Below, piece by piece: positions 1-64,000 of a stretch of DNA of 64,000 nucleotides. The stretch spans positions 1,310,501 through 1,374,500 of the forward strand of contig NZ_CM001240.1 of the NCBI RefSeq assembly GCF_000230835.1. The letters run 5' to 3'. Source of the DNA: Clostridium sp. DL-VIII. GTDB lineage: Bacteria; Bacillota; Clostridia; Clostridiales; Clostridiaceae. Position 1 is the stretch's first letter. Every line of letters starts with the position of its first letter. The notes under the pieces were generated by a model that worked only from the letters and a program-made list of their open reading frames with translations, was not told where the DNA came from and did no database searches. Made by a program: the position numbers and the translations under genes.

Positions 1-789
1 AAAGAAGATAAGAGAAAGATGAACATAGTATCTCGTGGAGGATCTTTATTATTTGCCTGGATGGAGATGACAGGAAATGAAAATCCATTTTATGAGCATT
101 ATGATGAATTGCTTGAAATTCTTAGAGAGTATGATGTTACAATAAGTCTTGGCGATGCTATGAGACCAGGCTGCCTTGATGATTCAACTGATGCAGGACA
201 AGTTACAGAACTTATAGAATTAGGGTTATTAACAAAGAGAGCTTGGGAAAAAGATGTTCAAGTTATGATTGAAGGACCTGGACATATGGCTATAAATGAA
301 ATAGCAGCAAACATGCAGATTGAAAAGAGATTATGTCATGGAGCACCATTCTATGTACTTGGACCACTTGTTACTGATATTGCCCCAGGATATGACCATA
401 TTACTTCAGCAATTGGTGGAGCTATTGCAGCAACTAATGGAGCAAACTTCTTGTGTTATGTAACACCTGCTGAACATTTAAGACTTCCAGATTTATCAGA
501 TGTTAAGGAAGGAATCATTGCTTCAAAGATTGCAGCTCATGCAGCAGATATAGCTAATGGACTTCCAGGAGCAAGAGATAGAGATAATGCAATGGCAGAT
601 GCTCGTCAAAAATTAGATTGGGAAGAGATGTTCAAGGTTGCCATAGATGGAAAGAAGGCAAGAGAATATTTTGAAAGCATACCACCAGAAGACAAACATA
701 GCTGCTCAATGTGTGGAAAAATGTGTGCAGTAAGAACAACTAATAAAATTTTAAATGGTGAAAAAGTAGAACTTTTTGATCAAAAATAA
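1..789 (+). CDS. thiC: Phosphomethylpyrimidine synthase ThiC (C-terminal part, 5' end outside window)
   Basis: ThiC is a radical SAM enzyme that converts aminoimidazole ribotide to hydroxymethylpyrimidine phosphate in thiamine synthesis. The frame is open from base 1 ([14 protein letters not shown]...), so the gene starts upstream and 262 residues are visible. The core is well conserved ([29 protein letters not shown]). The C-terminal cluster motif reads CSMCGKMC, a C-x2-C-x3-C spacing rather than the C-x2-C-x4-C of longer ThiC proteins; I take it to be the short-ThiC form, not damage. It is followed by thiM and thiE in the same direction. Any TPP riboswitch would lie before the window. Confidence 0.95.
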
Positions 790-870
790 ATTTGGAGTAT
801 ATAATCATGGCATATTTGAACTTGATATTTTCATTCATGTGTCTTATATGATGGAAAAAAGGATTGCTTA

Positions 871-938
871 AAGGAGGGAGGTTAGTAAGAATTTTGATAT
901 TACTATTATTAAAGATAAATTCTTACTGAAGTTTTATG
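871..938 (+). promoter_or_regulatory. thiM translation start: strong SD separated from ATG by a perfect hairpin
   Basis: The only good Shine-Dalgarno (AAGGAGGGAGG, 871-881) is 54 bases before the thiM ATG at 936. Between them is a perfect 11-bp inverted repeat (884-894 with 917-927, loop 895-916). Folding it out leaves roughly 14 nt between SD and ATG. No other start codon is possible upstream in frame because TGA lies at 927-929. Confidence 0.6.
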
Positions 939-1763
939 GAGAATAAATTAGTTTTAGAGATTGGGAAGTTATTAGATGAGGTTAGGAATAACAAACCTCT
1001 TGTGCATAACATAACTAATTATGTGACAGTAAATGATTGTGCTAATATTTTGCTTGCATTAGGAGCATCACCAATTATGGCAGATGATATTAAAGAAGCA
1101 GCAGATATTACTAAAATTTCATCTGCACTTGTAATAAATATTGGTACATTAAACGAAAGAACTATTGAATCAATGATTGCATCAGGAAAAAAGGCAAATG
1201 AATTAAACATACCAGTTGTTTTTGACCCAGTAGGTGCAGGGGCATCAGAATTTAGAAATGCTACCACTAAGAGAATAATAGATGAAGTTAAAATAAGTGT
1301 TTTACGTGGAAATATGTCTGAAGTAAAATTTATAGCAGGTTTACAAGCAACTACAAAAGGTGTTGATGCTTCAGAAGCTGATACAAAAGGTGGAAGTGAT
1401 GAAGGCATTAATGTAGCTAAAAATTTAGCTGATAGACTTAATTGTACTGTAGCTATTACAGGTGTAATAGACATTATATCTGACGGGGAAAGAGTAGCTA
1501 TACTTGAAAATGGAACAAAAATGTTATCAAATGTAACAGGAACTGGCTGCATGACAAGTGCATTAGTTGGAGCATATTGTGGTGCAGGTTCAGATTATTT
1601 CATTGCAGCTATTTCAGGAATTATTTCAATGGGAATTGCAGGAGAAATTGCATTTGAAAAGGCAGGGAATATTGGAACAGGTAGTTTTCATATTTCCATT
1701 ATAGATGCGATAAGTAATTTAAATTCTGAAATAATTAAAAAAATGGCTAAAATTAAAGAATAA
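936..1763 (+). CDS. thiM: Hydroxyethylthiazole kinase ThiM
   Basis: ThiM phosphorylates 4-methyl-5-hydroxyethylthiazole, a thiamine salvage step, in the cytoplasm. The 275-residue protein has the family's N-terminal signature (PLVHNITNYVTVNDCANILLA), the FDPVGAGASEF motif near residue 97 and the TGTGCMTSA segment near residue 200 that carries the catalytic cysteine. Its length is normal. It lies 146 bp after thiC and is followed by thiE. The start codon is forced by an upstream in-frame stop; its own SD is separated by a hairpin, described in a separate entry. Confidence 0.95.
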   Translation: MENKLVLEIGKLLDEVRNNKPLVHNITNYVTVNDCANILLALGASPIMADDIKEAADITKISSALVINIGTLNERTIESMIASGKKANELNIPVVFDPVGAGASEFRNATTKRIIDEVKISVLRGNMSEVKFIAGLQATTKGVDASEADTKGGSDEGINVAKNLADRLNCTVAITGVIDIISDGERVAILENGTKMLSNVTGTGCMTSALVGAYCGAGSDYFIAAISGIISMGIAGEIAFEKAGNIGTGSFHISIIDAISNLNSEIIKKMAKIKE

Positions 1764-1784
1764 TAAGACATTTTTTAAGTGTGT

Positions 1785-1823
1785 TTTAAGCGTATATCTA
1801 GTAAAATTAGATATACGCTTAAA
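1785..1823 (+). terminator. Perfect hairpin between thiM and thiE
   Basis: Arms 1785-1800 and 1808-1823 pair over 16 bp with a 7-nt loop. No T run follows on either strand, so it may act in mRNA processing or stability rather than as an intrinsic terminator. Confidence 0.5.
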
Positions 1824-1866
1824 TTAAATAAAAAAATATTAATAGAGAAATGGAGTGGATTTATAT

Positions 1867-2496
1867 ATGAAACCTAAAATAGATTATAGTATCTATCTTG
1901 TAACAGATAGGGATTTAATGAGTACAGAGACTTTAGAAGAAGCTGTAGAGCAAGCTATTATTGGAGGATGTACATTAATTCAATTAAGAGAAAAAGATTG
2001 TTCATCCCTTGATTTTTATAGTACTGCTGTGAAAGTTAAAGAAATCACTGATAAATACAATGTTCCACTTATAATAAATGACAGATTAGATATTGCACTC
2101 GCAGTAGATGCAGCAGGGGTACATGTAGGTCAAAGTGATATGCCGGCAGCAATTGTAAGAAAGATAATTGGGGAAGATAAAATTATTGGAGTGTCAACAG
2201 GTTCACTAGAACAAGCTCTTAAAGCACAAAAAGATGGTGCTGATTATTTAGGTGTTGGTGCAATGTATGCAACTGGAACTAAAAAGGATGCAAATCCAAC
2301 TAGTATGAAAGAGCTAAAGAAAATAAGAGAAAATGTATCTATCCCTATAGTAGTGATTGGTGGAATAAATAAAGTTACAGCTAGAGATTTTAAAGGAATT
2401 GGAATTGATGGACTTGCAATAGTTTCTGCTATTATTGCGCAAAAGGATATTGCAGAAGCTGCAAAAGAAATAAGTGAAATATTTAAGCAAATTTAA
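1867..2496 (+). CDS. thiE: Thiamine-phosphate synthase ThiE
   Basis: ThiE joins hydroxymethylpyrimidine diphosphate and thiazole phosphate to give thiamine phosphate. The 209-residue TIM-barrel protein shows IQLREKD, the NDRLDIAL...[10 protein letters not shown] block, GVSTGS, the [11 protein letters not shown] loop and the VVIGGI phosphate-binding end. ATG 1867 is preferred over GTG 1855 because GGAGTGGA at 1852-1859 is well spaced for it. It completes a thiC-thiM-thiE order in which ThiM and ThiE give thiazole salvage and coupling. Confidence 0.94.
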
Positions 2497-2626
2497 GATG
2501 TAAAATTAATAAATAAGTAGAACTTTTATAAGTAAATTTATTTTCATGCACAAGAACTCTAATCATTTCTTAGAAAAAGATGTATAATATTTTTATGTGT
2601 AGAAAACATACTAGGAGGGATTTTAT

Positions 2627-3853
2627 ATGAAGATATTAGAATTAAAAAAGGATTTATACTGGACAGGTGTTTTAGATCCTAATTTAAAAGTATTTGATAT
2701 TGTAATGGAGACAGAATTTGGAACTTCTTATAACTCGTACTTACTTAAAACAAATGAAAGCGTGGTTTTATTTGAAACAGCAAAGGCTAAGTTTTTCGAT
2801 GAATATTTAGAAGCATTGAATAAATTAGTCGATATTAAAGACATTGAATATATTGTTGTGAATCATACAGAACCAGATCATGCAGGCAGTGTAGAAAAAC
2901 TTGTTGATATAAATCCTAATATTAAAGTTATTGGGACTCAAGTTGCTATAGGTTTTCTAAAAAACATTGTAAACCATGAATTTAACAGTATAATTGTAAA
3001 GGAAAATGAAACTTTAAAATTAGGAAATAAAACTCTACGTTTTATGATGCTTCCTAATTTACATTGGCCTGATACAATGTATACATATATTGAAGAAGAT
3101 AAAACATTAGTTACTTGTGATTCTTTTGGAGCTCATTATAGCTTTGATGAAATTTTATTAAGTAAGGTTACAGATAATGAGGGATACCTAAGAGCTCTTA
3201 AATATTACTTTGACTGCATAATTGGACCTTTTAAAAATCCGTTTATGTCAAAAGCCTTAGAGAGAATTAAAGATTTAGAAATTGATATGATATGCACAGG
3301 TCATGGGCCAGTACTTGACTCTCGAATAGACGAAATTATGGAATATTACAAGAAGTGGTGTAATGTTGTTAATCCAAATCCTAAGAAGACAGTAATTATA
3401 CCATATGTAAGTGCTTATGGATATACAAAGGAATTAGCTTATGAAATTACTAAAGGAATTCAAGAAAGTGGAGATATTGATGTAAGGCTTTATGACATGG
3501 TAGAAGCAGATCAAGCTAAGGTACTTGAGGAACTTGAATTTGCTGATGGTATTTTATTTGGAACTCCTACAATAGTAGGTGAGGCATTAAAACCTATTTG
3601 GGATTTAACAACATCAATTTTTGCAAGAACTCATTGTAATAAATTTGCCAGTGCTTTTGGAAGCTATGGATGGAGCGGGGAAGCAGTTCCACATATCATA
3701 GAAAGATTAAAGCAGCTTAGAATGAGAGTTGTTGATGATGGACTTCGTATAAAATTTAAACCAAGTGAGGATGACTTGAAACAAGCTTTTGACTATGGTT
3801 ATAATTTTGGATGTGTTATGCAAAATAAAGAGAATCTAAGAAAAGATAAATAA
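2627..3853 (+). CDS. A-type flavoprotein / flavodiiron oxygen reductase (FprA-like)
   Basis: Flavodiiron proteins reduce O2 (or NO) to water in anaerobes, taking electrons from rubredoxin or a related carrier. The protein has 408 residues. An N-terminal metallo-beta-lactamase-like domain carries the diiron ligand motif H80-x-E82-x-D84-H85 (HTEPDHAGS), then H147-region and CTGHGP motifs. A C-terminal flavodoxin-like domain begins near residue 255 with IPYVSAYGYTKELA and contains the GTPTIVGEALKP and SYGWSGEA FMN loops. AGGAGGG precedes the ATG. It appears monocistronic, ending at a 24-bp perfect hairpin. O2 rather than NO is the likelier substrate in clostridia, but the sequence does not decide this. 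Confidence 0.93.
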   Translation: MKILELKKDLYWTGVLDPNLKVFDIVMETEFGTSYNSYLLKTNESVVLFETAKAKFFDEYLEALNKLVDIKDIEYIVVNHTEPDHAGSVEKLVDINPNIKVIGTQVAIGFLKNIVNHEFNSIIVKENETLKLGNKTLRFMMLPNLHWPDTMYTYIEEDKTLVTCDSFGAHYSFDEILLSKVTDNEGYLRALKYYFDCIIGPFKNPFMSKALERIKDLEIDMICTGHGPVLDSRIDEIMEYYKKWCNVVNPNPKKTVIIPYVSAYGYTKELAYEITKGIQESGDIDVRLYDMVEADQAKVLEELEFADGILFGTPTIVGEALKPIWDLTTSIFARTHCNKFASAFGSYGWSGEAVPHIIERLKQLRMRVVDDGLRIKFKPSEDDLKQAFDYGYNFGCVMQNKENLRKDK

Positions 3854-3892
3854 AAGAATAATTGTATATTACGAAGAAGTTAAAAAAATATA

Positions 3893-3945
3893 TTGAAATA
3901 TTAAAATTAGGGCTTGATTTACAAGCCCTAATTTTAATATTTCAA
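3893..3945. terminator. Long perfect hairpin after the flavodiiron gene
   Basis: Arms 3893-3916 and 3922-3945 pair over 24 bp without mismatch around a 5-nt loop. The AT-rich arm ends read as U-rich on both strands, so it could terminate in either direction. Confidence 0.7.
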
Positions 3946-4149
3946 GGAAAATTACAACATTTATGATTAAATTACTCTTATAATCAAGAAGTTACCTTTT
4001 CATTTTAGCCGTCAATCTTAAATTGATTATTGACTTAGAGTATGCTCTAAATAATATACTAAAAATAATTTAAAAAATTTTAAAATGGTTAATATTTTTT
4101 AAAGTAAAAAATCAAAATAAGTATTAGAAGATAGGAAGTGTGTTTACTG

Positions 4150-5202
4150 ATGAAAACTTTATTTGATAAAACTAGAATAGGAACTATGGAGCTAAAAAAT
4201 AGATTAATTCGAGCAGCAGCAGGAGATCGATATGCTGTAAATGGTCATATGACAGAAAAGGACTTAGAAGTTTATGGGAATCTTGCTAAAGGTGGAGTAG
4301 GAGCGATAATTACTGGATATACATATATTCTTGATTCAGATATTCCAAGCGAAGGATCTTTTGGAATTTATGACGATTCATTTATACCAGAGTATAAAAA
4401 ATTAACAGACATGGTACATGAATATGATTCAAAAATAATCCTTCAACTGGTTCATTATGGCTCCCATGCATCAGGGGAAATAGGAAACAAAAAAATATTG
4501 GCACCAAGTGCAGTAGCACTAGAATATAGAGGTGTAGAAATTATGCCTAAGGAAATGAGTAAAGAAGATATTAAACATATACAGAAGGCCTTTGCAGAGG
4601 CAGCAGTTCGTGCTAAAAAAGCAGGATTTGATGGTGTTGAACTTCATTCAGCTCATGGCTTTTTACTAAATCAATTTTTAACACCTTATTATAATAGAAG
4701 AACTGATGAATATGGTGGAACAATTGAAAACAGAGCAAGAATGGTTTTGGAAACTTATAGTGAAGTTAGAGAAGCAGTTGGAAACGAATATCCCATTTTT
4801 GTGAAAATAAATTGTATGGATGGTATTGATCAAGGGATAACTTATGAAGGATTAAGATATGCATGTAAAGAACTTGCTAATAAAGGTATTAATGCTATAG
4901 AAATTAGTGGAGCGTGGTATCAGTTATTTAATTCTAAAGATGAGTTTTATTTTAAAGAGTATACTGAAAAAATTGCAGCAGAGAATAAAGTTCCAGTTAT
5001 ATTAGTTGGAGGAAATAGAAATTTTGATTCTATGAGTAACATATTGAATGAAACAACAATCGAATATTTTGCTATGTGTAGGCCTTTGATTTCGGAGCCT
5101 GACCTAGTTAAAAGATGGGAAAGTGGAGATACTAGCAAAACTAAGTGTGTATCTTGTAATGGATGCCTTGGAAAAGGAAAGTGTATTTTGAATAAAAATT
5201 AA
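4150..5202 (+). CDS. NADH:flavin oxidoreductase / old yellow enzyme family
   Basis: This is a TIM-barrel FMN enzyme of the old yellow enzyme family, which reduces activated C=C bonds; the substrate is unknown. The 350 residues include the FMN-binding start (LFDKTRIGTMELKNRLIRAA), the HSAHGFLLNQFLTPYYNRRTD active-site block and the RPLISEPDLVKRW phosphate loop. It ends soon after a Cys-rich segment (CVSCNGCLGKGKC) that resembles the Fe-S binding region of the larger dienoyl-CoA reductase type, but the C-terminal FAD/NAD domain is absent, so it is a short form. ATG 4150 is chosen over GTG 4138 because AGGAAG at 4133-4138 suits it. Confidence 0.88.
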   Translation: MKTLFDKTRIGTMELKNRLIRAAAGDRYAVNGHMTEKDLEVYGNLAKGGVGAIITGYTYILDSDIPSEGSFGIYDDSFIPEYKKLTDMVHEYDSKIILQLVHYGSHASGEIGNKKILAPSAVALEYRGVEIMPKEMSKEDIKHIQKAFAEAAVRAKKAGFDGVELHSAHGFLLNQFLTPYYNRRTDEYGGTIENRARMVLETYSEVREAVGNEYPIFVKINCMDGIDQGITYEGLRYACKELANKGINAIEISGAWYQLFNSKDEFYFKEYTEKIAAENKVPVILVGGNRNFDSMSNILNETTIEYFAMCRPLISEPDLVKRWESGDTSKTKCVSCNGCLGKGKCILNKN

Positions 5203-5407
5203 ACTAATTCAGGATTAATTATGCCATAAATATTATATTTAGTAGGATAAATGAATGTTAATTAACCAGCTTAAAAATATAAATTAATAATATGACTATA
5301 TGTTGTCAAGTTATAAATATTATAATTATCTTATAGATGGATATAACTATATCTGTAATAAATATAGAATATCGACTATATTTAAAGATAAAACTGGAGG
5401 GATAAAA

Positions 5408-5695
5408 ATGATTACAAATAATCTGTTAATTAAGCTCAAGAACAATAACAAGGAAAGTATTGAAGAGGCTAGAAATACATTATTAAGCATGAAAGGAAAG
5501 ATTGAAAGTCTTAGGGATATAAAAGTAGAGGTTGATGTACGTAAAGGAAATTATGACATCATGTTGATTACTAAATATGATTCATTAGAAGCCTTAGATG
5601 CTTACTTAATTCATCCGGTACACGTTGAAGTGGCTAAATATATTGGAAGTGTATTAGAAAGCCAAGCATCATTATGCTACGAATCTATAGATTAA
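5408..5695 (+). CDS. Dabb (stress-responsive alpha/beta-barrel) domain protein
   Basis: This is a small 95-residue dimeric alpha/beta-barrel type protein. The pattern LLIKLKNN...SMKGKIESLRDIKVEVDVRKGNYDIMLITKYDSLEALDAYLIHPVHVEVAKYI is the Dabb family layout, with the conserved H-x-x-H region near residue 72. The start at 5408 follows GGAGGG at 5397-5402; an earlier in-frame ATG at 5300 has no ribosome site. The biochemical role of this family is mostly unknown. Confidence 0.85.
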   Translation: MITNNLLIKLKNNNKESIEEARNTLLSMKGKIESLRDIKVEVDVRKGNYDIMLITKYDSLEALDAYLIHPVHVEVAKYIGSVLESQASLCYESID

Positions 5696-5813
5696 GATAA
5701 TAATTGCAAAATTAAAAGTGTCTGTTGAAAAACTTTAGTAAGACATCTATATGTAAGATTAAAACCTAACGTCTACAATCAAAATAACTTAATAAAGTGG
5801 AGGCCTTGAATTT

Positions 5814-5865
5814 TAGCAGAATATATTTTCAATTTAAGATTGCTTAATATATTCTGCTATTTTTT
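5814..5865 (+). terminator. Intrinsic terminator after the Dabb gene
   Basis: A 14-bp perfect stem (5814-5827 with 5846-5859) has an extra 4-bp stem inside the loop and is followed by six T at 5860-5865. Confidence 0.8.
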
Positions 5866-5912
5866 GTGGTTTAATTGTAAGTAAATTGAAGATAGAAAAA
5901 AGTTTTTTATTC

Positions 5913-6011
5913 ATGAATATAAAGGAACGTATGAAATTAATGACGTTTAAATCTATTGTTGGAGGATTGATGGCCATTACAGCTACAATAATACACGAAT
6001 TTTTAATATAA
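5913..6011 (+). CDS. Possible small hydrophobic peptide (26-32 aa)
   Basis: In the 389-bp gap before the glycerate kinase gene, a short frame starts at ATG 5913 (32 aa) or ATG 5931 (26 aa). AAGGA at 5921-5925 suits the second start. The peptide MKLMTFKSIVGGLMAITATI... is hydrophobic after a short basic start, as in small membrane peptides. I recognise no family; chance occurrence is possible. Confidence 0.3.
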   Translation: MNIKERMKLMTFKSIVGGLMAITATIIHEFLI

Positions 6012-6084
6012 TTATTTATATACTTTAGAATTTTATAATTAATAATTTAAAAAATATATAAAAGTGAAGTTAGGAGCATTAAGT

Positions 6085-7227
6085 ATGAAGAAAAATTTAA
6101 CAATTGTATTAGCACCGGATTCTTTTAAAGAAAGTATGACAGCTAAAGAAGCCTGTGAGGCTATGGAAAGAGGAATAAAAAAAATAAATAGTAATATCAA
6201 TTGTATACATGTGCCTATGGCTGATGGAGGAGAAGGAACAATGCAGTCCTTAGTAGATGCAACTAATGGGAAAGTATATTCTTTACAGGTTATCGGACCG
6301 CTTGGAAATAAGGTGGAAGCGCAGTATGGAATTTTAGGAGCTGGAGACGTAGGAGTATTGGAAATGGCTAGTGCAAGTGGAATACAGTTAGTTCCAGCAG
6401 AAAAAAGAAATCCACTGTTGACTACAACTTATGGTACTGGTCAGCTTATAAAGACTTGTTTAGATCATGGAGTGAAGAAATTACTAATAGGTATTGGAGG
6501 AAGTGCCACTAATGATGGGGGAGCAGGAGTTATTCAAGCGCTTGGCGGAAAATTGCTAGATAAACAAGGTAATGAGCTAGACTTCGGTGGTGGAGAATTA
6601 GGAAAATTAAATTGTATTGATTTATCAAACTTTGATTCTAGATTGAAAGAAGTTGTAATAGAAGTAGCTTGTGATGTTAATAATCCACTTTGTGGGAAAC
6701 AAGGAGCTTCAAGTGTATTTGGTCCTCAAAAGGGGGCCACAAAAGAAATGATATCAATATTAGATGATAACTTAAAGCATTATGCAGAGGTGATTAAAAA
6801 GGATTGTGGAAAAGATGTGTTAAATGTACCAGGAGCAGGAGCTGCAGGAGGACTAGGAGCTGGGCTTATGGCATTCTTAAATGGTACTTTGAAGAAAGGT
6901 ATTCAAATGGTTATAGAATATGCTGCATTAGAAGAAAAGATAAAGGATGCAGATATGGTTTGGACAGGAGAAGGAAGTATAGATTTTCAAACTCAGTATG
7001 GTAAGACTCCTTTAGGGGTTGCAACTATTGCAAAAAAATACAATAAACCAGTGATTGCACTAGCTGGAAGAATTGGCGAAGGTATAGAGAGTCTATATGA
7101 AAATGGAATAGATTCAATATTTGGTATAACTAAAGGGGCAACTTCTCTGGATGAAGCTCTAGAAAAAGGACAAGAAAATATCGAAAAGACAGCTGAAAAT
7201 ATAATAAGGCTTATGAATTTGTTGTAA
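6085..7227 (+). CDS. Glycerate kinase (GlxK/GarK family)
   Basis: Glycerate kinase of this family phosphorylates D-glycerate to 2-phosphoglycerate, feeding it to glycolysis. The 380-residue protein has the family hallmarks: APDSFKESMTAKEAC at the N terminus, PMADGGEGT, GIGGSATNDGGAG near residue 140, and WTGEGSIDFQT near residue 300. ATG 6085 is preferred over GTG 6064 because TAGGAG at 6071-6076 precedes it. The next gene, a 2-hydroxyacid dehydrogenase, could make or use glycerate/hydroxypyruvate, so the two may act together. Confidence 0.93.
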   Translation: MKKNLTIVLAPDSFKESMTAKEACEAMERGIKKINSNINCIHVPMADGGEGTMQSLVDATNGKVYSLQVIGPLGNKVEAQYGILGAGDVGVLEMASASGIQLVPAEKRNPLLTTTYGTGQLIKTCLDHGVKKLLIGIGGSATNDGGAGVIQALGGKLLDKQGNELDFGGGELGKLNCIDLSNFDSRLKEVVIEVACDVNNPLCGKQGASSVFGPQKGATKEMISILDDNLKHYAEVIKKDCGKDVLNVPGAGAAGGLGAGLMAFLNGTLKKGIQMVIEYAALEEKIKDADMVWTGEGSIDFQTQYGKTPLGVATIAKKYNKPVIALAGRIGEGIESLYENGIDSIFGITKGATSLDEALEKGQENIEKTAENIIRLMNLL

Positions 7228-7496
7228 TTATTTAAAAGCTGTTTATCACAATATTCAAAGTAGATAAAGTAATATAACTTAGGATTATGGCATTGAGCTA
7301 ATAAAAAGATGTTAGGCTATTTTGGTAGAAGGTAATATAAGCCAAAATAATTTTAACATTCCTTAATAAGGCGGTAATATTTTATTTGAATAAATTTCGT
7401 TAAAATATATATTGTTAATTTTTCAATAAAGGAATAAAATTATTAAATAGAGGTAAAATGGTGCTTTAGGATAAAAATTGATTGAAGGTGAAATTT

Positions 7497-8468
7497 ATGA
7501 ATGTTAGCAACATACTTGTATTATTACCTATAAATGAAAAACAAAAAATGTTAATAGAAAGTGCAGTACCTAATGCTAAGTATACATATGAAACATATGA
7601 TACTGTAAATAAAAAGATAGTTCAAAGTGCTGATATAATAATTGGAAATCCACCTGCAGAAATGCTTAGTGATTCAACAAACTTGAAGTGGTTACAGTTA
7701 AATAGCGCTGGAAGTGATGCTTATATAAAGAAAGGAGTATTAAATAATGGAGTAGTGCTTACAAATGCAACAGGTGCATATGGGTTAGCAATATCTGAAC
7801 ATATGATAGGAGTACTTCTTCAAATATTTAAGAAACTTAATGTCTATAGAAACAATCAGAAATTACATCTTTGGCAGGATGAAGGTGAAGTTAAATCAAT
7901 CTATGGTTCTAGAGTTTTGATAATTGGACTTGGAAACATTGGAGAAGAATTTGCAAAAAGAGTAAAAGCATTTGGAGCTTATACCATAGGTGTAAGAAGG
8001 TCAAACAGTAGAAAACCAGATTGTATTGATGAATTATATCTAATGGATAAAATAGATGAACTGCTTCCAACGGTAGATGTTGTTGCATTATCACTTCCTT
8101 CCACTAAAGAGACCTATAAGATGTTTTCTATGGAAAGATTAAAGTGTATGAAAAAAGGAGCTGTTCTATTAAATGTAGGAAGAGGAAATGTATTGGACAC
8201 AGAAGCGCTATGCGATTTGGTGGAAAGCGGACATATTTTAGGAGCAGGGTTGGACGTAACTGATCCAGAACCACTTCCTAAAGATCATAGAATATGGGAC
8301 ATAGAAAATATAGTAATTACTCCACATATTTCTGGTGGATATCATATTCCAGAAACATTGGACAAGATAGTTAAAATTAGTGCAAAAAATTTAAGAAGTT
8401 TTATTAATGGAGAAAAACTTATGAATGTTGTTGATTTTTCAACAGGTTATAGAGCTTCAAATAAATAA
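7497..8468 (+). CDS. D-2-hydroxyacid dehydrogenase (NAD-dependent)
   Basis: This cytoplasmic oxidoreductase of the D-isomer 2-hydroxyacid dehydrogenase family has 323 residues. The Rossmann motif GLGNIGEEFAKRVKAFG is near residue 142, the substrate/catalytic Arg is in NVGRGN, the Glu in DPEPLP and the catalytic His in ITPHISGGY. The N-terminal half is divergent, as is usual. ATG 7497 follows GAAGGTG at 7484-7490. It lies 269 bp after glycerate kinase; hydroxypyruvate or glyoxylate is a plausible substrate, but the sequence does not fix it. Confidence 0.88.
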   Translation: MNVSNILVLLPINEKQKMLIESAVPNAKYTYETYDTVNKKIVQSADIIIGNPPAEMLSDSTNLKWLQLNSAGSDAYIKKGVLNNGVVLTNATGAYGLAISEHMIGVLLQIFKKLNVYRNNQKLHLWQDEGEVKSIYGSRVLIIGLGNIGEEFAKRVKAFGAYTIGVRRSNSRKPDCIDELYLMDKIDELLPTVDVVALSLPSTKETYKMFSMERLKCMKKGAVLLNVGRGNVLDTEALCDLVESGHILGAGLDVTDPEPLPKDHRIWDIENIVITPHISGGYHIPETLDKIVKISAKNLRSFINGEKLMNVVDFSTGYRASNK

Positions 8469-8490
8469 AAAATTTAATATAGGTAATGTA

Positions 8491-8529
8491 AATTAAGAAG
8501 TGTCTGAAAAGGTACTTCTTAATTTTTTT
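8491..8529 (+). terminator. Intrinsic terminator after the hydroxyacid dehydrogenase
   Basis: Arms 8491-8501 and 8514-8524 pair over 11 bp, followed by a run of seven T. Confidence 0.85.
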
Positions 8530-8626
8530 ACTATATATCCTTAAAATCAGGCGCTTGGACATAATTTACAATTGTAATTTCTCATAATTATGCTAAAATG
8601 GAAAATGGAAAGAAAGGGGATGTATT

Positions 8627-10165
8627 ATGCAGATTAAAAGGAAATTTATTATGCTTGCAATTTTTATTGCTATGATAATAAGTTTATTTCCAGGAATGGA
8701 AGCAAAGGCAGATAGCAGTGATGTTAACATAATATCAAAGAGTCAAGTTACTGCTGATCAAGCTAAAAGTTGGGCAAAATCAAGAGGAGCAACAGATACA
8801 TTTGTTAGTTTAGCAGAGTTGTATTTTAAATATTATTCAGATCATGGAAATATAAATCCGGCAATTGCTTATGCACAAGCGGCAAAGGAAACCAATTTTG
8901 GTAACTTTGGTGGCGTGCTGGATGAAAGTTTTCATAATCCTTGTGGGTTAAAGATAGCAGCTGGTGGATCTGATACAGATAAGGATGCTCATATAAGATT
9001 CGATAATTGGGATCAAGGCGTACAAGCTCACTTGGATCACTTAGCACTATATGCAGGAGCAGATGGATATCCAAGAGATAATACATATGACCAAAGACAA
9101 TTCAGAACAATTAAAGGAGTCGCACCTACTGTAGAATCATTAGATGGAAAGTGGGCTCCAAGTGTTACATATGGTGATGAAATCAGTGCATTATATCAAG
9201 AGATGATTTTACATTCTGGAGCTAGTACAGTTACCGGCTGGACAAAATCAAATGGAAGTTGGTATTATTACAACCAAGACCATAAGATGGCAACAGGTTG
9301 GATCAAACCTGATAATAATTGGTATTATTTATATGGTGATGGAACAATGGCAACTGGCTGGCTTAAATCAGGCGAAGCATGGTATTACTTAAAAAGTAGT
9401 GGAGCTATGGCAGCAGGAAGCTGGATTACATATAATGGTAGTGCATATTATTTGGACCAAGCAGGTAAAATGCTTACTAATACTAAAATAAATGGCTTTA
9501 ATATTGGAGCAGACGGCAGAAGAGAAGGCGGTAATGGCCAAATAATAGCAATAGATGCAGGTCATGATTACGGCAGTGATGGTGGAGCAGTATATACAAT
9601 AAATGGTGTAACTTATAAAGAAGTAGATCTCAATATTCAAATTGCAGCTAAGTTAAAAGATGAACTTGAAAAAAAAGGTTACACTGTAGTTATGACAAGA
9701 GATGAAGGCGAGATGCCAAATTATGGTTCATTAAGTTCAAGCCTTGCGCATAGAGTTGATACAGCTAATAATACTAATGCAAATTTATTTATAAGTATAC
9801 ATCATAATGCTGTTGACGGTATACCAACAGCAGAGGGAGTTGAAACCTACTATAGTGTACATCCTAAAGATGCAGCATATGGAGGTGACTTAGACTCTGA
9901 CAAAATAGAGAAATCTAAGGAAATTGCTCAAGCAATAAATGATAAGATTGCAAATGAAATTGGAGCAAATAATAGAGGTATTAAAAGTGATGCTAATGCG
10001 GCAGTAGGAAGTTTATTTGTTCTTAGAAATACTAAGATGCCAGGGATATTAATTGAAGTTGGATTTATTTCAAATGCAGAAGAGGCAGCAAGATGTGCAG
10101 ATCCTAATAGTCAGCAAAAAATAGCAGAAGCGATTGCAGAAGGTGTTTCAGAAAACTTACATTAG
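8627..10165 (+). CDS. Secreted two-domain peptidoglycan hydrolase: glucosaminidase-like + wall-binding repeats + N-acetylmuramoyl-L-alanine amidase
   Basis: This 512-residue exported autolysin-like enzyme starts with a signal peptide (basic QIKRK, hydrophobic core, likely cleavage near AKA/D29). Residues about 30-195 resemble a glucosaminidase/lysozyme-like domain (AIAYAQAAKETNFGNFGG, HNPCGLK). Residues about 203-288 hold choline-binding-type repeats (GW..SNGSWYYYN, GWIKPDNNWYYLYGDGTMATGW). Residues about 306-511 are an Amidase_3 domain (IAIDAGHDYGSDGG, the E of YKEVDLNIQIA, SIHHNA, EVGFISNAEE). It cuts both glycan and peptide linkages if both domains are active. The CAP protein at 17.1 kb carries related repeats. 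A terminator follows. Confidence 0.92.
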   Translation: MQIKRKFIMLAIFIAMIISLFPGMEAKADSSDVNIISKSQVTADQAKSWAKSRGATDTFVSLAELYFKYYSDHGNINPAIAYAQAAKETNFGNFGGVLDESFHNPCGLKIAAGGSDTDKDAHIRFDNWDQGVQAHLDHLALYAGADGYPRDNTYDQRQFRTIKGVAPTVESLDGKWAPSVTYGDEISALYQEMILHSGASTVTGWTKSNGSWYYYNQDHKMATGWIKPDNNWYYLYGDGTMATGWLKSGEAWYYLKSSGAMAAGSWITYNGSAYYLDQAGKMLTNTKINGFNIGADGRREGGNGQIIAIDAGHDYGSDGGAVYTINGVTYKEVDLNIQIAAKLKDELEKKGYTVVMTRDEGEMPNYGSLSSSLAHRVDTANNTNANLFISIHHNAVDGIPTAEGVETYYSVHPKDAAYGGDLDSDKIEKSKEIAQAINDKIANEIGANNRGIKSDANAAVGSLFVLRNTKMPGILIEVGFISNAEEAARCADPNSQQKIAEAIAEGVSENLH

Positions 10166-10176
10166 ACACGTTAAAT

Positions 10177-10224
10177 AAAACAGTAGTTAGTTTTTTATAT
10201 AGAAAATCTAACTATTGTTTTTTT
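10177..10224 (+). terminator. Terminator after the wall hydrolase
   Basis: A 14-bp stem with one mismatch (10177-10190 with 10208-10221) runs into TTTTTTT. Confidence 0.8.
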
Positions 10225-10343
10225 GTTTAAGATTTTGAATATGTGGTATATACTATAACTAGTATGAATTTAAAGAAAAAGGTTACTTTTGTAAAAAAGG
10301 TTTCAAATTATATTCTTATTATTAAGTGAAAGGTAATGCAAGT

Positions 10344-12128
10344 ATGGATATTAAACAAAAAGTTTTTTATGCTTTAAAGAAATATTATGGTTTTGACAGC
10401 CTAAGAAAAGGCCAATTTGAAATCATAAATAGCATTTTGAGTGGTAAGGATACTTTTTGTCTTATGCCAACCGGAGGCGGGAAATCTATTTGTTATCAAA
10501 TACCAGCAATAATTATGCAGGGCGTAACTATAGTAATATCTCCTTTGATTTCACTTATGAAAGATCAGGTGGATAATCTGCTTGGGGTTGGAATAAAGGC
10601 AGCATATATAAACAGTACTCAAAATATGGATACAATAAAAAATATATTAATTGAAGCATCAATGGGAGAATATAAAATACTTTATATTTCACCAGAAAGG
10701 CTTGAATCTAAAATTTTCCGAGATATGATTAAAGACCTTCATATTTGCCAGATTTCAATAGATGAAGCACATTGCGTATCTCAGTGGGGACATGATTTTA
10801 GAAAGAGCTATTTGGAAATTTCACGATTTTATAGCAGTCTTAAAAATAAACCTGTAATTTCAGCTTTTACTGCAACTGCAACTGAGGAAGTAAGAGAAGA
10901 TTCTATAAAACTCTTAGGATTAAATAATCCATATGTATATAAGGGCGATATTAATAGAGAAAATCTTAATATAAGTGTACTTAAAGAAATAGATAAACTG
11001 GAAACATTAAAAGATATAATACGAGAAAAAGAGGGAGAAGCAGGAATAGTCTATTGCGCATCAAGAAAGGAAGTAGACAGTTTATATTATTATTTAAAAG
11101 ATTTAGGATATAATGTAGGTAAATATCATGGTGGTCTTAAGGATGAGGAAAAAGAAAGATTTCAAGAAGAATTTTTATATGAAAATATAGATATAATAAT
11201 TGCAACCAATGCCTTTGGTATGGGGATTGATAAATCAAATATTAGATTTGTAATACACTTTACTCTTCCTCAAAATATAGAATCTTATTATCAGGAAATA
11301 GGCAGAGGAGGCAGAGATGGAGAAAGGTGTGACTGCTATTTATTTTATTGTGAGGCAGATATAAGCAGGGTAGAATACATAATAAACAAAAGTTCCTTAA
11401 TAAGTAGAAGGGAGATTCAACTTAAAAAGTTCCAAGCTTTAATTGATTATTGTATTTTTAAAGAGTGTTATAGAAAGTATATATTAAATTATTTTGGAAA
11501 TGAGCGTAAACTGAATTATTGCAATAATTGCGGCAATTGCTTAAATAATGATGAATTAAAAGACTTTACAAGAGAGAGCCAGATGATACTGGCAACAGTT
11601 TTTAGAACTAAAGAAAGATATGGAATATCAGTGCTTATAGATATTCTAAAAGGATTTAAGGGACCAAAGATAGTTCAAAATAATCTTGATAAGATAACTA
11701 CATATGGATTAATGAAGGAATATGACAGCACATTTATAAAGGATTTAATTAAGAGTCTTCTAAATGAAGGCTTTGTTGATTTAAAAGAAGGTACATATTC
11801 AATGCTGAAGTTAAATGCTAGATCAATGAAACTATTAAAAAGTCAAGAAACGGTGGTATTTAAAATTCTAGATAAAAAGGAACCTCTTTTAAATAAACAA
11901 CTTTTCGAAGCTTTAAAGAAGTGGAGAAAAGACAAAGCTTATAGAGAGCGCATAAAACCATATATAATATTTTCTGATACAAGCTTAGTTGCAATATCAA
12001 ATAGTAAACCTCAAAATTTTGATGAATTATTAGAAATTAGAGGAGTTGGTGTTAAGAAAATCGAAGCTTATGGGAAGGAAATATTAAATATAATACAGGC
12101 ATTCGGAGAGGAAGAAATGACAAAATAA
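10344..12128 (+). CDS. recQ: RecQ-family ATP-dependent DNA helicase
   Basis: This 3'-5' DNA helicase for recombination and repair has 594 residues. Walker A MPTGGGKS is at residues 41-48, the DEAH box is in IDEAHCVSQWGHDFR, and motifs IVYCASRK, ATNAFGMGIDKSNIRFVIH and QEIGRGGRDG are present. A zinc-binding Cys cluster (CIFKEC...NYCNNCGNC) and a C-terminal HRDC domain (last ~75 residues, LLEIRGVGVKKIEAYG) follow. ATG 10344 fits GAAAGG at 10328-10333 better than GTG 10326. The stop codon is the first three bases of a palindromic repeat element (12128-12288). Confidence 0.95.
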   Translation: MDIKQKVFYALKKYYGFDSLRKGQFEIINSILSGKDTFCLMPTGGGKSICYQIPAIIMQGVTIVISPLISLMKDQVDNLLGVGIKAAYINSTQNMDTIKNILIEASMGEYKILYISPERLESKIFRDMIKDLHICQISIDEAHCVSQWGHDFRKSYLEISRFYSSLKNKPVISAFTATATEEVREDSIKLLGLNNPYVYKGDINRENLNISVLKEIDKLETLKDIIREKEGEAGIVYCASRKEVDSLYYYLKDLGYNVGKYHGGLKDEEKERFQEEFLYENIDIIIATNAFGMGIDKSNIRFVIHFTLPQNIESYYQEIGRGGRDGERCDCYLFYCEADISRVEYIINKSSLISRREIQLKKFQALIDYCIFKECYRKYILNYFGNERKLNYCNNCGNCLNNDELKDFTRESQMILATVFRTKERYGISVLIDILKGFKGPKIVQNNLDKITTYGLMKEYDSTFIKDLIKSLLNEGFVDLKEGTYSMLKLNARSMKLLKSQETVVFKILDKKEPLLNKQLFEALKKWRKDKAYRERIKPYIIFSDTSLVAISNSKPQNFDELLEIRGVGVKKIEAYGKEILNIIQAFGEEEMTK

Positions 12129-12288
12129 GGCACATGAAAATAAATAACAGATCCAAGGTTGCCTTGAATATTTTTTATCAGGCAAGGAGGTGAATTTACC
12201 TCATAGCGAGTCTATTAGGCCAATTTGCCGATGCAGGATGATGGAAAATAGGCTGGCAAGTGGACTTGTTATTTATTTGATTGTGCCT
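12128..12288. repeat. Palindromic repeat family 1, copy A (starts in the recQ stop codon)
   Basis: The 161-bp element has imperfect inverted ends. The left end begins AGGCACATGAAAATAAATAA; the right arm, read in reverse complement, begins AGGCACAATCAAATAAATAA and continues AACAAGTCCACTTGCCAGCC. The first A is the last base of recQ's TAA. About 40 of 46 bases of the right arm match the left arm of the copy at 46962. No protein is encoded. It could be a MITE-like element or a large terminator hairpin. Confidence 0.8.
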
Positions 12289-12373
12289 AAAAGAACATAT
12301 GGTGATTTATGAATATATAAATAGAATTGAAAATATGTTAAAATTAATATAAGCTTATAACATATAAGAAAAT

Positions 12374-12415
12374 AGTCAATAATTAGATTAATTTATTATT
12401 GGCTATATATTTTTT
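12374..12415 (+). terminator. Terminator-like hairpin before the Ca2+ ATPase gene
   Basis: Stem 12374-12383 with 12395-12404 has one G-U pair; a T run at 12409-12415 follows. Together with the repeat at 12128-12288 it accounts for the 381-bp recQ-ATPase gap, the remainder of which should hold the ATPase promoter. Confidence 0.6.
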
Positions 12416-12509
12416 GCTCGAAAACACATTGGCAAGTTATAAGTGTATCTAAATTAAGACAAGTATAGAGATTTAGATTAAAAGCGTTACTGTAAAAGGA
12501 GTTTAATTA

Positions 12510-15284
12510 ATGAAATATTTCAATGAAAGTATACAATCTGTTTTAAAAGATTTAGATGTCAATTTAGAAAGCGGCTTAGAAGAAACAGAAGTTGAAAAAA
12601 GAAATCAGACATATGGAAAAAATGAATTTACAACTAGAGAAGAGGGCAGCATATTTGAAGATATAAAGGGCGCTTTGCTAGAACCAATGATGCTTATTCT
12701 TTTAGTTGCAGCTTTGGTAAGTGCAATTATTGGTGAGGTTTATGATTCTATTGGCATTGTATGTGCTGTAGCCATAGGAATAACAATTGGTATAATCACA
12801 GAAGGAAAATCAAAGAAAGCTGCTGAAGCTTTAGCTAAAATGACAGAAGATATTGTTGTGAAAGTATTGAGAAATTCTACTGTAGTACAAATAAGCAAAA
12901 GTGATTTGATACCAGGAGACCTTGTTTATCTTGAAACTGGAGATATGATTCCAGCAGATGGCCGGTTTATTGAAACTATAGATTTAAAGGTCAGAGAAGA
13001 TATGTTAACTGGAGAATCTGATGATGTAAAAAAAGATGCTAAGGCCATAATTCAGATGGAAGAAATAAAAATAAGCGGAAATAAAAAGGCTCAAGATCCA
13101 ATTCCTGCAAAACAGGTTAACATGGGCTTTTGCGGAACTCTAATTGCTTATGGTAAAGCAATGATGGTAGTAACAAGTATTGGTGATAATACTGAAATGG
13201 GTAAAATTGCAGAAGAACTTCAAAGACAGGAAGAAGAAACCCCTCTTCAAAGAAAATTGGGTGACTTTGGGAAAGTAATCACTCAAATATCTAGCGTTAT
13301 AGCAGCAATACTATTTATATTTATGGTAGTAAAGATGATGTTGTCAGATAAATTAAATATTGATACATCTGGAATAATACCTTTTTTAGATTCAATAGAT
13401 CCAGTTAAAACTGCATTTATAGTATGTATTGCCTTAATAGTTGCAGCTGTGCCTGAGGGGCTGCCAACAATGATTAACATGACTTTAGCAATTACAATGC
13501 AGAAAATGGCTAAAATTAATGCATTGGTAACTAAGAAAGAAGCATGTGAGACAATAGGTTCTGTCAGTGTGATTTGTTCGGACAAAACAGGAACTCTAAC
13601 ACAAAATAGAATGACTGTAGAAAATCTTTATTTGAATGGAAGATTTCTAGAAGATAAAAAGGAGATAGATGAATATTTCATAAAAAATTGTCTTATTAAT
13701 TCCACTGCTCATATTAATTTTGAAAATGGAAAGTTCAATTATTTAGGAAATTCAACAGAATGTGCATTGCTTTCATATTTGCAGGAATATGATTATCAAG
13801 ATGAAAGAAAAGAAAATAAAATAATTCATCAGATACCATTTAGTTCTAAGAGCAAATTTATGGCAACAGTAGTAAAGATAAATAAAGATGAAGTAGTGCT
13901 TGCTAAAGGTGCTCCAGAAGTAATATTATCTAATGCTACTCATGAAATTTTAAATGGTAGTCAAAAAGAGTTAACAAAAGAAAGAAAAAATGAAATTATG
14001 CAGGATATACAGAAGCTTCAAGCTAAGTCAATGAGGATTTTAGGCTTTGGATTTAGAATTATAGACGAGGTAGAAGCGGAAGCTGCTGTTACTAGTGAAA
14101 TAAGTATTTTAAGACAAGTGGAATCAGGTAAGGAAACAAGTGGATTAATATTTAGCGGCTTTGTAGCAATAAAAGATCCATTAAGACCGGATGTAGCTAA
14201 TGCTATTTTGATAGCTAAGAATGCTGGCGTTGAAACTAAGATGTTAACTGGTGATAATATAAATACAGCAGTTGCAATAGGAAATGAGCTCGGAATGCTT
14301 AAAAATGGAATGAAAGCAGTGGAAGCAACATATATTGATACCTTAAGTGATAAAGAGTTGCAAAATGAAATTAAAAATATAGCAATTGTAGCTAGAAGTA
14401 AGCCAGAAACAAAGATGAGAATTGTAGAAGCACTCCAAAATAACGGGGAAGTAGTTGGAGTTACAGGAGATGGAATAAATGATGCACCAGCATTAACGAA
14501 AGCAGATGTTGGTATAGCAATGGGAATTTCGGGTTCAGAAGTTTCTAAAAATGCAGCTGATATAATTTTAACAGATGATAACTTTGCCACAATTATTCAT
14601 GGTATAGAGTGGGGAAGAGGAGTATATGAAAACTTCCAAAGATTTATACAGTTTCAGTTAACAGTAAATATAATTGCATTTTTAATCGCGATTATATCAC
14701 AAATTTTAAACTTTGATATGCCATTTACTACAATTCAGTTATTGTGGATTAATATAATAATGGACGGACCACCAGCATTAGTTTTAGGATTAGAACCTAT
14801 AAGAAATAATGTGTTTAATAAAAAGCCAGTAGCCAGAAATTCAAGTATAATCACCAAAACCATGATTACAAGCATATTGTTTAATGCTATATATGTTACA
14901 TTGGTTTTATTTATTCAAATGAAATTTAATGTTTTAGGTGCATCTAAAGAGAAGATTGGGTCAGCAAGTGAAATGGAAACTGTTTTATTTGGATTATTTG
15001 CGTTTAATGCATTATTTAATGCTTTCAATTGTAGAGAATTTGGTATAGATAGTATATTACCTAATTTTTTAAAGAATACTACAGCTATTAAGACAATTTT
15101 AATTACAGGAATAGCACAAATCATATTCACTCAGTTTTTCACCACATTTTTCAATTCTGTGACATTATCATTATTAATGTGGATTAAAGTAGTAGCGTTA
15201 TCACTTTTAATAATAATATTGAATGAAGTTATAAAATTTATTCTAAGATTCACGAAAATGATTAAAAAAAATAATGAATGTTAA
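12510..15284 (+). CDS. Calcium-type cation-translocating P-type ATPase (PIIA)
   Basis: This is an integral membrane pump of 924 residues, predicted to export Ca2+ using ATP. The N-terminal cation ATPase domain is followed by the A domain with MLTGESDDV, TM4 with VPEGLPT (Ca2+-site motif), the phosphorylated D358 in CSDKTGTLTQN, KGAPE in the nucleotide domain, MLTGDN, and TGDGINDAPALTKADVGIAMG. TM6 reads NIIMDGPPALVLG, close to the SERCA motif with the key N and D. A C-terminal group of four TM helices completes the fold. It is monocistronic by spacing. Confidence 0.92.
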   Translation: MKYFNESIQSVLKDLDVNLESGLEETEVEKRNQTYGKNEFTTREEGSIFEDIKGALLEPMMLILLVAALVSAIIGEVYDSIGIVCAVAIGITIGIITEGKSKKAAEALAKMTEDIVVKVLRNSTVVQISKSDLIPGDLVYLETGDMIPADGRFIETIDLKVREDMLTGESDDVKKDAKAIIQMEEIKISGNKKAQDPIPAKQVNMGFCGTLIAYGKAMMVVTSIGDNTEMGKIAEELQRQEEETPLQRKLGDFGKVITQISSVIAAILFIFMVVKMMLSDKLNIDTSGIIPFLDSIDPVKTAFIVCIALIVAAVPEGLPTMINMTLAITMQKMAKINALVTKKEACETIGSVSVICSDKTGTLTQNRMTVENLYLNGRFLEDKKEIDEYFIKNCLINSTAHINFENGKFNYLGNSTECALLSYLQEYDYQDERKENKIIHQIPFSSKSKFMATVVKINKDEVVLAKGAPEVILSNATHEILNGSQKELTKERKNEIMQDIQKLQAKSMRILGFGFRIIDEVEAEAAVTSEISILRQVESGKETSGLIFSGFVAIKDPLRPDVANAILIAKNAGVETKMLTGDNINTAVAIGNELGMLKNGMKAVEATYIDTLSDKELQNEIKNIAIVARSKPETKMRIVEALQNNGEVVGVTGDGINDAPALTKADVGIAMGISGSEVSKNAADIILTDDNFATIIHGIEWGRGVYENFQRFIQFQLTVNIIAFLIAIISQILNFDMPFTTIQLLWINIIMDGPPALVLGLEPIRNNVFNKKPVARNSSIITKTMITSILFNAIYVTLVLFIQMKFNVLGASKEKIGSASEMETVLFGLFAFNALFNAFNCREFGIDSILPNFLKNTTAIKTILITGIAQIIFTQFFTTFFNSVTLSLLMWIKVVALSLLIIILNEVIKFILRFTKMIKKNNEC

Positions 15285-15425
15285 TATTATAAAAAAGGAT
15301 ATTGTGTTATTTTAAAGTTAATACTGTAAAAATAACCTTAATTTTAACAAATATTTGTTTAAACAAAGTTAATAGTGTGATAATATATGAAATGAGGAGA
15401 AGAAAGCAAAAAGGGTGGTGAAGAA

Positions 15426-16022
15426 ATGCTTGAGGAATATAATTATGATATGTATCAGGATATTATAAACAGTATGGTAGCTACATTAGAAGCTAAGGAC
15501 TTTTATACATATGGTCATTCAACTAGAGTGGCGGAAATGGCATATACTCTAGGAAAAATTTTGGGAATGACAGAAAAGGAATTAAAGCTGATACACATTG
15601 CGGGAGATTTGCATGATATCGGAAAAATTGGAGTGCCCGATAGTGTTTTAAATAAGCCAGGAAAACTGGAATTTAATGAATGGGAATTAATGAAAAAGCA
15701 CCCTTTCATAGGATACACTATACTTAGTAAAGCAAGTACTTTTAAGGATATTTCTGAAGTGGTCTTATATCATCATGAAAGATGGGATGGAAGTGGATAT
15801 CCCAAAGGGTTAAAAGAAGAGGAAATACCATTAGCGTCAAGGATACTAGCAGTCTGTGACTCTGTAGATGCAATGAAGAGTGATAGACCATATAGGAAGT
15901 CAATAAGTGATGATATATGCAGAGAGGAAATAAATAAAAATAAAGGTATAATGTATGATTCTCAAATAGCAGAATGTATGCTTAAAAATTGGGATAATGT
16001 GGTGAATAAGCTTTACAACTAG
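15426..16022 (+). CDS. Stand-alone HD-GYP domain phosphodiesterase
   Basis: This 198-residue cytoplasmic protein consists of one HD-GYP domain. Motifs are HSTRVAEMAY, HDIGKIGVPD, KHPFIGY, HHERWDGSGYPKG and ILAVCDSVDAM. HD-GYP enzymes hydrolyse cyclic di-GMP, though stand-alone forms can differ in substrate. There is no receiver or membrane segment, so the input is unknown. GGTGGTG precedes the ATG. It converges with the PHP gene on a shared hairpin. Confidence 0.9.
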   Translation: MLEEYNYDMYQDIINSMVATLEAKDFYTYGHSTRVAEMAYTLGKILGMTEKELKLIHIAGDLHDIGKIGVPDSVLNKPGKLEFNEWELMKKHPFIGYTILSKASTFKDISEVVLYHHERWDGSGYPKGLKEEEIPLASRILAVCDSVDAMKSDRPYRKSISDDICREEINKNKGIMYDSQIAECMLKNWDNVVNKLYN

Positions 16023-16070
16023 AATTGTAACTATAATATAGATTTATCTATATTATAGTTACAATTTTTT
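16023..16070. terminator. Terminator between the converging HD-GYP and PHP genes
   Basis: A 21-bp perfect stem (16023-16043 with 16046-16066) ends in a run of T at 16064-16070. It lies between two converging genes and would serve the plus strand best. Confidence 0.85.
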
Positions 16071-16140
16071 ACAATAAAGAAGAATTATTAGAGTTTAGTT
16101 TTCGACTATAATTGAAAGTATATTTATTAATAAAATAGAC

Positions 16141-16833
16141 TTAAAAATAAGGTAAATTACCGCCTGTCAGAAAGTTATATATTTCAATTCTATTTAGATA
16201 AACATCACCTATTAAGCCGTGAGTTCTATGAAATTTATTATAATTATGAAAATCTGAACCCGCTGTATAAAGTAAATTTTTATTTTTTGCTATTTCTAAA
16301 AAATATTCAGTATCTTCAGTTTTGTTACTAAAATATTTAGCTTCGAGACCATCAAGGTTCATTTTTATAATTTCTTTGAAATCAGATCTATTTAAAAGCA
16401 CAGGATGTGCTAGGATAACTACTGCACCAAAAAATTTCAGAATTTCTATTCCATTTTCTACACATAATTTATCGTTTCTATTATCAAAAGGCATATGAGC
16501 TTCAAATAAGTACTTAATCTTAGAAATTTTATGTTTTTTTATATTTTGTAATATTTTTGTTAGAAGTTCGTTTTTGTAACTATTATCTTTAAAATATCCT
16601 AAAATATGAACTTTAGATTTTTTATAAACAGTTGAAAGTTCAACTCCTGGAATTACCTTAATACCAAGTTTATAGCCTTCTAAAATAGCTTCATCTATGC
16701 CATCTGTGTTATTATGATCAGTTAAAGCAATAATGTCTACATTTTTTTTCTTAGCCATCATCACTATTTCTTTAGGGGTACATCCTCCATCTGAAAAGGT
16801 TGAGTGAATATGAAAATCACCTTTATTATACAT
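16141..16833 (-). CDS. PHP-domain phosphoesterase
   Basis: This 230-residue PHP (polymerase and histidinol phosphatase) family protein has the metal-binding motifs FHIHSTFSDG, ALTDHNNTDG, PGVELS, the VILAHP block and TAGSDFH. The likely function is a metal-dependent phosphatase or nuclease on small substrates (RNase AM/nucleoside 3',5'-bisphosphate-type members are known), but the substrate cannot be read here. ATG 16833 is preferred to GTG 16836 because GAGG lies at 16844-16841, seven bases upstream. Confidence 0.85.
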   Translation of the reverse strand: MYNKGDFHIHSTFSDGGCTPKEIVMMAKKKNVDIIALTDHNNTDGIDEAILEGYKLGIKVIPGVELSTVYKKSKVHILGYFKDNSYKNELLTKILQNIKKHKISKIKYLFEAHMPFDNRNDKLCVENGIEILKFFGAVVILAHPVLLNRSDFKEIIKMNLDGLEAKYFSNKTEDTEYFLEIAKNKNLLYTAGSDFHNYNKFHRTHGLIGDVYLNRIEIYNFLTGGNLPYF

Positions 16834-17058
16834 CACAAATCCTCATTAATATTATCTAATGTTTAGTATATGATTTTATATATAAATTGTTAAAAGTCTT
16901 CATTACAGATAAGGATTAGTAGTAAAAACATTGTATTTTAAAATAATATAAATATAATGTTAATTTAGAGTTAATCAATGAAATAATCTATTATGAACCA
17001 TTGAAAAATGGCGGATATGTGTTAAAATTAAAATATGAGACCTAATAAAAGAATATAA

Positions 17059-17074
17059 ATGAAAACGTTTAATA
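17059..17074 (+). promoter_or_regulatory. Candidate cre (CcpA) site before the CAP-protein gene
   Basis: ATGAAAACGTTTAATA matches the cre consensus WTGNAANCGNWNNCWW except at the C near the end. It lies 55 bp before the gene, in the 295-bp divergent region between the PHP and CAP genes. Confidence 0.35.
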
Positions 17075-17128
17075 AAGAAGGATGATAATTGTAGTAACTA
17101 CTAAGTACAAAAGAAGAGGAGAAAAGCT

Positions 17129-18058
17129 ATGAAAAAAGCTGTATCGAGAAGAATCATTAATGTATGTATTGCAACAGCAACAATTACTGCACTATTACCG
17201 TTTAGAGCATCTGCACAGTGGTATCAAAATTCTGATAGAACATGGAGCTATCTAGATGAAAATACTAAGGTTAAAGGATGGAAAAATGTTTCAGGAATAT
17301 GGTATTACTTAAACACAAATGGGATAATGCAAACAGGCTGGGTTTCTGATAGTGGGAATTGGTATTATTTGAATTCGGCTGGGGAAATGAAAACAGGATG
17401 GATTATGGATAACGAAAAGTGGTATTATCTAAACTATTCTGGAGTTATGCAAACGGGATGGATAAGAGATGATGGAAAATGGTATTACGCAGATAGCAAT
17501 GGAGTAATGGAAACAGGAACTGTAAATATTTCAGATAAGCTATATTGCTTTAATGAATCTGGTGAATTACAGCAAACAAAGGATTACTTAGCAGAAAGCA
17601 GTAAGATTGCAGCAGATAGTAGTGCGGTAGATGTAAGTGGCTTGCCACAATTGCCAAACAATTATTCTATAAGTGTACAAGCTTCTGCTGAAAGTCAAAT
17701 TCTTGAATTAATGAATGAGAAAAGAACAGAAGCTGGATTACAACCATTAATGCTAGATAATACATTAGTACAGATTGCCAGGTATAAAAGTGATCATATG
17801 ATACAATATAATTATTTTGACCATACTACTCCAGAAGGAAATAATTGGACAAGCTGGCTAGATGCAATAGGTTATAAGTATATGTCCACGGGTGAAAATA
17901 TAGCATATAATAATTATGATCCTGTTGAATTATTTAATCAATGGTGGAATTCACCAGAGCATAAGGCAAATATGATGAAACCTTCTTATAATAAAGTTGG
18001 AATAGGCGTTATTAACGGAAACGGAAAATGTATGGGAACACAAACATTTTCTAACTAA
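17129..18058 (+). CDS. Secreted CAP/SCP-domain protein with wall-binding repeats
   Basis: This 309-residue exported protein has a signal peptide ending near ASA/Q28. Residues about 28-140 hold five or so choline-binding-type repeats (SWYYL, GW..DSGNWYYLNSAGEMKTGW), and residues about 188-309 are a CAP domain (LMNEKRTEAGLQPL, HMIQYNYFDHTTPEG, GENIA, WWNSPEHKANMM). CAP proteins of this YkwD type are extracellular; their activity is mostly unknown. The repeats resemble those of the hydrolase at 8.6 kb, suggesting binding to the same wall polymer. Confidence 0.9.
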   Translation: MKKAVSRRIINVCIATATITALLPFRASAQWYQNSDRTWSYLDENTKVKGWKNVSGIWYYLNTNGIMQTGWVSDSGNWYYLNSAGEMKTGWIMDNEKWYYLNYSGVMQTGWIRDDGKWYYADSNGVMETGTVNISDKLYCFNESGELQQTKDYLAESSKIAADSSAVDVSGLPQLPNNYSISVQASAESQILELMNEKRTEAGLQPLMLDNTLVQIARYKSDHMIQYNYFDHTTPEGNNWTSWLDAIGYKYMSTGENIAYNNYDPVELFNQWWNSPEHKANMMKPSYNKVGIGVINGNGKCMGTQTFSN

Positions 18059-18106
18059 CAGCATACATATCCAACTTTAAGTTTAGAGGTATGAGATAAC
18101 TAACCG

Positions 18107-18296
18107 AAAGGACAGGTACTCTATTATTTCGGTTACTTAAGAGAATTAGTTGTGGATTTCTAACATCAAAAGTTGCACCATTTTAGCATGTTCCCAAGAC
18201 AAGCTTGTGACAAGCAAAAATGGAACAACTTCTGATGAAGAAATACCTACAACAAATTCTCTAATGTAACACTGCATAAAAGAGTACCTGTCCTTT
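18107..18296. repeat. 190-bp palindromic element (family 2, copy A) with conserved ACAAG apical loop
   Basis: Outer arms 18107-18122 and 18281-18296 pair perfectly over 16 bp. Nested imperfect arms continue to a 41-nt core (18186-18226) beginning GCATGTTCC. Inside the core, CAAG-ACAAG-CTTG forms a hairpin. The copy at 35521-35710 has the same length and core but different arm sequences that still pair. I see no coding capacity. Confidence 0.8.
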
Positions 18297-18388
18297 CTGG
18301 TATGGTATATATTTTAACTTATAAGTCCATTTCTTAAGATATATCTATATAGATAATATTTAGCTTATGTAGATTATGAAGAATTATA

Positions 18389-18519
18389 ATAGTTACAAGT
18401 GACAATAAGTAAGCAGTTAGGAAGGAATCTCAAATATAAGATTTGAAAACTCATTTTTTCATAAAAGAGATTTTACTCTTAGCTTATAACTTACTATTTA
18501 TCACTTGTAACTATTTTTG
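18389..18519. repeat. Palindromic repeat family 3, copy A, ending in a T run
   Basis: Arms 18389-18402 and 18501-18514 are perfect 14-bp inverted repeats (ATAGTTACAAGTGA), with further weaker pairing inside; TTTTTG follows. The left part (AGTGACAATAAGTAAG) resembles the copy at 57762 (AGTGACAAATAGTAAG). The remaining 280 bp to the HAD gene hold no gene I can support, only its promoter region. Confidence 0.65.
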
Positions 18520-18801
18520 TCATTGACTTAACTTAGACGAAGGAGCAATTTTAAGTTATAAGCATAATTTGATAGATATTTATAAAATTACTGTCAATAT
18601 TGTTCAAGTTATACAAAGAAGCTTAAGGAAAAAATGAGGACATATTAAAGATGAGTTTGGAAAAAATATAGGATGAATTATGAAGTAGAAACAATTGGAA
18701 TGAGTAGAAAGTGCAAGAAGCTTCTTAGTGTTATTAGATAAATTCTGCTATAATAGATATTGTTAGAAGCATAATGTATAAGATTAAGGAGATGATTTCA
18801 A

Positions 18802-19668
18802 ATGATAAAACTTATTGCATCAGATATGGATGGAACTCTATTAAATAAAAATCATAAAATAGATAAAGAAACTGTAGCAGCTATAAATAAAGCAGAAGAA
18901 GCAGGAATCGTATTTGCTATTTCAACAGGAAGAGAATATGATACTGTGGAGCCACTTTTAAAAGAAAATAATATAATATGTCAATGTGTACTCATGAATG
19001 GTGCAGAATACAGAGATGAGTATGGAAATATATTAGAAGAAATTAATATAGAACTTGATAAAGCATCTAAAATTATAAATATACTTCACCAAGAAAAAGT
19101 ATCTGCACGAATATTTACAAATAAAGGTATATATACAACGGATAGTAAAGAAGAAGCATTAAAAGAGATGGTATATAGGACTTTGTCTTTTAATCCAAAA
19201 CTTACCGAAAATGAGGCTATAGAAATTGCTAAAATGCAGCCATATTTTATTAATCTCAATTATATTTCGGATTTAGACGAATTCTTAAATAGCGGAATAG
19301 AAGTTAGAAAATTTGTGGCCTTTCACAATAACATAGAACTTATAAATAAAATGAAAAAAGTCATAGGAGAAATAGAAGGAATTGCTGTTTCCTCTTCGTT
19401 TATTGATAATATAGAAATTACTCATGTTACAGCACAAAAAGGAATTATACTTGCAAAAGTAGCTGAAAAGATGGGCCTTAAAAGAGAGGAAGTTTTAGTA
19501 CTTGGAGATAGTTTTAATGACTATTCAATGTTTACAGAATTCACAGAATCAGTAGCTATGGGAAATGCTATTCCTGAAATAAAGGAAATAGCAAAATATA
19601 TAACTGATACAAATGATAATTTAGGAGTTGCAAAGGCAATTTACAAAATTTTAGAAGAACAGAAATAA
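18802..19668 (+). CDS. Cof-type HAD-superfamily phosphatase
   Basis: This 288-residue cytoplasmic haloacid-dehalogenase phosphatase of the Cof/YidA type has motif I ASDMDGTLLNKNHKI, motif II STGRE, a Lys in AQKGIILAKVAEKMG and motif III/IV LGDSFNDYSMF. The C2B cap inserted between motifs II and III is of normal size. These enzymes dephosphorylate sugar phosphates or flavin precursors; the exact substrate is not readable. AAGGAGATG precedes the ATG. It is monocistronic. Confidence 0.9.
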   Translation: MIKLIASDMDGTLLNKNHKIDKETVAAINKAEEAGIVFAISTGREYDTVEPLLKENNIICQCVLMNGAEYRDEYGNILEEINIELDKASKIINILHQEKVSARIFTNKGIYTTDSKEEALKEMVYRTLSFNPKLTENEAIEIAKMQPYFINLNYISDLDEFLNSGIEVRKFVAFHNNIELINKMKKVIGEIEGIAVSSSFIDNIEITHVTAQKGIILAKVAEKMGLKREEVLVLGDSFNDYSMFTEFTESVAMGNAIPEIKEIAKYITDTNDNLGVAKAIYKILEEQK

Positions 19669-19851
19669 GAGTATACATGTAAAATCAAGTTTTATGAAAT
19701 GCTGAATATAGGAAAATTGATATCATAATTTTGTTATTAAAAACTGAGAAATTCTTTACTTGTCCAATTTATAAATAATGAGACAATTAAAGAATCACTC
19801 AGCTTTTATTGTAATATTTACTTATATTTTTATGAATAGAATAACATATAG

Positions 19852-19912
19852 TTAAGCATAATCAAAAAATAACAAATCAATCTATGAAGCCTATTTTCTT
19901 TCATAGGCATTA
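19852..19912. repeat. Partial copy of palindromic repeat family 1 (copy D)
   Basis: TTAAGCATAATCAAAAAATA and AACAAATCAATCTATGAAGC followed by CCTATTTTC match the family's left arm in degenerate form, with a short hairpin CTATGAA/TTCATAG at the end. It sits at the 3' side of the converging HAD and galM genes. Confidence 0.5.
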
Positions 19913-19942
19913 ACTAATAAATGTATTCTACATTATTGTTTA

Positions 19943-20998
19943 TTATAATGTAGAAAACTTATAAATTGTTCTATGGTTATATTCCTCTCCAGCCTTAAAG
20001 AGCGGAGATTTAAAGCTGTTACAATTTATAGAATTAGGGAAATATTGAGTTTCAAGACAGAATGCATTTCTTCTATTATAAACGGATTTATTTTTACCAA
20101 TATCAGACTCATTCAAATAATTTGCACTGTAAAATTGAACTCCAGGAGTAGTTGTATAAACATCTAAAACTATACCGGTATTTTCATCAATTGCCTGAGC
20201 AGCTTTTATTTTATCTGAACCATTAGTGTTTAATACCCAGTTATGATCAAAACCTTTTCCAAGAATAATTTGTTCATAATCACTATTTATATTTTGGCCA
20301 ATTGGAGTGAGGTTTCTAAAATCCATAGGAGTTCCTTCTACAGCTTTTATTTCCCCAGTAGGAATTGAATACGCATCGTTTACAGTGAATTTATCTGCAT
20401 TGATCATAAGTTTTTGGTTAAGTACATCTCCAGAGGAATGACCAGATAAATTAAAATAAGTATGATTAGTAAGATTTATTATTGTGTCTTTATCAGAAAC
20501 TGCGTTATAATTTATTTCTATAGCGTTATCATCTGTAAGTACATAATTCACTTTAACTTTAAGATTACCGGGATATCCTTCTTCGCCGTCAACACTGAGA
20601 TAGGAAAGCTGCAATGAGTTGGATTGACTATCAATTATTTCTGCATCCCACACAACTTTGTCAAAACCTTTGATTCCACCATGAAGATGATTTTCACCAT
20701 TGTTTTGAGCTACATTATATTCCTTATCGTTTATAGTAAACTTTGCATATTGGATTCTATTTGCAAAACGTCCTATTAAAGCACCAAAAAATCTATCTCC
20801 TTTTAAATAATTTTCTAAAGTATCATATCCTAAAACTACATCGCAAAACTCACCTGTTTTACTAGGAACAAGTGATGAGACAATTGCACCTCCATAAGTA
20901 CAAATTTCTACTGCCATTCCATTAGCATTTTTTAAAGTATAAATATCAACTTCTCTTCCATCAGGCATTTTTCCAAAAAGTTTTTTTTCTATTGCCAT
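19943..20998 (-). CDS. galM: Aldose 1-epimerase (mutarotase)
   Basis: This enzyme interconverts alpha and beta anomers of aldoses; in this context L-arabinose or galactose is the likely substrate. The 351-residue beta-sandwich protein has the motifs NHLHGGIKGFDKVVWD, the catalytic His in NLTNHTYFNLSG, GFDHNWVL and the catalytic Glu in CLETQYFPN. ATG 20998 is chosen because AGGAGG lies at 21012-21007, eight bases upstream. It is transcribed divergently from yesN. Two AraR-like operators bracket its promoter, which ties it to arabinose control. Confidence 0.92.
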   Translation of the reverse strand: MAIEKKLFGKMPDGREVDIYTLKNANGMAVEICTYGGAIVSSLVPSKTGEFCDVVLGYDTLENYLKGDRFFGALIGRFANRIQYAKFTINDKEYNVAQNNGENHLHGGIKGFDKVVWDAEIIDSQSNSLQLSYLSVDGEEGYPGNLKVKVNYVLTDDNAIEINYNAVSDKDTIINLTNHTYFNLSGHSSGDVLNQKLMINADKFTVNDAYSIPTGEIKAVEGTPMDFRNLTPIGQNINSDYEQIILGKGFDHNWVLNTNGSDKIKAAQAIDENTGIVLDVYTTTPGVQFYSANYLNESDIGKNKSVYNRRNAFCLETQYFPNSINCNSFKSPLFKAGEEYNHRTIYKFSTL

Positions 20999-21066
20999 TG
21001 TGAACACCTCCTAATAATAGTTAAGTAAAATTCTTATTGTATACATTTACATAAAGACCTGATTTC

Positions 21067-21111
21067 ATGTATGTACAAGTATATTATAGTACAAAGAGAT
21101 TATACATACAA
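21067..21111 (-). promoter_or_regulatory. galM promoter with paired AraR boxes
   Basis: On the minus strand, TTGTAT (21111-21106), a 17-bp spacer and TATAAT (21088-21083) form a sigma-A promoter. AraR-like cores TATACATACA (21101-21110) and TGTATGTACA (21068-21077) overlap the -35 and the expected start point. Their centres are 33 bp apart, about three helical turns. The layout matches the araA promoter. Confidence 0.7.
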
Positions 21112-21141
21112 TTGTTCAAATAAAATAATTTTCCATATATA

Positions 21142-21170
21142 TTGAAATAATGTAAATATACATTTAATAT
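21142..21170 (+). promoter_or_regulatory. Predicted yesN promoter
   Basis: TTGAAA (21142-21147), a 17-bp spacer and TAATAT (21165-21170), about 60 bp before the yesN start codon. It is divergent from the galM promoter. Confidence 0.5.
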
Positions 21171-21227
21171 AGATATTACTAAGTATAAAAAGGAATTTAT
21201 TGGTAAAAAATAGAGCTGGAGGTTTCT

Positions 21228-22430
21228 ATGTGGAAATTAGTTATTGCTGATGATGAACCTAAGATTAGAAGAGGAATTGAAGGTATTTTAAATTGGCAGG
21301 ATTATGATATCGAGATAGTGGGGGAAGCAGAAGATGGGGAACTTGCACTGAAAGTGATAACTGAAAAAAAACCAGATATAATTCTTCTAGACATAAATAT
21401 GCCATTCTTAAATGGATTAAATCTTTTGGAGAGGTTAAGAGCTATAAATAATAACAGTATTGTAATAATAATAAGTGGGTATGATGAGTTTGCGTATGCA
21501 CAAAAGGCACTAAGATTCAATGTTTTTGACTACATTTTAAAACCTGTAAGTAGAAAAGATATTGAAGAAATAATTAAGAAGGCAGTTTGTAAAATTGCTG
21601 AAGATAGAAAAGAAAATAATTATTTAGAATGGGTAAAAGCGCAAGTAAATGAAAACATAGATACATTAAAAAAGAATTTTTTTAGTGAATGGTTAAGTAA
21701 TAAGATAAATGATGAAGAGATGTTAAATGAAATAAAATTTTTTAATATAAAGTTTGATAAGAAAGTTGGAATAATTGTTATAAAACTTTTGGGGAAGTTA
21801 AATTTTGAAGCGATTGGTGAAAAGTGGAATAAAGAATTATTGGATTTTGCTATTGCTAATTTATTAAGTGATAAATTTAAGGAATTTAAAGAAAAGTTTA
21901 TTTTTAATGATGACAGTGAAAATATTATATTAATAAGTAGTATTCAGGATATGATCAAGTGGGTAAGTATTGGAAATGAATTAGAAACAGAAATAATAGA
22001 GTATTTAAAATGCAATGTAATAGTTGAACAGGCAAATGTGTGTGATGGAATTTTAAAAGTGAAAAGTGAGTATTTAAAATTAATAAATAGTGTTAATGTA
22101 AAGAAAAAATATAATCCGATGACCTTGGCAGCTATAAAGCATATAGAAGAAAGCTACTATTTAAATAATTTAAGTATAAATGATATATCCGATAAGCTTG
22201 AAGTAACATCTTCTTATTTAAGCAAGTTGTTAAAAAAAGAAACTGGATTATCATTTATTGATTATTTGACAAACACAAGAATAAAAAAAGCAATGTATCT
22301 TATGAAAGAACCTACAATTAAAATATACGATGTAGCTGAGCTTATTGGATATAGTAATCAACATTATTTTTGCAGAGCTTTCAAAAAGGTTGTTGGAGTT
22401 TCTCCAACGGAATATAAGAGAGGAAAATAA
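21228..22430 (+). CDS. YesN-type response regulator, receiver + AraC DNA-binding domain (system 1)
   Basis: This 400-residue regulator has an N-terminal receiver domain with acidic pocket DDE, phospho-acceptor D55 in ILLDINMP, SGYDEF and K in ILKPVS; a middle linker of about 180 residues; and a C-terminal AraC/XylS pair of helix-turn-helix motifs (last ~100 residues: INDISDKLEVTSSYLSKLLKKETG and YDVAELIGYSNQHYFCRAFKK). The next gene is an anchored sugar-binding protein, and a LytS-like kinase lies after the ABC genes; together they resemble the XylFII-LytS-YesN three-component systems described in clostridia. The probable target is the ytfQ promoter at about 23.47-23.55 kb. Confidence 0.92.
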   Translation: MWKLVIADDEPKIRRGIEGILNWQDYDIEIVGEAEDGELALKVITEKKPDIILLDINMPFLNGLNLLERLRAINNNSIVIIISGYDEFAYAQKALRFNVFDYILKPVSRKDIEEIIKKAVCKIAEDRKENNYLEWVKAQVNENIDTLKKNFFSEWLSNKINDEEMLNEIKFFNIKFDKKVGIIVIKLLGKLNFEAIGEKWNKELLDFAIANLLSDKFKEFKEKFIFNDDSENIILISSIQDMIKWVSIGNELETEIIEYLKCNVIVEQANVCDGILKVKSEYLKLINSVNVKKKYNPMTLAAIKHIEESYYLNNLSINDISDKLEVTSSYLSKLLKKETGLSFIDYLTNTRIKKAMYLMKEPTIKIYDVAELIGYSNQHYFCRAFKKVVGVSPTEYKRGK

Positions 22431-22431
22431 A

Positions 22432-23376
22432 ATGAAGAATAAAAAGCATATAATTTATTTTTGCATAATTATAATGTTTGCAGCATCATTGATTTTTTTA
22501 ACAATATACGTTTATAGGACAAACTCTGAAAAAAAAGATATTTTTATAATTGGAATGTCTCAAGCTAATTTATATGAGCCATGGAGAGTTCAAATGAATA
22601 AAGAAATTCAAGAAGAAGCTAAAAAGTATGATAACATAAAGATAATATTTAAGGATGCAGGAGGAGATACTGAAAAACAAAAAAAAGATATTCAGGATTT
22701 GATAAATTTTGGGGCTGATGTACTTATAGTATCAACTAATGATTCGAAAGAACTTACAGGAACAGTAGGGGAAGTGAACAAATCTGTACCTGTAATAATG
22801 TTAGATCGAGCTGTAAGTGGATACGATTACACAATATATATAGGATCTGATGCTGAATCTATAGGGCTTCAAGCAGGAAATTTTGTGAGAGAATTGGCGA
22901 GTGATAATAAAGTTAATGTTATAGAAATACAAGGAGTACTAGATTCAAGCACAGATAAAGAGATTACTAATGGTTTCAAAGATGCTATTAAAAACTATAA
23001 AAACATTAATATTGATAGAACGATTGTGGGAAATTGGCAGGAAAATGAAACACAAGATAAAATAGAAGAGATATTAAAAGATGATAAAAATGTGGATATA
23101 ATATTTGCTCATAGTGATTATATGGCACTTGGAGCATATTATGCTGCAGTAAATACAAATTCAAGAAATATCAAAATAATAGGAGTCGATGGACTTGAGG
23201 GACATGAGGGTGGGATTGAATTAGTCAGAAATGGAATATTACAAGGGACATTTACTTGCAAAACTGGAGGAAAAGAAGCAGTTGAATATGCTATAAAAAT
23301 TCTAAATAAAGAAGGGGACATTCCTAAAAAGGTATTATTAGAATGTAAAAAAATTACCAAGGATACATTGGAATAA
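22432..23376 (+). CDS. Membrane-anchored sugar-binding protein, probable sensor partner (system 1)
   Basis: This 314-residue protein has an N-terminal membrane helix (residues about 5-25) without a lipobox Cys, then a type 1 periplasmic binding fold (IIGMSQANLYEPWRVQMNKEI, DVLIVSTNDS, VPVIMLDRAVSG, IFAHSDYMALGAYYA, IIGVDGLEGHEGGIELV). It starts one base after the yesN stop, with AGAGAGGA within the yesN end, so the two are co-transcribed. A non-lipidated, TM-tethered binding protein next to yesN fits a sensor role like XylFII rather than transport. Its stop codon overlaps a repeat element. Confidence 0.85.
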   Translation: MKNKKHIIYFCIIIMFAASLIFLTIYVYRTNSEKKDIFIIGMSQANLYEPWRVQMNKEIQEEAKKYDNIKIIFKDAGGDTEKQKKDIQDLINFGADVLIVSTNDSKELTGTVGEVNKSVPVIMLDRAVSGYDYTIYIGSDAESIGLQAGNFVRELASDNKVNVIEIQGVLDSSTDKEITNGFKDAIKNYKNINIDRTIVGNWQENETQDKIEEILKDDKNVDIIFAHSDYMALGAYYAAVNTNSRNIKIIGVDGLEGHEGGIELVRNGILQGTFTCKTGGKEAVEYAIKILNKEGDIPKKVLLECKKITKDTLE

Positions 23377-23446
23377 GACATAATAAAAAAATAACAAGTC
23401 CATCTGCCAAGCCTATTTTGGAATTGTTATTTTCTTTCATATGCCT
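23376..23446. repeat. Palindromic repeat family 1, copy C (short form, starts in a stop codon)
   Basis: The 71-bp copy begins in the TAA of the preceding gene. Left end: AGACATAATAAAAAAATAAC followed by AAGTCCATCTGCCAAGCCTA; right end: TTTCATATGCCT. It separates the sensor gene from ytfQ and may stop or weaken read-through. Confidence 0.7.
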
Positions 23447-23470
23447 AAAATATAAATTCAATGAAATCAT

Positions 23471-23550
23471 AAAAGTGCACAAAAGTGCTAATTAATGCAA
23501 ATACAATTTTAAACTATAGATATATAATTAATTTATGAAAACGAGATCAT
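23471..23550 (+). promoter_or_regulatory. Predicted ytfQ-operon promoter with tandem activator repeats and cre-like site
   Basis: Tandem 10-bp repeats AAAAGTGCAC / AAAAGTGCTA (23471-23490) and a weaker third unit ATTAATGCAA precede TATAAT at 23523-23528; no good -35 is seen, as expected for an activated promoter. ATGAAAACGAGATCAT (23535-23550) matches the cre consensus with one mismatch and covers the expected start point. The tandem repeats are a candidate YesN site. Confidence 0.6.
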
Positions 23551-23570
23551 AAATATAGGGGGAAAGAATT

Positions 23571-24575
23571 ATGAAGTTAAAAAAGATGATTGCATTAATG
23601 GCAAGCGCAGTTTTATGCGTTAGTATGTTTGTGGGCTGCGGAAGCTCAGGATCAGGAGGTCAGTCAGCACAAACTGCTGCTAAAAGTTCATCTGCTAAAA
23701 AGGTAATTGGCTTTGCACAAGTTGGAGCAGAAAGTGGTTGGAGAACTGCAGAGACAGACTCAATAAAATCAATTCCAACCTTAGATCCTAATTTTGATTT
23801 GAAATTCTCTGATGGTCAGCAAAAACAAGAAAATCAAATAAAAGCAATAAGATCATTTATTGCTCAAAAAGTTGATTTAATAGCTTTAGATCCTGTTGTT
23901 GAAACAGGATGGGATACAGTGCTTAAGGAAGCTAAAGATGCTAAGATTCCAGTAGTAATTGTTGATAGAAAAGTAACAGTATCAGATGATTCACTCTATA
24001 AGTGTTTCCTAGGCTCAGATATGGTTGCAGAAGGCAAAAAAGCAGCACAAATAATAATAGATCAATTTGGAAAAGATGCAACACTTAATATAGCAGAACT
24101 TCAAGGTACAGTTGGATCTACAGCCATGGTTGGAAGGCAGCAAGGATTCAATGATACAATAAAAGACTGTCCTAACTATAAGATAATAAAATCACAAACA
24201 GGTGATTTTACTCGTGCAAAAGGTAAGGAAGTTATGGAAGCTTTCTTGAAATCTGATGGAGATAAGATAAATGTGCTATGGTCTCATAATGATGATATGG
24301 CAATGGGAGCTATACAAGCTATAGAAGAATATGGTAAAAAACCTGGAAAAGACATATTTATAGTTTCAGTTGATGGCATTAAGGATATATTCCAAGCAAT
24401 GGTTGATGGTAAGTCAAATGCAACCGTAGAATGTAACCCTCTACTTGGACCACAATTATTAGAAGTTTCAAAAAATATACTAGATGGTAAAGAAGTTGAA
24501 AAGAGCATAAATTCAAAAGAAGGTCAATTCTTACAAAAGGATGCAGCAGCAGAATTACCTAATAGAAAATACTAA
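23571..24575 (+). CDS. Sugar ABC transporter substrate-binding lipoprotein, YtfQ-like
   Basis: This 334-residue lipoprotein has a signal peptide with lipobox FVGC (Cys23). The mature part closely follows E. coli YtfQ: GFAQVGAESGWR, SDGQQKQENQIKAIRSF, VETGWDTVLKEAKDAKIPV, ELQGTVGSTA, QTGDFTRAKGKEVMEAF and HNDDMAMGAIQAI. YtfQ binds galactofuranose; related AraU-type proteins serve L-arabinose in other bacteria. With araA, araR, araD and araK nearby, arabinose (possibly the furanose form) is my inferred ligand. It is the first gene of the ytfQ-ytfR-ytfT-yjfF-like set. Confidence 0.92.
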   Translation: MKLKKMIALMASAVLCVSMFVGCGSSGSGGQSAQTAAKSSSAKKVIGFAQVGAESGWRTAETDSIKSIPTLDPNFDLKFSDGQQKQENQIKAIRSFIAQKVDLIALDPVVETGWDTVLKEAKDAKIPVVIVDRKVTVSDDSLYKCFLGSDMVAEGKKAAQIIIDQFGKDATLNIAELQGTVGSTAMVGRQQGFNDTIKDCPNYKIIKSQTGDFTRAKGKEVMEAFLKSDGDKINVLWSHNDDMAMGAIQAIEEYGKKPGKDIFIVSVDGIKDIFQAMVDGKSNATVECNPLLGPQLLEVSKNILDGKEVEKSINSKEGQFLQKDAAAELPNRKY

Positions 24576-24617
24576 GTCTAGTTAAAAGTTGAGAGTTTAA
24601 AGTTAAGAGTTAATGAA

Positions 24618-24639
24618 GAAAAGCCCGAAAGGGCTTTTC
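24618..24639 (+). terminator. Hairpin between the binding-protein and ATPase genes
   Basis: GAAAAGCCC-GAAA-GGGCTTTTC (24618-24639) is a 9-bp stem with a GAAA tetraloop. It probably lets the binding protein be made in excess over the ATPase and permeases. The preceding 24588-24615 bases carry family-4-like AGTTAAGAGTTAA repeats. Confidence 0.75.
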
Positions 24640-24780
24640 GTAAAAAATAATAAATAAAATATTAAAGAGATTTTATCTATTAACAATAACTTCTAATTGT
24701 CTAAGAGGAGTTTATCTTAAGCTTTTAGCACCTGCTTTTTAACTATTAATTGATTTTATAAAAGACGGGGAGTGATATAA

Positions 24781-26301
24781 ATGGGGAATTTGGATATAGT
24801 TTTAGAAATGAAAAATATCAGTAAATTCTTCCCTGGAGTTAGAGCTCTTTCAGACGTAGATTTTAATCTTAGGAGGGGAGAGATTCATGCCCTTATGGGT
24901 GAAAATGGTGCAGGTAAATCAACACTTATTAAAGTATTAACAGGAGTTTATGAAATAGATGAGGGATCAATTATATTAAAGGGACAAAATATCAAAATCT
25001 CATCTACGCAGGAAGCTCAAAATCTTGGTATCAGCACTGTCTATCAAGAGGTTAATTTATGTTCAAATCTAACAGTTGCAGAAAATATATATATTGGGCG
25101 TGAACCAAAGAAAAATGGAAGAATAGATTGGAAAAAGGTTAATAGTGATGCAGATAAATTATTGCAAGAGAGATTAAACTTAAAGATAGATGTAAAAAAA
25201 GCATTGAATAATTATTCTGTTGCAGTACAGCAAATGGTAGCTATTGCAAGGGCAGTTGATATATCGCAAGGAATATTGATTTTAGATGAACCGACATCAA
25301 GTTTAGATGATAATGAAGTAAAACAACTATTTAAAATCATGAAAAAATTTAGGGAAGAAGGTATGTCAATAATATTTGTAACTCACTTTTTGGATCAAGT
25401 GTATGAAGTATCAGATAGAATTACAGTACTTAGAAATGGGGAATTAGTTGGAACATATGATGCGAATGAACTGCCAAGAATTGAATTGGTTTCTAAAATG
25501 ATAGGTAAGGACTATAGTGAAATAGAAAAAAATACAAGAAGCAAAAAGGAAACTGAAAATGTTAAAAGAGAAAATTTTATAGAAACTGATAACTTTGGAA
25601 GAACAGGAACCATTAATCCATTTAATATAGAGATAAAAAGAGGAGAAATTCTTGGATTTGCAGGACTTCTTGGCTCCGGTAGAAGTGAATGCGCAAGAAC
25701 AATATTTGGAATAGATAAATCTACAAGTGGTAAGATAACTATAAATGGAAAGAAATATTCATATATTTATCCTCAAAAAGCAATTGAAGAAGGCTTGGGA
25801 TTTTGCCCAGAGGATAGAAAGGTAGAAGGTATAGTTGGTGATTTAACCATAAGAGAAAACATAGTACTAGCCCTTCAAGCTAATAGGGGCATTTTTAAAT
25901 ATTTGCCCATGAAAAAGCAACAGGAAATTTCAAAAAAATATATAGACCTATTAAAGATAAAGACACCAAGCATGGAACAGAAAATAAATAATTTAAGTGG
26001 CGGCAATCAACAGAAGGTAATCTTAGCAAGATGGCTTGCAACTGAGCCGGAATTATTGATTTTAGATGAGCCTACAAGAGGAATAGATATAGGTGCAAAA
26101 GGAGAAATAACAGAATTAATTTTAAAATTAGCAAGAGATGGTATGACTATTTTATTTATTTCATCTGAATTACCAGAAATAATCAAATGTTGTGATAGAG
26201 TAATAGTACTTAGAGATAGAAATGTTATAGGTGAATTAACTGGGGATGAAATAGAGGAGGCTAATATAATGAAAACTATAGCAGGAGGGGCAACAGCATG
26301 A
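24781..26301 (+). CDS. Sugar ABC transporter ATPase with two nucleotide-binding domains (YtfR-like)
   Basis: This 506-residue cytoplasmic ATPase drives the importer. Domain 1 has Walker A GENGAGKST, the signature-like NYSVAVQQMVAIARA and Walker B LILDEPTSSLD. Domain 2 (from about residue 265) has the degenerate P-loop GLLGSGRSECART typical of sugar importers, SGGNQQKVILARW and LILDEPTRGID. GGGGAGTGA precedes the ATG. It overlaps the next permease by ATGA, showing translational coupling. Confidence 0.94.
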   Translation: MGNLDIVLEMKNISKFFPGVRALSDVDFNLRRGEIHALMGENGAGKSTLIKVLTGVYEIDEGSIILKGQNIKISSTQEAQNLGISTVYQEVNLCSNLTVAENIYIGREPKKNGRIDWKKVNSDADKLLQERLNLKIDVKKALNNYSVAVQQMVAIARAVDISQGILILDEPTSSLDDNEVKQLFKIMKKFREEGMSIIFVTHFLDQVYEVSDRITVLRNGELVGTYDANELPRIELVSKMIGKDYSEIEKNTRSKKETENVKRENFIETDNFGRTGTINPFNIEIKRGEILGFAGLLGSGRSECARTIFGIDKSTSGKITINGKKYSYIYPQKAIEEGLGFCPEDRKVEGIVGDLTIRENIVLALQANRGIFKYLPMKKQQEISKKYIDLLKIKTPSMEQKINNLSGGNQQKVILARWLATEPELLILDEPTRGIDIGAKGEITELILKLARDGMTILFISSELPEIIKCCDRVIVLRDRNVIGELTGDEIEEANIMKTIAGGATA

Positions 26302-27338
26302 TAAAGAATAAGGAAAAAAGCAGTTTTCAAAAAATCTATAGTTCAAAAATATTTTGGACGTTGACTAGTCTGATTGTATTGCTGCTGTTCAATTTCATAA
26401 TGACGCCTGGCTTTTTAAGTATAACAATGAAGGATGGACATTTATTTGGAAATACCATTGATATATTAAATCGTGCATCTCCCCTTATCTTAATATCTAT
26501 AGGTATGACACTTGTTATAGCAACTCAAGGAATTGATATCTCTGTTGGCTCTATAATAGCAATAAGTGCTGCACTTTCAGCAACCGTAATAGTTGATGGT
26601 GGGTCTGTTCCGCTAGCTGTGATCATAGGAGTTATAAGTGGAATTATATGTGGGGGCTGGAATGGATTTTTAGTATCTTATATAGGGGTTCAGCCTATGG
26701 TTGGTACACTGATTTTATATATAGTAGGAAGAGGAATTGCTCAGCTTATAACAGATGGACAAATATTAACCTTTACTAATAAAGATTTTATATTTATTGG
26801 GACAGGTTATATACTGCTTCCGGTAGCAATATACATTGCCATAATAATTGCATTTTTAATGTATCTTTTAATAAGGAAAACAGCCCTAGGGTTATTTATA
26901 GAATCTATAGGTGTAAATAGTAATTCATCAAAGTTTGCAGGGATTCAATCTAGAAAAGTTGTGTTTTCTCTTTATGTTTTAAGTGGAATACTTGCAGGAA
27001 TAGCAGGGATTATACTTTGTTCTAATATAAAAAGTGCAGATGCTAATAATGTAGGTTTGTGGCTTGAGCTTGATGCGATACTTGCAACGGTTATAGGAGG
27101 AACTTCTATGTCTGGAGGAAGATTTTATCTTGCAGGTACTGTAGTAGGCGCTTTATTTATTCAAACATTAACAACCACAATCTATAGCTTAGGAGTTCCG
27201 CCAGAAATAACCTTAGTGGTAAAGGCCATAGTTGTTATAGTCGTATGTATAATTCAATCTCCAGAGTTTAGAAAAATGCTTAAAGTGAAAAAAACTCCTA
27301 AAGGTGAAATAAAAGAAAAAGGGGTGATTAGAGCATGA
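26298..27338 (+). CDS. Sugar ABC transporter permease (YtfT-like)
   Basis: This 346-residue BPD_transp_2 family permease has about 8-10 hydrophobic segments, ISIGMTLVIATQGIDISVGSI, the cytoplasmic coupling segment GVNSNSSKFAGIQSRKVVFSLYVLSG and the LDAILATVIGGTSMSGGRF motif. It starts in the ATGA overlap with the ATPase stop and ends in an ATGA overlap with the next permease. Two distinct permeases form a heterodimer, as in YtfT/YjfF and unlike the single MglC of system 2. Confidence 0.93.
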   Translation: MIKNKEKSSFQKIYSSKIFWTLTSLIVLLLFNFIMTPGFLSITMKDGHLFGNTIDILNRASPLILISIGMTLVIATQGIDISVGSIIAISAALSATVIVDGGSVPLAVIIGVISGIICGGWNGFLVSYIGVQPMVGTLILYIVGRGIAQLITDGQILTFTNKDFIFIGTGYILLPVAIYIAIIIAFLMYLLIRKTALGLFIESIGVNSNSSKFAGIQSRKVVFSLYVLSGILAGIAGIILCSNIKSADANNVGLWLELDAILATVIGGTSMSGGRFYLAGTVVGALFIQTLTTTIYSLGVPPEITLVVKAIVVIVVCIIQSPEFRKMLKVKKTPKGEIKEKGVIRA

Positions 27339-28339
27339 ATAGATCAATAGCAAATAAGAAAATATTTAAGATTAACAAGGACTATATTGCAATCTATGCT
27401 ACAATCGCACTATTTGTAGGTCTATTTTTAATAGGCTCTATTCTATATGATAGCTTTTTATCATCGCAAGTATTTGCTAATTTATTTATAGATAATGCAT
27501 ATTTGATAGTAGTTGCAACAGGTGAAGCAGTGGCAATATTAACAGGAGGAATAGATCTTTCAGTAGGAGCTATGATAGCTTTTGTAAGTATGATTGCTGC
27601 AAGCTTACTGCAAAAGGGAGTAAATCCATTTTTAGTAATAATAATAGTTCTTATAGTAGGACTATTTTTTGGAACAGTTCAAGGCGTTTTAATCCAAAAA
27701 TTCAACTTACATCCATGGATAGTAACCCTTGCAGGAATGTTCTTTGCAAGAGGCGCTAGTTATATTATAAGCATAGATACAATTATAATTGATAATCCCG
27801 TATTTACTCAAATTTCATCAATTAGAATACCGATATTGCCCGATGCATTTATATCGATTAATGTTGTTGTAAGCTTAATAGTAGTAGCTGCAGCTTATTA
27901 TATGCTTAGGTTCACAAAGTTTGGAAGAACAGTGTATGCTATTGGTGGAAATGAAAATTCAGCTAAGTTAATGGGCTTGCCAGTTGAAAGATCTAAAATA
28001 CTTGTATACACATTTTCAGGATTTTGCTCATCTTTAGGCGGTTTATTATTTACAATATATACACTTTCAGGTTATGGACTTCATTGCAATGGTATGGAAA
28101 TGGATGCTATAGCTGCATGCGTAATAGGAGGTATACTTTTAACTGGTGGTTATGGAAATATAATAGGACCATTATTTGGAGTGCTTACAACAGGAATTAT
28201 TCAAAGCCTTATAATGTTTAATGGAACCTTAAATTCATGGTGGACTAAAATAGCAGTTGGAATGTTATTGTTTATATTTATAGTGTTACAAAGAGTTATC
28301 GTTATTAGAGATGAAAAACGAAAAAATGCTATAACCTAG
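27335..28339 (+). CDS. Second sugar ABC transporter permease (YjfF-like)
   Basis: This 334-residue multi-spanning permease has VVATGEAVAILTGGIDLSVGAMIA, the FGRTVYAIGGNENSAKLMGL coupling region and MEMDAIAACVIGGILLTGGYG. It follows its partner with a 4-base overlap, so the two are made together. Having two permeases of the RbsC type side by side is diagnostic for the YtfQRT-YjfF/AraUVWZ subfamily. Confidence 0.93.
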   Translation: MNRSIANKKIFKINKDYIAIYATIALFVGLFLIGSILYDSFLSSQVFANLFIDNAYLIVVATGEAVAILTGGIDLSVGAMIAFVSMIAASLLQKGVNPFLVIIIVLIVGLFFGTVQGVLIQKFNLHPWIVTLAGMFFARGASYIISIDTIIIDNPVFTQISSIRIPILPDAFISINVVVSLIVVAAAYYMLRFTKFGRTVYAIGGNENSAKLMGLPVERSKILVYTFSGFCSSLGGLLFTIYTLSGYGLHCNGMEMDAIAACVIGGILLTGGYGNIIGPLFGVLTTGIIQSLIMFNGTLNSWWTKIAVGMLLFIFIVLQRVIVIRDEKRKNAIT

Positions 28340-28577
28340 TATATACAGGATAATTTAGACTTAGGCATATATAGGATGAAATTAGATACATGATAGTTAA
28401 GATGATATCAATGTATCTGTTTTTCTAGTGAAAATATATGTTTAGGTCTAGTGTCAGTTATAGATATGTTAATTACACGTATAACTTGCAACTGACATTT
28501 TGATAGATTAATTCATAACCTATAATTGTGAGTTGCGTAAACTAAAATTTATATTACATATAAGATACATTAAATGG

Positions 28578-28583
28578 TATAAT
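28578..28583 (+). promoter_or_regulatory. Predicted extended -10 promoter for the system 1 kinase
   Basis: TGGTATAAT gives an extended -10 with TATAAT at 28578-28583; TTACAT (28554-28559) is a weak -35. The 280-bp gap also contains an imperfect palindrome (TGTCAGTT...AACTGACA, about 28452-28500). The kinase therefore need not depend on the transporter transcript. Confidence 0.45.
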
Positions 28584-28619
28584 TTGGATGAAGAGTGGCT
28601 TTTTATGATTGGGGGAATT

Positions 28620-30386
28620 ATGTTGAATAAATTGAGAGTATACTTTATGAATAAAAGCATAGGCAGTAAGCTTATATTTTATTTTTTTTGTGTCATTTTA
28701 ATCTTAACAACAACTATTACTCTTTTAGGGAACTTGTCATATAGAAATTCAATTAATTTTTCTCAAAATGAAAATACTAATCAAATAATAAAGCAAATAA
28801 ATAACAATATAGAATCTTATGTTAACAATACTGAAAATATAATCAATTATATGTCTATAGATCCTAGGATAATAAAATTTTTAAACGATAATAAACTTGA
28901 GAATGATGATATAGAAGATGAGGCATATAAGTCTATATATAATTTTGTGAAGTTTAATCCAGAAATAGCTGGAATAATGATAGTTAACAGTAATGGTGGC
29001 TATATAAGCGATGTTATGAATAAGGTATCGAGAGAATCATTGACTAATGAAGAATGGTATTCAAAGGCTTATAACGATCCATGGAAAATACACTTATTCA
29101 CTAAGCCAACTGGGAGGAATATTGATAATATTTTTAAGTATTCAGCTGATGAAGTTTTTTCAATATCGAAAGCAGTTGTAGATTTATCAAAAGATAAGAT
29201 AAAAGGAGTAATTTTAATTGACATTAAGTTAGATGCCATAAAGAATATTATAGAAAATTCAAAGCCAGGTACAGCAGGCTTTGTTTATATTATGGATAAA
29301 AATAATGATATAGTGTATACTCCGGTAAATAATATAGTGTATAGAATAAAAAACGAGTGGATTGATGATAGTGATAATAAAATAATAATAAAAAATATAA
29401 ATAGGGAAAACTATCAATTAACTAAAGTTGAATCTGAGTATACTGGTTGGAGGACGATAGGAGTATTTCCGGAAAAGGAAAGTTTACGTGTTATTGAATA
29501 TATAAACTATTATTCTGTAGCTGTTGCTATTATAGCACTTATAATAGCTGAAATTTTGGTTGTAATTTTCACAAAATCTATTGTAAAGCCAATTCATAAA
29601 TTAAAGAAGCTTATGAAGATGGCTCAGGAAGGAAATTTGTCAGTATCTTTTAAAGCTAAATATAATGATGAGATAGGTGAACTTGGAAATTCTTTTAATA
29701 CTATGGTTAAAGAAATTAATAATCTTATAAATTTGGTTCAAATAGAAGAGAAGAATAAGAGAATAGCTGAGATGAATGTTTTGCAAGCTCAAATAAAACC
29801 ACATTTTATGTATAATACTCTAGATACTATAAGGTGGATGGCAGAAGAACATAAGGAGGAAGATATAGTAGAAATAATAGAGGCATTTACTAACTTGCTT
29901 AGAATAAGTTTGAGCAAAGGAAAAGAAATCATAAGTGTAAAAGAAGAACTTAAACATATAGAAAGTTATTTAAAAATACAAAAGATAAGATATGAGGATA
30001 GATTAAATTATGAAATTAATTTTGATGAGGATATATTGCAATATAAATTAACAAAACTTATATTGCAGCCTTTGGTGGAAAATGCAATTTATCATGGAAT
30101 AAAAGAAAAGAGAGGAAATGGGAAAATTATAGTTAGAGGCAAGGTTAAAGAAAATTATTTATGTTTTACTATAATTGATAATGGGAAGGGAATACAAAAA
30201 GAAATGTTAAATAAAATAAATCATATGCTAAGAAATGGAAACATAGAGGAAAATGAAATAGGATATGGAATTTTCAATGTTAATGAGAGAATAAAGATTA
30301 TATATGGGGATGAATATGGATTGACTTACAAGAGCATATATGAAGAAGGAACCATCGTGGAACTTAGGCATCCAATAATTAAATAA
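28620..30386 (+). CDS. LytS/YesM-type sensor histidine kinase (system 1)
   Basis: This 588-residue membrane kinase has TM1 near residues 18-38, an extracellular Cache-like sensor region of about 260 residues, TM2 (YYSVAVAIIALIIAEILVVIF), a HAMP domain, and a LytS-type His kinase domain with H395 in QIKPHFMYNTLDTIRWM. The ATPase domain shows LVENAIYHGI and DNGKGI. ATG 28620 (GGGGGA at 28611-28616) is my choice; ATG 28605 is also possible. It probably works with the YesN at 21.2 kb and the anchored binding protein at 22.4 kb, although it lies at the far end of the transporter genes. Confidence 0.9.
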   Translation: MLNKLRVYFMNKSIGSKLIFYFFCVILILTTTITLLGNLSYRNSINFSQNENTNQIIKQINNNIESYVNNTENIINYMSIDPRIIKFLNDNKLENDDIEDEAYKSIYNFVKFNPEIAGIMIVNSNGGYISDVMNKVSRESLTNEEWYSKAYNDPWKIHLFTKPTGRNIDNIFKYSADEVFSISKAVVDLSKDKIKGVILIDIKLDAIKNIIENSKPGTAGFVYIMDKNNDIVYTPVNNIVYRIKNEWIDDSDNKIIIKNINRENYQLTKVESEYTGWRTIGVFPEKESLRVIEYINYYSVAVAIIALIIAEILVVIFTKSIVKPIHKLKKLMKMAQEGNLSVSFKAKYNDEIGELGNSFNTMVKEINNLINLVQIEEKNKRIAEMNVLQAQIKPHFMYNTLDTIRWMAEEHKEEDIVEIIEAFTNLLRISLSKGKEIISVKEELKHIESYLKIQKIRYEDRLNYEINFDEDILQYKLTKLILQPLVENAIYHGIKEKRGNGKIIVRGKVKENYLCFTIIDNGKGIQKEMLNKINHMLRNGNIEENEIGYGIFNVNERIKIIYGDEYGLTYKSIYEEGTIVELRHPIIK

Positions 30387-30423
30387 AAAAGATAAAGCTC
30401 TCTTCCTAAGCTTTATCTTTTTT
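30385..30423. terminator. Terminator between the converging kinase and araA genes
   Basis: Arms 30385-30398 and 30409-30423 pair as AAAAGATAAAGCT/AGCTTTATCTTTT and are A-rich and T-rich at the ends, so it can act on both strands. Confidence 0.85.
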
Positions 30424-30557
30424 ATTAATAGGGAAATAAGATGGTAAATATTATTTTATGGAGGAAATATTTATTTGCAATTTTAGTACTTTAGGTTTCC
30501 TGAATTATAGTATATTTACCATTTAATCTATATAATTATGGGATTAACAATAATTGA

Positions 30558-32024
30558 TTATTTCCAAGCAATACTTGAAAGCTTTAGTTCATTTTTAAAA
30601 GTTGAAAGCTTAGTATCGTTATTGATTACTACACATTCAATACCTACCATGTCAGCCCAGTCAACTAATTGCTCTTCGTTAATTACAAATGAAAAACTTG
30701 TATGGTGAGCACCACCAGCAAGAATCCAAGCTTTAGCACCTTCCTTTAATGATGGTTGTGGTTTCCAAAGTACACTTGCTACTGGTAAATTAGGCATATC
30801 TTCAGTCATTTCAACAGCATCAACGCTGTTAACAATTAAACGGAATCTATTTCCCATATCAATTAATGAAGCAGCAACGGCAGGGCCGGAAGCACCTTTA
30901 AATACCAAACGAGCAGGATCTTCTCTATCACCAATTCCAAGTGGATGAACTTCAATAACTGGCTTTGTACCAGCTAGAGTAGGGCAGACTTCAAGCATAT
31001 GTGCTCCGAGGATTAATCCATTTTCGGAATCAAGGTTATAAGTATAATCTTCCATTAGGCCTGTACCCTTTCCGTTCGCCATAATTTTCATAGCTCTTAA
31101 AAGTGCAGCTGTTTTCCAATCACCTTCAGCCCCAAAACCATAGCCTTCTGCCATTAAGTGCTGAGCAGCAAGTCCAGGAAGCTGCTTCATTCCATGAAGA
31201 GCTTGGAAATTAGTTGTGAAAGCAGTATATCCTTTAGAATCTAAGAAAGTTCTTAGACCTATCTCAATTCTAGCTTGTTCACGAATTGAGTCTATAGAAG
31301 ATTTAGGGTCTATATCATATAATTTAGAGTATTCATTCATAAGTTCATCAATTTGACCTTCAGTAACTTTTTCCATTGAATCAACTAAATCACCAACTCC
31401 GTAGTAATCAATAGTCCAGCCAAATTTGATTTGAGCTTCAATTCTGTCACCATCAGTAACTGCAACATCTCTCATGTTATCACCAAAGCGGGCAACTTTA
31501 ATGTTTTGCCCTTCAGTAACTGCAACAGCAGAAGGCATCCATCTAGCTATATCGGCTGCAACTGAAGCATCAGTCCAATGACCAACTACTATTTTACGAG
31601 GGATATCTAATCTAGCTCCAATATATCCAAATTCTCTATCTCCATGAGCGGCTTGATTTAAGTTCATAAAATCCATATCAATTGTTCCCCAAGGAATTTC
31701 TTTGTTAAATTGAGTATGAAGATGAAGTAAAGGTTTTCTGAGCTGGGTCAAACCATGAATCCACATTTTAGCTGGAGAAAACGTATGCATCCAAGTGATT
31801 ATACCAGCACAGTTTTCATCATTATTCGCATCATTACATACTTTTCTAATTGATTGGGAATCAGTAGCAACTGTTTTAAATGCTATCTTGTAAGGTAGAT
31901 CTTTGGTATTTAAACCTTCAACTATTATTTTAGAATTTTCAGATACTTGATCTATTACTTCAGGACCATAAAGAGGTTGACTTCCTGTAACAAACCAAAA
32001 TTCATAGTTTTTTAATTTTATCAT
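30558..32024 (-). CDS. araA: L-arabinose isomerase
   Basis: AraA converts L-arabinose to L-ribulose, a metal-dependent cytoplasmic step. The 488-residue protein shows the family start (YEFWFVTGSQPLYG), TWMHTFSPAKMWI, HTQFNKEIPW, YGFGAEGDWKTAAL with a catalytic Glu, and LMEDYTYN...ILGAHMLEVCP with the second Glu and a metal-binding His. TAGGAGGAATG precedes the ATG. It is divergent from araR. The promoter carries two AraR boxes in the same layout as galM. Confidence 0.97.
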   Translation of the reverse strand: MIKLKNYEFWFVTGSQPLYGPEVIDQVSENSKIIVEGLNTKDLPYKIAFKTVATDSQSIRKVCNDANNDENCAGIITWMHTFSPAKMWIHGLTQLRKPLLHLHTQFNKEIPWGTIDMDFMNLNQAAHGDREFGYIGARLDIPRKIVVGHWTDASVAADIARWMPSAVAVTEGQNIKVARFGDNMRDVAVTDGDRIEAQIKFGWTIDYYGVGDLVDSMEKVTEGQIDELMNEYSKLYDIDPKSSIDSIREQARIEIGLRTFLDSKGYTAFTTNFQALHGMKQLPGLAAQHLMAEGYGFGAEGDWKTAALLRAMKIMANGKGTGLMEDYTYNLDSENGLILGAHMLEVCPTLAGTKPVIEVHPLGIGDREDPARLVFKGASGPAVAASLIDMGNRFRLIVNSVDAVEMTEDMPNLPVASVLWKPQPSLKEGAKAWILAGGAHHTSFSFVINEEQLVDWADMVGIECVVINNDTKLSTFKNELKLSSIAWK

Positions 32025-32098
32025 ATAACATTCCTCCTAGATATAATGAATATTAATTGAAACTAGATATAGCTTCTCATGTACATAAATAATCATGA

Positions 32099-32142
32099 TA
32101 TATGTACAACAATATTATAATATAATAACATTGTACGTACAA
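32099..32142 (-). promoter_or_regulatory. araA promoter with paired AraR boxes
   Basis: On the minus strand, TTGTAC (32142-32137), a 17-bp spacer and TATAAT (32119-32114). A perfect core TGTACGTACA (32132-32141) overlaps the -35, and TATATGTACA (32099-32108) covers the start point. Centres are 33 bp apart. A weaker half-site (CATGTACATAA, about 32079-32089) lies further downstream. Confidence 0.8.
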
Positions 32143-32339
32143 GCTTAAAATTTAAAAAATATAAACATTATTTTAAAAAGTGTTTAAACTTTAAGCGAAT
32201 TTTTAAAGTGTGCATAAGTGAAATATCGGTATTCGAACAAGTATATCAAGCGTTATACTACGTTTTTATAAAGAAATTAAACGCCATATAAATAATTTAT
32301 GAAAAGTAAATTTGTAATAAATAAATTTGTAATAAACTG

Positions 32340-32427
32340 TTGATATAATTTTGAAAACAATATATAATCTAAATATCAAGTGCGTACAAATTAAAAACTA
32401 CAAATTAGTTTGAGATAATGACGCACA
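32340..32427 (+). promoter_or_regulatory. araR promoter with AraR-like boxes (autoregulation)
   Basis: TTGATA (32340-32345), a 17-bp spacer and TATAAT (32363-32368) form a good promoter. AGTGCGTACA (32379-32388) matches 8 of 10 core bases and sits just after the start point; ATGACGCACA (32418-32427) matches 7 of 10, close to the start codon. Repression of its own gene by AraR is the natural reading. Confidence 0.6.
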
Positions 32428-32436
32428 TTTTATTCG

Positions 32437-33528
32437 ATGAAAGTAGTTGAAAAAATGAAAGAAGCTGAAACAAAGCACGAAATTATTGAGAAATATTACA
32501 TTAACCTTATGGAAGAAAATAAGGTTTCAGCAGGAGACCAATTACCTTCTGAAAATGAAATAGCTAATAAATTCAATGTAAGCAGGCACACTGTAAGACA
32601 AGCGCTTAATTATTTGGTACAGGAAGGCTGGATATACAAAGAAAGAGGAAAAGGAAGTTTTTATTCTAATAAAAAGGCAAATGAAACTAAGAAAAATGTA
32701 GCTGTACTCACAACTTACATATCAGATTACATTTTTCCTAAAATTATATCCGGTATAGAAGAAGAACTAAGAAAAAAAGGATATAACCTGTTATTATTCA
32801 ATAGTAATAATGACATTCAAAATGAGAGGATTTGTTTTGAAAACATTATAAATCAAGATATAGCAGGATTAATAGTAGAACCAGCACAAAGTACCATAAA
32901 CAATTTACATCATGATAGCATAAAAAAATTAGAAAAAAAGAATATCAAATATATTGCAATAAATGCTAATTGTGATGAAGAAAACTCGGCTTATATTGTG
33001 GTAGATGATGAACAAGGTGGTTATAAACTAACAAATTATTTACTAGAGCTTGGCCATAGAAATATTGCAGCATTGTTTAAAGCTGATGACCTGCAAGGTG
33101 AAAAGAGAAGAAGAGGTTATATAAAAGCTCTTAAAGAATACAACTTGAATTTTGACAAAAATATAGTTGGAGAATATATAACTGATAATCAGGAAATGTA
33201 TATAGATCAATTTATCAAGAGAATATTAAGCCTTGATAATAGACCAACTGCAATCTTTTGTTATAATGATAAAGTTGCTTTAAGAATAATAGATAACTGC
33301 AGAAGAGAAAATATAAAAATACCAAAAGATTTATCAATTGTAAGTTTTGATGATTCAAGTTTAGCTATTTCATCTGATGTTAAGCTTACAACAATTAAAC
33401 ATCCGAAAGAAGAAATGGGAGTAAGGGCAGCAAAATGTATCATAGATATGATTGAAGGTAGAATAGATAAGCCTCAATATACTTATAGTGCTGAACTTAT
33501 TGTTAGGGATTCATGTTCAAGAATTTAA
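32437..33528 (+). CDS. araR: Arabinose operon repressor, GntR-type HTH with LacI-type sensor domain
   Basis: This 363-residue repressor has an N-terminal GntR winged helix (QLPSENEIANKFNVSRHTVRQALNYL, residues about 28-75) and a C-terminal PBP1-type effector domain (VAVLTTYISDYIFPKIISGIE, IVEPAQS, YIVVDDEQGGYKLTNYLLELGHRNIA, SIVSFDDSSLA). This domain pairing is that of Bacillus AraR, released from DNA by L-arabinose. No clear Shine-Dalgarno precedes ATG 32437, so translation is probably weak, fitting a repressor. It is divergent from araA; the matching operators occur at five loci in the window. Confidence 0.93.
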   Translation: MKVVEKMKEAETKHEIIEKYYINLMEENKVSAGDQLPSENEIANKFNVSRHTVRQALNYLVQEGWIYKERGKGSFYSNKKANETKKNVAVLTTYISDYIFPKIISGIEEELRKKGYNLLLFNSNNDIQNERICFENIINQDIAGLIVEPAQSTINNLHHDSIKKLEKKNIKYIAINANCDEENSAYIVVDDEQGGYKLTNYLLELGHRNIAALFKADDLQGEKRRRGYIKALKEYNLNFDKNIVGEYITDNQEMYIDQFIKRILSLDNRPTAIFCYNDKVALRIIDNCRRENIKIPKDLSIVSFDDSSLAISSDVKLTTIKHPKEEMGVRAAKCIIDMIEGRIDKPQYTYSAELIVRDSCSRI

Positions 33529-33530
33529 GT

Positions 33531-33566
33531 TTTATTCTTACTTTAATAATATAAAGTAAGAATAAA
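33531..33566. terminator. Hairpin after araR
   Basis: Arms 33531-33544 and 33553-33566 form a perfect 14-bp stem directly after the araR stop; no strong T run follows. Confidence 0.6.
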
Positions 33567-33599
33567 TTTAAATATAATTTAAAATATTCCGCATATACT

Positions 33600-33617
33600 T
33601 GTACGTACATATGTACA
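33600..33617 (+). promoter_or_regulatory. AraR operator upstream of araD
   Basis: A perfect TGTACGTACA core (33600-33609) overlaps a second weaker CATATGTACA (33608-33617). No second box lies 33 bp away, and the promoter elements are unclear (TATAAT at 33574-33579 lacks a good -35). The rest of the 351-bp gap to araD is a long untranslated leader with a GGAGG at 33631 but no credible gene. Confidence 0.7.
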
Positions 33618-33879
33618 ACAAGAGGAAACGGAGGAATAAAGTTTAAGTGTTTTATATAAATAAAGTATGATGCTTAATTCAGCAGGAAGAAGTTAATATT
33701 TATAAAAAAGGCTGCAAGATTAAAATTCATGTAACCGTATACTGATAAAAATAAATGTTAAGTATTCTTCTTGAAATCTATAGTAAAATGTCATGAAAAA
33801 ATAAGAAATAATTGCTGATAAAAATTATTCTCTATAATTTTTAATATTAATCTATACTATAATAAAACGAGGTGTTAAT

Positions 33880-34566
33880 ATGCTTGAAAAATTAAAAGAA
33901 AAAGTTTATGAAGCTAATATGGAACTTCAAAGAAAAGGACTTGTTATTTATACTTGGGGAAATGTAAGTGAAATTGACAGAGAAACAGGATTAGTTGTTA
34001 TAAAGCCAAGTGGGGTTAGTTACGATGCCATGAAGCCAGAAGATATGGTGGTTGTGGATTTAGAAGGCAATGTTGTTGAAGGAAGATATAAGCCATCAAC
34101 AGATACTCCAACTCATTTAGTTCTTTACAGGCAGTATTCTAATATAGGAGGGGTTGTGCATACTCATTCAGAATGGGCGACAACTTTTGCTCAAGCAGGA
34201 ATGTGCATACCGGCTTTTGGAACAACTCATGCAGATTATTTTTATGGTGATATTCCTTGTACTAGAGATTTAACAGACGAGGAAATCAGTGGCGAATATG
34301 AAAAAGAAACAGGAAATGTAATAGTAGAAACAATTGGAGATAAGGATCCTTTGGAAATTCCTTCTATTGTAGTAAAAAATCATGGTCCATTTGCATGGGG
34401 AAAAGATGCTGATGCAGCAGTCTATAATTCAGTTGTATTGGACAAGGTTGCTGAAATGGCCTATAAAACAATGACATTAAACAAAGATGTAAAAGGTGTT
34501 AATCAACATCTTTTAGATAAACATTATCTTAGAAAACATGGTGTAAATGCATACTATGGTCAATAA
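33880..34566 (+). CDS. araD: L-ribulose-5-phosphate 4-epimerase
   Basis: AraD turns L-ribulose-5-phosphate into D-xylulose-5-phosphate. The 228-residue class II aldolase-like Zn enzyme has the TWGNVSEID start, KPSGVSYD, the Zn ligands in [10 protein letters not shown] and NHGPFAWG, and a C-terminal [14 protein letters not shown] end typical of the family. CGAGGTG precedes the ATG. It is the third arabinose-specific step, upstream of transaldolase and transketolase in the same direction. Confidence 0.96.
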
Positions 34567-34594
34567 GATATGATAAACTCAAACTTATATTTTT

Positions 34595-34644
34595 AAGAAG
34601 AATTTCAAAATTATGATTGGAACTCCTATTTTGAAATTCTCCTT
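34595..34644 (+). terminator. Hairpin after araD
   Basis: Arms 34595-34611 and 34628-34644 pair with a single mismatch over 17 bp. No T run follows. Confidence 0.55.
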
Positions 34645-34765
34645 AAAGTAAAATTTATGGTTTTGCTCTATGGAATTATTTAATAGACGAATGAAAGTTA
34701 AGTTTACTTAAATAAATGTGTAAGAAGTAATTTATTTTTATATATAAAGAGGAGATGTTAAGAGA

Positions 34766-35413
34766 ATGAGATTTTTTTTAGACACAGCAAATGTAGAACA
34801 TATAAAAGAAGCAAATGAAATGGGAGTAATAAGTGGAGTAACAACAAATCCATCACTAATAGCAAAAGAAGGAAGAGATTTCAATGAAGTAATAAAGGAA
34901 ATCACAGAAATAGTAGATGGACCAATAAGCGGAGAAGTAGTAAGCGAGGATGCAGCAGGAATGATAAAAGAAGGAAGAGAAATAGCTGCAATCCATAAAA
35001 ATATGATAGTAAAAATACCAATGACAGCAGAAGGACTTAAAGCAACAAAGGTATTAGCAAGAGAAGGAATCAAAACAAATGTAACATTAATATTTTCAGC
35101 TACACAAGCCTTACTTGCAGCAAATGCAGGAGCAACATATGTAAGCCCATTCCTAGGAAGAGTAGATGATATATCAATGATAGGAATGGATTTAGTTAGA
35201 GATATAGCAGAAATATTTGCAGTACATGGAATAGAAACAGAAATAATAGCAGCAAGTGTAAGAAATCCAATTCATGTAATAGAAGCAGCAAAGTCAGGAG
35301 CAGATATAGCAACAGTACCTTATAACTTAGTAATGCAGATGATAAAACATCCTTTAACAGATCAAGGACTTGAAAAGTTTAAGGCAGACTGGGCAGCAGC
35401 GTTTAACAGTTAA
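34766..35413 (+). CDS. Transaldolase / fructose-6-phosphate aldolase family (TalC-like)
   Basis: This 215-residue protein belongs to the short transaldolase family: [33 protein letters not shown], the Schiff-base Lys in VKIPMTAEG, and [20 protein letters not shown]. In the pentose phosphate pathway it moves dihydroxyacetone units between sugar phosphates; some members act as fructose-6-phosphate aldolases, and sequence alone does not separate them well. Codon usage here is strikingly A-rich (for example runs of ATA/GCA/GGA), suggesting high expression. It is followed by a hairpin, a 190-bp element and tkt. Confidence 0.92.
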
Positions 35414-35424
35414 CAGTTGAGGAG

Positions 35425-35443
35425 GAAAAGCTTACAGCTTTTC
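35425..35443 (+). terminator. Terminator-like hairpin after the transaldolase gene
   Basis: GAAAAGCT (35425-35432) pairs with AGCTTTTC (35436-35443) around a 3-nt loop. Confidence 0.6.
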
Positions 35444-35520
35444 TTGAAAATATAAATTCTTATATTCTTAAGAATATATAGACAAATAACTTTGAACTTA
35501 GATTTATGTGGTAACTTACC

Positions 35521-35710
35521 GAAATCAAATACATTTTTATTCCACAGGACTTATGAAATTTTTGCTGGAAAGTTCTAAATGCAAGCTCGCATCCATTTCT
35601 GCATGTTCCCGAAACAAGTTCGTGACAAGCAATAAATGGAACGAGCTCCCATTAAGAACTTTCAGCAGCTCAATTTCAAATGCATGCTTCATAAAAATGT
35701 ATATGATTTC
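35521..35710. repeat. 190-bp palindromic element (family 2, copy B) with conserved ACAAG apical loop
   Basis: Outer arms 35521-35540 and 35691-35710 match over 19 of 20 positions. The core 35601-35642 starts GCATGTTCC, as in copy A at 18186. The apical hairpin is CGAA-ACAAG-TTCG here against CAAG-ACAAG-CTTG in copy A; the next stem is AGCTCG/CGAGCT here against AAGTTG/CAACTT there. The loop stays fixed while stems change on both sides. A 77-codon open frame across it is not a gene. Confidence 0.85.
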
Positions 35711-36053
35711 TAGTATAGATGCACACAGAAGTTTAGCTTAAATAGATAATTATTCTATATATAAGTCAAGTTTATAATTTGTTTATTTATAAGAATATAA
35801 GAATATAAGAATTTACAAATAAAGCACAATAAAAACAGTTAAGAAGTTAAATTTAAAACAATAAATCAAGTTAAAATAAAAGAACTTAAAAAGAAAGCAA
35901 TTAATAAAGTTAATAATTAAACACTTTAAATATAAAAACATAAAAGAATTTAACTTAAAAAACAATATAACAATAAAACAATATAAAAAGTTATAGTAAT
36001 AATGAGGCTTAAGCCGTAATATTAGAAATTTTAAAAGTGAAATGAGGAGAAAA
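35711..36053 (+). other. AT-rich region before tkt without a gene
   Basis: Very AT-rich sequence with many loose AAGTTAA/TAAAGTTAA-like units (about 35790-35990), and the tkt ribosome site TGAGGAGA at 36043-36050. No gene, tRNA or AraR box seen. Confidence 0.6.
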
Positions 36054-38045
36054 ATGAGTAGAGAGTTAGATAAATTATCTATTAATGCAATAAGAGTATT
36101 ATCAGCAGATGCGATAGAAAAATCAAAATCAGGACATCCAGGACTGCCACTTGGAGCTGCTACAATGGCGTATACTTTGTGGACAAAGATGAATCATAAT
36201 GGAAAGAATCCGAGTTGGGATAACAGAGATAGATTTGTATTATCTGCAGGACATGGTTCAATGCTTGAATATTCATTATTACACTTATTTGGATATGGAC
36301 TTACAGTTGAGGATTTAAAGAACTTTAGACAAATAGGAAGTTTAACACCAGGGCATCCTGAATACGGCCACACTAAAGGTGTTGAAATTACAACAGGACC
36401 ACTTGGACAAGGTATATGTAATGCAGTGGGAATGGCTATTGCAGAAGCACACTTAGCAGAAAAATTCAATAAGCCAGATTATAAGGTAGTTGACCATTAT
36501 TCATATGCAATAGTTGGTGATGGATGTCTTATGGAAGGAATTTCAGGAGAAGCATCATCACTTGCTGGAACCTTAGGTCTTGGAAAATTAATCGTATTAT
36601 ATGATTCAAACAACATCTCAATTGAAGGAAATACAGATATAGCATTTAGAGAAGATGTAGGAAAGAGATACGAAGCTTATGGCTGGCAAGTATTAAAAGT
36701 AGCAGATGGAAATGATATAGATTCTATAGAAGCTGCAATAGAAGAAGCAAAAGCAGAAACAGCTAAACCATCAATTATAATAGTTAAAAACCAAATAGGA
36801 TTTGGATGTCCTGCAAAACAAGGTAAAGCTTCAGCTCATGGAGAACCTTTAGGTGCTGATAATGTAAAAGCTATGAAGGAAAACTTAGGCTGGAAGGCTG
36901 AGCCAGCATTTTACGTACCAGACGAAGTGTATACAAATATGAATGAGCACATAGAAAAAGGTATGACTAAAGAAACAGTATGGAATAACTTATTTAAGGA
37001 ATATGAAAAAGCTTATCCAGAACTAGCAAAAGAATATGGAATTTGGATGAGTGGAGAAATCGATAAGGAAAGCTTATTAAATAATGAAGAACTTTGGAGC
37101 TTTGATAAAGAAATGGCTACAAGACAATCTTCAGGAATAATGATAAATAGATTAGCTAAATTAATTCCAAACCTTATAGGAGGTTCAGCAGATTTAGCAC
37201 CATCAAATAAGACTCATATGGATGGTCGTAGCGACTTCTCAGCAGAAGACAGAAGTGGATCAAATCTTCATTTTGGAGTTAGAGAACATGCGATGGCAGC
37301 TATAACTAACGGTATGTATGCTCATGGCGGACTTAAGGTATTCTGCGCAACATTCTTTGTATTCAGTGATTACATGAAGGGTGCTATGAGATTATCAGCT
37401 CTTATGAAACTTCCAGTAACTTATGTATTAACTCATGATAGTATTGGAGTAGGAGAAGATGGACCAACTCATGAACCTATTGAACAGTTAGCAGCACTAA
37501 GAAGTATGCCAAACATGACAGTATTTAGACCAGCTGACTCAAAGGAAACAGCAGCAGCTTGGTATTATGCTGTAACTAATGGAACTACACCAACATCATT
37601 AGTATTAACAAGACAAAACTTACCGCTATATGATGGATGCCCAAAGAGAGCCTTAAAGGGTGGATATATTCTTAAAGATTCTAAGAAAGAAACACCAGAT
37701 GTACTATTAATGGCATCAGGTTCAGAAGTAGAATTAATCTTTAAGGCAGCAGAAGAACTCTCAGCTAAAGGAATCGATGCAAGAGTAATAAGCATGCCAA
37801 GTTTTGAGCTATTTGATGCTCAAGAGGAAAGCTATAAAGAGTCTGTAATGCCAAAAGCAGTAAGAGCAAGAGTTGCAGTAGAAGCATTAACAAGCTTTGG
37901 ATGGCATAAATATGTAGGACTTGATGGAGAAGTTATTTCTCTAGATACTTTTGGAGCTTCAGGTAAAGCCGAAGAATTATTTAAAATGTTTGGCTTTACT
38001 GTAGAGAATGTGGTTGAAAGAACAATTAAAGTTGTTTCAAAATAA
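36054..38045 (+). CDS. tkt: Transketolase
   Basis: This thiamine-diphosphate enzyme transfers two-carbon units between pentose and triose/hexose phosphates. The full-length 663-residue protein has [48 protein letters not shown], the ThDP motif [14 protein letters not shown]...[25 protein letters not shown], and [18 protein letters not shown] 36054 follows TGAGGAGA; ATG 36042 precedes that site and is less likely. With transaldolase it links AraD's product to glycolysis. No AraR box is seen at this gene. Confidence 0.96.
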
Positions 38046-38688
38046 TTAATACTTTATCTATAAAATATTAGAATTAATAGGCTTCCTTTGAAAAAATAAA
38101 ATTTATAAAAAGATATGTATAAAGATGTGTGTAATAAAAAGAGTAGCTTATTAATATAAATTATCTTAAAAAATTAAATATATAAGGAAGGATGATTAAT
38201 TGATAATTGAAAAAGAATGAAAATAATATGGATTAGGCATATATAGAAAGTAATATAATAAGATAATTTATCTGATGTCTGACCACTGAAAAAAACTAAA
38301 TACAAGGAATGGTGGCAGACACTGGGTAAGTTACTCTTAATATTAAGCTGATTTACATACCATGTTTTATAATAAAGTGGAATTTAATAGTAACATATCA
38401 ATATTTTTATGAGCGTATAAATAACTAATATAAAAAAATATTGTGTGTTAATGATATTTATAGCTAGATAATATATAAAATGATTCATGTATGCACAAGA
38501 TGCGGGGCAATCCCCTAGAATGAATTGAATATGTTAGAATTACTAAATTCTTTCAGAAAAGAATTCTATTCGTATTAGTTTTGAAATTTATTATGAAGTA
38601 CTAGAAACACGCGGTTTATGGATAAATAAAAAACTGAAAAATGTATATAACAAAAAAGACCAGGCGAGGATTTTTGGCTCTTTTTGTA
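38046..38688 (+). other. Long non-coding region between tkt and araK
   Basis: No gene is supported. It holds a possible structured motif (38264-38353), a GGGG-CAAT-CCCC hairpin (38504-38515), a hairpin AATTCTTT/AAAGAATT (38546-38565) and an imperfect terminator-like hairpin running into TTTTTG (38651-38686), just upstream of the araK promoter. The hairpins could belong to an unrecognised small transcript. Confidence 0.5.
38264..38353 (+). ncRNA. Possible structured motif related to the hydG-operon leader
   Basis: Begins TAATTTATCTGATG like 43623-43636. A stem GTCTGaCCAC/GTGGCAGAC (38277-38286 with 38312-38320) follows, then TAAGTT, a CTTAATATTAAG hairpin (38336-38347) and GATT. The order of elements matches the copy at 43623-43728, with different stem bases. 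Only two copies are visible, so support is limited. Confidence 0.35.
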
Positions 38689-38743
38689 TTGACATGTACG
38701 TACAAATGTGATATATTTGTTTTAGGTTAACCGTTTACTATTA
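38689..38743 (+). promoter_or_regulatory. araK promoter with AraR operator and weak cre-like site
   Basis: TTGACA (38689-38694), a 17-bp spacer and TATATT (38712-38717) form a strong sigma-A promoter. A perfect TGTACGTACA (38695-38704) fills the spacer next to the -35. TTAACCGTTTAC, about 10 bp after the predicted start point (38731-38742), is a weak cre-like sequence. Confidence 0.75.
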
Positions 38744-38788
38744 TTTTAAGGAAATAGTTTGTGATTATTTTGAGGGGAGGTCTTTTAT

Positions 38789-40396
38789 ATGACTATAAAG
38801 GAGAAAAGAATAGAAGAAATTCAAAATGGTAAGACATCATTAGGAATAGAATTTGGTTCTACGCGTATTAAGGCGGTTCTTATTGGAAACGATTTTTCAC
38901 CATTAGCTAGCGGAAGCTTCGAATGGGAGGCAAGCCTAGAGGATGGGATTTGGACATATTCACTAGAAGAAATCTGGAGTGGTCTTCAGTACAGTTATCA
39001 AAAACTTTTTGCCGACGTAAAAGAAAAATATGGAGTTACGCTTTCAAAAATTGGTTCGATCGGTTTTTCGGCAATGATGCATGGATATATGGCTTTTGAT
39101 AAACAAGGAAATCTTCTTGTTCCTTTTAGGACTTGGCGTAATACGATGACAGAAGAAGCAGCAGGAAAGTTAACAGAATTGTTTAAGTTCAATATTCCTG
39201 AAAGGTGGAGCATAGCACATTTATATCAGGCTATTCTTAATGATGAGCCTCATATTGAAAAGTTGGATTTTCTAACTACATTAGCTGGATATATTCATTG
39301 GCAATTGACAGGTGAAAAGGTTTTAGGTATTGGTGATGCATCAGGAATGTTCCCAATTGATATGAATACACATAATTATGATAACGATATGTTGAAAACA
39401 TTTAACAATTTATCAGAAGTTACAAAACATTCAATAGATGTAGAAAAGCTTTTACCTAAAGTATTATTAGCAGGAGAACATGCAGGTATATTAACTCCAG
39501 AAGGAGCAAAAAAACTTGATGTGAGTGGAAATCTTGAAAGTGGAATACCGATATGTCCACCAGAAGGAGATGCTGGCACAGGAATGGTTGCAACAAATTC
39601 AGTTGCACAGCGTACAGGAAACCTTTCAGCAGGTACATCGATTTTCGCTATGGTTGTACTTGAAAAACCACTTGCTAATGTGCATACAGAGATTGATTTA
39701 GTAACTACACCATCAGGAGATTTGGTTGGGATGGTTCATGCTAATAATGGTTACTCTGATATAGAAGCATGGGTTAATATATTTAAACAATTTACTGAGG
39801 CGATAAATGTAAATATTCCAATAGATCTTCTTTATATGGGACTATATAGCCAAGCGCTTTTGGGTGATCCAGATTGTGGAGGAGTTCTTGCATATAATTA
39901 TTTCGCAGGTGAAAATATTACTGGTGTTTCGGAAGGAAGACCTTTGATAGTAAGGAAGCCAAAAAGTAATTTTAGCTTGCCAAATCTTATGAAAGCACAT
40001 CTTTTTACTTCTTTAGGTGCATTGAAAATAGGAATGGATATTTTATTAAAGGACGAGGGAGTAAAATTGGATAAATTACTTGGGCATGGAGGATTATTTA
40101 AGACACCTATTGTTGGACAAGAAGCTGTTGCAGCTGCAGTAAATACGTCAGTATCTGTTATGAAAACAGCAGGAGAAGGTGGCGCTTGGGGAATTGCATT
40201 ATTGGCTAGTTATCTGAAAGAGAAGGAGAATCACTCTATATCATTACCAGAGTTTTTATCAAAAAGAGTATTTGCTGGTTACGTAGCTGAAGAAGTAAAA
40301 CCTGAACAAAAGGATGTAGATGGTTTTGAACAATTTATGAAGCGTTATAAAAAAGGAATTCCTATTGAGCAAGCAGCAGTAGATTACTTGATTTAA
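38789..40396 (+). CDS. araK: FGGY-family carbohydrate kinase, probable clostridial L-ribulokinase AraK
   Basis: This 535-residue FGGY kinase has the N-terminal phosphate motif [28 protein letters not shown], a [25 protein letters not shown] block and the C-terminal [15 protein letters not shown] adenosine motif. It is not the classical AraB type. In C. acetobutylicum a ribulokinase that is not orthologous to AraB and was first annotated as xylulose kinase (AraK) fills this step; length, kinase type and the AraR operator directly at this promoter support the same role here. Xylulokinase-like activity remains possible. GGGGAGG precedes the ATG. Confidence 0.8.
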
Positions 40397-40447
40397 GTAT
40401 GAAAGTTGAAATTACTTAAGAAATTAAAGGGTATTTTTATAGAATAT

Positions 40448-40463
40448 AAGTAAACGTAAACAG
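40448..40463 (+). promoter_or_regulatory. Candidate cre site upstream of the MFS sugar transporter
   Basis: AAGTAAACGTAAACAG fits the cre consensus apart from the second base and the last one. It lies about 215 bp before the start codon, between araK and the transporter. Confidence 0.35.
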
Positions 40464-40676
40464 AAATATATATTTCCGAATGTAGATTGGCCAATATGAA
40501 GCAGTTTCAATCTTATAGTTGTAGCAATATAAATAATTTAAACCTAATTTGCATTCATTTGTAGCAATTTCTATTTTAACACAACAGTATATTTCTAATT
40601 CAATAATCTCTTGAATTAGAAAATGAGAGTTTACCTGAATAAATATTATAAACCAATGTTAAGGAGGAAGATTACA

Positions 40677-42047
40677 ATGAAGAGAAAAATATCACCAGCA
40701 CTAATTTACTTTTTTGGAGCTTTTGGAGGGTTTATGTTTGGGTATGATATCGGGATAATTAACGGTGCTTTACCTGGAATTAAGACAACATGGAATATTG
40801 ATCCATGGTTAGAAGGGTTAATTACTTCCGGATTATTTGCAGGAGCTATGATTGGAGCTTCGCTAATGGCTTCATTAGCAGATCGCTTTGGTCGCCGTAA
40901 GATGATTATGTGGAGTGCAATTGTATTTGCAATTGGTGCCATAGGTTCTGGTATTTCTAATAGTACAAGTTTTTTGATTGCTTCCCGTATTGTTTTAGGA
41001 GTAGCTGTAGGAGGAGCTTCAGCTTTGGTTCCAATGTATATGGGAGAAATTAGTCCTGCTGAGACACGTGGAAAGCTATCTGGTTTAAATCAGTTAATGA
41101 TAACTGTAGGAATGCTTATTGCATATGGTGTAAATTATGCATTTGTACATGTATTTGAGGGATGGAGATGGATGCTTGGTGGTGCCATGGTTCCAGCTGC
41201 GATATTATTATTCGGAGCTTTCTTATTACCAGAATCACCACGATTCTTGGTTAGAATTGGTAAAAACGAATTAGCACGACAAGTATTACTAGCATTACGT
41301 TCTTCTGAGGAAGCAGAAAGTGAATATAAGGAAATTATTAATGTAAACCACTCTGATTCAGGTTCATTTAAAGATTTGTTTGGAAAAAGAGCTCTACCTG
41401 CCGTAGTTGCAGGCTGTGGTTTAACACTATTACAACAAATTCAAGGAGCTAATACAATTTTTTATTACTCATCACAAATTTTAGAGAAGGTTTTTGGTTC
41501 ATCAATAGCTGGAGTTATCAGCACAGTTGGTATTGGTATTGTATTTGTATTAGCAACAATTGTAACTCTACTAATTGTAGATAAATTCAAACGCCGTAGT
41601 TTATTCATGTCAGGATCTATTGGTATGGGAACATGTTTATTATTGGTAGGATTAATTTATCCTGCGGCACAAAGCAATCATGCATGGGCAACTTGGACTG
41701 TATTTTTCTTCATCTGCTTATATGTTATATTTTATGCATACTCTTGGGCTGCTGTTACTTGGATTGTAGTTGGAGAATTATTTCCAAGTCATGTTAGAGG
41801 ACTTGCAACTGGAATTGCGTCAACAGTTAATTGGTTCGGAAATATTTTAGTAGCACTATTCTTCCCAATATTGCTTGAGACAGTGGGATTGTCTGTAATA
41901 TTCTTTGGTTTTGCTGCAATTTGCGTAATAGGATTTTTATTTGCAAAATATGTCCTTTATGAAACAAAAGGAAAATCATTGGAAGAAATTGAAAAGTACC
42001 TATATGATCGTTCTATTGGAAAAGTTGTTGGGTTAATGGAATCTTAA
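40677..42047 (+). CDS. MFS sugar:proton symporter (AraE/XylE-like)
   Basis: This 456-residue integral membrane protein has 12 predicted TM helices and the sugar porter signatures: FGYDIGIINGALP in TM1, DRFGRRK after TM2, VPMYMGEISPAETRGKLSGLNQ, PESPRFLVRIGK, QQIQGANTIFYYS in TM7, and a C-terminal GELFPSHVRGLATGIAS then ETKGKSLEEIE. AAGGAGGA at 40661-40668 fixes ATG 40677 over the earlier ATG 40623. Following araK it most likely brings in L-arabinose or another pentose; no AraR box is seen immediately upstream. Confidence 0.9.
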   Translation: MKRKISPALIYFFGAFGGFMFGYDIGIINGALPGIKTTWNIDPWLEGLITSGLFAGAMIGASLMASLADRFGRRKMIMWSAIVFAIGAIGSGISNSTSFLIASRIVLGVAVGGASALVPMYMGEISPAETRGKLSGLNQLMITVGMLIAYGVNYAFVHVFEGWRWMLGGAMVPAAILLFGAFLLPESPRFLVRIGKNELARQVLLALRSSEEAESEYKEIINVNHSDSGSFKDLFGKRALPAVVAGCGLTLLQQIQGANTIFYYSSQILEKVFGSSIAGVISTVGIGIVFVLATIVTLLIVDKFKRRSLFMSGSIGMGTCLLLVGLIYPAAQSNHAWATWTVFFFICLYVIFYAYSWAAVTWIVVGELFPSHVRGLATGIASTVNWFGNILVALFFPILLETVGLSVIFFGFAAICVIGFLFAKYVLYETKGKSLEEIEKYLYDRSIGKVVGLMES

Positions 42048-42173
42048 ATAATATGTAGGTATACGAATTGCAGAACATTGAAATAATTTATTTCAATCTT
42101 TTGGATAAATATTGATACATTTTTATAATAAATATTCTTATTAGGTTTTATAATTTAAGAATTGCATATAGAT

Positions 42174-42219
42174 AAAACTCCAATATATTCTAGTAGTAGA
42201 ATTTATATTGGAGTTTTTC
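42174..42219 (+). terminator. Terminator after the MFS transporter
   Basis: AAAACTCCAATATA (42174-42187) pairs with TATATTGGAGTTTT (42204-42217) before a T run. The remaining 290 bp to degV hold only an 11-codon frame after AAAGGAAA (ATG 42284), which I do not trust, and promoter sequence. Confidence 0.85.
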
Positions 42220-42512
42220 TTTTTCTACATCTTAAATAGAGTTAGCTTAAATGGAAACAATTAAGAAAGGAAAATGTAGTAAAATGAATAAAAGCCATAA
42301 AGAACTAAGAAAAAACTGAAATTATATAAAGCAACTTAAATAAATAGCCTAAGAAATTTATTACTTAGTTAGATATTGCTTATGGAAGTAAATATAAAAA
42401 AAACTGTTAATGATAGCAAAATTAATATATAATTAGGTGAAAGTATAAACTAAATAATAAAAAACTTAATATTTATATAGATTAGAATTGAATGAAAAGA
42501 TGGGTGAATATA

Positions 42513-43346
42513 ATGGAAGCTAGAATAATAGTGGACAGTTGTGTAGATTTTAATTATGAAGTCTTCGGAAATGAAGAGTATATGGAAAGAATACCCTTTA
42601 AAATTATAATTGATGATGAGGAAATAATTGATAAAGATTTAGATAGAACTGTACTGCTTGAAAAAATGAAAAATAGTAAAAATAAAATAGGAACTGCTTG
42701 TCCATCACCGAATGATTTTCTAGAAGCGTTAAAAAAATCTAAAGACAATTTTATTGTTACTATTTCGGGAAAACTTAGCGGCTCATACAACAGTGCTATT
42801 TTAGCTAAAGAAATGTTATTAGAGGAATTTCCAGAGAGCTTTGTGCATGTTTTTGATTGTAAAACAGCGGTTTCAGGGGCTGATTTAGTTGTTTTAAAAA
42901 TAAAACAATTGATTGAAGAAAAAGTTCAAAATAAGCGCATTGTAGAAGAGGTCACAGAGTATATACATGGTATGAAAACGTTGTTTGTATTAGAAAAGTT
43001 AGATAATTTGGTCAAGAATGGAAGGATAAGCAGCATGAAAGCTTTAATGGGTTCATTACTGCAAGTTATTCCAATTATGACTGCTTTAGATGGAGAAATT
43101 ACTCTTAAAGAACAGGTAAGAGGAAAGAAAAAGGCTTTTAATAGACTGGTTGATATGATTGGTGAAGAAAGTATAGATTTTAAAAATAAAATTCTCGGAA
43201 TAGGGCATATAAACGCAAAGGAAAAGGCAGAGAAACTTAAGGAAGCAATAAAGAGTAAATACAATTTCAAAGATATTATTGTTTTTGAAGGTGGAGGTTT
43301 AAGTACAGTCTATGCTGATGATGGAGGAATTGTAATCTGCTATTAA
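42513..43346 (+). CDS. DegV family fatty-acid-binding protein
   Basis: This 277-residue EDD-fold protein of the DegV family binds fatty acids for the FakA/FakB kinase or related lipid handling. Motifs: RIIVDSCVDF at the N terminus, GTACPSPNDFLEAL, ISGKLSGSYNSAILA, DCKTAVSGADLVV, LDNLVKNGRISSMKALMGSLLQVIPIM and GGGLSTVYADDG near the end. ATG 42513 is preferred over 42492 from the family start and the GGGTGA at 42501-42506. The gene stands alone before a terminator. Confidence 0.9.
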   Translation: MEARIIVDSCVDFNYEVFGNEEYMERIPFKIIIDDEEIIDKDLDRTVLLEKMKNSKNKIGTACPSPNDFLEALKKSKDNFIVTISGKLSGSYNSAILAKEMLLEEFPESFVHVFDCKTAVSGADLVVLKIKQLIEEKVQNKRIVEEVTEYIHGMKTLFVLEKLDNLVKNGRISSMKALMGSLLQVIPIMTALDGEITLKEQVRGKKKAFNRLVDMIGEESIDFKNKILGIGHINAKEKAEKLKEAIKSKYNFKDIIVFEGGGLSTVYADDGGIVICY

Positions 43347-43382
43347 TCATAGGAGAACATTTCTACAATAGATATATATGGT

Positions 43383-43420
43383 ATCCTTGTGCCTTTTTTG
43401 GCACAAGGATTTATTTTTTC
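43383..43420 (+). terminator. Terminator after degV (first copy of a duplicated hairpin)
   Basis: ATCCTTGTGCC pairs with GGCACAAGGAT and TTTATTTTTTC follows. The same 38-nt stretch recurs at 43578-43615 with two differences. Confidence 0.9.
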
Positions 43421-43425
43421 AAAGC

Positions 43426-43615
43426 TTGATATAAACAATATTTGTGTTAAAATAAAATTGTAGTCTGACTTTAATGGGAAGCCAAAGAAGAAAGACTTCT
43501 AAATGGTAATCGTTCTGAGATACATGAGGGTTCGGCCCAAATGGCAAGGCGGTATTATAGATATAGAGATATATGCTATCCTTGCGTCTTTTTTGGCACA
43601 AGGATTTATTTTTTC
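43426..43615 (+). ncRNA. Candidate small RNA with its own promoter and terminator
   Basis: TTGATA (43426-43431), a 16-bp spacer and TAAAAT (43448-43453) would start a transcript at about 43460. It would run about 155 nt to the terminator copy at 43578-43615. The body is richer in G and C than its surroundings and contains a hairpin AGAAG-AAAGA-CTTCT near 43490 and GGGTTCGGCCC near 43530. No plus-strand frame is convincing. I cannot assign it to a known RNA class. Confidence 0.45.
43578..43615 (+). terminator. Second copy of the duplicated terminator
   Basis: 36 of 38 bases match 43383-43420; both differences fall in the left arm and weaken the stem (a C-A mismatch and a G-U pair), but TTTATTTTTTC is kept. 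Confidence 0.7.
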
Positions 43616-43622
43616 TATAGCA

Positions 43623-43728
43623 TAATTTATCTGATGCTTAGCAACTGTAACACTCCCATCTTATATCAAAGTGGTAGATAACAGTGGCGCGGCCCTAGAT
43701 AAGTTCAACTAACTTTCAGTTGGAGATT
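43623..43728 (+). ncRNA. Candidate structured leader of the hydrogenase-maturation operon
   Basis: Starting TAATTTATCTGATG, it has an irregular stem GCaACTGT/ACAGTgGC enclosing ATCT/AGAT, then TAAGTT, a CAACT-AACTTTC-AGTTG hairpin (43706-43722) and GGAG-ATTAAAA-CTCC. It ends about 75 nt before the regulator gene. The same order of elements, with other stem bases, is found at 38264-38353. Confidence 0.4.
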
Positions 43729-43801
43729 AAAACTCCCTCTGAAGCCAAGTTTCACTTTATATGAAAAGATAGGTAATTTCTTCTTGAAAGGGATAAAAGA
43801 T

Positions 43802-44053
43802 ATGGAAACAAGAATTGCATTGATAGGAATTATAGTGGAAGATATGAATTCAACAGACAAACTTAATAGCATCTTACATGAATATTCACAGTATATGGTT
43901 GGAAGAATGGGCATACCTTACCGTCAAAAAAATGTCGGTATAATAAGCGTAGTTATAGATGCCACAAATGATATTATAAGTTCATTGTCAGGTAAGCTTG
44001 GTATGATTGAAGGCATAAGTGTAAAAACAATGTATTCTAAAACTGCAAAATAA
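43802..44053 (+). CDS. Iron-only hydrogenase system regulator, TM1266 family
   Basis: This 83-residue ACT/NikR-like small protein (RIALIGIIVEDMNSTDKLNSIL, YSQYMVGRMGIPYR, ISVVIDATNDIISSLSGKLG, SVKTMYSK) belongs to the putative regulators found beside hydrogenase maturation genes. It has no DNA-binding domain of its own, so its mode of action is unknown. AAAGGGA at 43788 supports ATG 43802. It precedes hydG by 89 bp. Confidence 0.88.
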   Translation: METRIALIGIIVEDMNSTDKLNSILHEYSQYMVGRMGIPYRQKNVGIISVVIDATNDIISSLSGKLGMIEGISVKTMYSKTAK

Positions 44054-44142
44054 AACTGTTTTTGCCCAAATTGAATCATAAAATTTTAAATCAGAGCGTG
44101 TTACACAACAAAAAATTCAATTAAAGAAAGAAGCGTTGATTG

Positions 44143-45561
44143 ATGTATAATGTTAAATCAAAAGTAGCAACAGAATTTATCGATGAAGAAGAGATATTAG
44201 AAAGTCTCGAGTATGCAAAGAAAAATAAGAATAATAGAGAACTTATTAATCAAATTTTAGAAAAAGCTAAAGATTGCAAAGGGCTTTCCCATAGAGAAGC
44301 GATAGTTTTACTTGAATGTGAATTAGAAGATGAAAATGAAAAAATGTACAAGTTAGCTAAAGAAATTAAGCAGAAATTTTACGGGAATAGAATAGTAATG
44401 TTTGCACCATTATATCTTTCTAATTATTGTGTTAATGGATGTACTTATTGTCCATATCATTATAAAAATAAACATATAGCAAGAAAAAAACTTACTCAAG
44501 AGGATATTAAAAGAGAAGTTATTGCACTCCAAGACATGGGGCACAAGAGACTCGCTCTAGAAACTGGGGAAGATCCAGTAAATAATCCAATTGAATACGT
44601 ACTAGAAAGTATAAAGACAATTTATAGCATAAAGCATAAAAATGGCGCTATTAGAAGAGCTAATGTGAATATTGCAGCTACTACTGTTGATAATTATAGA
44701 AAACTAAAGGAAGCAGGAATAGGAACATATATATTATTCCAAGAAACATATAATAAAAAAGCATATGAAGAACTTCATCCAACAGGACCAAAACACGACT
44801 ATGCTTACCATACAGAAGCTATGGACAGAGCTATGGAAGGCGGAATTGATGATGTTGGAATGGGAGTATTATTTGGATTGAATATGTACAAATATGATTT
44901 TGTTGGACTTCTTATGCATGCAGAACATTTAGAAGCAGCAATGGGAGTTGGACCACATACAATAAGTGTACCAAGAATAAGACCAGCTGATGATATTAAT
45001 CCGGAAGAATTTAGTAATGCAATTTCAGATGATATATTTGCAAAGATAGTTGCAGTGCTTAGAATTTCAGTTCCATATACAGGTCTTATTGTTTCAACAA
45101 GAGAATCTCAAAAATCAAGAGAGAAGGTACTTGAACTTGGAGTTTCTCAAATAAGTGGAGGATCATCCACAAGTGTTGGAGGATATGCAGAAAGAGAAAA
45201 AGAAGAAGACAATTCAGCACAATTTGATGTAAGTGATAATAGAACTTTAGATGAGATCGTAAACTGGTTACTTGAAAGGGGACACATACCAAGTTTCTGT
45301 ACTGCATGTTATAGAGAAGGAAGAACTGGAGATAGATTTATGAGCCTTGTTAAGTCCGGACAGATAGCAAATTGCTGTCAGCCTAATGCTCTTATGACTT
45401 TAAAAGAATATTTAGAAGACTATGCATCTGCTGACACAAAAGAAAAAGGCGAAGAAGCAATCAAAAATGAAATTCCAAGAATACCTAATGAAAAAGTGAG
45501 AAAAGTTGTATTAGAACATCTTGAAGATTTACATGAAGGAAAACGTGATTTTAGATTCTAA
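44143..45561 (+). CDS. hydG: [FeFe] hydrogenase H-cluster radical SAM maturase HydG
   Basis: HydG cleaves tyrosine to make the CO and CN ligands of the hydrogenase H-cluster. The 472-residue protein has the radical SAM motif C96-x3-C100-x2-C103 (YCVNGCTYC), ETGEDPVNNP, YHTEAMDRAMEGGIDDVGMGVLFGL, GGSSTSVGGY and the C-terminal auxiliary cluster CTACYREGRTGD...ANCC. The length is normal. The start is ATG 44143, with only a weak AAAGAAAGAAG ribosome site. It is paired with the TM1266-type regulator; HydE and HydF are not in the window. A terminator follows. Confidence 0.96.
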   Translation: MYNVKSKVATEFIDEEEILESLEYAKKNKNNRELINQILEKAKDCKGLSHREAIVLLECELEDENEKMYKLAKEIKQKFYGNRIVMFAPLYLSNYCVNGCTYCPYHYKNKHIARKKLTQEDIKREVIALQDMGHKRLALETGEDPVNNPIEYVLESIKTIYSIKHKNGAIRRANVNIAATTVDNYRKLKEAGIGTYILFQETYNKKAYEELHPTGPKHDYAYHTEAMDRAMEGGIDDVGMGVLFGLNMYKYDFVGLLMHAEHLEAAMGVGPHTISVPRIRPADDINPEEFSNAISDDIFAKIVAVLRISVPYTGLIVSTRESQKSREKVLELGVSQISGGSSTSVGGYAEREKEEDNSAQFDVSDNRTLDEIVNWLLERGHIPSFCTACYREGRTGDRFMSLVKSGQIANCCQPNALMTLKEYLEDYASADTKEKGEEAIKNEIPRIPNEKVRKVVLEHLEDLHEGKRDFRF

Positions 45562-45574
45562 TCGATAATTAATT

Positions 45575-45616
45575 GACTTATCCAAAGCATATATTTTGCA
45601 AGGATAAGTCTATTTT
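45575..45616 (+). terminator. Terminator after hydG
   Basis: GACTTATCC (45575-45583) pairs with GGATAAGTC (45602-45610), followed by TATTTTTATTT. Confidence 0.8.
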
Positions 45617-45696
45617 TATTTGTACGAAACTATAGATTCTCTAAGGTTAAGAAAATTCATGTAATGAAATTGATAGCATTTTAGAAAATATTTCCT

Positions 45697-45779
45697 AAGA
45701 ATTTCGATAATTTTGTGAAGAATTTCATATGGAGATTAAATTATAAAGCCTATATAATTAGGAATGTAAACGAGTAACA
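45697..45779 (+). promoter_or_regulatory. Predicted mglB promoter with direct repeats and cre-like site
   Basis: Direct repeats AAGAATTTC at 45697-45705 and 45718-45726 (21 bp apart, two turns) precede TATAAT at 45753-45758 with no good -35. ATGTAAACGAG follows at 45764, six bases after the -10. The ytfQ promoter has the same order and the sequence ATGAAAACGAG at the same place. The repeats are a candidate site for the YesN at 50.3 kb. Confidence 0.55.
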
Positions 45780-45885
45780 AAAAACAAATCTTTATTCTAA
45801 GGCATATAAAGAAATAATAGATAAAGATGTTATATCTATCTTTTGATTGTGCCGAAGTATACTTAAAGAATGTGGAGGGGTATAA

Positions 45886-46962
45886 ATGAAAAGGTTTAAA
45901 AAATTATTACCAATCGTTATGTCAGTAGTTATGGTGGCTGCCACAATGGCAGGCTGTGGATCAAGCAGTAATTCAGGAAGTGCTGGAGGAGATAAGAAAT
46001 CAGACTCTAAATCTTCAGATGTTTTAATTGGTTCAGCTATATATAAATTTGATGATACTTTTATGACAGGCGTTCGTACAGCTATGGAAGCTCAAGCTAA
46101 GGATAAGGGTGCAACTATTGAGTTAGTGGATTCTCAAAATAAGCAGCCTACACAAAACGAACAAGTAGATACCTTTATTACAAAAGGTGTAAACGCTTTA
46201 GCAATAAATCCGGTTGATAGTACATCTGCAGGCCCAATTATTGAAAAAGCAAAGGCTAAGAATCTTCCAATAGTATTTTTAAATCGTCAACCATCAGATG
46301 CTGATATGAAGACTTATGATAAAGCATGGTATGTAGGTGCACATGCAGAACAATCTGGAACCATGTCAGGTGAATTAATAGCTGACTATTTCAAGGCACA
46401 TCCAGAAGCTGATAAAAATAAGGATGGAGTAGTGCAATATGTAATGCTACAAGGAGAACCAGGACATCAAGATGCAACTCTTCGTACACAATATTCTGTA
46501 AAGGCTATAGAAGATGCTGGACTTAAAACAGAAAAGCTTGCTGCAGATACAGCAATGTGGGATAAAGCAAAAGCAACTGACCTTATGAAAGCATTTATTA
46601 CAGGACAAGGTATTGATAAAATAGAAGCAGTTCTTTGTAACAATGATGATATGGCTCTTGGTGCAATAGAAGCGTTAAAGGCAGAAGGATATAATAAAGG
46701 AGATGCTAGCAAGTATATTCCAGTAGTTGGAGTAGATGCAACAGCACCAGCATTACAAGCTATGAAGGAAGGTTCTCTTCTTGGAACAGTATTAAATGAT
46801 GCAGCAAACCAAGGTAAAGCAACTGTAAACATTGCTTTAGCAGCTGCTCAAGGTAAAGAAATCAATAAAGATAACATTGGTTATGATGTAACAGATGGAA
46901 AATATATATGGATAAACTATGTAAAGGTTACTCAAGACAATTATAAAGATTATATGAAATAA
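45886..46962 (+). CDS. mglB: Galactose/glucose ABC transporter substrate-binding lipoprotein MglB
   Basis: This 358-residue lipoprotein has lipobox MAGC (Cys23). Sugar-contact residues of E. coli MglB are kept: the Asp of YKFDDTFM, Asn of FLNRQP, His/Asp/Arg of GHQDATLRT, Trp of AMWDKA, Asn of NNDDMA, Asp of GVDAT and Asn of VLNDA. The EF-hand-like Ca2+ loop DKNKDGVVQ is also present. The ligand is therefore likely galactose, glucose or methylgalactoside. Its stop codon overlaps a palindromic repeat that separates it from mglA. Confidence 0.95.
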   Translation: MKRFKKLLPIVMSVVMVAATMAGCGSSSNSGSAGGDKKSDSKSSDVLIGSAIYKFDDTFMTGVRTAMEAQAKDKGATIELVDSQNKQPTQNEQVDTFITKGVNALAINPVDSTSAGPIIEKAKAKNLPIVFLNRQPSDADMKTYDKAWYVGAHAEQSGTMSGELIADYFKAHPEADKNKDGVVQYVMLQGEPGHQDATLRTQYSVKAIEDAGLKTEKLAADTAMWDKAKATDLMKAFITGQGIDKIEAVLCNNDDMALGAIEALKAEGYNKGDASKYIPVVGVDATAPALQAMKEGSLLGTVLNDAANQGKATVNIALAAAQGKEINKDNIGYDVTDGKYIWINYVKVTQDNYKDYMK

Positions 46963-47121
46963 GGCACAATCAAAAAAATAACAAGTCCATTTGTCAGCAT
47001 ATTTTATATCATGCTGTAGCGGCAAATCGACCTGATAGTCCCACTGTGATGGCAATTTATCTTCTTGCCTGATGAAAATACTCATGATAACTTTGGACTT
47101 GTTATTTATCTTCATGTGCCT
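46962..47121. repeat. Palindromic repeat family 1, copy B (starts in the mglB stop codon)
   Basis: This 160-bp element begins AGGCACAATCAAAAAAATAA then CAAGTCCATTTGTCAGC and ends TGGACTTGTTATTTATCTTC then ATGTGCCT, so the ends are inverted repeats. The first base is the last A of mglB's TAA. It is followed directly by a second, unrelated palindrome. Confidence 0.85.
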
Positions 47122-47131
47122 AAAACTTATA

Positions 47132-47278
47132 AAGTTAAGAATTAAGAGTTATGAGTTTGGGATAAAGTCCTCATAGGGATTTTATAAAGGATATTTTAAA
47201 AGCTATGGGCTTTTATTCCTTGACTCCTAACTCTTAACTCATAACTTAAATAGGGATACGTGGTAAAGTCCTCATCCC
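47132..47278. repeat. Palindromic repeat family 4 between mglB and mglA
   Basis: Arms 47132-47155 and 47224-47247 match over 21 of 24 positions (AAGTTAAGAATTAAGAGTTA type). AAAGTCCTCAT occurs as a direct repeat at 47164 and 47265, the second inside a GGGAT/ATCCC hairpin (47253-47278). Shorter family-4-like AGTTAAGAGTTAA runs occur at 24588-24612, at the equivalent place after ytfQ. Confidence 0.65.
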
Positions 47279-47311
47279 AGAATTGTTATTTATAAAAGGA
47301 GGATGGTTTTA

Positions 47312-48811
47312 ATGGGTGAATATGTACTGGAGATGAATAATATAACAAAAGTTTTTCCAGGCGTAAAAGCACTAGATAACGTAACACTCAAAGTCCGCAA
47401 GGGAAGCGTTCATGCACTAATGGGAGAGAATGGTGCAGGAAAGTCAACCTTAATGAAGTGTCTTTTTGGTATTTATCATGAAGATGGTGGCGAAATTATA
47501 CTAGATGGAAAGAAAATGGAGATAAATACTTCAAAGCAAGCATTGGATTTAGGCGTATCAATGATCCATCAAGAATTACACCCAATTCGTTTCCGTCCAG
47601 TTATGGAAAACATTTGGCTTGGCAGATTTCCAATGAGAGGAATTGCAGTTGATAGAAAAACCATGATTAAAAAGACACAAGAATTGTTTGATGAAATTGA
47701 GTTAGATATTAATCCAGAAATATTGGCAGGAAAACTCTCAGCCTCTAATCTTCAATTAGTTGAGATAGCAAAGGCTGTTAGCTATAATTCAAAAATTATC
47801 ATTATGGATGAGCCAACTTCATCCTTAACAGAAAATGAAACTAAGCATTTATTTAAAATAATAAAACAGCTTCAAAATAAGGGATGTGCAATTATATATA
47901 TATCCCACAAGATGGAGGAAATTCTTAAAATATCAGATGAAGTAACAATTATGAGAGATGGTCAGTATGTAGGAACTTGGGATGCAAAGGACCTTACAAC
48001 AGATTTAATAATAAAGCGTATGGTTGGACGTGATATGACTAATAGATTTCCACCAAGAACATATAAACCAACAAAAGAGGTGGTTTTAAGAGTACAGGAT
48101 TATTCATCTCCGCTACCTAAATCCTTTAAAAACGTAAGTTTCGAATTGTACAAAGGCGAGATTTTGGGAATAGGCGGACTTGTTGGTGCACAACGTACAG
48201 AATTAGTAGAAGCTTTGTTTGGACTTCGTGAAGTAGAATCTGGAAGGATAGAGAAAGATGGAAAGGAGATTAAAATTAAAACTCCAAGAGATGCGAAAGA
48301 GAGTGGCTTTGCACTTTTAACTGAGGAAAGGCGTGCTAGTGGAATTTTTGGTATTCTTTCTGTATTAGATAATACTGTAATTGCAAGTCAAAAGAAATAT
48401 TCTAAAGCTGGTGTATTACAAGATTCTAGCAGATATGAAGCTGCTAAAAGGTCAAATAATGAACTTAAAACTAAAACTCCAAGCTTAGAACAATTAATTC
48501 AAAACCTTTCGGGAGGAAACCAACAAAAGGTTTTAATTGCCCGCTGGCTTCTTACAAATCCAGATATTCTTATATTGGACGAGCCTACAAGAGGAATTGA
48601 TGTTGGTGCTAAGTATGAAATTTACACCATAATGCATGAATTGGTTAAGCAAGGTAAATCAATCATTATGATATCTTCTGAAATGCCAGAATTGCTTGGA
48701 ATGTCAGATAGAATAATGGTTATGTGTGAAGGTAAGGTTACTGGAATTTTAGAGCAAAGCGAAGCTGATTCTGTAAAGGTTATGAATTTAGCTACAAAAT
48801 TTATGCAATAA
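47312..48811 (+). CDS. mglA: Galactose/glucose ABC transporter ATPase MglA
   Basis: This 499-residue double ATPase has, in domain 1, GENGAGKST, HQELHPIRFRPVMENIWLGR and MDEPTSSLTENE. Domain 2 has GLVGAQRTELVEALFG in place of a standard P-loop (usual in this family), TEERRASGIFG, SGGNQQKVLIARW and LDEPTRGIDVGAKYEIY. ATG 47312 is chosen because AAAGGAGG at 47295-47302 is nine bases upstream; ATG 47303 abuts that site. It lies 350 bp after mglB, across two palindromes. Confidence 0.94.
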   Translation: MGEYVLEMNNITKVFPGVKALDNVTLKVRKGSVHALMGENGAGKSTLMKCLFGIYHEDGGEIILDGKKMEINTSKQALDLGVSMIHQELHPIRFRPVMENIWLGRFPMRGIAVDRKTMIKKTQELFDEIELDINPEILAGKLSASNLQLVEIAKAVSYNSKIIIMDEPTSSLTENETKHLFKIIKQLQNKGCAIIYISHKMEEILKISDEVTIMRDGQYVGTWDAKDLTTDLIIKRMVGRDMTNRFPPRTYKPTKEVVLRVQDYSSPLPKSFKNVSFELYKGEILGIGGLVGAQRTELVEALFGLREVESGRIEKDGKEIKIKTPRDAKESGFALLTEERRASGIFGILSVLDNTVIASQKKYSKAGVLQDSSRYEAAKRSNNELKTKTPSLEQLIQNLSGGNQQKVLIARWLLTNPDILILDEPTRGIDVGAKYEIYTIMHELVKQGKSIIMISSEMPELLGMSDRIMVMCEGKVTGILEQSEADSVKVMNLATKFMQ

Positions 48812-48883
48812 GGCATATCTCCTCTGTAAATAAATCTAATAATAAATGGACTTTTATAGGAGAAAGAAAGTGAGGTATATAAT

Positions 48884-50110
48884 ATGAGTGGAGAAAAGAT
48901 AATTTCACGAAAAGAATTCGGAAAAATATTTTTAGGTATAGGTGTTCTTTTTGTGGTTTTAGGAATTGTTTTTAAATTTATTCTAAATCCAAGGGTTTTT
49001 TATGATTTACCAATTTATATTATGGGAGTTGGTATAGCAGTACTTATCTTTGGAGGCAAGCAATATATAGATAAGAAAAATGCGGATATGGATGTTGTTT
49101 TTTCAGCAAAAACTGTTAAGAACTTTTTGACAGATAATGCTATCATTTTAGCACTATTAATACTAGTTATTGTAATCATGGTAATTCAGCCAAGGTTCAT
49201 GCAGTACGCTGTATTTCTTGATATATTAACACAATCATCAACAAAAATGATTGTTGCCCTTGGAGTTTGTTTTACATTACTTATTGCTGGTACTGACTTA
49301 TCAGCAGGTCGTATGGTTGGACTTGCAGCAGTAATATCTACTTCAATGCTTCAAAATCCAGACTATGCTAATAGGTTTTTCCCAGGATTACCGCAGATAG
49401 CAGTTATTATTCCTATAATACTAGCTGTACTTGCCTGCGCTTTATTTGGAGTATTCAATGGATTTTTAGTAGCAAAATATGACATGCATCCATTTATAGC
49501 TACCTTGGCATCGCAAGTTATAGTTTATGGTGCAACTTCTTTGTATTTTGATATGCCACCTAATAAATCACAACCAATTGGTGGTATTAGACCGGATTTT
49601 ATAGCTTTAGGACAGACAAAACTATTTCAAATAGGAAGTTTCCCAGGAATATCAATTCTAGTTCCAATTGCTGTAGTATTTATTATTCTAGTTTGGTTCA
49701 TCTTGAATAAGACTGTATTTGGTAAGAATGTATATGCAATCGGAGGTAATCGTGAAGCAGCTATAGTTTCAGGTGTTAATGTATTTGCAACTATAATGGG
49801 AATATTTATCTTCGCAGCACTTTTATATGGTGTTGGAGGTGTATTAGAGGCAGCTAGAACAGCTGGTGCAACCAATAATTATGGTAATGGTTACGAACTT
49901 GATGCAATTGCGGCCTGCGTTGTTGGTGGTGTTTCACTAAATGGTGGTGTTGGTAAAGTAGGAGGAATAGTAAGCGGTGTTTTAATATTTACTGTTATTC
50001 AGTATGGATTACAATTTATCGCTGTAAGTCCTATGTGGCAGCAAGTTATTAAAGGTATTATAATTGCCGTTGCTGTTGCTATCGATATGGCAAAGTATAG
50101 AAGAAAATAG
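48884..50110 (+). CDS. mglC: Galactose/glucose ABC transporter permease MglC
   Basis: This 408-residue permease has about ten TM segments. It is longer than E. coli MglC because of an N-terminal extension with two extra hydrophobic segments (GIGVLFVVLGIVFKFIL, LPIYIMGVGIAVLIFGGK). Core motifs: VALGVCFTLLIAGTDLSAGRMVGLAAV, NVYAIGGNREAAIVSGVNV and LDAIAACVVGGVSLNGGVG. The long form is common in clostridia. A strong terminator follows, separating the importer from its regulators. Confidence 0.93.
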   Translation: MSGEKIISRKEFGKIFLGIGVLFVVLGIVFKFILNPRVFYDLPIYIMGVGIAVLIFGGKQYIDKKNADMDVVFSAKTVKNFLTDNAIILALLILVIVIMVIQPRFMQYAVFLDILTQSSTKMIVALGVCFTLLIAGTDLSAGRMVGLAAVISTSMLQNPDYANRFFPGLPQIAVIIPIILAVLACALFGVFNGFLVAKYDMHPFIATLASQVIVYGATSLYFDMPPNKSQPIGGIRPDFIALGQTKLFQIGSFPGISILVPIAVVFIILVWFILNKTVFGKNVYAIGGNREAAIVSGVNVFATIMGIFIFAALLYGVGGVLEAARTAGATNNYGNGYELDAIAACVVGGVSLNGGVGKVGGIVSGVLIFTVIQYGLQFIAVSPMWQQVIKGIIIAVAVAIDMAKYRRK

Positions 50111-50132
50111 AAATTAAATAAGGAAAGTGTAT

Positions 50133-50182
50133 AATACAGGTAAATCTTTTAATGTAATATAAAAGATTTACCTGTATTTTTG
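50133..50182 (+). terminator. Terminator of the mglBAC operon
   Basis: A perfect 19-bp stem (50133-50151 with 50160-50178) and T run at 50177-50181. Confidence 0.9.
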
Positions 50183-50306
50183 TTACAAAGAAGGTTGTGG
50201 AAAAAATTTGTAATGCTACTGGTAATAATTAAGTTCTTAATGTATAATAATATCTGAATCTTATGAAATGTTTGAATAATTTAGTTCATCTATTGGAGGT
50301 AATTAA

Positions 50307-51920
50307 ATGAGTTTATATAAAATCATGATTGTAGATGATGAGGAAGAAATAAGACTCGGTATTATAAAAAAGATTGATTGGAATGAAAACGGATTCATGG
50401 TGGTTGGAGATGCAGAAAATGGACAGGAAGCACTTGAAAAAGCTGAAAAGCTTCAGCCAGATGTCATAATGACTGATATTAAGATGCCATTTATGGATGG
50501 ACTAGAATTAGGGGAAAAACTTGTAGAATTAATGCCATCTACGAAAATAATAGTATTTTCAGGATATGATGACTTTGAATATGCTCATAAAGCAATCAAA
50601 ATAAATGTAGTTGAATATGTTTTAAAACCAATTAACTCAATCGAACTAATTGAAGTTTTAAAAAGGCTTAAGGAACAGTTAGATAGGGAATATAGTGAAA
50701 AGAGAAATTTAGAAAATTTATATAAATACTACGTGAAAAGTCTTCCGGTAATCAGAGAACAATTCTTAGTAGGAGCTATAGAGGGAAAGATAACTGAAGA
50801 AAAATGGAAAGAACAAGCAGAAGATTTAAGTATAGACTTTAACTATAAATATGTAAATGTAGCACTAATTCATGCGGATGGTACTTTAAAATTAAATGAG
50901 GGTAGCGATGAATTAATTGAAAAAGAAACAAGTCTGGTACCAATATCCATAAAAAATATAGTAGATGAAACCTTATATAAATATTGTAAGTTTGTAAGCT
51001 TTCTTTATTCTGATACGGTTGTAGTTATAGGAAATTTTCAAGAAGAGGAAGATATATTATCTTTTATAAAAGGAATAAATGAGGTTTGTAAGGTATATGA
51101 ACGTATTATGAATTTAACAATATCAGCCGGAATAGGTTATACTTACCCTAGCTTTTCAGAAATAAGCTCTTCATATAGAACTGCGCGAAATGCACTAGAT
51201 TATAGATTTATACTTGGTACGGGTAAAGCAATTTATATTGATGATGTAGAACCAGATAATTCTATCCAGCTTAGATTTGATGAAGAAGAGGAACGTGCAA
51301 TGTTAAATTCAATAAAAATATCTACAGAAGATGAAATTGCGAAAACAATAGAAAATTTATTTAAGAAAGTAGAAGATTTACTTTTGCCATTTAACCAATA
51401 TAGAATTTATATTATGGAAATGATGACATCTTTATTAAAACTTGTACAAACTTATAAGCTAGAAATGAATGATATCTTTGGAGGAGACTTTAATTGTTAT
51501 AGCTATTTGGATTCTTTTGATTCTATACACGAAGTAAAAGAATGGCTAATACAAAAGGCTGTCAAGGTAAACGTTTCTATAAAAAAGGAACGTATAAATT
51601 CATCAATGTTACTTATTGAAAAAGCAAAAGAGTATATTGGAGAAAATTATAGTGACTGTGATATTTCTGTGGAGAAACTATGCTCTGAATTACACGTTAG
51701 TCCTACATATTTCTCTACAATTTTTAAAAGAGAGACAGGCATGAATTTTGTTAATTATTTAACATCAGTGCGCTTAGAAGAAGCTGTGAAACTTTTAAAT
51801 ACTACTGATTATAAAACATATATGATAGCAGATAAGGTTGGATATCCAGAAGCAAATTATTTTAGTTATGTTTTTAAAAAAGAGTTTGGAGTATCACCGT
51901 CAAAGTACAGAAAGAATTGA
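50307..51920 (+). CDS. YesN-type response regulator, receiver + AraC domain (system 2)
   Basis: This 537-residue regulator has a receiver with D57 in VIMTDIKMP, SGYDDFEYA and LKPINS. A long middle region of about 290 residues follows, longer than that of system 1 and containing a degenerate GGDEF-like patch (IMNLTISAGIGYTYPSFSEISSSYRTARNALDYRF). The C-terminal AraC domain has ISVEKLCSELHVSPTYFSTIFKRETG and YMIADKVGYPEANYFSYVFKKEFGVSP. GGAGG precedes the ATG. It is separated by 10 bp from the lytS gene. Its likely target is the mglB promoter. Confidence 0.92.
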   Translation: MSLYKIMIVDDEEEIRLGIIKKIDWNENGFMVVGDAENGQEALEKAEKLQPDVIMTDIKMPFMDGLELGEKLVELMPSTKIIVFSGYDDFEYAHKAIKINVVEYVLKPINSIELIEVLKRLKEQLDREYSEKRNLENLYKYYVKSLPVIREQFLVGAIEGKITEEKWKEQAEDLSIDFNYKYVNVALIHADGTLKLNEGSDELIEKETSLVPISIKNIVDETLYKYCKFVSFLYSDTVVVIGNFQEEEDILSFIKGINEVCKVYERIMNLTISAGIGYTYPSFSEISSSYRTARNALDYRFILGTGKAIYIDDVEPDNSIQLRFDEEEERAMLNSIKISTEDEIAKTIENLFKKVEDLLLPFNQYRIYIMEMMTSLLKLVQTYKLEMNDIFGGDFNCYSYLDSFDSIHEVKEWLIQKAVKVNVSIKKERINSSMLLIEKAKEYIGENYSDCDISVEKLCSELHVSPTYFSTIFKRETGMNFVNYLTSVRLEEAVKLLNTTDYKTYMIADKVGYPEANYFSYVFKKEFGVSPSKYRKN

Positions 51921-51930
51921 GTGAATTATT

Positions 51931-53733
51931 ATGCTTAATTTATTTGAAATGAAAAGGATAATAAAATGGTTTAAAAATGCAAGTATACAATATATAATAT
52001 CAGTTTCATTTACAGTAATAGCTGTTGTAGGAATGATAATTGTTGGAGGAGGTCTATATTTACGTTATATAAATTCAACTGAGGAGATGATATCTGAAAA
52101 TAATAAATCTATCCTTGAACAGGTAAATTTAAATTTAGATAATTATTTAAGAAATATGATGAAGGTATCTGATACAACTTATTATAATGTAATAAAAAAG
52201 AAGGATATAGCTACGGATAGTTTGGATAAGGAGATGGATCTGCTCTATGAGACCAACAAAGATTCACTTATAAGCATCTCTGTATTTTCAGAAGATGGTC
52301 AAGTTGTTGCGGCATCTCCAGTAGGACAATTGAAAAGTTCAGTTGATCCAAGAGAAAGCGATTGGTTTTCTAAAGCCATGAGTAGAAAAGAAAATTTACA
52401 TTTCTCAACACCTCATGTACAAAACTTATTTGTAGATTTAGACAATAAATATCATTGGGTTGTGTCCTTAAGCCGTGCAGTAGAATTGACAAGTAACAAA
52501 AAAACTACCTTTGGAGTGTTATTAGTAGATATGAACTTTAGTGGTATTGAGCAGATTTGTAAAAATGTAAACATGGGTAAGACTGGGTATGTATACTTAA
52601 TTGACCGTGAAGGAGAAATAATATATCATCCTAGACAACAATTAATTTATTCAAATTTAATTCAAGAAAATAACCCAAATGAAGCTGCTTATGATGATGG
52701 AGATCATATAGAAACCTTTCAGGGAGAAAAGAGACTAGTTACAGTAAAAACTGTTGGTTATACAGGATGGAAGATAATAGGCGTGACCCCGATGGCCGAT
52801 ATAACATCGGATTATTACCAAATGAAAGTTTTTGCAGCATTTATTATGTTTTTTGCTATTTTTATTCTTGTTTTTCTTAATATGTTTGTATCCTCACGTA
52901 TAGCTAATCCTGTTAAATCGTTAGAGAGGTCTGTAAAAAGACTTGAAAACGGAGAAAAGGATGTAGAAGTTTTAATTAGTGGGTCATATGAAGTGCAGCA
53001 TTTAGGAAAAGCAATAAAATCTATGGTTAATCAAATGCATCTGCTTATGGATAATATAATGGCTGAGCAGGAATCTAAGAGAAAAAGTGAATTAAACGCA
53101 CTTCAGGCTCAAATTAATCCACACTTTTTGTATAATACATTAGATTCTATAATATGGATGATAGAAAATGAAAATTATGATGGAGCTATTATTATGGTAA
53201 CAGCTTTGGCAAGACTATTTAGAATAAGCTTAAGCAAGGGAAAAAATATAATAACGGTAAAAGATGAAATTGAACATGCACGTAACTATTTAACAATTCA
53301 AAATATACGTTATAAAAATAAATTTACATATAGCATAGATGTTGATAAAGACGTACTCAATCTCGCAAGCATAAAACTAATAGTTCAACCTCTAATTGAA
53401 AATGCTATTTATCATGGCATGGAATTTATGGGGGGAGATGGTGAGATTTTAGTAAGAGCTCATGCCGAGAAAAATGATTTGTTTATTGATGTTGTTGATA
53501 ATGGTCTTGGTATGCCGCAAGAAGTTGCTGATGCACTTCTAACTAGTGAAAGTAAGATAGAAAAGAAGAGTTCAGGTATTGGACTAAAAAATGTTAATGA
53601 ACGTATACAATTATATTTTGGAAAAAGGTATGGTCTTGAAATTTATAGTGAACCGGATGAAGGTACTACAATTCGGATTCATATGCCATGCATGGATTAT
53701 TATGAGCTTAAGAAGAAAGGGGAAGAAGATTAG
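51931..53733 (+). CDS. LytS/YesM-type sensor histidine kinase (system 2)
   Basis: This 600-residue membrane kinase has TM1 (residues about 18-45), an extracellular dCache-like region (SDWFSKAM, HLSTPHVQNLFVD-type pattern, GKTGYVYLIDREGEI), TM2 (AAFIMFFAIFILVFLNMFV), HAMP, and H398 in QINPHFLYNTLDSIIWM; the ATPase domain has LIENAIYHGM and DNGLGMP. It follows yesN by 10 bp and overlaps the next binding-protein gene by one base, so kinase, regulator and binding protein are one unit. Confidence 0.92.
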   Translation: MLNLFEMKRIIKWFKNASIQYIISVSFTVIAVVGMIIVGGGLYLRYINSTEEMISENNKSILEQVNLNLDNYLRNMMKVSDTTYYNVIKKKDIATDSLDKEMDLLYETNKDSLISISVFSEDGQVVAASPVGQLKSSVDPRESDWFSKAMSRKENLHFSTPHVQNLFVDLDNKYHWVVSLSRAVELTSNKKTTFGVLLVDMNFSGIEQICKNVNMGKTGYVYLIDREGEIIYHPRQQLIYSNLIQENNPNEAAYDDGDHIETFQGEKRLVTVKTVGYTGWKIIGVTPMADITSDYYQMKVFAAFIMFFAIFILVFLNMFVSSRIANPVKSLERSVKRLENGEKDVEVLISGSYEVQHLGKAIKSMVNQMHLLMDNIMAEQESKRKSELNALQAQINPHFLYNTLDSIIWMIENENYDGAIIMVTALARLFRISLSKGKNIITVKDEIEHARNYLTIQNIRYKNKFTYSIDVDKDVLNLASIKLIVQPLIENAIYHGMEFMGGDGEILVRAHAEKNDLFIDVVDNGLGMPQEVADALLTSESKIEKKSSGIGLKNVNERIQLYFGKRYGLEIYSEPDEGTTIRIHMPCMDYYELKKKGEED

Positions 53734-54713
53734 TGAAAAAAAGAAAAAAAATAATAATTATTATTGCCTTTCTATTATTAATTTCATTTTTTCCACTGCT
53801 CTTAAATGATACTCTATGGCATGAAAAAGACAAAAAAATATATAATATATCAATTATAACTAGAGGAAAGAATAGTGAAAGTCTACTGATAATGAAACAG
53901 GGAATTGATCAGGCGGCTTCAGAAATGAATGTAAATACAAGTTTTGTTACTTTATCAGAAGATAATAGCATTGATGAACAAAATCAACTAATAGAAAGGG
54001 AAATTAAAAATAACGCGGATGCAATAATCATATCACCTGTAGATTTTGAAAAAATGGCTAATCCAATAGAAAATGCAATGAAAAAGGTGCCTGTTATATT
54101 ATTTGAATCAACTGTTGACTCAAAGCATGTCGAACCAAGTATTTCCTGTGATAATTATAACCTTGGGGTTAACTTAGGAAAAGAAGTAATAAAAAATGGA
54201 AAGATGTGCAGTAATATTGCCATTATAAAGAATAATTTAAATTGCAGTAGTATAAAGGAAAGATATGATGGTTTCATGAGTGTTATGGAGAATGCAGAAA
54301 ATAATTATATTTTTTGGGAACTTAAAGATGAAAAGCAGCAGAATTACTATAATCAAGGAAAGAGCTTGTTGGAAAATAATAATGTTGATGTAGTAGTTAC
54401 CTTTGATACAGGAATACTAGAAGGTATTTCTGAGGCAAAGAAAGATTTAATAAATACAAACAAAGAGAAGGCATCCATTGAGATTTATGGAGCAGGAAGC
54501 ACAAGCAAAATAATTTCTTTATTGGAAGATAAAACAATAAAAGCGATTGCCATTCAAAATGAATTTAATGTAGGGTATTTAAGTATAAAATCAGCAGTAA
54601 ATAGAATTAAAGGTGAAAACATGGACAATAGTAATATTTCTTCAACTGTAGTAAATAGAGAAAATATGTATTCAGAAGAAAACCAAAGGTTATTGTTTCC
54701 ATTCATTAGATAA
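53733..54713 (+). CDS. Membrane-anchored sugar-binding-type protein, probable sensor subunit (system 2)
   Basis: This 326-residue protein starts at GTG 53733, sharing one base with the lytS TAG stop. A hydrophobic N-terminal anchor (KIIIIIAFLLLISFFPLLL) has no lipobox Cys. It is followed by a divergent type 1 periplasmic-binding fold (NISIITRGKNSESLLIMKQGIDQAA, ADAIIISPVDFEKM, VPVILFESTVDS, VDVVVTFDTGILEGISEA). The anchoring and strict coupling to lytS suggest that it feeds ligand information to the kinase, as the XylFII-type protein does at system 1. Ligand unknown. Confidence 0.85.
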   Translation: MKKRKKIIIIIAFLLLISFFPLLLNDTLWHEKDKKIYNISIITRGKNSESLLIMKQGIDQAASEMNVNTSFVTLSEDNSIDEQNQLIEREIKNNADAIIISPVDFEKMANPIENAMKKVPVILFESTVDSKHVEPSISCDNYNLGVNLGKEVIKNGKMCSNIAIIKNNLNCSSIKERYDGFMSVMENAENNYIFWELKDEKQQNYYNQGKSLLENNNVDVVVTFDTGILEGISEAKKDLINTNKEKASIEIYGAGSTSKIISLLEDKTIKAIAIQNEFNVGYLSIKSAVNRIKGENMDNSNISSTVVNRENMYSEENQRLLFPFIR

Positions 54714-54748
54714 ATATTTAATATAAATATATTGCGGAGGGATTTATA

Positions 54749-55807
54749 GTGAGGTTAATTAAAAAATTATCAGGATTCTTAGCAATAATTTCAGTATTTA
54801 ATGTATTATCAGCATGTGACGCAAATGTAAAGGCAGGAAGTTATAATAACATTAAAGAGATAAAAATTGGTGTGACCTTGTATAGGCAGGATGATGCATT
54901 TATCTCCCTAATTGCTCAAAATATTCAAGAAGCCGCAAAAGAAAAGGAAAAAGAAAATGAAGGCAAATATAAAATGAGCATAGATGTTTTGGATGCAAAG
55001 GGAAGCTCTATTAATCAAAATAATCAAGTAGATAAATTTGTTGCTCAAAATTACGATGTTATATGTGTAAACTTGGTTGATAGAACTGCAGCATCAACTA
55101 TTATTGACAAGGCAAAGGCAGCCAATATACCGATTGTTTTCTTTAATCGTGAACCAGTGGAAGAAGATATGGAAAGATGGAATAAATTATATTATGTAGG
55201 AGCTAAGGCGGAACAATCAGGGGAAATGCAGGCAGATATTATTATAAATGCTTATAAAGAAAATAGCAGAAATGTAGATAAAAATGGGGATGGAAAGATT
55301 CAATATGTGATGCTTGAGGGAGAACCAGGTCATCAGGATGCCTTAATTAGAACTGAATATTGTATTAAAACTATAACTCAAAGTGGAATCGAATTAGAAA
55401 AGCTTGCAGATGATACAGCAAATTGGCAAAATGCTCAGGCAACCACAAAAATGACACAATGGATTAAGAATTTTGGTGATAAAATTGAGGTGGTATTCAG
55501 TAATAATGATGATATGGCACTTGGAGCTATATACGCATTAGACAATGCTAATGTAAAAAATAGACCTCTAGTAGTTGGTGTTGATGGAATTCCTAAAGCT
55601 TTAGAAGCAGTAAAGAATGGAACCATGATTGGAACTATTTATAATGATTCAAAAAAACAGGCAGAGGGCATTTTCAATATTGCATATACATTAGCTACAC
55701 ATGGAAATATCAATTCAGTTGATGGATTAGAAAAGGGACAATATATTAGAACTTCTCATACTGAAGTCACAAGCCAAAATGTAGATTCATTTTTAGAAGG
55801 TAAATAA
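54749..55807 (+). CDS. MglB-like galactose/glucose-binding lipoprotein, extra copy (SBP2)
   Basis: This 352-residue paralogue of MglB starts at GTG 54749 after GGAGGG. Lipobox LSAC (Cys23). All sugar-contact positions are kept: YRQDDAF, FFNREP, GHQDALIRT, ANWQNA, NNDDMA, GVDGIP, IYNDS; the Ca2+ loop is DKNGDGKIQ. It lies in the yesN-lytS unit 35 bp after the anchored sensor and before a terminator. It may serve as a second receptor for the importer or the kinase. Confidence 0.9.
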   Translation: MRLIKKLSGFLAIISVFNVLSACDANVKAGSYNNIKEIKIGVTLYRQDDAFISLIAQNIQEAAKEKEKENEGKYKMSIDVLDAKGSSINQNNQVDKFVAQNYDVICVNLVDRTAASTIIDKAKAANIPIVFFNREPVEEDMERWNKLYYVGAKAEQSGEMQADIIINAYKENSRNVDKNGDGKIQYVMLEGEPGHQDALIRTEYCIKTITQSGIELEKLADDTANWQNAQATTKMTQWIKNFGDKIEVVFSNNDDMALGAIYALDNANVKNRPLVVGVDGIPKALEAVKNGTMIGTIYNDSKKQAEGIFNIAYTLATHGNINSVDGLEKGQYIRTSHTEVTSQNVDSFLEGK

Positions 55808-55908
55808 TATAACGATTATTTCAGATGCGCGTAAATTTATATTATATACGGAATTGTTAATTGATAAAGTGAAATTATAAATAATGAAAGAATATAATCA
55901 AGAATAAG

Positions 55909-55930
55909 AAAAGCCGTAAAGGCTTTTTTT
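55909..55930 (+). terminator. Terminator between the two extra binding-protein genes
   Basis: AAAAGCC-GTAAA-GGCTTTT (55909-55927) continues into a T run to 55930. Confidence 0.9.
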
Positions 55931-56054
55931 ATTTAATTATATATTGTAAATTAGTAACTGTAAAATGTCTTATTTGTGCTATTAGCATAAATGCTTTTAC
56001 TAATACGCATAATAAAATTAGCTTTTAATAGATAATGATAATATGGAGGCTAAA

Positions 56055-57101
56055 ATGAAATTATTAAGGAAGATATTAATAGTAACTGTAGTTGTAACAT
56101 CAATCATTGAGGTATTTTTTTATAGTCCAGCTGCATATGCCCAAGCGGAAACGAATAGACCAGTTAGAGCTAGTGTATTGTTACGTGAACCAGCTGATCC
56201 ATATAATGCGTTGCTAAAGGAGAATTTGGAGAATATTCAAAATCAAGATAAAGGAAAAATAGAATTTAATTTTTATGATTCTAAAAATAATCAGGCAGAG
56301 CAAGACAAGTTACTTAATAATGTACTAGAAGAAGGAAATACAGATCTTATATTAATAAATATAATAGATCCTAAAGAAACACAAAGTATCATTAATAAAA
56401 TTAAGGTGAAAAACATTCCAGTAGTTTTTTTTAACATAGAAGAACCTAATATGGATGCACTTAGGTCATACAATAAAGCTTATTTTGTTGGAACAAATCC
56501 AGAAGAAGCAGGAATGCTTCAAGGGAAAATACTTGTAAGGTTGTGGAATCAAAATAAAGCAGCCATGGATAAAAATCATGATAATATAATGCAATATGTT
56601 ATTTTAATGGGAAATAAGGATAATTTAGAGGCAATTGGAAGAACTAAGTATTCTGTATCAACAATTAATGATGCAGGAATACAAACTCAGGAACTAGCTT
56701 TAAAAGTTTGCAACTGGGATAAAAATCAAGCCATAGTGGCAATGGAACAAGTGTTTCTGCAAAATGGTGATAAAATTGAAGCTATAATTTCTAATAATGA
56801 TGCAATGGCAATAGGGGCTATTGAAGTATTACAAAAATATGGGTATAACAAAGGAGATGTAAATAAGACCATACCAGTAGTTGGAGTTGATGCTATACCA
56901 GAAGCAAGAGAATTAATTAGAAAGGGAGAAATGGCAGGAACAGTTATTCAAGATGCATATGAGATGACAAAAGCAGTCTATGATATTGGAATGAATTTAG
57001 TTCATAATAGGCCTCCACTTGAAGGTACAGAATATAAATTTGATAGCACTGGAGTTTCTGTTCGTATTCCTTATAGAGAATATATAGAAAACAATAGTTA
57101 G
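56055..57101 (+). CDS. MglB-like binding protein with altered sugar-contact residues (SBP3)
   Basis: This 348-residue paralogue starts at ATG 56055 (GGAGG at 56045). The signal region ends AYAQAE and has no lipobox Cys, so it is either cleaved and released or held by its N-terminal helix. Compared with MglB it keeps the Asp of REPADPYN, Asn of FFNIEE, Arg of GRTKYS, Trp of CNWDKN and Asn/Asp of SNNDAMA and GVDAIP. The sugar-contact His and Asp of GHxD are replaced (KDNLEAIGRT reads N and E), and the Asn of LND is Gln (VIQDA). Ligand preference is therefore probably changed. Confidence 0.85.
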   Translation: MKLLRKILIVTVVVTSIIEVFFYSPAAYAQAETNRPVRASVLLREPADPYNALLKENLENIQNQDKGKIEFNFYDSKNNQAEQDKLLNNVLEEGNTDLILINIIDPKETQSIINKIKVKNIPVVFFNIEEPNMDALRSYNKAYFVGTNPEEAGMLQGKILVRLWNQNKAAMDKNHDNIMQYVILMGNKDNLEAIGRTKYSVSTINDAGIQTQELALKVCNWDKNQAIVAMEQVFLQNGDKIEAIISNNDAMAIGAIEVLQKYGYNKGDVNKTIPVVGVDAIPEARELIRKGEMAGTVIQDAYEMTKAVYDIGMNLVHNRPPLEGTEYKFDSTGVSVRIPYREYIENNS

Positions 57102-57197
57102 CTTTACAATATTTTAAAGTTAATATAATATTATAATAATAAAATAAAATTACGGAAACTAGATTGAAAAATAAATTTAATGAGGATGTGGGGCTAA

Positions 57198-57761
57198 ATG
57201 AGTAAATTAGAAGAAATAATCGAATACAACAGGAGATTTGTTGAAAACAAAGACTATGAACAATATGTAACAACTAAGATACCTAAGAAGAAAATGGCTA
57301 TATTATCATGTATGGATACTAGATTAACAGAGTTACTACCAAAGGCAATGAACATAAAAAATGGTGATGCAAAAATAATTAAAGATGCAGGGGCAACTGT
57401 TATGCATCCATTTGGCGGAGTAATGAGAAGTATATTAGTCGCTGTGTATGAGTTTGGTGCGGAAGATGTTTTTGTAATAGGGCATCATGGCTGCGGAATG
57501 AGCAATCTGGATACAAGAAGTCTTGTAGATAAAATGATAAATAGAGGCATAAAACAAGAAACTATATTAACCTTAAATAATGCAGGGATTAATGTTGAAA
57601 AATGGCTTCGTGGATTTGAATCAGTTGAGGAGTCAATAAAGGAAAGTGTAAGAATGATAAAAAACCATCCATTATTTCCTAAAGAGGTAAGGGTGCATGG
57701 CTTACTTATCAGTCCTGAAACAGGAGAACTTGAAGTTATAATAAACGGAGATAAACAATAA
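57198..57761 (+). CDS. Beta-class carbonic anhydrase
   Basis: This 187-residue zinc enzyme interconverts CO2 and bicarbonate. Zn ligands are in the motifs SCMDTRLTELLP (C-x-D-x-R) and GHHGCGM (H-x2-C), with DAGATVMHPFGGVMRSILVAVYEFGAEDVFVIGHHGCG between. The short size fits the small clostridial/mycobacterial beta-type clade. The start ATG follows GAGGATGTGGGG. It begins about 100 bp after SBP3; no functional link to its neighbours is evident. Its stop codon touches a palindromic repeat. Confidence 0.92.
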   Translation: MSKLEEIIEYNRRFVENKDYEQYVTTKIPKKKMAILSCMDTRLTELLPKAMNIKNGDAKIIKDAGATVMHPFGGVMRSILVAVYEFGAEDVFVIGHHGCGMSNLDTRSLVDKMINRGIKQETILTLNNAGINVEKWLRGFESVEESIKESVRMIKNHPLFPKEVRVHGLLISPETGELEVIINGDKQ

Positions 57762-57906
57762 CTAGTGACAAATAGTAAGTAATAAATGATAAGCTTTAGG
57801 AGGAAACTACAAGGAGAAGGTTCTGCGTCTCCTGTAAAATATTAATTGTGATATTAAGGTTTTTTCTTCCTAAACTTGCCACTCTTAATTTATCATTTAT
57901 CACTAG
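57762..57906. repeat. Palindromic repeat family 3, copy B
   Basis: CTAGTGA (57762-57768) and TCACTAG (57900-57906) close an imperfect 145-bp palindrome. It contains AGTGACAAATAGTAAG like the copy at 18389, AAATGATAA/TTATCATTT and AGGAGGAA/TTCTTCCT. It starts right after the carbonic anhydrase stop and covers the last 14 bases of the converging gene. Confidence 0.6.
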
Positions 57907-58645
57907 CATCTGTTTCTAGTATGTGTTTCCAATATCTTTTTGGCATCATTCTGCGCTGTAATCTAAGATTCTTTCTTTCCTCAATAGTTGTTGCTTTAAA
58001 ATAAGTTTTCCAAAGTTCTGTATATTCATCATTATGAAGTCTAAGCTTTTCATATATATCTGCAGCCATTTCTATAATTTCATAGGAAAGGGTATCATAT
58101 ATTAAGGCTTTTTCTCTAGAGATATCATGAATAATAAAATACTCCTTAGGGAACCTTTTCTTAAAATGCTCTCCAATAAGCTCTAAAATATCATTGTCAG
58201 GTTCTATAGAAGCATATAAGAATTTTTCATCAAGATAATTAAATCTTATAAAACCTTCAAAGTTGTGACATTCAAACATAACCCGTCTGTTTATATCATC
58301 AACAAGCCTTATTACATCAATATTAAGAAAACTGTGAACCTCATGCTTAAGCTTAAATGCTATCTTCAAATAATTAAAGATGAGAATGGATTTATCTTTA
58401 TAATTGCTTAAGTAAGTCATATATATTTTTTTTAATGCAAGAAGATCTATCGTATTTATAATTGCATTTTTGACTTTATTAAATTTAATTTCATCAGTTG
58501 TCACTTCAATAATTTCTCCTAGTAAAAGAGGGATATTAGATTCAGATTTACTATAAATAAATTCAGGTGGATTCTTTGAGTAAAAACCATTATATACAGC
58601 AGTTAATAACCCTTCAAAAGTATTGTCATAAATGTAAATTAACAT
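57893..58645 (-). CDS. Probable DNA metabolism protein linked to radical SAM (TIGR03915/DUF4130 family)
   Basis: This 250-residue protein of the family always found beside TIGR03916-type radical SAM proteins has YIYDNTFEGLLTAVYNGF at the N terminus, a C-terminal LWKTYFKATTIEERKNLRLQRRMMPKRYWKHILET block, and an FEGFIRFNYL segment in the middle. Related domains are fused to UdgX-type uracil-DNA glycosylases elsewhere, so a DNA repair role is inferred; the chemistry is unknown. The stop of the upstream gene is two bases from its ATG and its GGAGAA lies inside that gene, so the pair is translationally coupled. Confidence 0.88.
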   Translation of the reverse strand: MLIYIYDNTFEGLLTAVYNGFYSKNPPEFIYSKSESNIPLLLGEIIEVTTDEIKFNKVKNAIINTIDLLALKKIYMTYLSNYKDKSILIFNYLKIAFKLKHEVHSFLNIDVIRLVDDINRRVMFECHNFEGFIRFNYLDEKFLYASIEPDNDILELIGEHFKKRFPKEYFIIHDISREKALIYDTLSYEIIEMAADIYEKLRLHNDEYTELWKTYFKATTIEERKNLRLQRRMMPKRYWKHILETDASDK

Positions 58646-58647
58646 AA

Positions 58648-60072
58648 TTAAAATTCTCCGTTTATTGCAGTAATTTTTTCGCCTAAGCTAATAGCATTAA
58701 CTTTAGGTAATAAAAAATTTGATGATACATTTTTATTGTGGTTAATTGCATTAGAAGAAAAATCATAACCATTAGGAAGGATGATTCCAGAAGGTGTATA
58801 TGTCTCATCTAACGAGAAGCTGTCAAAAAATGATATCTGATCAGGATTTATATTTGCAGTTTTTGAAATAGACCCTTCTAAAAGTTTATTTTTTATTCTA
58901 ATATGATCAAATAAAACATTACCATGATATTTACCGTTGCAGGTAATAAAATATTTTGCTCTTTTAAGGGTTATTCTCAGTTTTCTCAAGTCTTCAAAGG
59001 TCAAGTTATGAACTCTCCTAATTTTTAAGATTTTTTTAGCAGAAGTCACACCTATACCAGGGATGCGTAATAATTTCTCATAAGGAGCTTTATTAATTTC
59101 TACAGGAAATTCATTTAAGTTTGATAAAGCCCAGTAAGTTTTAGGATCAAAATTTAAATCAAAATTGTCATCATCATTTTTTAAAAGTTCTTTTGCCTTA
59201 AAGCCATAATATCTAAGAAGCCAATCAGCCTGGTAAAGTCTATGCTCTCTAAGCATAGGTGGATGAGTTATATCTGGAAGCAGTTTGTTATCCTTAATTA
59301 CAGGAACATAAGCGGAGTAATAAACTCTTTTTAAACTGTACTTGCTATAAAGAGCTTCTGAAAGCTTGAGTATTTTTCCATCATTTTCAGGAGTAGCTCC
59401 AACAATTAGCTGAGTACTTTGTCCCCCAGGAACAAAAAGGGGAGTACTCTTTATGTTTTTTTTCATTTCAGTATAATTATTTATGGAATTTTTAATTACG
59501 CCCATTGGTTTTAAAATTTTATCTTTACTTTTTTGAGGAGCTAAGAGTTTAAGGCTGTCACTTGAGGGAAGTTCTATATTAACGCTCATTCTATCAACAT
59601 AGATTCCGGCTTTTTCAATTAAAGCTTCATCAGCACCAGGTATCGCTTTAAGGTGAATATATCCATTAAATTTTTTATCAATACGAAGTTTTTTCACAGT
59701 TTTAAGTAATAGTTCCATAGTATAGTTAGGATTATTGATTACAGCAGAGCTTAAAAAAAGTCCTTCTATATAATTACGTTTGTAAAAATTGATAGTAAGC
59801 TCACAAACTTCATCAGGAGTAAAACTAACTCTTAAAAAGTCTCTTGAGGCACCATTTATGCAGTATTTGCAGTCGAAAACACAATCATTAGAAAATAATA
59901 TTTTAAGCAGGGAAATGCAGCGGCCATCAGGGGTGAAGCTATGGCAAATACCACTTTCAGAAGCATTACCTATTCCATTATTAGTATTCTTTCTTTTTGA
60001 GCCGGATGAAGAACATGATACATCATATTTAGCTGCATTAGATAAAACTTTTAATTTTTCCATTAGGTCCAT
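58648..60072 (-). CDS. Putative DNA modification/repair radical SAM protein (TIGR03916 family)
   Basis: This 474-residue protein has a radical SAM cluster motif C64-x3-C68-x2-C71 (CVFDCKYC), a conserved N-terminal region CHSFTPDGRCISLLKILFSNDC and the core VRMSVNIELPSS-type barrel strands (DRMSVNIELPSSD). Near residue 330 there is a helix-hairpin-helix (LRIPGIGVTSAKKILKIRR) that suggests DNA binding. It is the first gene of the pair with the TIGR03915-type protein. Its promoter contains two SOS-box-like sequences. AAGGAG precedes ATG 60072. Confidence 0.92.
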   Translation of the reverse strand: MDLMEKLKVLSNAAKYDVSCSSSGSKRKNTNNGIGNASESGICHSFTPDGRCISLLKILFSNDCVFDCKYCINGASRDFLRVSFTPDEVCELTINFYKRNYIEGLFLSSAVINNPNYTMELLLKTVKKLRIDKKFNGYIHLKAIPGADEALIEKAGIYVDRMSVNIELPSSDSLKLLAPQKSKDKILKPMGVIKNSINNYTEMKKNIKSTPLFVPGGQSTQLIVGATPENDGKILKLSEALYSKYSLKRVYYSAYVPVIKDNKLLPDITHPPMLREHRLYQADWLLRYYGFKAKELLKNDDDNFDLNFDPKTYWALSNLNEFPVEINKAPYEKLLRIPGIGVTSAKKILKIRRVHNLTFEDLRKLRITLKRAKYFITCNGKYHGNVLFDHIRIKNKLLEGSISKTANINPDQISFFDSFSLDETYTPSGIILPNGYDFSSNAINHNKNVSSNFLLPKVNAISLGEKITAINGEF

Positions 60073-60105
60073 TATCTTAACACTCCTTTATAAGTGAGGA
60101 TTTAT

Positions 60106-60154
60106 AGAACATACATTTGTATAATATTATATACGAATGTATGTTCTAATTCAA
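60106..60154 (-). promoter_or_regulatory. SOS-like promoter of the radical SAM / DNA metabolism pair
   Basis: On the minus strand, TTGAAT (60154-60149), a 17-bp spacer and TATAAT (60131-60126). CGAATGTATGTTCT (60134-60147) sits in the spacer and AGAACATACATTTG (60106-60119) at the start point; each resembles the Firmicutes LexA box CGAAC-N4-GTTCG and they are inverted copies of each other. LexA repression is inferred. The rest of the 317-bp gap has no gene. Confidence 0.7.
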
Positions 60155-60389
60155 TAAGTAATTTTAACCTAGATTTTACTTATAATACGCATATTTCTTC
60201 ATTATTTAGATTTAGTTTTTATAAAATTATTCGATAACATAATTATTGAATATATAGATATATAACTTAGAAATTTGATTTGTATATAAAATAATTATCT
60301 ATTCTTATTAAATTTTTGTGATTTCGGTAAGCTACCACATAAGTTAAGTTCAAAGCTTGATATCTATAACAAATATTGGAGGGATATAT

Positions 60390-61343
60390 ATGATTAATGT
60401 TTTCAAGAGAAAAAGTACAGAAAATGAATTTGTTGAAGAAAAACATTTAGATGAAGAAAAAATTCAAACTCAAACAAAAAATACTGATACAATAGAATTT
60501 TTAAAGAAAATTAGTGTTCAGATTGAAGATATAATAAATCAACATAATAAAGTTAACAGTGAACATGATGTGCTTGCAGAGTTAGCTGGACAAATTGAAA
60601 AGCAAATGAAAATAGTATTAAATTTAACTGAGCAGACTAATAGTTCAACAGATGAGCTGCATAACCAAGGAGAAAATTTGTTAAATGCTACAAAAAATAC
60701 TGTGGGAAAATCAATTGAAGGTAAAGAGTCAATTGAAGGCATGGTTAAGGTAATTGAAAACCTAGACGTAGAAACGAAAGATACCTATAAAAATATTACT
60801 TCTTTAGGTGAAAAACTTAAGGAAATTGGAGAAATAGCTCAATTGATTAGTGGAATAGCATCGCAAACAAATCTTCTTGCGCTTAATGCAGCAATAGAAG
60901 CTGCCAGAGCGGGAGAGCAGGGAAAAGGTTTTTCAGTAGTTGCCGATGAAGTTAGAAAATTAGCAGAAATGACTGGTGAAAGCAGTAGTAATATAACTAA
61001 GTTAATCAGTGGAATAGATACACAAACAAGAGAGGTATTGAAGAGTGTTGAAAAAAGTACATTAGTAGTGACAGAAGGTGTAACCTCGTCAAAAGGTGCA
61101 CTTGAAAAGATAGAGGAAGCCTTAAATTCATTTAATAGTGTTGAAGGTGAAGCAGGAAAATTAATTAACACAATTAACTCACAAAAAAATAATGTTGATA
61201 AAACATTTAATACAATAAACGAAGTTAATAATATTCTTACAGTAACTAATAATCAAATTACACAACATATTGAAGAAGCAGGAAAAGTAGATAAGAAATT
61301 AGAAAAAAGCGTATCGCATATATCTGATTATGTGAGAGGATAA
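60390..61343 (+). CDS. Soluble methyl-accepting chemotaxis-type signalling protein
   Basis: This 317-residue protein has no membrane segment. After about 40 polar residues it is a long coiled coil ending in an MCP signalling tip with [38 protein letters not shown] (residues about 165-205), the CheA/CheW contact hairpin. No known sensor domain is recognisable. GGAGGG at 60379 fixes ATG 60390 rather than the earlier ATG 60357. It may signal to the chemotaxis kinase from the cytoplasm; the stimulus is unknown. Confidence 0.88.
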
Positions 61344-61475
61344 TTAATAAACCAAAATCATCTTAATAAAATATCAGTTATATATATTGCAATGTACAGT
61401 TTACAATTGTACATTGTAAATTTTTAATAGCAACATATATAGTTACTATAGAATCTAAATTAAATACTTAAACAT

Positions 61476-61510
61476 AAAAACAAGCTTTAATTCTATAAGC
61501 TTGTTTTTTT
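61476..61510. terminator. Terminator between the MCP-like and LacI genes
   Basis: AAAAACAAGCTT (61476-61487) pairs with AAGCTTGTTTTT (61497-61508) and runs into T. The A-rich left side makes it usable on both strands. A second hairpin, TTGCAATGTACA/TGTACATTGTAA, lies near 61388-61422. Confidence 0.8.
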
Positions 61511-61555
61511 ATTCTAATATTAAATAAGTAAGATATAAAAGATTAAATTTTATGA

Positions 61556-62569
61556 TTATATAGAATTTACAGTATCGCGTTCAATTAAAGAATTTATGAG
61601 TATTATACGCTTACTTAAAGAATTGTTAGAATCTATTTTTTCTAATAATAAAATGGCTGCATTTGTTCCAAGGAGAAACATATTTTGATCGATGGTAGTC
61701 AGTTTGGGTTCTACAAATTTGCTTAAATCTATATTATCAAATCCTATTATAGATAATTTAGCAGGTACTTCTAAATTTAATTTCTTGCAGGCATTAAGAA
61801 CTCCAACAGCCATAAGGTCATTACATGCAAAAACAGCAGTAGCGGAAGAAGTTTTTAATACATCTATAAAAATATTAAGAGTATTATCAACAGTTTCGCT
61901 GCTGTTTCCATTACCTATGTTGATAATATTTTCGGGTTTAAAATTATTTAGTGCTGTCATTGTTTCTTTATATACTTTTTCTTTTATATCGTAAGAGTAA
62001 CTATCTTTTCCCCTGACAAATAAGATATCTTTATGATTGTTTTCCAAGAGGTGATTTAATGCCATACTTGCTCCCATTGCTTCATCATTGGCAACAGATG
62101 AAATATTTGCAGACACTGAATGTCCATTGACAAAGACTATGGGAGTTTGCTTTGATATATTATTATAAAATTTAGATTTAATATTTTCGGTATTTGGATC
62201 TATAACAATTATTCCGGATACATTTCTAGATAGTAAATTGTTAATACATGTTTGTTCTTCTTTTTTATCATTTTCGCTGCAAACTAAAACTAGAGATTGG
62301 GAATTAAGTTTTAGGATGTTTTGTATACCATTAATAACTTCAGGGAAAAACATATTATTAATACTTGGAACTACAACACCTATAGTAGATGATTTCTGCC
62401 TAGTAAGCTCGCGTGCCTGCATGTTAGGAATATATTTTAGTTCTTCTATTACTTCTAAGACTCTTTTTTTAGTTTCTTCTTTTACAGGATAATTCCCATT
62501 CATTACTCTAGAAACAGTTGCAACGGATACATTTGCTTTTTTAGCCACATCTGCTATAGTTAATTTCAT
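61556..62569 (-). CDS. LacI/GalR-family transcriptional regulator
   Basis: This 337-residue regulator has an N-terminal LacI helix-turn-helix (TIADVAKKANVSVATVSRVMNG, residues 3-24), the hinge IPNMQARELTRQKS and a periplasmic-binding-type effector domain (IGVVVPSINNMFFPEVINGIQ, IIVIDPNTE, AVFACNDLMAVGVLNA, SIIGFDNIDLSKFVEPKLTTIDQ). It lies 71 bp downstream of galT in the same direction, so control of galactose genes (GalR role) is likely. Its operator is not identified here. Confidence 0.88.
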   Translation of the reverse strand: MKLTIADVAKKANVSVATVSRVMNGNYPVKEETKKRVLEVIEELKYIPNMQARELTRQKSSTIGVVVPSINNMFFPEVINGIQNILKLNSQSLVLVCSENDKKEEQTCINNLLSRNVSGIIVIDPNTENIKSKFYNNISKQTPIVFVNGHSVSANISSVANDEAMGASMALNHLLENNHKDILFVRGKDSYSYDIKEKVYKETMTALNNFKPENIINIGNGNSSETVDNTLNIFIDVLKTSSATAVFACNDLMAVGVLNACKKLNLEVPAKLSIIGFDNIDLSKFVEPKLTTIDQNMFLLGTNAAILLLEKIDSNNSLSKRIILINSLIERDTVNSI

Positions 62570-62640
62570 AATTATTCCACCTCATAATGTATTTTGCTAT
62601 ATTCATAAAATATTAAGTTATATATAGCATATCTGATGTA

Positions 62641-64000
62641 TTACTTTATATGACTTACAAATTTATCAAAAGCAGCAAATCCTTGTTCATTTCTTTTAAA
62701 TACTCCGGCATGGCATAATACTTCTAAAAATTTAAAACCAACTTCTGATTTTAATATGTCGTAAGCATTGTCAGAAGATATATTAGGATATTTTTTTAGA
62801 AGATATTTATACCAATCTGAATGTTTGGATATGGATTCATCAGTCGAAATATCTGCTACCTTATTAATTAATTTATCTTTTAATATATTCAGTTCTATTT
62901 TTAATCTTGCAGGAAGAACTGCAAGCCCCATGACTTCTATAAGTCCTATATTTTCTTTTTTTATGTGATGAACTTCGTTATGTGGATGAAAGATACCAAG
63001 TGGATGTTCATCACTTGTTCTATTATTTCTAAGCACTAAATCAAGTTCGTATTTACCATTTCTTTTTCTTGAAATAGGAGTTATGGTATTATGAGGTTCA
63101 TTTTCAGTATGACTTAATATATTTACAGATTCATCAGAATAATTTCTCCAGGAAATTAATATACGGTCTGCTAAATCTAATAATAGATTTTTATTTTTAC
63201 TAGAAAGTCTAATAACAGACATAGGCCATTTTACTCTGCCTATTTCTACATCATCATATCCTGAAATAGAATAACTTTTTTCTACAGAAGCCTTTTCCAT
63301 GGCAAAAGTATAGTGTCCGCCTTGATAATGATCATGAGAAAGTATAGAACCGCCAACTATAGGAAGGTCTGCATTAGAACCGGCAAAATAGTGGGGAAGT
63401 ATGTCTGTAAATATTAATAGGTTTCTAAAAGTATCCCTATTTATCTTCATAGGTATATGGTTATCGTTTAAGATTATGCAATGCTCATTATAATAAGTAT
63501 AAGGAGAGTATTGCAAGAAATACTTTTGATTCTCTCCAAAGTCTAAAGGGATAATTCTATGAGTTTGCCTGGCAGGATGATTTAAAGTGCCATAAAAGCC
63601 CTCATTTTCTTTACATAATAGACATTTTGGATAAGAACTTGATTTAATTAATTTAGCTTTGGCTATATCTCTTGGATCTTTTTCTGGTTTAGACAGATTT
63701 ATAGTTATATCTAGATCACCATACTCAGTAGGTGCTTTCCAGATAATATTTTTATCAATTCTATCTTTTCTTATGTAATTTGAAGCTATGCTTAAATTAT
63801 AATAATATTCAGTAGCCCTTTCAGGGGATGAATTATATAATTCATTAAATTTATTTATGACTTCTGAAGGTCTTGGCATTACGCAGTTCATGATTTTTGT
63901 GTCAAATAAATCTCTTTCAGTAGTAGTATTTTCTAGTAAATCCTTTTCACAAGCATAATCTAAAATATTTTCTAAAATAGGTGCTGGAGTTTCTAAATTT
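62641..64000 (-). CDS. galT: Galactose-1-phosphate uridylyltransferase, Firmicutes type (5' end outside window)
   Basis: GalT exchanges UDP between UDP-glucose and galactose-1-phosphate in the Leloir pathway. The frame is open to the window end (...LFDTKIMNCVMPRPSEVINKF), so the ATG at 63891 is internal; 452 residues are visible. Family-2 motifs: CLLCKENEGFYGTLNHPARQTHR, NEHCIILNDNHIPM, VGGSILSHDHYQGGHYTF with the HxH-type active-site histidines, and LGIFHPHNEVHHIKKENIGLIEVMG. Galactokinase probably lies just upstream, outside the window. Confidence 0.95.
   Translation of the reverse strand, partial: NLETPAPILENILDYACEKDLLENTTTERDLFDTKIMNCVMPRPSEVINKFNELYNSSPERATEYYYNLSIASNYIRKDRIDKNIIWKAPTEYGDLDITINLSKPEKDPRDIAKAKLIKSSSYPKCLLCKENEGFYGTLNHPARQTHRIIPLDFGENQKYFLQYSPYTYYNEHCIILNDNHIPMKINRDTFRNLLIFTDILPHYFAGSNADLPIVGGSILSHDHYQGGHYTFAMEKASVEKSYSISGYDDVEIGRVKWPMSVIRLSSKNKNLLLDLADRILISWRNYSDESVNILSHTENEPHNTITPISRKRNGKYELDLVLRNNRTSDEHPLGIFHPHNEVHHIKKENIGLIEVMGLAVLPARLKIELNILKDKLINKVADISTDESISKHSDWYKYLLKKYPNISSDNAYDILKSEVGFKFLEVLCHAGVFKRNEQGFAAFDKFVSHIK

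Follow-up and report, generated by a model that had tools for sequence, protein, structure and literature searches.

A possibly mobile, MITE-like palindrome behind the stop codons of unrelated genes in Clostridium sp. DL-VIII and its relatives

Some features of the repeat that we here call element A were already known from other small repeats of bacteria. MITE-like repeats with TA at their ends, an orientation effect of ERIC, and bcr elements lying in UTRs have been described (PMC2229807, PMC3446304, PMC2267715; here and below, our statements extend to the relevant passages of these papers). The RUP and Correia/NEMIS MITEs have terminal inverted repeats and TA at their ends, as has A, and RUP is thought to be mobilised by IS630-Spn1 (PMC2229807). 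ERIC, or RU-1, resembles A in being a short MITE-like repeat behind genes, and its orientation is crucial for its effect on the mRNA (PMC2229807); yet it is enterobacterial and, with the 127 bp given in a table of PMC2267715, shorter than A and set apart by description.

The elements bcr1-bcr3 of the Bacillus cereus group also resemble A: they are chromosomal, intergenic and multicopy, are called MITE-like and often reside in UTRs (PMC3446304). They belong, however, to another genus, and bcr1 has only about half the length of A (table in PMC2267715). The strict placement of the left end towards a stop codon and the long covarying arms do not appear in the bcr descriptions of PMC3446304, which sets A apart at the level of description. 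REP sequences, like A, are palindromes discussed as mRNA stabilisers, but they measure 20-40 bp only (PMC3733652). Clop-1 of C. perfringens and Clot-1 and Clot-3 of C. tetani are clostridial stem-loop repeats and, like A, mainly intergenic; with 74-93 bp (PMC2267715) they differ from A in length.

A description of the A family itself was not found in the literature; our coverage of subscription journals was thin, and the absence is unproven. A is best filed as an apparently undescribed family of a known kind, i.e., as MITE-like, with an unusually strict placement at gene 3' ends and on one strand.

Anatomy, number and neighbours of the repeat

The window, as we call the whole stretch of DNA analysed, comprises 64,000 nucleotides of Clostridium sp. 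DL-VIII. It contains two hairpins, at 18107-18296 and 35521-35710, precisely where an earlier note, made from the sequence alone, had located two copies of a structured element of 190 bp. The end-to-end palindromic folding that it had proposed is borne out by -88.4 and -70.5 kcal/mol for the two hairpins; the fold z scores are -13.2 and -9.4, respectively, and equally stable shuffles were not seen among 200. The shared core and the stems CAAG/CTTG and CGAA/TTCG also match the earlier description. The length of 190 bp, in contrast, is not that of the element. Each hairpin is the centre of a longer unit with imperfect terminal inverted repeats, and the conserved unit extends over about 290-315 bp, as judged from a conservation profile and a listing of the ends. 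The features of the window are the following:

17129..18058, plus strand: gene for a CAP-domain protein with choline-binding repeats (Pfam CAP, Choline_bind), its stop abutting copy 1
18059..18349, plus strand: copy 1 of A, approximate full extent (conservation profile, end listing)
18101..18302, plus strand: long hairpin of copy 1, enclosing 18107-18296 (inverted repeat 18101-18127/18276-18302, fold)
18186..18226, plus strand: conserved core of copy 1, GCATGTTCC-stem-ACAAG-stem-TGACAAGCA..AATGGAAC (pattern, covariance model)
34766..35413, plus strand: gene of the fructose-6-phosphate aldolase/transaldolase family (TIGR00875), upstream of copy 2
35477..35791, plus strand: copy 2 of A, approximate full extent, TATAGACAAATAAC...TTTGTTTATTTATA (conservation profile, end listing)
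35521..35710, plus strand: long hairpin of copy 2 (inverted repeats I2 and I20, fold)
35601..35642, plus strand: conserved core of copy 2, with one additional base ahead of AATGGAAC (covariance model)
60253..60368, minus strand: hairpin-less relative of A, locus L274 (terminal-repeat match G000:1370845-1370868, window letters)
12128-12288 and 46962-47121: two copies of element C, some 160 bp each, in which the ends AGGCACA../..TGTGCCT enclose a variable central part

Copy 1 runs from just past the stop of the gene at 17129-18058 to a right terminal repeat ATATCTATA; its ends are approximate. In the family as a whole, the left end resembles TATAGATATCCAACTTTAAACTTATGTGGTAACTTACCGAAAT and the right one TTGGATATCTATA or TTTGTTTATCTATA. 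The terminal inverted repeats, TATAGATATCCAA / TTGGATATCTATA, are of the kind by which bacterial MITEs are recognised, and they are imperfect in many copies. The core pattern practically never arises by chance (mean 0.00 matches in 100 shuffles), and the covariance model finds the two cores at G000:1328655-1328760 with 117 bits and at G000:1346070-1346177 with 106.4 bits, G000 being the window's own genome. The loop, which had been taken as invariant, reads ACAAG in 39 of 149 copies and GCAAG in 34, while the remaining 76 have another loop or one that the script did not recognise. As to the outer arms, their pairing is as claimed and their sequence varies by subfamily.

With up to 3 mismatches allowed, the left terminal repeat is found at 39 places. 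Eighteen of these loci lie away from the listed A copies and were inspected by eye over 445 bases. Several of them (among these L265, L270, L277 and the relative at 60253-60368, where both terminal repeats are present and most of the hairpin is gone) have both ends and no hairpin; others are truncated or different inside. From their letters, the hairpin-less forms look as if the hairpin had been deleted between short repeats.

That there are just two copies proved wrong. A covariance model built from 13 core copies detects at least 65 distinct places in the 6.48-Mb own genome (101 rows at E<=10, of which 36 are opposite-strand rows of places already counted). The search of Clostridium genomes that the earlier note had recommended yields dozens of copies per A-rich genome, with covarying arms. 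Matches were obtained in 11 of the 59 genomes sampled first, all of them of the same genus, and in none of the 23 genomes outside it. Among 68 same-genus genomes, surveyed with stricter filters than the first sample, 16 had 25-57 matches, three had one weak match each and 49 had none. These counts for the relatives are rows that may include opposite-strand doubles, and 57-150 candidates were scored per genome, so that copy numbers are uncertain both ways. Clostridium chromiireducens DSM 23318 contains an exact-pattern copy. Two of the three genomes with a single weak match (G032, G067, G023) have a size of 6.1 Mb, and other genomes of the genus of about 6.1 Mb reach 50 or more rows; the three are candidates for viewing sites without A.

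The earlier statement that the element cannot be assigned to a known RNA family still stands: none of the 4227 Rfam families matched the window or six further loci over its gathering cut-off. At E<=5, four loci gave three matches. Two of these, the only ones on an A copy, were hits of mir-3613 (27.2 and 21.7 bits versus a cut-off of 91), and a microRNA hairpin so far below the cut-off is taken as chance. A group II intron was dismissed, as none of the Rfam models exceeded its cut-off in the window, and so was carriage by a plasmid or phage, copy 2 being unmatched in plasmid and phage collections at the sensitivity of blastn.

Other small repeats were noticed as well. Repeat B (71-82 bp, AGAGGAAACTCGACTCAC..CTTAA) stands at the same point of the right arm in 13 of the 65 own copies, e.g., in L087 (5673626), L090 (3881093) and L073 (3993498). 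In eight of the 13, the nearest relative of the A copy is free of B, and the presence of B in A may reflect either recurrent site-specific insertion or arm exchange. B is also seen in the left arm of A (c1389514), in an A-like apex (L116), inside element C (L131) and as a tandem array at G000:C1:2401564-2401795, with a spacing of 68 bp and four units matched by pattern. Two different A copies, L156 (G008) and L163 (G030), have a related small repeat (CTCACAGAGAAAGTTCG..TCTCACTTTT) within or next to their apical loop; L140 has a similar one by itself. Element C has 71 matches to one of its ends in the own genome; both of its window copies start at the stop of the preceding gene (recQ and an MglB-like gene, respectively), which is not the rule over 30 loci. 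Past the right end of A, a further shared stretch (..AATTTAAGACTTTAACATATACATTGGCGTAAGAACTATAAATTAAAAGAC and variants) is found at c3881093, c1178225, c5956921 and c2027560 of G000; it opens with a similar TATAGATA end.

Position behind stop codons and the genes concerned

Along with the copy number and the terminal repeats, the earlier note had missed where A is located. Of 149 copies from nine genomes, 131 closely follow a gene of like orientation, whose stop codon is within 170 bp of the start of the core model (58 of 65 own copies, 73 of 84 in relatives). A converging stop is equally near on the right in 24 of 149 copies (7 of 65 and 17 of 84). For intergenic points of the window that are drawn at random, together with a strand, the frequency of a co-oriented stop this near is 0.327, which yields a binomial p of about 1e-44 if the copies are treated as independent. 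The nearest co-oriented open frame of at least 70 codons was considered in the own genome and of at least 60 codons in the relatives. The 84 copies of the relatives are the best-scoring listed places plus fetched loci and hence non-random; they do not include L049, L050 or any second hit in a locus. From the stop to the base of the hairpin the median is 39 nt (120 of the 131 copies, in which the script recognised the base), and in 5 of 32 own copies with a repeat recognised by script the stop codon lies inside the terminal repeat, at a constant offset. By script, none of the 65 own cores is within an ORF. A is multicopy, dispersed and extragenic, as is typical of bacterial MITEs. Its orientation agrees with the direction of the gene in 58 of 65 copies versus 46 of 65 for the direction of replication, the origin being assumed at 0.

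Proximity to a stop could be a general habit of small repeats in this genome. Element C, used as a control, contradicts this: 11 of 30 copies are near a stop at the tested end and 14 of 30 at either end, which is close to the random level. At the left-repeat loci away from the listed A copies, in contrast, the distance between the repeat and a co-oriented stop is at most 170 bp in 14 of 18 cases and at most 80 bp in 13 of 18. Two causes of the one-directional placement are conceivable: the element may choose its target, or copies may survive and be selected in 3' UTRs. Since left-repeat loci keep to stops and element C does not, target choice is favoured, if weakly.

The genes in front of A are ordinary. 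In the 30 of 58 that were scanned we met a dihydrodipicolinate synthase family protein, an aldehyde dehydrogenase, an alanine racemase, GGDEF and chemotaxis proteins and others, and saw no common function. PADLOC, applied to five host proteins, matched one radical-SAM protein to viperin models. Comparison of 132 host proteins, many of which are in the relatives fragments cut by the limits of the loci, revealed 10 cross-genome homologous pairs at 66% identity or more, as compared to about 1-3 expected by chance (hand estimate), and in addition a pair formed by two CAP-domain paralogues of G000. Only in one of these 11 pairs (G008/G034, 95% identical) does the A copy of the partner rank first; in the other 10 it ranks 29th-146th of 148, which means that a given gene is followed by different subfamilies of A from one species to another. 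The two proteins end at the same residue in all 11 pairs, so truncation of the host gene by A is not seen there.

A further case is the fructose-6-phosphate aldolase/transaldolase gene. A follows it in G000 (one of two close paralogues), G008 (three), G034 (three) and G030 (one), and in G027 it follows a homologue of 35% identity. The paralogue without A, at G000:906051, is 99% identical to the gene at 34766-35413. Either such sites attract A repeatedly or resident copies are replaced by others. In G021 the same spot is occupied by a B-like repeat. Per genome there are several near-identical versions of this gene (L134 and L145 in G000; L135, L146 and L156 in G008), a number of which are followed by a transketolase-like start, and the spacer behind it gathers A, B-like repeats and simple repeats of the AAGAATAT type.

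The fold and the strand that may carry it

From two copies, the earlier note had deduced a selected structure, as judged from compensatory change around a fixed loop, in RNA or single-stranded DNA. The compensatory change is confirmed far above both controls, the fixed loop is not, and the molecule concerned may be DNA or an RNA of the minus strand. In the covariation test that had been called for, both partners vary in 25 of 29 core pairs, with 457 such cells, a result obtained in none of 500 shuffles. Paired cells amount to 95.6% of 2836 (98 distinct rows), as opposed to 79.7% after shuffling and at most 41.4% with the partners slid; this alignment was fitted to the covariance model and is therefore biased to structure. 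A sequence-only MAFFT alignment of 133 of the 149 copies, B-containing ones and those of odd length being excluded, comprises 81 consensus pairs, 58 of them with at least two Watson-Crick types; in a core-only alignment the same holds for 26 of 38 pairs. In this respect, A behaves like a structured RNA.

The way in which the arms diverge is informative. Below 5% distance, 34 single-arm changes face 2 double changes; the double changes accumulate with distance, switch between Watson-Crick pairs and are as numerous as the single-arm changes in distant copies. An A.A mismatch at columns 81/157 is retained in 105 of 122 aligned copies. Being kept between covarying neighbour pairs, it argues for a fold under selection rather than for plain copying of one arm to the other.

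If an RNA of the plus strand were constrained, G.T should exceed A.C. In the core, 41 G.T are seen versus 105 A.C (1.1% and 2.8% of 3708 cells), whereas SAM riboswitches, analysed as a control with the same script and genomes, display 53 versus 14 (5.3% and 1.4% of 1009 cells; 28 of 30 loci, two being clipped). Alignment of each copy's own arms yields 169 G.T versus 428 A.C, and the wider alignment of 81 pairs 413 versus 387, with two column pairs contributing 104 of the 413. In the subset of pairs with 80% or more Watson-Crick cells, the ratio is 32 : 54 for A and only 4 : 3 for the SAM control, which is weak there. In the model-fitted core alignment, G.U occupies 17 of 2836 cells. The tolerance of G.U over A.C that characterises a plus-strand RNA is not found, which leaves a fold of A as plus-strand RNA without support.

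Read on the minus strand, G.U : A.C becomes 105 : 41 in the core, 428 : 169 in the self-arm alignment and 387 : 413 in the wider one. These counts are confounded by composition, since mismatch positions are generally A- and C-rich on the plus strand (A.A 580, T.T 172, the 14 B-containing copies being omitted). The minus strand also folds more deeply, by 9.2 kcal/mol on average and in 58 of 65 own copies. Two of the three mismatch counts and the fold energy thus lean to the minus strand, and the constrained form could possibly be minus-strand RNA, bottom-strand DNA or extruded DNA.

What kind of element A may be

The reading that we prefer, and hold to be about evenly balanced between right and wrong, sees in A a family of non-autonomous, MITE-like mobile palindromes that sit in one direction at gene 3' ends. 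It starts from plain observations: many copies, confined to one genus in our sample, terminal inverted repeats, extragenic cores, covarying arms with a kept internal mismatch and a one-directional placement behind the stops of unrelated genes. A would be moved in trans by an enzyme that acts on the hairpin as DNA. The moving DNA might be extruded or single-stranded, perhaps the bottom strand. It would enter, or survive only in, the short stretch past a stop codon, with its left end towards the gene; once inserted, it would join the 3' UTR of that gene, perhaps with a side effect on the mRNA. Later, the hairpin could be lost and the terminal repeats be left.

In favour of mobility, G000 contains paralogues both with and without A. 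A clean empty site or a target duplication was not found; the spacers of L134 and L145 in G000 differ beyond A. Also, the ends of A read TATA..TATA, which makes a TA duplication indistinguishable from the terminal repeat. None of the candidates for a mover could be established. Y1, the enzyme of the REP/RAYT system, has no match in G008, G021 and G034, each with at least 54 A matches; A differs from REP with its RAYT in that 3 of 9 A-rich genomes are without a Y1 match. DDE_3 (PF13358), which we take to be the IS630-type domain, is not found in 5 of the 9, unlike what the link of RUP to IS630-Spn1 would suggest; with DDE_3 present in only 4 of 9, neither it nor Y1 is supported as shared partner. 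Reverse transcriptase, which all 9 possess, was likewise detected in 10 of 16 genomes that have at most one A match. The assignment as a MITE is incomplete as regards target duplication and mover. Against the preferred reading one may further hold that the mismatches are not strand-neutral, and a minus-strand RNA would give the same excess of G.U. A bolder version of the mobile reading is that A homes to gene 3' ends: a machinery would read the context of the stop or the transcript end together with the direction of transcription, unrelated copies would arrive time and again at the same genes of several species, and a single-stranded or extruded DNA hairpin would be what moves. This we regard as possible, if somewhat doubtful.

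Selection for a function in 3' UTRs would lead to the same placement as target choice, and the hairpin on the plus strand might, in a REP- or ERIC-like manner, end, stabilise or process the mRNA of the preceding gene, selection keeping both fold and position. Orientation and proximity to the stop are as expected of such an element, and no intrinsic terminator is seen between stop and A in 53 of 58 own copies, by a script of low sensitivity that finds one behind just 9 of 44 window ORFs (before A it finds 5 in 58, after A 4 in 58). Yet on the plus strand G.T stays below A.C, in core and self-arm alignment and opposite to the SAM control, and in 58 of 65 copies this strand folds less stably than its complement. 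By script, the plus strand of the two window copies is free of terminator-like sites. Of the 18 left-repeat loci away from the listed copies, several of them hairpin-less, 14 lie near a co-oriented stop, so that the site does not depend on the hairpin. We consider this function unlikely. The deeper folding of the minus strand, its excess of G.U over A.C in the core and self-arm counts and a conserved stretch without a partner past the right arm would rather suit an RNA read from that strand, be it a small antisense RNA gene or a transcript coming from the next gene, with its fold under selection. But promoter-like sites number 0 and 1 at the window copies, against 2.9 and 2.0 expected, and the tie to the stop of the left gene is left unexplained. 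Apart from one weak minus-strand terminator-like stem inside the core of copy 1, promoter- and terminator-like sites are not above chance at the window copies. Such an RNA appears quite improbable to us.

The arms might also stay paired through copying alone, the palindrome being mobile and neutral, with replication template switching or conversion transferring one arm to the other. This would agree with the double changes leading from Watson-Crick to Watson-Crick pair and with their growth with distance, close copies having mostly single-arm changes. Arm copying should, however, erase mismatches, and the A.A mismatch is kept amid covarying neighbours; moreover, the core is conserved in sequence too, and we deem the neutral variant improbable. 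Finally, A recalls the attC sites of integrons, folded single-strand sites behind genes on which a tyrosine recombinase acts, by its location behind the stop, its fixed orientation, its imperfect palindrome with kept mismatches and its more stable bottom strand. The R'/R'' sites of attC have the box motif GTTRRRY, which is absent, by eye, from the right base consensus TGATTTCTAGTATAG of A; the copies are dispersed, their host genes ordinary, and attC-like recombination is a very remote prospect.

Small bacterial repeats are usually explained as tolerated insertions. If the mobile reading of A is true, unrelated copies at the stops of the same genes, all in one direction, would mean targeting to gene 3' ends. 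The family also offers a wealth of natural copies whose arms covary strongly without the wobble pattern of the riboswitch control, and it cautions that covariation alone does not prove an RNA function. For annotation, the A-rich genomes would hold dozens of unlisted hairpins behind their genes.
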